Source: an archaeon (GTDB taxonomy: Archaea; Altiarchaeota; Altiarchaeia; IMC4; QMZM01). From it: a DNA stretch of 16,451 bases. The DNA lies in the NCBI GenBank assembly GCA_029933895.1, contig JAOZNG010000010.1, positions 1 to 16,451 of the forward strand, in the 5' to 3' direction. The position numbers and the translations under genes are program-made. The notes beneath the pieces were generated by a model. The model made no database searches. It was not told the origin of the DNA and saw nothing but the letters and a program-made list of their open reading frames with translations. Shown here piece after piece: positions 1 to 16,451 of the stretch (the stretch's first letter is position 1; each line of letters opens with the position of its first letter).

Positions 1-279
1 CGTCCGGTGAGAGGGATATTACGGAGTTTCACAGCCTCCGCGCTCTATGTGAAACCGGTGCCTCCTGTATCGGAGAGGAGGGAGAACGCCGGATATTTTG
101 GCGAAGATATATCAGGGGATATCTTCGCTATTCTTTCTGAAGCGAGGCATCAGTGGAAAGGGGGTGTGCGTAGAGACCCGCGAGGACTGCCTGGGCTCTT
201 CTCAGAAGCGGAGAAGTCCAGCAGAAAACTTCTCTCAAAATATGGTTTTGAGGGTTTCAGAAGGGAGGATGAACTATGA
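1..279 (+). CDS. C-terminal part of an unidentified upstream protein (5' end outside window)
   Basis: This frame is open from the first base to the TGA at 277-279, giving 92 visible codons. The left edge has no stop, so the gene probably begins outside the window; the GTG at position 7 need not be its start. Codon use (AGA/AGG arginine, ATA isoleucine, GAG/AAG) matches the giant gene that follows. The visible tail is hydrophilic and strongly charged, with a likely amphipathic helix near the end (SEAEKSSRKLLSKYGFEGF) and an acidic C-terminus ending EDEL; no membrane segment is visible. I do not recognise the family. Its TGA overlaps the next ATG in the sequence ATGA, typical of translationally coupled genes in one transcript. 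A perfect inverted repeat inside it (99-130) is the main reason for doubt: this could instead be an untranslated leader. A competing frame (98-322) overlaps the giant gene's start and is less likely. Confidence 0.5.
   Translation, partial: RPVRGILRSFTASALYVKPVPPVSERRENAGYFGEDISGDIFAILSEARHQWKGGVRRDPRGLPGLFSEAEKSSRKLLSKYGFEGFRREDEL
99..130. repeat. Inverted repeat able to form a strong hairpin
   Basis: GCGAAGATAT (101-110) is followed by an 8-nt loop and the exact reverse complement ATATCTTCGC (119-128). A G-T pair (100/129) and a T-A pair (99/130) extend the stem to 12 pairs. A T-rich stretch (TATTCTTTCT, 129-138) follows. It could be an RNA hairpin, a weak terminator-like element or a protein-binding palindrome. 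It lies inside the apparent upstream reading frame, so it may also be chance within coding sequence. Confidence 0.5.
232..254 (+). promoter_or_regulatory. Small hairpin just upstream of the ribosome site
   Basis: CTCAAAA (234-240) pairs with TTTTGAG (246-252) across the 5-nt loop TATGG. A T-G pair (233/253) and a C-G pair (232/254) extend the stem to 9 pairs. In a competing fold, CTTCT (229-233) can pair with AGAAG (259-263), which reaches the first base of the GGGAGG ribosome site. The position suggests a possible effect on translation start of the giant gene, but this rests on base pairing alone. Confidence 0.3.
263..268 (+). promoter_or_regulatory. Shine-Dalgarno site of the giant gene
   Basis: GGGAGG is separated by 7 nt (269-275) from the ATG at 276, an ideal distance for pairing with the 16S rRNA 3' end. 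It supports ATG 276 as the start over the in-frame ATG at 375, which has only TCTTCTGAAA in front of it and no purine-rich site. Confidence 0.75.
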
Positions 280-3200
280 CGGGAAAAGTTGTCCGTTGCG
301 GAGGAACGGAAGAGGGATCTGAAAGATGTGACGGCTTCTGGAGAGCATGGCTCAATGGAGCGTCTCTTCTGAAAATGAAGAGATGGAAGGCGCTGTGCTT
401 ATTCGCCACAGGGGCCGTCGCCCTGATGGTGCTCACAATATTCTACAGCCCGGTGGAAAAGTGGTTCTCCGAAGCGGGTGCAGAGGCACCTGAGGACGGA
501 AAGGTCATGAAACTTGTGGATATGGGCACGATTGAGCTTCAGGAGCTTCAGTACTACTACACCAGTGAGTTCATCCGTTATGACGGCGAGAGAAACGCAT
601 ACATCCTCAACTCCAGTATCAGCATTGGAAACGGTACGGTGCTCACCATCTCAGGCCTCCGCCTGATAGTCAACACAACGTACCAGAATGTAGAGATCAT
701 CGTGGAGAGCGGTGGAGAGCTGAGGATGAGCAGCACGAATCTATCCGTTGAGGGCTCCACAGCCCATTACATGGTTATGAAGTTTTACGGCAAGGCGGAG
801 ATAAGCGAGTCGCAGATAGGACCCGAGGCTCAGACGGATTCTTTCAAAGGCCTGAAGATATACTCCAGCAGGACAAAGATAGTAAAAACGGTGATTCAGG
901 GCTCCTCAGAGGACGGAGTGTACTGCCAGGGGGCCTCTCCTATCCTCCAGGAGTGTATCATAAGGAACAACGACGGGAGCGGCGTGAGAAGTGAGGACAA
1001 AGGCCCTATAATACATCTCACGGAGATATACGGAAACTCTCAGGACGGTGTTAATATTGAGAACACGGACTATTACGAGATTACAACAACAGCAGACGGC
1101 GAATTCTACACAGATGTGCGGTTTGAGTCCGGTGGCGGCTCGGATAGTAGTGTGAGGCTGAAGAAGGAGATCAACAATCCCCCTGTATCCGCCAGCTTCT
1201 CTCTGTTCGGCAGAGGTTACATTTACAATCATAAAATAGTAGATGACACCTATCAGGAGTTCACCAAGGGTTCCGGGTCCTGTGTGGATGTCAAGGGCGA
1301 CACGGTACAGCTTAAAACCGTTCCCACGGTAACTAAAAGAAACATCACTAATACAGCCCTTCTTGAGGGGGCACCTTACCCCAATGCCATGCTCGGTAAA
1401 GAGGGGGACTTCCCCTTCATTCATCTTACCAATATAATAGCTGAAGAAAACCTAGCAGTTGCCTACGACCTTTCTAATGTGTTCCTAACCCCCTATACTG
1501 GACCGGTGGCATATCAGATGGGCCCGCAGGACAATGAGCCGATGACGGGCCTTCAAAACGGTGAGGAGGGCTGGGAGATATATGCTAACTGGAACTCCTG
1601 GAAAGAGTTCGTTATACCTCCGATCTTTCTTGATTTAGATACAAAAATCTCTTTTAAGGGCAAATTTGACGCCCGGACGGAAGTGGAAGCGATAGGATTC
1701 GCCTGCGGGGTAGGTCCTTACAGAAAAGAGATTATATTCCCACTATACGGAATGATGGGCGATCCTGAGATGTCTTGGGGTACCACATTTGGGGGCTGGG
1801 ATACCAGATACTTCAATGATACGCTTCAGGAAGACGAGTGGATAGATTATGAAATTGATCTGGGTAGTATATGGAGGGATAGATTTCAGGATAACGCCTT
1901 TGTGATAGACAGGATAATCATAATAAACGATAACGATGGATGGTGCCCCCCACCTGATGTGAGTGGCTGGCATTTCAGAGGTCTGGTTCTGGATGGTTTG
2001 AGAAAGTATTCTTATCCGGGGAGCTATGTGACTAAGATTATCAGTTTTGATAGGGTTGTAACTCTCTCAAACATCCAGGTGATGAACATTATCAACTGCA
2101 CACAATATGATGTGTGGTGCAGGGCCTCAATGGATGGTGAAAACTTTGATGAATGGATCCCTATGGGCACGGGTTCTGCAGGGATCTTTGATACAGGTAT
2201 CCAGGCTATGAGCGGTATGAAATTTCAGGTGAAGATAGAGATATGGAACAACACTACCAGCGATTATGTCGCCCCCGTTATAAAATACATCACGCTTGAG
2301 TTCCTCTCCTCTTTCCACACGGTGGATTTGAGCACACTGGATGACTTTACAGGAGGAACCTACGATAATACCTCCTGGGACACTCAACAGCACGGCATCA
2401 GACTTGAAGACCCCGCTGCGAACTCCCAGGGAAGCTATACCTCACCGGCCTACGATGTGGGAATGGATGTTTACTGGAACTATATAAAATGGAACGGAAA
2501 CCTTAGCACTCAATGTAACGTGACGGTCCAGACCCGAACGAAGGCCAGTACGTCAGAAACCTGGAGCAGCTGGAGCACGGCCGTTGGCACGAGTTTCCTG
2601 GAGATGCGCATCAATTCGCCAAAAGGAAGGTATTTTCAATACAGACTTATACTTCAGAGCTCTGACAACCTCCATACGCCTATTGTTAAATATGTTTCAC
2701 TCCGGTACAGTTTCGCAAAGGTCATATCCGATGGCACGCAGGAGGAATTTGAGTCATGTGCCTCCATGGACAATGTGGTAATAGAGGACGGCATCATCAT
2801 GTTGAATAACACCACTCAACCGGGCACCTACATCTCCCAGATACATTCTACAGGTTCCTTTGAACATTACTCCGAGGTCTACTGGCTGGGCTGGGTTCCC
2901 GAAGTCACGCAGGTCCGTATGTACGTTAGAGTGGCGGACTCTCCGGAGCAGATAAGTTCGGCAGAATGGTTGGGACCGACAGGGAATAACTCCTGGTTTA
3001 CCAGGCCCGGCCAGCCTATCAACGCCTCCTGTCACGGGAAGAATTATATCCAGTTCAAGCTTGAGCTCTATTCATTGGATGGGGTGAGTTCACCTGGGAT
3101 TCTGGAGTACGGGTGTATGATGAGGACCTATTACCCCCACGGAATCTACATCTCAAGAGCCTGGTTCTTCTCGGAGGACATAATCACACACATCACATCT

Positions 3201-6200
3201 TCATGGAACAGAACGTCGAACAACGAGAGTGTCAAACTTTACATATCATCCAATGAGGGTGTGAACTGGACGGAGGTTACGGATGACCTTGACAGCGATG
3301 TGGTTCTGCAGGAGGACATAGCGGGCTACGGGGTGAAATACAAACTTGAATTCTTCTCCACCGGCCTGGATACAGATGTCATCCATGAGGTTAGACTGGT
3401 TTGCAGCTCGCCTGCCCCACACGACGTCACAGTGAGCATAGAGAACATCACTGTCTTCGAGCATAGCGGTGAGTTTTTCGGCACTGCTGATGTGTATGGA
3501 GTTGAGGATGAGCTGATAGATCTGGAGGAGAACTTCCCCGAGAAGCTGGAGTTTGATAGTAATTATACTTACTATAACCTGGTGATCAACACCTCCTCCC
3601 ACGGGATCATTCAGATAAACAACATTTCCATTCTCCAGTCACCTGCTTTCATCTCCCATTGCTCCCTCAGAGACAACGATATAGGTCTGAGACTTTTCAA
3701 TGCCAGCCTGCACATAAACCAGACGATTATAGACGGCAACAGAATAGGCGTGTACTGTGAGAGGAATGAAGAATCGGCCAAATATGCGATGCTGGGTCGG
3801 AACCTCTCCATCAACGGTTCCACGCAGACCGCCATAGTGCTTCACGGTGGAGAGGTAAACATTTACCAGAGCCTGGTGGAGAACAATGTGAAGGTGCTGG
3901 AGGCGGATAGGGGCGAGAACTCCGTGAACACCACCCTGAGGCTCTATCACACCTTTGTGATACACAATGAGGCTGCGGGAACAATAAACAATATTACGGT
4001 GGTGTTCACCAATACCAGCTATGATAAGGGAATGTCATTTGAGGTTCTGGGAGAGAGTGGCCTTTGGGAGGTAAGGTGGTACGAGAGGGTTCGAGTGTTC
4101 ACAGATAATTCTGACGAGGACACAGACTACAACAATCCTCTCTCCGGTGCGACCGTTAGAGTGTATACGAAGAGGTCAGGGGAGATGCTCATCTCCAGGA
4201 CCACCGATGAGACAGGTTTAACGGAGATGTTTGAGGTTGTAGAGTTCAGCAAGAGCGCCGAGGGTTACACCTACTTCACGCCCCATAGAGTGGAGGTGAG
4301 CTACAACGGTCATGAGAGGTCAAGGGTGTTCTATCCCTTCCTCAGGAGTTATTCCAATCTGACCATAGTGGTGGGAAACACAACCAGTAGCGTGATGGAT
4401 TCGGACATGGACGGGATAGTTGACCCGGAGGAGAACGGCGAACATACAGGTGAGAATTATACGGATCTCTACTGGTTGCAGGCAGAAGACCTCACGGCAG
4501 AGCCCTCGGAAATCATATATGACGGGGAGAGCTGGGGAGAGGCTGCGGTGATGGGCTTCAGAAATCTCACTGCCTACGTTCCAGTGCCGGATGCAGGTGC
4601 GGGAGGTTACTACAAGATATACTTCAGAGGCCGTTCTGGAGGTAGTAATGGGAGGATACGGAATTACGGAGAACTCAGCAATGTCACCTCACCGGTTACA
4701 GATATAGCCTGGAACGAGCGTTACAATTACGGATTTGCGGTGGCAGGCGGGACACTCTACAGGATTGAAGGGAGCGAGATAAGTGAGAGCAACATCAGTC
4801 AGGGCTATTTTGTATCCGTGCAGGACATTGACTGGAGGGGAAATTACGGAGAAGCCCTCATTGTGGGGACCCGTCCGGCAGTGGATGGTGAGGGGGGTGC
4901 GGTAGCACTTTATATCCATGGCGGGGAAGACGTCAGTGGAGCCACAATCAGCGGTGGAAGTCTTTATGGTGTCACGTTGCGGGCGTGTGCGTGGAATCCA
5001 TTTAATGAAGACCTTGCGATTATTGTTGGAGATAACGGTAAGATTCTGCTGTACCACAGAGATACCAATACGGCCTATGTGAACACCTATGGTGACGGGA
5101 CGGCGGTTCTGAACAGTGTCGCATGGATAGACTCCGATACTGCTGTAGCTGTTGGAGATAAGGGGTTGGTCCTTGAGATAAACGTACTTAATACGACAAC
5201 GGTCTCCGCAACGGCTCATAATGAAGGTTTTGAGGGGGATCTCAAGAGCGTGGAGTGGTCTTCAGAGCTGGGCTTTGGTCTCCTAGGCGGTGCTGGCATC
5301 CTTTCCAGATTTGATGACAACTTCCAGTTTATAAATGGGAGTGTAGAGAGGCTGGCGGGATATACGTTCTATGACGTGGAATGGGTATTTAACGAATCCT
5401 ATGCGATGATAGTTTGCGGCAACGGTCTTGAGACCGTTCTGCTGAGGTATGCAGGTGGGGGTATTGAAGAGATCGCAAAGGTTCCTGAGAAGGACTATCG
5501 GGTTATCGCGGAGGCGTGGGGGGCGGGAGGGGCGCTTCTGGGCGGCAAGCGGGATGGTGTGGCGGCAGTAGATTCCTGGACGGCGGCAATGATGGATGTC
5601 CGCGTGGGCAGCCCTGATGGCGGAGTGCTCACTGAGCAGGTGTCGTTCCAGAAACCGACCATTATGTGGAGCTCTCTGGACAGGTTCTACCTGCCGCCGG
5701 GAACGGAGTGTGTGGTTGTTTCGTTTTACGCGAAGCCCTCTGAGCGCCCACTTCTGGACCAGCTTGCGATTGCTAGACTTCAGGACGCTGGCGGGGAGGC
5801 CCTTCTTCAGCCCAGCAATATAAGCAATCCGCTTTTCATAGACAGCGATGGCGATATGATATACGATTTCTACGAGAGGAGTCTGATGTCGTTCTGGTAT
5901 GAGGCGGAGGACTACACCACGGAGAACTCTCGAAGGGTCTATGAGCTCAATGCCAGTAACGGCAGGGTTGTGAAAGCCCTTCAGGTATCTGAGAGCAACC
6001 CGGTGGTATCTGTGCACTTCCCCGACCTTCCTGAGGGGGAGTACAAGATAGGAGTGAGATTGAGGGCGGATCTGGGAACGTTTGATGATTTCAACGACGG
6101 TGAGATAGACACCGAGAAGTGGTCAGTGAACTCCACAACGTACATAGGTGAAAGCAATAACGTCCTCAGCATAAGTGCTTATGACACTCCCAGATATGTG

Positions 6201-9200
6201 AGAATGCTCTCCAGTGGTAGCCCGCTCTCCTTCTCATACGATGCGGAGCTTCGGATGGCCGTGAAGCTCAGCGACGATGCACTGGCGATAGGGGGCGGTC
6301 TCTACTTCAGATTCTTTGAGACCGGTAACACATCAAATGCGATTGAATACACGATGCACACCTCTGGTGGGGCTCTCGGCAGTGGAGATGCCATACAGGA
6401 CACCGTTCCGGAGCTTGCAGATGTGTGGAGGCAGCTGAGGGTTGAGGTGGTAAAAGGGGAGGGTGTGGCGTTTTTCATAACGAACGAGAGCGGGGCGTGG
6501 AGATTCGTAAGGTACATTGATTGCAGCGGCCTCAACAGGGATATTGGGGTGGATATTGGGGCCTACTCGGCGGAGATAAATCAGCTCTTCACGGTTTACC
6601 TGGACTACGTACAGCTCTCCTACGGTAAGGGCTTCTGCAGGATATTCAATAGGCCCTCCAGCGAGAGAACGATCTACGTGGGGCTGAAGTACAGGCTGTA
6701 CACGTACGATGTGGAGATTACAGGCGGTATGGAGTATCCTGAGTTCCAGATATATGATGAATCTCCTGTGGAGAACGTTAAGCTGCTGGTGGACAGCTTC
6801 TTCATTGTCCGAACAGATGACAATGATGTGGAGAATCTGAGCGTGGGTGGTGAGCTTACCGAGGCTACAATTACACTTTCATCTTTCAACAGCAGCAGTG
6901 GCAACTACACGGGCGAGGAGGTTGCAGTGGCGATTGAAGAGGGCAAGGACGTAAGCAGGATAAGGCTCAAGCTCAAGGGAGAATACCGCTCCTCGGTGAA
7001 GGCAGAAACCGCTGTGAGCTGTGCGGAGATTATCTCTATGGACTCTGATGGAGACTATCTCACGTGGATAGAGTGGAGTTCCAACAACACCTGGAGGGTC
7101 TACGTGAAGGACCTCTCCTCAGGAGAGGTTACAAGAATGGATGATGATGCGAGCTATCAGAAGAGGGGCGTGGCGCTCTCTGGTGAATATATTCTATGGG
7201 AGGAGTGCCGAAGCTCCAACTGGATAGTGCGCTACAGGAGGTTAGACAACTCAACACTTTATGCCTTCCCGTCCCTCACAGCCCAGACGGAGTGCAGGCA
7301 CACAAGCCTTTTCGGCGATGTAATGGTGACGGAGGTGATAAGCCAGGGTGCACATACAGTGTACGCAAAGAACCTCACCAGCAATGAACCTGGATATATA
7401 ATCTCCCGTTCAGGCTCTAGCAGCACCTATCCAGTGATATATGGTTCCAAGGCCTACTGGATTGAACTTTCGGGGTCCACCTATCGTATTGTCTGCAGGG
7501 ATATCTCCGAGATGAGCGATTACTGGGAGAGGATGGTAGCCCTGCAGAGGGGGAGAGAGACGGGTAGCTTCTCTCAGGAGGAAGGGGGCGGTATAACAGC
7601 TAGAACCCCTGTGTGGAGAGTTTATGACCTTCCGGGAACACCGGAGGATGTGAGATATCTTCGGGTGGGAGGCGATTATCTGATATACTGGATGAGAGAG
7701 GGCAGCTCATGGTATCTGAAGTACCTCAACGTGATAGATCCTTCAGCGACGGGAACGATAGCCGTTTACGAGAGTAACACGCCGGAGGAGAACAGCACGG
7801 ACATTACGAAGACCATGGTGGTGTATCCGGAGGAGGGCTCCTCCAGGCTCAAATATTACGATCTGCTCAGCGGCACCACGGATTATGTCTATACCAATTC
7901 CAGCGTAGGTTCGCCCCTTTATGTTACGATTTCAACACCGCTTGTAACAACGGGTAGGAAGAGCGTGTTCTGGGTGATACAGGAGAGCGGAGAGATGAAG
8001 ATAGAGGGGATAGAACAGGACATGTGCATGGAGATGGCATGGGAGAGCGGTACCTACGTGCCGCTGTGGAACAACTCCAGGATATTTTTCGGAGAGGAAT
8101 ACACCATAGATTTCGCCATATATGTCAACTATTATCAGCACTCCAATGGCGTGGCTGAGAACGGCTTTGTCACTGTTCCGCTGAGTTTCCGCTCTGTTGA
8201 TGGAAATCCGATGAAGATCGTGGGTATAGAGGGGAGCTACGGGATAATATCCAGTCCGCTGAGTCAGGATACAGACATGGATGGTCTTTCGGACACCTAT
8301 GAGACCTTTGGCTTCTTCGGCTATGATATTCTGCAGTTTGAGGACGCCTATGAGTTCAAGGGCTGGCGCAACATTATAGATCTGAGGGAGAGAACGGGGA
8401 CGGACGGCGAGCCTTATGTTGCCACTTACGGGCCTGTGGAGCTCTTTGAGCGTGACGATGTGCTCCTGACCTCCTCGTGGGAGTACGTGGAGAAGACCCT
8501 CAACACAACATCATATTCAGATGGGTTCAGGGACACTTTCGTGAACCTGAGGTTCAAGCCGGAGGACACCGGAGAATTCCGTCTGGGAATAAACATGTAC
8601 ATGCCGTATAAGGAGAGGAACGTGGCCCTTCCTGGGATGGACACGGCGAGCAGAGAGAGTTCCGTGTCGTCCGGTGAAGCTCCTTCAATCTCCCAGGATT
8701 TGAACAGCGGTCTAAGCACGGAGACTTTGAGTGTACCTGCCGATAATTCCGGGTCAACGATATACGGAGGTGCGCTGAACGCGGAAAACGTTCAGACATC
8801 TTACCCGACCACTTCATCTGGCTTCTTCCCGGTGACCACAGGTAACAGGAGTTATGTAGCCCTCAGGAAGATAGCGCCGATAAGCATTCATCTCAGCCGT
8901 CAGGTGAACGCTTCGTGGGTGAGCGGCTATCTTGAGGATATCGTGGAGGATGCACTTGTCATCAAGGTTTACCAGGACGATGGGAGTGAGCTGCAAGCGC
9001 TTCCTGGAAGCTGGAATCTGAATGTTATGCTGACGAAGGTCTATTTCATAGGCAGCCCTGATGAGCAGTATCCGGAGGACAAGGTGGGCTTTGAGGCCGA
9101 GATAGTGTGGAGTGCCGAGTACTCCCTAGCCTCTGGCACTTCCTACACGTTCCACATTGGGCTGGACCTTGAGAGGTGTGGAGAGAGCCGTCTTAATGTA

Positions 9201-12200
9201 TCTGACGACTATCGTTTCCCCGAGAGCTGGAAGAGCATAAACTATCTCCGGCTTCGGGGCCTTGATTATGTGATGGTGGAGAAGAGGGGGCTTATGCCCT
9301 ACGAATGTGATGCTGATGGTGATGGTGTGGAGGACCTTGAGGAGTCCTACGGGGTCCAGTTCCCCCTGAACTCCGATCCGGACCACGACGGTCTGAACGA
9401 CTACATGGAGAGGATATACGGTACCAGCGGTGTGCTCAGGGACAGCGATGGGGACGGTTTGAGAGATGGGATAGAGCTTGGCCTGACAGAAGAATTTATC
9501 AGGCGTTCTGGTGGAGATGTGAGGTCCACAGGAAGCTGGTTTGAGAGGATAGCGAGGGGTGCAGCCCACTGCCCCCTCTATCCAGAGCTTCTGAACAACT
9601 CGGATGCGGACGGAGGAGCCACGAAGACCGATCCCCTGAAGGAGGACACGGACTCCGACGGTCTTCCTGACGGGTGGATAGACGGCTGGCTCTATGAGCC
9701 TCCTGGCGACTATCAGGGTGTTGAGGAGACGTACTATAACGAAACCCTCGTGACGGGACGTGTGAACATTGACAGGTACGACGTACTTTACTGGGGGAGA
9801 CACGCTGCAGGGGATCTGAGGCCGCAGATATACGAGGGTGAGGACTTCAACCTTGATGGGAAGACGCTGACACCTGCGGACTATTCCTCCAGGACAGGTT
9901 TCAACAGCTGGCCCACGATAGAAATAGATGGAACGGATTACAGCTACGTACCTTTCGGCTTTGATCCGGACACTGCTGAGGTCTACGGTGTGAACGGAGA
10001 GCTCTTTGACTACGTTGAGACCTCGCCGGTTGAGAGCAGCAGTGATTACAAATATGTAAACGGCCAGTGGGTTATGGACGGAGACGATATTCCCGACGGC
10101 TACGAGGCCTGGTATGCACATCTTGATCCCAGGTACTTCAAGCAGAACGGGAAGAGGATTCTTTATGTGAGCCCCTTCAACCCCTACGACGAGGGCCTGG
10201 ACAAGGAGAAGGTGAAGGTGGTAAAGTATCGCTATGTGTGTTCATCCACGGAGAACAAGCTTATAGGCTATGGGCTGGCCCAGGAGGTTGACTTTGAGGG
10301 TGTTGACAACTCCAGCGGCTACATAAGTGCGGAGGAATACAGCAGATATCTTGAGAACCTGGCAGGCTTTGCGGTGCACCTACGCAATACAGGTTCGAGC
10401 ACGATAAGCACGAAGATTCAGCTGGAGGTGTGGATTGGAAGTACGAAGAACGGCAGTGACAACAGCGTTCCCGACAAGATGCTGGATTCAGGCATACAAT
10501 ACGTGGAGAACTGGGGTGGGGGAGAGTACAGATGGTTAGAGTTTGAGTTCCACAGCGGTCTTTTTGACCAGCTTATGAAAGGAGATAATCCGCAGTGGCC
10601 TGAGAGGGAGGGTTCGGGAGGCTTCCCTGGAGTGAGGATATTCCTCGTGGTGCGTGCACTGGACCACAGCAATGTTGTGGGCTGGCACACCCGAAGTGTG
10701 AGTCAGCAGACCCTTCGCGCCTATCAGAAGATAAAGAGCGGCCGGGTTTACGGTTGGAGCACGTTGAGCATGATGAACTTTGACTTCATGGTGCTCAACC
10801 ACGCCTATTACGGCGATGACCTCACCAACCTGGAGGAGTACATAGTGGGATCCAATCCGAAGGTTGCGAACTCCGACTACATGAGGATAGGAAAGAAGGT
10901 CTACGATGACGGCCTCTCCGACGGTGAGGAGACCTTCATCTATGAGATTCTAGCTGAGATTAAGGGTGAGAAGTACGAGAATGAGAGTGGAGACCTCTTC
11001 ATGCACTCCTATAAATATGTGGAGGACGGCATGGACGAACAGAATTACAACGTATCGTTCTCCAACGGACAGTACTATATTGAGGGTGACCAGTATCTCA
11101 CCATAAAGCTGAAGAACCTTCAGAGCACCTCCAGGTACGTTGTGGGAATGACCCTTATGGGGATAATGGAGAAGACCTCCAGCTATCTTGAGAGACCCAT
11201 AACCTTCAACATCTCTGGAGACTCCTCCGAGAACTTTGACAGCGTTGACTTCAGCCGCGAGGTGTGTGTGGATATGAGCAGGGAGGAGGTGCGATCCATC
11301 TACCTTCTTAAGGATGAGGAGCTCTCATTCCAGGGGGTTACAAACTATTATCTGAGGGTCCGTGTGAACGAGACTGACGCTCCAAAAATAGGTTTCACCT
11401 ACATAAAGGTGATAAATTACGAGGAGCAGGAGAGGTGCGTGGTCTTCAGGACAAGTGTGGACAACGGTTCTGTGAGATTCAATGGATATATGGAGGCGGA
11501 TGAGGACGACTATATAGACATCTACGGGAGATATGTGAACGGCACATCTGAGGTCTACGGAATGCTCCGGTACACCTTCAAGGAGAGGGTAGAGAATCCG
11601 CTTCTTAAGGGGGTTTTCTCTAGGGACAATATCCAGTATGCGATTCTGAGCGACAATACGAAGATAGTGCTTTCTATGCCTCAGCCAACGGAGGACTTCT
11701 ACAGCGTTGACTATCTTAAGAACTACCTCTCCGACACCGTGGTGGTGATGAAGGGTGAGGAGGCGACGCATCCGAACGGGACGGAATATCTGGACGGATG
11801 GGCTGTTGTATTCACATTCAGTAGCTTTGCCTACAGCGGATCATACGGAATAGACATAAATTACCGCAACCGCGACATGTACATCTCAGAGACGTACAAC
11901 ATAGACACTGACGGCGACGGTGTCATGGACGGTCTTGAGTACGATTACTGGAAGGACTCCGAGACGCTATCATACCGGGATAATCTTCTGAATGTGAGGG
12001 ACTCGGACTCAGACAACGACGGCGTGATAGACGGTCTTGAGGTGCTGCCGCTGAAGGACAGCGACTACGACGGTCTTGTGAACATCCTTGATCCCGACTC
12101 TGACAATGATGGTCTGAAGGATTCTGAAGAGCACGACTACTCCTCAGACGTTGCGGAGCTGGGAGGGAGTGCGGATGACGACTATGAGAACGTGATAGAT

Positions 12201-15200
12201 GTGGACAGCGACAATGACGGCGTGTGGGACGGTGCGGAGGCCAGGCCCTATTACACCTTCGGGGAGTACCTCTACAGCGACGGGTGGAGTCCGAATCGGA
12301 CAGACCTTGAGGATGAGCTGGGCGCCACACGGTTTGTTGAGAATGTGAATCTGGACTTCCGTGTGACGGATGAACACCTCCAGCTGGACCGCTCAGATGA
12401 GATAACTGCGATCTGCATGAGGGGCGGGGAACTCTACTGGGTTGAGAGGGAGGCGAACAAAAACGTACTTTACAGGTACCGCTCAGGGTTTTATACGCTT
12501 CCTTCTCGCACCGGTCAGCCTGAGAACAGTGTTGAGAAGGTAGCGGAGCTGCCCGATAGTGTCAATGCATATACTATTGTGGACATGGAGGTTAACGGCT
12601 ACGGAGAGGTATATCTTCTTGGCAGAAGCGGCTCTGGGTCTTACAGCTATAAGATATTCGGTTATAAGATAAGTGACAGGACGTGTTACACAGTGAATAG
12701 TCCGGAGGAGCTTTCATACCAGCCCACACTGGGCTGCACGCCCGACGGGGACCTTCTTTACAGCTGGGGGGCCGATGTGAAGATCTATCGGAGGGAGTAC
12801 GCCTCATCCAGCACTCTTTACACCTCCGCTGATAAGGAGAAGTACATAACAACCAACGGCACAGGCGGTCTCTTTATGGTGGAGGAGGATACAAGCGGAT
12901 ACAAGGTTCTGAGGGAGGTTCCCTATGGGGTCTGGATGGGCGCACTCAAGAGGGGTGAGACGCTTTCCGGCAAATTTGTGAACATATTCTACATGGATGG
13001 GGAGAACTTTGAGGATCAGGTAAGGGTTGCAGTTGCAGGAACGGGAGAGGTCATACTGGCGTACACCTCAACAGCAGGGCACTCACCGGAATTCCTCGGC
13101 TATCTGCCGTCCAGTTATGACAAGGACCCGCCGCTGAACAACCAGTATCTGTTTGAGAATATAAGCAGGTCCTCGGTCAGGCCCATATCAGAGCTGGTGG
13201 CATCCTCAAGCGGTGTGATATTCTACCTCAGCGGAGGAGATATTTACCGTATAAGGCGCTCTGTAACGGACCCGCTGAAGTACGACACGGACGGTGACAA
13301 TCTGACGGACGGCTATGATATGGACTTCGGGGATGGGCTGTACTACTACGGCGAGCTGATGAAATACGATGAGGATGTCACTGCGCTTCCATCAAAGAGC
13401 TACAGGGTGATAAACCCAGGTGCCTTCACGCTTGATACAGGTGAGAAGTGCAATCAGGCGAACAAGAGTGTAGGCTACAACCAGTCCTACTGGAGCGATC
13501 CAACATCCGCGGATACTGACGGAGACGGCATATCGGATTATGACGAGATAGGCAGGCTGCACATAGAGTCGGGAAGTGTCTTTATAGATAAGTTCGGAGG
13601 GGTTGCCGGCTACACTGTGAATAAGATTCAATGGGTTTCAATTCCAGATATTGGAGAAAAGGGCGGGGAGATCTATGAGGTTCAGGAGTATGTGGACTGG
13701 GATGACACCGTGATATACGTCCGTTCTGATCCTGTGCTGAGGGACACTGACGGGGACGGAATGACGGACGGCTCAGAGTTTGAATACACCGATGCGACGG
13801 ATCCGGACACGGATGGAGACGGCATACCGGATGGACTTGAGGACTGGAACGATAACGGTCTTGTGGACCTCTATGAGAGCAGTCCAGTTGATGCGGACAC
13901 GGACGATGACGCTCTTCCTGATGGTTGGATAGACGGCTGGGTGGTTTACAGAGACCAGAATGGAACGCTCGTTGGTGAGATCGTCTCCACTGAGAAGGAC
14001 GGGGTGAGGGACCCGTGGGAGGGAGAGGATCTGAATTGCGACGGCCTGAACGGCTTCTTCCTGAGCAGTTCGCTGGTGACCAACAGTTACGTGGACCTGA
14101 ACGTTGAGGTTGATCTGAACAGGCAGCATTTTGTGGAGAAGATACTAATTCCGGTGATGCTCTCGGTGAATGCCACACTTTACTATGACCCGAGACTGGA
14201 TGCGAACGAGGATGGGATAGTGTCGGAGTACGAGGAGGAGCAGGGACTTGTGAACGGAAGCGACAGGGACTGGCCTGGTGAGAGGGGGGTGGACGATGAC
14301 GGGGACGGTTTTGCGGACTACAACGATCCTGAGGTGAATCTGGCCATAGAGAACGCCTTGAGGTATGCGCATTATCTGACGGGGGAGTATGGGGAGAGTG
14401 ACAGGGTCTCGGATGACAACGATGGGATATGGGATATAGCCTTCAGGGCTACAGGAGACGGTGTTGACAACGACGGGGATGGAATCGTAGACGACCTTGA
14501 TATCGCATGTGGCTATGACCCCTACTCGGGTCTTTACTTTGACTATGAGATTTACGTACCGATCTACGACACTGACGGGAACGGTGTGATGAGCTTTGAG
14601 ACCTCCCCGACGCTTGCGGACTCCGATGGGGACGGGATAATAGACGGCTATGAGGTTTACTTTGATCTGAACTACCGGAGCAGTGCGAACGATGTGGACC
14701 TGCACGACGGCAACAGGACCCCGGAGATATCGCTTGACACCGGCACGCCTCTTCAGGACAACGCACCTGACGGCATAGTGGACTACTTCAGGACCTTTAC
14801 GAAGAGATGGCACACTTTCAGCTATCTAGACATAGACTACGATGGGTACATAGCGCCGCTGGATGACGATACGGACGGGGATGGACTTAAGGATTGGGAG
14901 GAGAACAGGGACCTTGACATGCAGATAGACGGAATAACCTCAGTGTGGGACCTATACAACATGACACAGATCACCGCAAGCAGTGCGAACACGACTGTGT
15001 GGGAGCTCTCCACGAGGTATTTCAGCAACCTTCCTGAGAGTGGAGGGAATGAGTACCTTCCGCTTCCTTACGGAGATAAGGTGACCGATTTCAGCTATAA
15101 TACAGACACTCATGTGCTGACCATAAACGAGGACATAGTTCTTGAGCCTGAAGATGGCAGGGAGCCTCCGACGCTGTACATAGTGGTTCCGAGGGATGGC

Positions 15201-16451
15201 GGAGAGGACTGGACGGTTAAATTTGCCACTGGGAAGGGCATATTTGTGAAGAACAATTCAAGGCTAATGATCATGGGTACGCCGGAGCACAGTATAAAGA
15301 TGGACTCCACCTCAGAGACGTGGCTTGGTTTTGTGTTCAAGGACAATGACGAGGCGGGCTCAGAGCTTTACTATGTGGAGGTGAGGAAGGCTAAGATGGA
15401 CCTTGGGAGCTACAGTGGGCACGGTTTCAGCGGTAATGATGTATACGGGGATGGCACGTTGAACAGCGGGGGGCATGTGATAAGGTACACAACGATAGTG
15501 GCAGAGAGGTCCATAGTGAAGCTGGTGGGAGTTGAGCTTTACGGGGATAGCAGTACGAATAATTACGCTGGGATACTCTCATACAACTCTACTGTTCAGA
15601 TAGAGGGGAGCAGTATAGAGGATTACAGTGGGGGTTCTGAGTCCAAGGGAGTGAGCATATTCCAGCCGAGTCCGTATCACTTTGAGAGCATTCCGCAGGA
15701 CATAATTGGAGTGGCGATATACGGAAGCAACATAACGGACAATGCGATTGGAGTCTACTACAGGGTATCTGGGATTGCAGCGTACGTATATGTAATAGAG
15801 GCCAACGTGTGGGGGAACACTCAATACTCCATATACGAGGATTGGGGTGAGGTTAGTGGTGAGAGGGTGGATGGTTGCTATGTGAACGGAAGCACTAATG
15901 GGTCAGTAAATATTGTGAACAGCAGCGACAGTCTGCTGACGCCGGAGGGGATAGAGCCGTATGACCATCCGTTCTTCGTGATGGCGTCTGAGACGAATCC
16001 CTTTGACTGGGACAGCGATGACGACTGGATAGAGGATTCATCGGACCTGTGGCAGTTTAATTATGATGGAGGTGAGGAGAAGCTGAAGTGGAATTCAGAC
16101 AACGATGGAGACGGTCTTATAAACGCCATGGACCGGGACAGCGATGATGATTCTTTCTTTAAGTATTACGGAGACGGTATAGAGGACGACTCCACGCATA
16201 ATCTTTACGACACGGCTGTTGAGACGGACCAGAACGGTCATTATGACAATGCGAATGAGAGTGATCCGCTCTGTTCGGACACGGACCATGATGGAATAAA
16301 GGACGGGGTGGAGTTCTTCTTTGGACTTGATCCGAGGGATGCGGACAGCGATGATGACGGTATAGCGGATGGAGAGGAGCCGTTCTGGAACCTTGACTTT
16401 GACTGCGACGGTCTGATAAACGCTCTTGATCCTGACTCAGACAACGACAGT
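276..16451 (+). CDS. Giant multidomain cell-surface protein (3' end outside window)
   Basis: One uninterrupted frame of 5,392 codons runs from ATG 276 to the window edge with no stop. ATG 276 is chosen for its GGGAGG site and its overlap with the upstream TGA. Residue n begins at base 276+3(n-1). Residues about 39-58 form a hydrophobic signal or anchor segment after a basic stretch, so nearly everything after it should lie outside the cell. The rest is almost all beta structure: three right-handed beta-helices, three beta-propellers, a concanavalin-like domain, two split CBM6/35-like modules, several beta-sandwiches, a carboxypeptidase-regulatory-like domain and many D-x-D-x-D-G calcium-binding (TSP3-like) repeats. 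N-glycosylation sequons are common (NSS, NGT, NTT, NCT, NRT). No catalytic motif was recognised. Inferred role: surface adhesin or S-layer/stalk protein. The C-terminus, where a sorting or anchor signal would be expected, is not visible. The product class is firm; the exact role is unknown. Confidence 0.93.
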   Translation, partial: MTGKVVRCGGTEEGSERCDGFWRAWLNGASLLKMKRWKALCLFATGAVALMVLTIFYSPVEKWFSEAGAEAPEDGKVMKLVDMGTIELQELQYYYTSEFIRYDGERNAYILNSSISIGNGTVLTISGLRLIVNTTYQNVEIIVESGGELRMSSTNLSVEGSTAHYMVMKFYGKAEISESQIGPEAQTDSFKGLKIYSSRTKIVKTVIQGSSEDGVYCQGASPILQECIIRNNDGSGVRSEDKGPIIHLTEIYGNSQDGVNIENTDYYEITTTADGEFYTDVRFESGGGSDSSVRLKKEINNPPVSASFSLFGRGYIYNHKIVDDTYQEFTKGSGSCVDVKGDTVQLKTVPTVTKRNITNTALLEGAPYPNAMLGKEGDFPFIHLTNIIAEENLAVAYDLSNVFLTPYTGPVAYQMGPQDNEPMTGLQNGEEGWEIYANWNSWKEFVIPPIFLDLDTKISFKGKFDARTEVEAIGFACGVGPYRKEIIFPLYGMMGDPEMSWGTTFGGWDTRYFNDTLQEDEWIDYEIDLGSIWRDRFQDNAFVIDRIIIINDNDGWCPPPDVSGWHFRGLVLDGLRKYSYPGSYVTKIISFDRVVTLSNIQVMNIINCTQYDVWCRASMDGENFDEWIPMGTGSAGIFDTGIQAMSGMKFQVKIEIWNNTTSDYVAPVIKYITLEFLSSFHTVDLSTLDDFTGGTYDNTSWDTQQHGIRLEDPAANSQGSYTSPAYDVGMDVYWNYIKWNGNLSTQCNVTVQTRTKASTSETWSSWSTAVGTSFLEMRINSPKGRYFQYRLILQSSDNLHTPIVKYVSLRYSFAKVISDGTQEEFESCASMDNVVIEDGIIMLNNTTQPGTYISQIHSTGSFEHYSEVYWLGWVPEVTQVRMYVRVADSPEQISSAEWLGPTGNNSWFTRPGQPINASCHGKNYIQFKLELYSLDGVSSPGILEYGCMMRTYYPHGIYISRAWFFSEDIITHITSSWNRTSNNESVKLYISSNEGVNWTEVTDDLDSDVVLQEDIAGYGVKYKLEFFSTGLDTDVIHEVRLVCSSPAPHDVTVSIENITVFEHSGEFFGTADVYGVEDELIDLEENFPEKLEFDSNYTYYNLVINTSSHGIIQINNISILQSPAFISHCSLRDNDIGLRLFNASLHINQTIIDGNRIGVYCERNEESAKYAMLGRNLSINGSTQTAIVLHGGEVNIYQSLVENNVKVLEADRGENSVNTTLRLYHTFVIHNEAAGTINNITVVFTNTSYDKGMSFEVLGESGLWEVRWYERVRVFTDNSDEDTDYNNPLSGATVRVYTKRSGEMLISRTTDETGLTEMFEVVEFSKSAEGYTYFTPHRVEVSYNGHERSRVFYPFLRSYSNLTIVVGNTTSSVMDSDMDGIVDPEENGEHTGENYTDLYWLQAEDLTAEPSEIIYDGESWGEAAVMGFRNLTAYVPVPDAGAGGYYKIYFRGRSGGSNGRIRNYGELSNVTSPVTDIAWNERYNYGFAVAGGTLYRIEGSEISESNISQGYFVSVQDIDWRGNYGEALIVGTRPAVDGEGGAVALYIHGGEDVSGATISGGSLYGVTLRACAWNPFNEDLAIIVGDNGKILLYHRDTNTAYVNTYGDGTAVLNSVAWIDSDTAVAVGDKGLVLEINVLNTTTVSATAHNEGFEGDLKSVEWSSELGFGLLGGAGILSRFDDNFQFINGSVERLAGYTFYDVEWVFNESYAMIVCGNGLETVLLRYAGGGIEEIAKVPEKDYRVIAEAWGAGGALLGGKRDGVAAVDSWTAAMMDVRVGSPDGGVLTEQVSFQKPTIMWSSLDRFYLPPGTECVVVSFYAKPSERPLLDQLAIARLQDAGGEALLQPSNISNPLFIDSDGDMIYDFYERSLMSFWYEAEDYTTENSRRVYELNASNGRVVKALQVSESNPVVSVHFPDLPEGEYKIGVRLRADLGTFDDFNDGEIDTEKWSVNSTTYIGESNNVLSISAYDTPRYVRMLSSGSPLSFSYDAELRMAVKLSDDALAIGGGLYFRFFETGNTSNAIEYTMHTSGGALGSGDAIQDTVPELADVWRQLRVEVVKGEGVAFFITNESGAWRFVRYIDCSGLNRDIGVDIGAYSAEINQLFTVYLDYVQLSYGKGFCRIFNRPSSERTIYVGLKYRLYTYDVEITGGMEYPEFQIYDESPVENVKLLVDSFFIVRTDDNDVENLSVGGELTEATITLSSFNSSSGNYTGEEVAVAIEEGKDVSRIRLKLKGEYRSSVKAETAVSCAEIISMDSDGDYLTWIEWSSNNTWRVYVKDLSSGEVTRMDDDASYQKRGVALSGEYILWEECRSSNWIVRYRRLDNSTLYAFPSLTAQTECRHTSLFGDVMVTEVISQGAHTVYAKNLTSNEPGYIISRSGSSSTYPVIYGSKAYWIELSGSTYRIVCRDISEMSDYWERMVALQRGRETGSFSQEEGGGITARTPVWRVYDLPGTPEDVRYLRVGGDYLIYWMREGSSWYLKYLNVIDPSATGTIAVYESNTPEENSTDITKTMVVYPEEGSSRLKYYDLLSGTTDYVYTNSSVGSPLYVTISTPLVTTGRKSVFWVIQESGEMKIEGIEQDMCMEMAWESGTYVPLWNNSRIFFGEEYTIDFAIYVNYYQHSNGVAENGFVTVPLSFRSVDGNPMKIVGIEGSYGIISSPLSQDTDMDGLSDTYETFGFFGYDILQFEDAYEFKGWRNIIDLRERTGTDGEPYVATYGPVELFERDDVLLTSSWEYVEKTLNTTSYSDGFRDTFVNLRFKPEDTGEFRLGINMYMPYKERNVALPGMDTASRESSVSSGEAPSISQDLNSGLSTETLSVPADNSGSTIYGGALNAENVQTSYPTTSSGFFPVTTGNRSYVALRKIAPISIHLSRQVNASWVSGYLEDIVEDALVIKVYQDDGSELQALPGSWNLNVMLTKVYFIGSPDEQYPEDKVGFEAEIVWSAEYSLASGTSYTFHIGLDLERCGESRLNVSDDYRFPESWKSINYLRLRGLDYVMVEKRGLMPYECDADGDGVEDLEESYGVQFPLNSDPDHDGLNDYMERIYGTSGVLRDSDGDGLRDGIELGLTEEFIRRSGGDVRSTGSWFERIARGAAHCPLYPELLNNSDADGGATKTDPLKEDTDSDGLPDGWIDGWLYEPPGDYQGVEETYYNETLVTGRVNIDRYDVLYWGRHAAGDLRPQIYEGEDFNLDGKTLTPADYSSRTGFNSWPTIEIDGTDYSYVPFGFDPDTAEVYGVNGELFDYVETSPVESSSDYKYVNGQWVMDGDDIPDGYEAWYAHLDPRYFKQNGKRILYVSPFNPYDEGLDKEKVKVVKYRYVCSSTENKLIGYGLAQEVDFEGVDNSSGYISAEEYSRYLENLAGFAVHLRNTGSSTISTKIQLEVWIGSTKNGSDNSVPDKMLDSGIQYVENWGGGEYRWLEFEFHSGLFDQLMKGDNPQWPEREGSGGFPGVRIFLVVRALDHSNVVGWHTRSVSQQTLRAYQKIKSGRVYGWSTLSMMNFDFMVLNHAYYGDDLTNLEEYIVGSNPKVANSDYMRIGKKVYDDGLSDGEETFIYEILAEIKGEKYENESGDLFMHSYKYVEDGMDEQNYNVSFSNGQYYIEGDQYLTIKLKNLQSTSRYVVGMTLMGIMEKTSSYLERPITFNISGDSSENFDSVDFSREVCVDMSREEVRSIYLLKDEELSFQGVTNYYLRVRVNETDAPKIGFTYIKVINYEEQERCVVFRTSVDNGSVRFNGYMEADEDDYIDIYGRYVNGTSEVYGMLRYTFKERVENPLLKGVFSRDNIQYAILSDNTKIVLSMPQPTEDFYSVDYLKNYLSDTVVVMKGEEATHPNGTEYLDGWAVVFTFSSFAYSGSYGIDINYRNRDMYISETYNIDTDGDGVMDGLEYDYWKDSETLSYRDNLLNVRDSDSDNDGVIDGLEVLPLKDSDYDGLVNILDPDSDNDGLKDSEEHDYSSDVAELGGSADDDYENVIDVDSDNDGVWDGAEARPYYTFGEYLYSDGWSPNRTDLEDELGATRFVENVNLDFRVTDEHLQLDRSDEITAICMRGGELYWVEREANKNVLYRYRSGFYTLPSRTGQPENSVEKVAELPDSVNAYTIVDMEVNGYGEVYLLGRSGSGSYSYKIFGYKISDRTCYTVNSPEELSYQPTLGCTPDGDLLYSWGADVKIYRREYASSSTLYTSADKEKYITTNGTGGLFMVEEDTSGYKVLREVPYGVWMGALKRGETLSGKFVNIFYMDGENFEDQVRVAVAGTGEVILAYTSTAGHSPEFLGYLPSSYDKDPPLNNQYLFENISRSSVRPISELVASSSGVIFYLSGGDIYRIRRSVTDPLKYDTDGDNLTDGYDMDFGDGLYYYGELMKYDEDVTALPSKSYRVINPGAFTLDTGEKCNQANKSVGYNQSYWSDPTSADTDGDGISDYDEIGRLHIESGSVFIDKFGGVAGYTVNKIQWVSIPDIGEKGGEIYEVQEYVDWDDTVIYVRSDPVLRDTDGDGMTDGSEFEYTDATDPDTDGDGIPDGLEDWNDNGLVDLYESSPVDADTDDDALPDGWIDGWVVYRDQNGTLVGEIVSTEKDGVRDPWEGEDLNCDGLNGFFLSSSLVTNSYVDLNVEVDLNRQHFVEKILIPVMLSVNATLYYDPRLDANEDGIVSEYEEEQGLVNGSDRDWPGERGVDDDGDGFADYNDPEVNLAIENALRYAHYLTGEYGESDRVSDDNDGIWDIAFRATGDGVDNDGDGIVDDLDIACGYDPYSGLYFDYEIYVPIYDTDGNGVMSFETSPTLADSDGDGIIDGYEVYFDLNYRSSANDVDLHDGNRTPEISLDTGTPLQDNAPDGIVDYFRTFTKRWHTFSYLDIDYDGYIAPLDDDTDGDGLKDWEENRDLDMQIDGITSVWDLYNMTQITASSANTTVWELSTRYFSNLPESGGNEYLPLPYGDKVTDFSYNTDTHVLTINEDIVLEPEDGREPPTLYIVVPRDGGEDWTVKFATGKGIFVKNNSRLMIMGTPEHSIKMDSTSETWLGFVFKDNDEAGSELYYVEVRKAKMDLGSYSGHGFSGNDVYGDGTLNSGGHVIRYTTIVAERSIVKLVGVELYGDSSTNNYAGILSYNSTVQIEGSSIEDYSGGSESKGVSIFQPSPYHFESIPQDIIGVAIYGSNITDNAIGVYYRVSGIAAYVYVIEANVWGNTQYSIYEDWGEVSGERVDGCYVNGSTNGSVNIVNSSDSLLTPEGIEPYDHPFFVMASETNPFDWDSDDDWIEDSSDLWQFNYDGGEEKLKWNSDNDGDGLINAMDRDSDDDSFFKYYGDGIEDDSTHNLYDTAVETDQNGHYDNANESDPLCSDTDHDGIKDGVEFFFGLDPRDADSDDDGIADGEEPFWNLDFDCDGLINALDPDSDNDS
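375..450 (+). other. N-terminal hydrophobic signal or anchor segment
   Basis: Residues 34-37 are M-K-R-W, and residues about 39-58 (ALCLFATGAVALMVLTIFYS) are strongly hydrophobic, followed by P-V-E-K-W. The preceding 33 residues hold several basic residues close to the membrane side (LLKMKRWK), which by the positive-inside rule puts the N-terminus in the cytoplasm and the giant remainder outside. No clear A-x-A cleavage site or lipobox follows, so a retained type II anchor is as likely as a cleaved signal peptide. Confidence 0.75.
600..1092 (+). other. Right-handed beta-helix domain 1
   Basis: Residues about 109-273 are a run of short strands and turns of the parallel beta-helix (pectate-lyase/NosD-like) type. 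Hydrophobic pairs alternate with small polar turns (SISIGNGTVLTISGLRLIV, VEIIVESGGELRMSSTNLSV), followed by the classic coil pattern S-x-I-x-x-N-x-x-x-G-V (ECIIRNNDGSGVRSED, LTEIYGNSQDGVNIEN). Such domains in archaeal surface proteins are usually binding or structural. I see no recognisable lyase active site. Confidence 0.75.
1572..2010 (+). other. Carbohydrate-binding-like beta-sandwich
   Basis: Residues about 433-579 follow a pattern I recall from jelly-roll carbohydrate-binding modules of large secreted proteins: W-E-I-Y-A-N-W, then a T-x-I-x-F strand, E-x-x-x-I-G-F, a P-L-Y-G turn, W-I-D-Y-E-I-D-L-G, and finally R-I-I-I-I-N-D-N-D-G with S-G-W-H-F-R-G-L-V-L. The N-D-N-D-G segment could bind calcium. 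The stretch before it (about 1095-1570) contains beta-rich sequence (FSLFGRGYIYNHKIVDD, then FPFIHLTNIIAEENLAVAY) that I cannot assign. No family name is claimed. Confidence 0.5.
2016..3415 (+). repeat. Four tandem, highly diverged beta-sandwich modules
   Basis: Residues about 581-1047 look like four copies of one fold. Each gives a strand, a central R-x-S/T-x-D or v-R-T/v-R-V strand, a W-x-x-W or W-S-S-W turn, a GxxFQ-type strand and a closing V-I-K-Y-I/V strand. Examples: MKFQVKIEIWN then APVIKYITLEF (about 2217-2310); TVQTRTKAS, ETWSSWST, RYFQYRLIL and TPIVKYVSLRY (2523-2710); MYVRVADSPEQ, NYIQFKLELYS and ILEYGCM (2919-3120); VKLYISSNEGVNW, VKYKLEFFS and IHEVRLV (3231-3405). The first module carries a DGENFDEW turn. 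These resemble galactose-binding-like or discoidin-like surface modules, but the family is uncertain. They probably act as spacers or ligand-binding units. Confidence 0.5.
3417..4032 (+). other. Right-handed beta-helix domain 2
   Basis: Residues about 1048-1252 again show beta-helix coils with asparagine turns: I-x-I-N-N-I-S-I-L, CSLRDNDIGLRLFNASL, TIIDGNRIGVYCE, LSINGSTQTAIVLHGG and VNIYQSLVENN. The repeated coil is about 20-25 residues with the NosD-like pattern S/T-x-I-x-x-N-x-x-G-V/L. It is rich in N-x-S/T sequons (NIT, NYT, NTS, NIS, NAS, NQT, NLS, NGS, NTT). It passes directly into the carboxypeptidase-regulatory-like domain, an order often seen in archaeal beta-helix surface proteins. 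Confidence 0.75.
4065..4382 (+). other. Carboxypeptidase-regulatory-like beta-sandwich
   Basis: Residues about 1264-1369 begin W-E-V-R-W-Y-E-R-V-R-V-F and contain P-L-S-G-A-T-V-R-V-Y followed by G-E-M-L-I-S-R-T-T-D-E-T-G-L-T-E, the hallmark of the transthyretin-like CarboxypepD_reg fold (PLxGAxVxV then TDxxG). A closing region has a HRVEVSYNG strand and NLTIVVGN. In surface proteins this fold is a structural spacer. It is followed immediately by the first acidic calcium-binding-like motif, DSDMDGIVDPEEN (4398-4436). Confidence 0.65.
4467..5830 (+). other. CBM6/35-like module A, split by an inserted propeller
   Basis: The first part (residues about 1398-1456) starts L-Y-W-L-Q-A-E-D, the QAED/EAED opening of CBM6/CBM35-type carbohydrate-binding modules, and ends in the strand YKIYFRGRSGG (1446-1456). 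The chain then enters a seven-bladed propeller (4692-5580). After it, residues about 1772-1846 look like the missing half: a MMDVRVGSPDGG strand, W-S-S-L-D-R-F-Y-L-P-P-G-T, and E-R-P-L-L-D-Q-L-A-I-A-R (D1828), the kind of L-D-x-x-x-I strand that closes these modules. A related split module follows (5892-6830). Sugar binding is inferred from the family and not shown. Confidence 0.55.
4692..5580 (+). other. Seven-bladed beta-propeller
   Basis: Seven repeats each carry a small-hydrophobic-acidic strand ending in tryptophan: TDIAW (W1479), QDIDW (W1520), RACAW (W1573), NSVAW (W1617), KSVEW (W1661), YDVEW (W1703) and IAEAW (W1748). Spacings are 41, 53, 44, 44, 42 and 45 residues. Each is followed by a strand such as A-I-I-V-G-D-N-G or A-V-A-V-G-D-K-G and then a strand such as KILLYH or LVLEIN. 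The pattern is that of WD40-like or Ycf48-like propellers with the G-D-x-G turn. No catalytic residue set was recognised, so it is probably a binding or rigid platform domain. Confidence 0.8.
5841..5876 (+). repeat. Isolated TSP3-like calcium-binding motif
   Basis: DSDGDMIYDFYE (residues 1856-1867) is one D-x-D-x-D unit that sits between the two split CBM-like modules and probably works as a calcium-stiffened hinge. A matching unit precedes module A at 4398-4436, so each split module is introduced by one such motif. Confidence 0.6.
5892..6830 (+). other. CBM6/35-like module B, split by an inserted lectin-like domain
   Basis: Residues 1873-1934 begin F-W-Y-E-A-E-D-Y (EAED at 1876-1879) and end in the strand YKIGVRLRADLG (1923-1934), matching YKIYFRGRSGG of module A. 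A concanavalin-like domain (6081-6620) is then inserted. The apparent second half (about 2118-2185) ends K-L-L-V-D-S-F-F-I-V-R (K2169-R2179), which aligns with P-L-L-D-Q-L-A-I-A-R of module A. The same host fold thus appears twice, each time opened after the same strand to receive a different guest. Confidence 0.55.
6081..6620 (+). other. Concanavalin/laminin-G-like domain
   Basis: Residues 1936-2115 begin F-D-D-F-N-D-G (1936-1942) and E-K-W-S-V, the usual opening of ConA-like/LamG jelly rolls in secreted proteins. They continue with LRMAVKLSD and G-G-G-L-Y-F-R-F-F-E, W-R-Q-L-R-V-E-V-V, a V-A-F-F-I-T-N-E-S strand and the closing VYLDYVQLSYG. The order and length (about 180 residues) fit the family. 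The fold commonly binds sugars; no specificity can be read from the sequence. Confidence 0.7.
7017..8010 (+). other. TolB-like beta-propeller (second propeller)
   Basis: Residues about 2248-2579 hold about seven units of the type G-x-Y-L/V-x-W-x...W-x-V-Y-x-x-D-L: DYLTWIEW with WRVYVKDLSSG; EYILWEE with WIVRYRRLDNS; VMVTEV with HTVYAKNLTS; KAYWIEL with YRIVCRDIS; YLIYWMRE with WYLKYLNV; MVVYPEE with LKYYDLLSG; SVFWVIQE with MKIEGIE. This is the TolB/YWTD-like pattern seen in many archaeal surface proteins. The segment before it (6840-7015) is a beta-rich linker with no assigned fold. Confidence 0.7.
8010..8265 (+). other. Unassigned beta-rich segment
   Basis: Residues about 2579-2664 (W-N-N-S-R-I-F-F-G-E-E-Y, DFAIYVNYYQ, FVTVPLSFRSV) look like one beta-sandwich unit joining the TolB-like propeller to the acidic region. 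I do not recognise the family. Confidence 0.35.
8268..9300 (+). other. TSP3-like motif, beta-sandwich and Ser/Thr-rich linker
   Basis: DTDMDGLSDTYE (residues 2665-2676) opens a segment with a beta-sandwich-like stretch (FVNLRFKPEDTGEFRLGI). It is followed by a low-complexity Ser/Thr/Asn/Gly region at residues about 2789-2859 (8640-8850; e.g. SRESSVSSGEAPSISQD) with no predicted core. That region is probably a flexible and possibly O-glycosylated linker. After it, ALVIKVYQDDGSE, FEAEIVW and YTFHIGLDL form another beta-sandwich that leads into the acidic cluster at 9309. The family is unknown. Confidence 0.45.
9309..9480 (+). repeat. TSP3-like calcium-binding cluster I
   Basis: Residues 3012-3068 carry three close motifs: DADGDGVEDLEE, DPDHDGLNDYME and DSDGDGLRDGIE. 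The D-x-D-x-D-G-(L/V)-x-D-x-x-E spacing is that of thrombospondin type-3-like repeats, which wrap calcium ions into a stiff stalk. Calcium binding is family knowledge, not shown here. Confidence 0.8.
9645..9860 (+). repeat. DGWIDGW/EGED module, copy 1
   Basis: Residues 3124-3195 begin D-T-D-S-D-G-L-P-D-G-W-I-D-G-W and end E-G-E-D-F-N-L-D-G. A diverged second copy lies at 13896-14045. The closing D-F-N-L-D-G-K looks like a dockerin or EF-hand-like calcium loop. The unit recurs as a phrase within the TSP3-like regions and probably forms part of the stalk. The copies are diverged in sequence, so the duplication is old. Confidence 0.6.
9861..11890 (+). other. Mixed acidic and beta-sandwich region without a named family
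   Basis: Residues about 3196-3871 contain scattered acidic motifs: DGDDIPDGYEAWY (3268 on) and D-D-L-T-N-L-E-E-Y-I-V-G-S-N-P (10819-10860). The latter is the usual phrase preceding TSP3 units, here followed by N-S-D, a short insertion and YDDGLSDGEE (10902 on). Between and after them lie beta-rich stretches likely to be Ig-like domains: FAVHLRNTGSS, IQLEVWIGS and VRIFLVVRALD (10370-10670); YLTIKLKNL, YYLRVRVNE and FTYIKVINYEE (11090-11440); and VVFTFSSFAYSGSYGIDI (11806-11860). I cannot name their families. Confidence 0.45.
11898..12240 (+). repeat. TSP3-like calcium-binding cluster II
   Basis: Residues 3875-3988 carry five motifs: DTDGDGVMDGLE, DSDSDNDGVIDGLE, DSDYDGLVNILD, DPDSDNDGLKDSEE and DVDSDNDGVWDGAE. 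The alternating short and long forms, with L-V-N-I-L-D-P-D-S-D-N-D-G, are the canonical thrombospondin type-3 arrangement. A similar phrase recurs at the right edge (16401-16451). The cluster is immediately followed by the third propeller. Confidence 0.85.
12399..13265 (+). other. Third beta-propeller, inserted between acidic repeat clusters
   Basis: Residues about 4042-4330 show about six units with G-x-L/V-Y/F-x and a following Y-x-Y/Y-x-R strand: GGELYWVERE with VLYRYRSG; GEVYLLGR with YSYKIFGYKIS; GDLLYSWG with VKIYRRE; GGLFMVEED with YKVLRE; VRVAVAGTGEVILAY; GVIFYLSGGDIYRIRRS. This resembles a NHL/TolB-type propeller, weaker than the first two. It begins soon after TSP3-like cluster II and ends directly before the next acidic motif (13281). 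The first blade, the fifth blade and the blade number are uncertain. Confidence 0.55.
13281..14920 (+). repeat. TSP3-like calcium-binding region III
   Basis: Residues about 4336-4882 hold the densest acidic region. It contains DTDGDNLTDGYD, DTDGDGISDYDE, DTDGDGMTDGSE, DTDGDGIPDGLE, NDNGLVDLYE, DTDDDALPDGW, NEDGIVSEYEEE, DDDGDGFADYND, DDNDGIWD, DNDGDGIVDDLD, DTDGNGVMSFE, DSDGDGIIDGYE, DIDYDGYIAPLD and DTDGDGLKDWEE. Beta-rich spacers separate them. Many ligand positions are intact, so calcium-dependent rigidity is a reasonable inference. Some units (NEDGIVSEYE, DTDGNGVMSFE) look more like dockerin or EF-hand loops. Confidence 0.8.
13896..14045 (+). repeat. DGWIDGW/EGED module, copy 2
   Basis: Residues 4541-4590 begin D-T-D-D-D-A-L-P-D-G-W-I-D-G-W and end E-G-E-D-L-N-C-D-G, matching the first copy at 9645-9860 in both end phrases. 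The copy is about 20 residues shorter between them. Confidence 0.6.
15084..15925 (+). other. Right-handed beta-helix domain 3
   Basis: Residues about 4937-5216 show beta-helix coils: VLTINEDIVLEP, FVKNNSRLMIMG, YAGILSYNSTVQIEGSSIED, GVAIYGSNITDNAIGVYYR, YVIEANVWGN and VNIVNSSDS. The N-I-T-D-N-A-I-G-V turn is the clearest NosD-like coil. A preceding strand-rich lead (15084-15300) may form the cap. It lies between the large acidic region and the final acidic array, as beta-helix 2 lies before the first acidic motif. Confidence 0.7.
16005..16451 (+). repeat. TSP3-like calcium-binding region IV (runs off window)
   Basis: Residues 5244-5392 carry DWDSDDDWIEDSSD, NSDNDGDGLINAMD, DRDSDDDSFF, GDGIEDDS, DTDHDGIKDGVE, DADSDDDGIADGEE, DFDCDGLINALD and DPDSDNDS, reaching the last base without a stop. 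L-I-N-A-M-D and L-I-N-A-L-D are the TSP3 long-form signature. The array clearly continues beyond the window, so the C-terminal architecture and any anchor are unknown. Confidence 0.85.

Follow-up and report, generated by a model that had tools for sequence, protein, structure and literature searches.

The giant protein of this archaeal contig probably contains a tandem pair of CBM6/35/36-like sandwiches, each of which carries a whole foreign domain in the same hairpin while its two halves close into one domain. The two modules are related to each other, and in their relatives the common insertion point holds different guests or none. The window, by which we mean the whole stretch of DNA analysed, is an entire contig of 16,451 bases from a genome bin of 1.44 Mb that is 75% complete. 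A single open frame runs from position 276 beyond the contig end and encodes 5392 residues with no internal stop. Near the protein start lies a signal-like hydrophobic stretch, recognized by eye, and the protein is presumably secreted or surface-bound. The two modules, A and B, each composed of a host and a guest, are laid out as follows, in window coordinates.

4398..4442, + strand: DSDMDGIVDPEENGE, calcium-loop-type linker preceding module A (residues 1375-1389; from sequence)
4461..4643, + strand: host A, first half, with terminal strand YKIYFRGR (residues 1396-1456; empty-host profile, AF2)
4644..5576, + strand: guest A, putative beta-propeller (residues 1457-1767)
5577..5786, + strand: host A, second half, with terminal LLDQLAIAR (residues 1768-1837)
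5832..5873, + strand: DSDGDMIYDFYERS, linker joining modules A and B (residues 1853-1866; from sequence)
5886..6074, + strand: host B, first half, with terminal strand YKIGVRLRADL (residues 1871-1933; empty-host profile, AF2)
5901..5909, + strand: E1876 and E1878, predicted structural-calcium ligands in host B, first half (conserved columns; ligand pattern from PMC9843283)
6075..6626, + strand: guest B, possibly concanavalin-like, starting GTFDDFNDGEIDTEKW (residues 1934-2117)
6627..6821, + strand: host B, second half, with terminal LLVDSFFIVR (residues 2118-2182; profile, AF2, structure alignment)
6792..6794, + strand: D2173, predicted ligand of the same calcium as E1876/E1878, in host B, second half (host alignment)

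Are the two hosts related, and are they split at the same place? An empty-host profile was built from 24 uninterrupted modules of L021, L022, L024 and homologues, picked by eye and including none from the window. It matches the first halves of both hosts and stops at both junctions, covering residues 1399-1459 of host A (profile 1-65, iE 1e-6) and residues 1873-1937 of host B (profile 1-64, iE 4.7e-9). This bears out the first-pass annotation, which had proposed related host modules split after the same strand; the motifs on which it relied are all present at the positions given there. The closing segment that it described exists as well, but is longer than the closing strand it named. The insertion site would be the hairpin following the fourth main strand (Y-K-I-x-x-R), that is, beta4-beta5.

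Relatives were reached by two routes, with a conserved core (residues 2640-3300) as query and by a scan for the conserved DxDxDG/GWIDGW region. The core search returned 37 proteins at E <=1e-10 (1139 scored), and at iE <=1e-3 a host module is present in 16 and absent in 21 of them. Searches with residues 1380-2200 yielded no homologue at E 0.01 among 1080 scored candidates, and the empty host of G016, a relative from the same order, yielded none at E 1 among 180. Host modules of the window's kind occur in giant archaeal DxDxDG-repeat proteins, namely these 16 core homologues, L021 and L024. The latter two (5129 residues within its locus for L021, 2909 for L024) come from one Thermoplasmatota bin and are colinear with the window protein along several stretches. 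Two related giant proteins per genome are found both there and in the window's genome, where L013 (G000:C151) accompanies the window protein; in the core tree, L013 clusters with L024 and P0019. A scan of viral contigs confirmed 0 of 3 stretches, and a profile match in G010 (L017, E 0.12), being weak, was put down to chance.

A census with profile A4, which was itself built from many of the counted rows and the window, and in which near-identical relatives were kept, gave 59 modules at iE <=1e-3. Forty-one run uninterrupted over their full length, with both halves in a single module of 107-148 residues; seven are interrupted, and eleven are partial and were left unclassified. Five of the interrupted modules were recognized by match span (window B, L021 B, P0010 B, P0012 B and P0013 B); the others are window A and L059, of each of which a single half passes the threshold. 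Place A is interrupted in the window alone, the place of L059's module not being assigned; P0013 A lacks its first strands. In L021 place A is uninterrupted and place B filled, and in L024 both are uninterrupted. The modules of giant archaeal relatives stand mostly in tandem pairs, flanked by linkers of the DSDMDGIVDPEENGE type, and L021 and L024 share a linker between A and B similar to DSDGDMIYDFYERS.

Host-profile searches of whole genomes gave matches in 4 of a sample of 394 genomes around the window's and in 7 of 389 genomes of L021's phylum, own genomes included, in searches that miss known modules. G016 had no match at E 1e-3, yet its sequence contains a module, and G097 and G317 were not among the 7 genomes matched at E 1e-4 though their sequences contain modules; absence in these searches is therefore weak evidence. 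Shorter frames from other genomes of the same order or domain (L045, L046 and L047) match the host profile over positions 3-113, 3-61 and 3-129. With such full or partial host-like modules, the empty form is not restricted to giant proteins.

Do the halves of each host belong to one domain? Tested as a single beta-sandwich fold of about 120-135 residues, the host modules agree with it, and in the models each pair of halves appears to form one fold, firmly for B and weakly for A. The first half of host B was modelled with AF2 pLDDT block means of 89-94 (model residues 11-70) and the second half with 79-93 (model residues 261-320), its values ahead of residue 261 being low. A second-half profile, run against the whole protein, found its best place at residues 2132-2182 (E 0.011), a score reached by 1 of 500 slice shuffles. 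Solved sandwich domains align over both halves in structure comparison of the AF2 model. For 6f2p, the best single stretch has an i-E of 0.097 and no stretch passes alone. For host A, the first half has pLDDT block means of 76-89 and the opening part of the second half was modelled at 27-38. Here the second-half profile misses its target, its best match lying inside guest A with a score equalled by 81 of 500 shuffles. The prediction that both pairs pack into one sandwich held firmly for B and weakly for A.

These models are not independent of their input alignments, whose row sets were chosen by trial for the expected second-half alignment. With empty rows alone, MAFFT aligned the second half in 0/28 rows for module B and 25/28 for module A; mixed alignments at first misplaced second halves or collapsed, and rows were thereafter picked by trial. 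Alignment A4 omits P0011 B, P0013 A and P0013 B, and alignment A5 omits P0011 B, P0013 A, P0016 B, P0020 B, P0027 B and P0037 A. Could the halves instead be small domains in their own right, strung in a plain tandem array with the propeller or the lectin-like domain between them? The second half of host A, having no profile support of its own, would agree with this, but both halves lie within one module in 41/59 census relatives and structure matches span both halves, which already contradicts such an array for B; we consider it very improbable. Among the structure matches, the phage tail chain 9nwi_Y has 122 aligned residues scattered over chain residues 2-511 and is possibly a further sandwich interrupted by a large insert. 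The cycloalternan-forming enzyme (4kwu, 5f7u) has 117 and 118 aligned residues over 206 chain residues, a spread suggestive of an insertion within a CBM-like domain of known structure.

Since the window spans an entire contig, the bin is only 75% complete and the frame is still open at the contig end, one might suspect an error of assembly or gene modelling in this metagenome bin behind the interruption. This is exceedingly improbable, as the frame is stop-free and other assemblies likewise have a guest at this site (L021, P0012, P0010).

The guests themselves are less certain than the first-pass annotation had it. Guest A, proposed there as a seven-bladed propeller, shows about seven repeats resembling blades, of which five were recognized by pattern and two by eye; it was modelled at low confidence. 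The AF2 model of guest B, proposed as concanavalin-like, is likewise of low confidence, and a profile of guest B-like domains retrieved two rows from PDB sequences with a best E of only 0.45. Neither guest has a Pfam match above cut-off. At the common insertion point, P0012 and L021 carry a guest of about 185-195 residues whose start resembles that of guest B, P0010 carries a guest B-like domain after its Y-K-Y-Y-V-R strand, and P0013 carries a propeller with seven FG-GAP stretches (E 1e-45). Together with the 41 uninterrupted modules, these four relatives support the earlier idea of a tolerant insertion point, the same hairpin holding other guests or none.

P0010 (residues 2596-3187) holds two different guests in two loops of one host module, for besides its guest B-like domain it has a pair of DUF11 stretches (E 1.3e-12) ahead of the Y-K-Y-Y-V-R strand. 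In L059 (G382:C5), frame residues ~107-590 seem by eye to comprise two concanavalin-like guests with the host strand SVKIILTTSVEAKN between them; the second guest sits seemingly one strand later, and the first half scores E 0.067. Common inheritance of guest B with the guests of L021, P0010 and P0012 was considered, and the scores speak against it without excluding it.

Two histories could account for this distribution. Under the first, the CBM-like module would be a dedicated exchange socket shared by a family of giant surface proteins of archaea: a calcium clamp would shut the sandwich, and concanavalin-like cassettes, single or paired, or unrelated propeller cassettes would recombine at its one hairpin. 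We regard this as possible, though well short of probable; if true, one protein backbone could acquire new ligand specificities. Under the second, module B would have received a guest B-like insertion once, long ago, which was then inherited and repeatedly lost or diverged, and two unrelated propeller insertions would have been added, with no specially tolerant socket; this we find rather unlikely.

What would hold a split sandwich together? In BT0996-C, a CBM35-like module, the ligands of a structural calcium include Glu21, Glu23 and Asp137 (PMC9843283). The calcium ligands of the CBM6/35/36 type (Glu-x-Glu in strand 1, Asp in the last strand) are present in our host sequences. The Glu, Glu and Asp columns are retained in 30/31 host rows of the alignment, or 29/30 once the row P0010 from residue 2881 is set aside, whose Glu columns are spurious because its true first half lies upstream. 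Host A has Gln in the first Glu position (Q1402, E1404, D1828). We infer that the host modules bind calcium, and the halves would probably be clamped by a structural calcium with ligands from both.

The canonical region C Asn, which lies at the sugar site's base two residues before the Asp and was placed from Ala135/Asp137 of BT0996-C (PMC9843283), occurs in 0/31 host rows, with Leu in window B. Conserved ligands and a missing Asn fit a shape-keeping sandwich shut by a metal that bridges the halves across the guest. Unlike CBM35, CBM6 and CBM36, the hosts have a beta4-beta5 hairpin that can bear whole domains. Pfam, searched at E up to 10 with HMMER filters that drop most matches above ~0.1, gave no CBM family for hosts A and B with guests removed or for the G016 empty host.

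Alternatively, the inserts could be neutral loop expansions without a display role, in a host that still binds sugars. Neighbouring loops carry insertions too (P0010, L059). BT0996-C lacks the canonical Trp and the sugar-contact Asn, yet binds polygalacturonic acid (PMC9843283), so the missing Asn is no proof that our hosts have stopped binding sugars. Against neutral expansion, the inserts are whole domains, and domains of their classes often bind ligands; the retention of calcium ligands together with the absence of the Asn in 31/31 rows is suggestive only. We hold this explanation to be unlikely. The preferred reading is that the sandwich would now be mainly a scaffold, with each guest, a beta-propeller in A and possibly a concanavalin-like domain in B, perched on two neighbouring host strands. 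Judging from their fold classes, the guests may be binding domains held away from the main chain and swapped by recombination.

Domain insertion as such is known. In pilus-tip adhesins a von Willebrand A domain is nested within a second domain, and integrins carry I domains. These metal-dependent adhesion domains are alike in placing a binding domain (as we presume the guests to be) on two strands off a stalk-like host, but the folds differ on both sides, and here one host type has several guests and many hosts are empty. In sialidases a lectin-like domain is inserted in or beside a propeller; the same two folds are joined by domain insertion, but there the propeller is host, whereas here it is guest and the CBM-like sandwich is host. 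We did not find the present architecture in the open-licence literature. Different folds placed repeatedly at a single hairpin of a small module, for which related proteins supply many empty controls, amount to a natural experiment on the tolerance of a loop for large guests. This points to an acceptor that protein engineering could use as it stands, and to a way in which the surface proteins of archaea may alter their binding. Since the predicted metal site of the host spans the guest, it also becomes testable whether clamping by a metal lets a domain tolerate insertions.

Directly after module B, at 6831-8255 (residues ~2186-2660), a sandwich-like segment seems by eye to be split by a propeller, which we take to be TolB-like. 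L024 and L021 apparently have a comparable split unit following module B, and in this unit the nesting may be constitutive.
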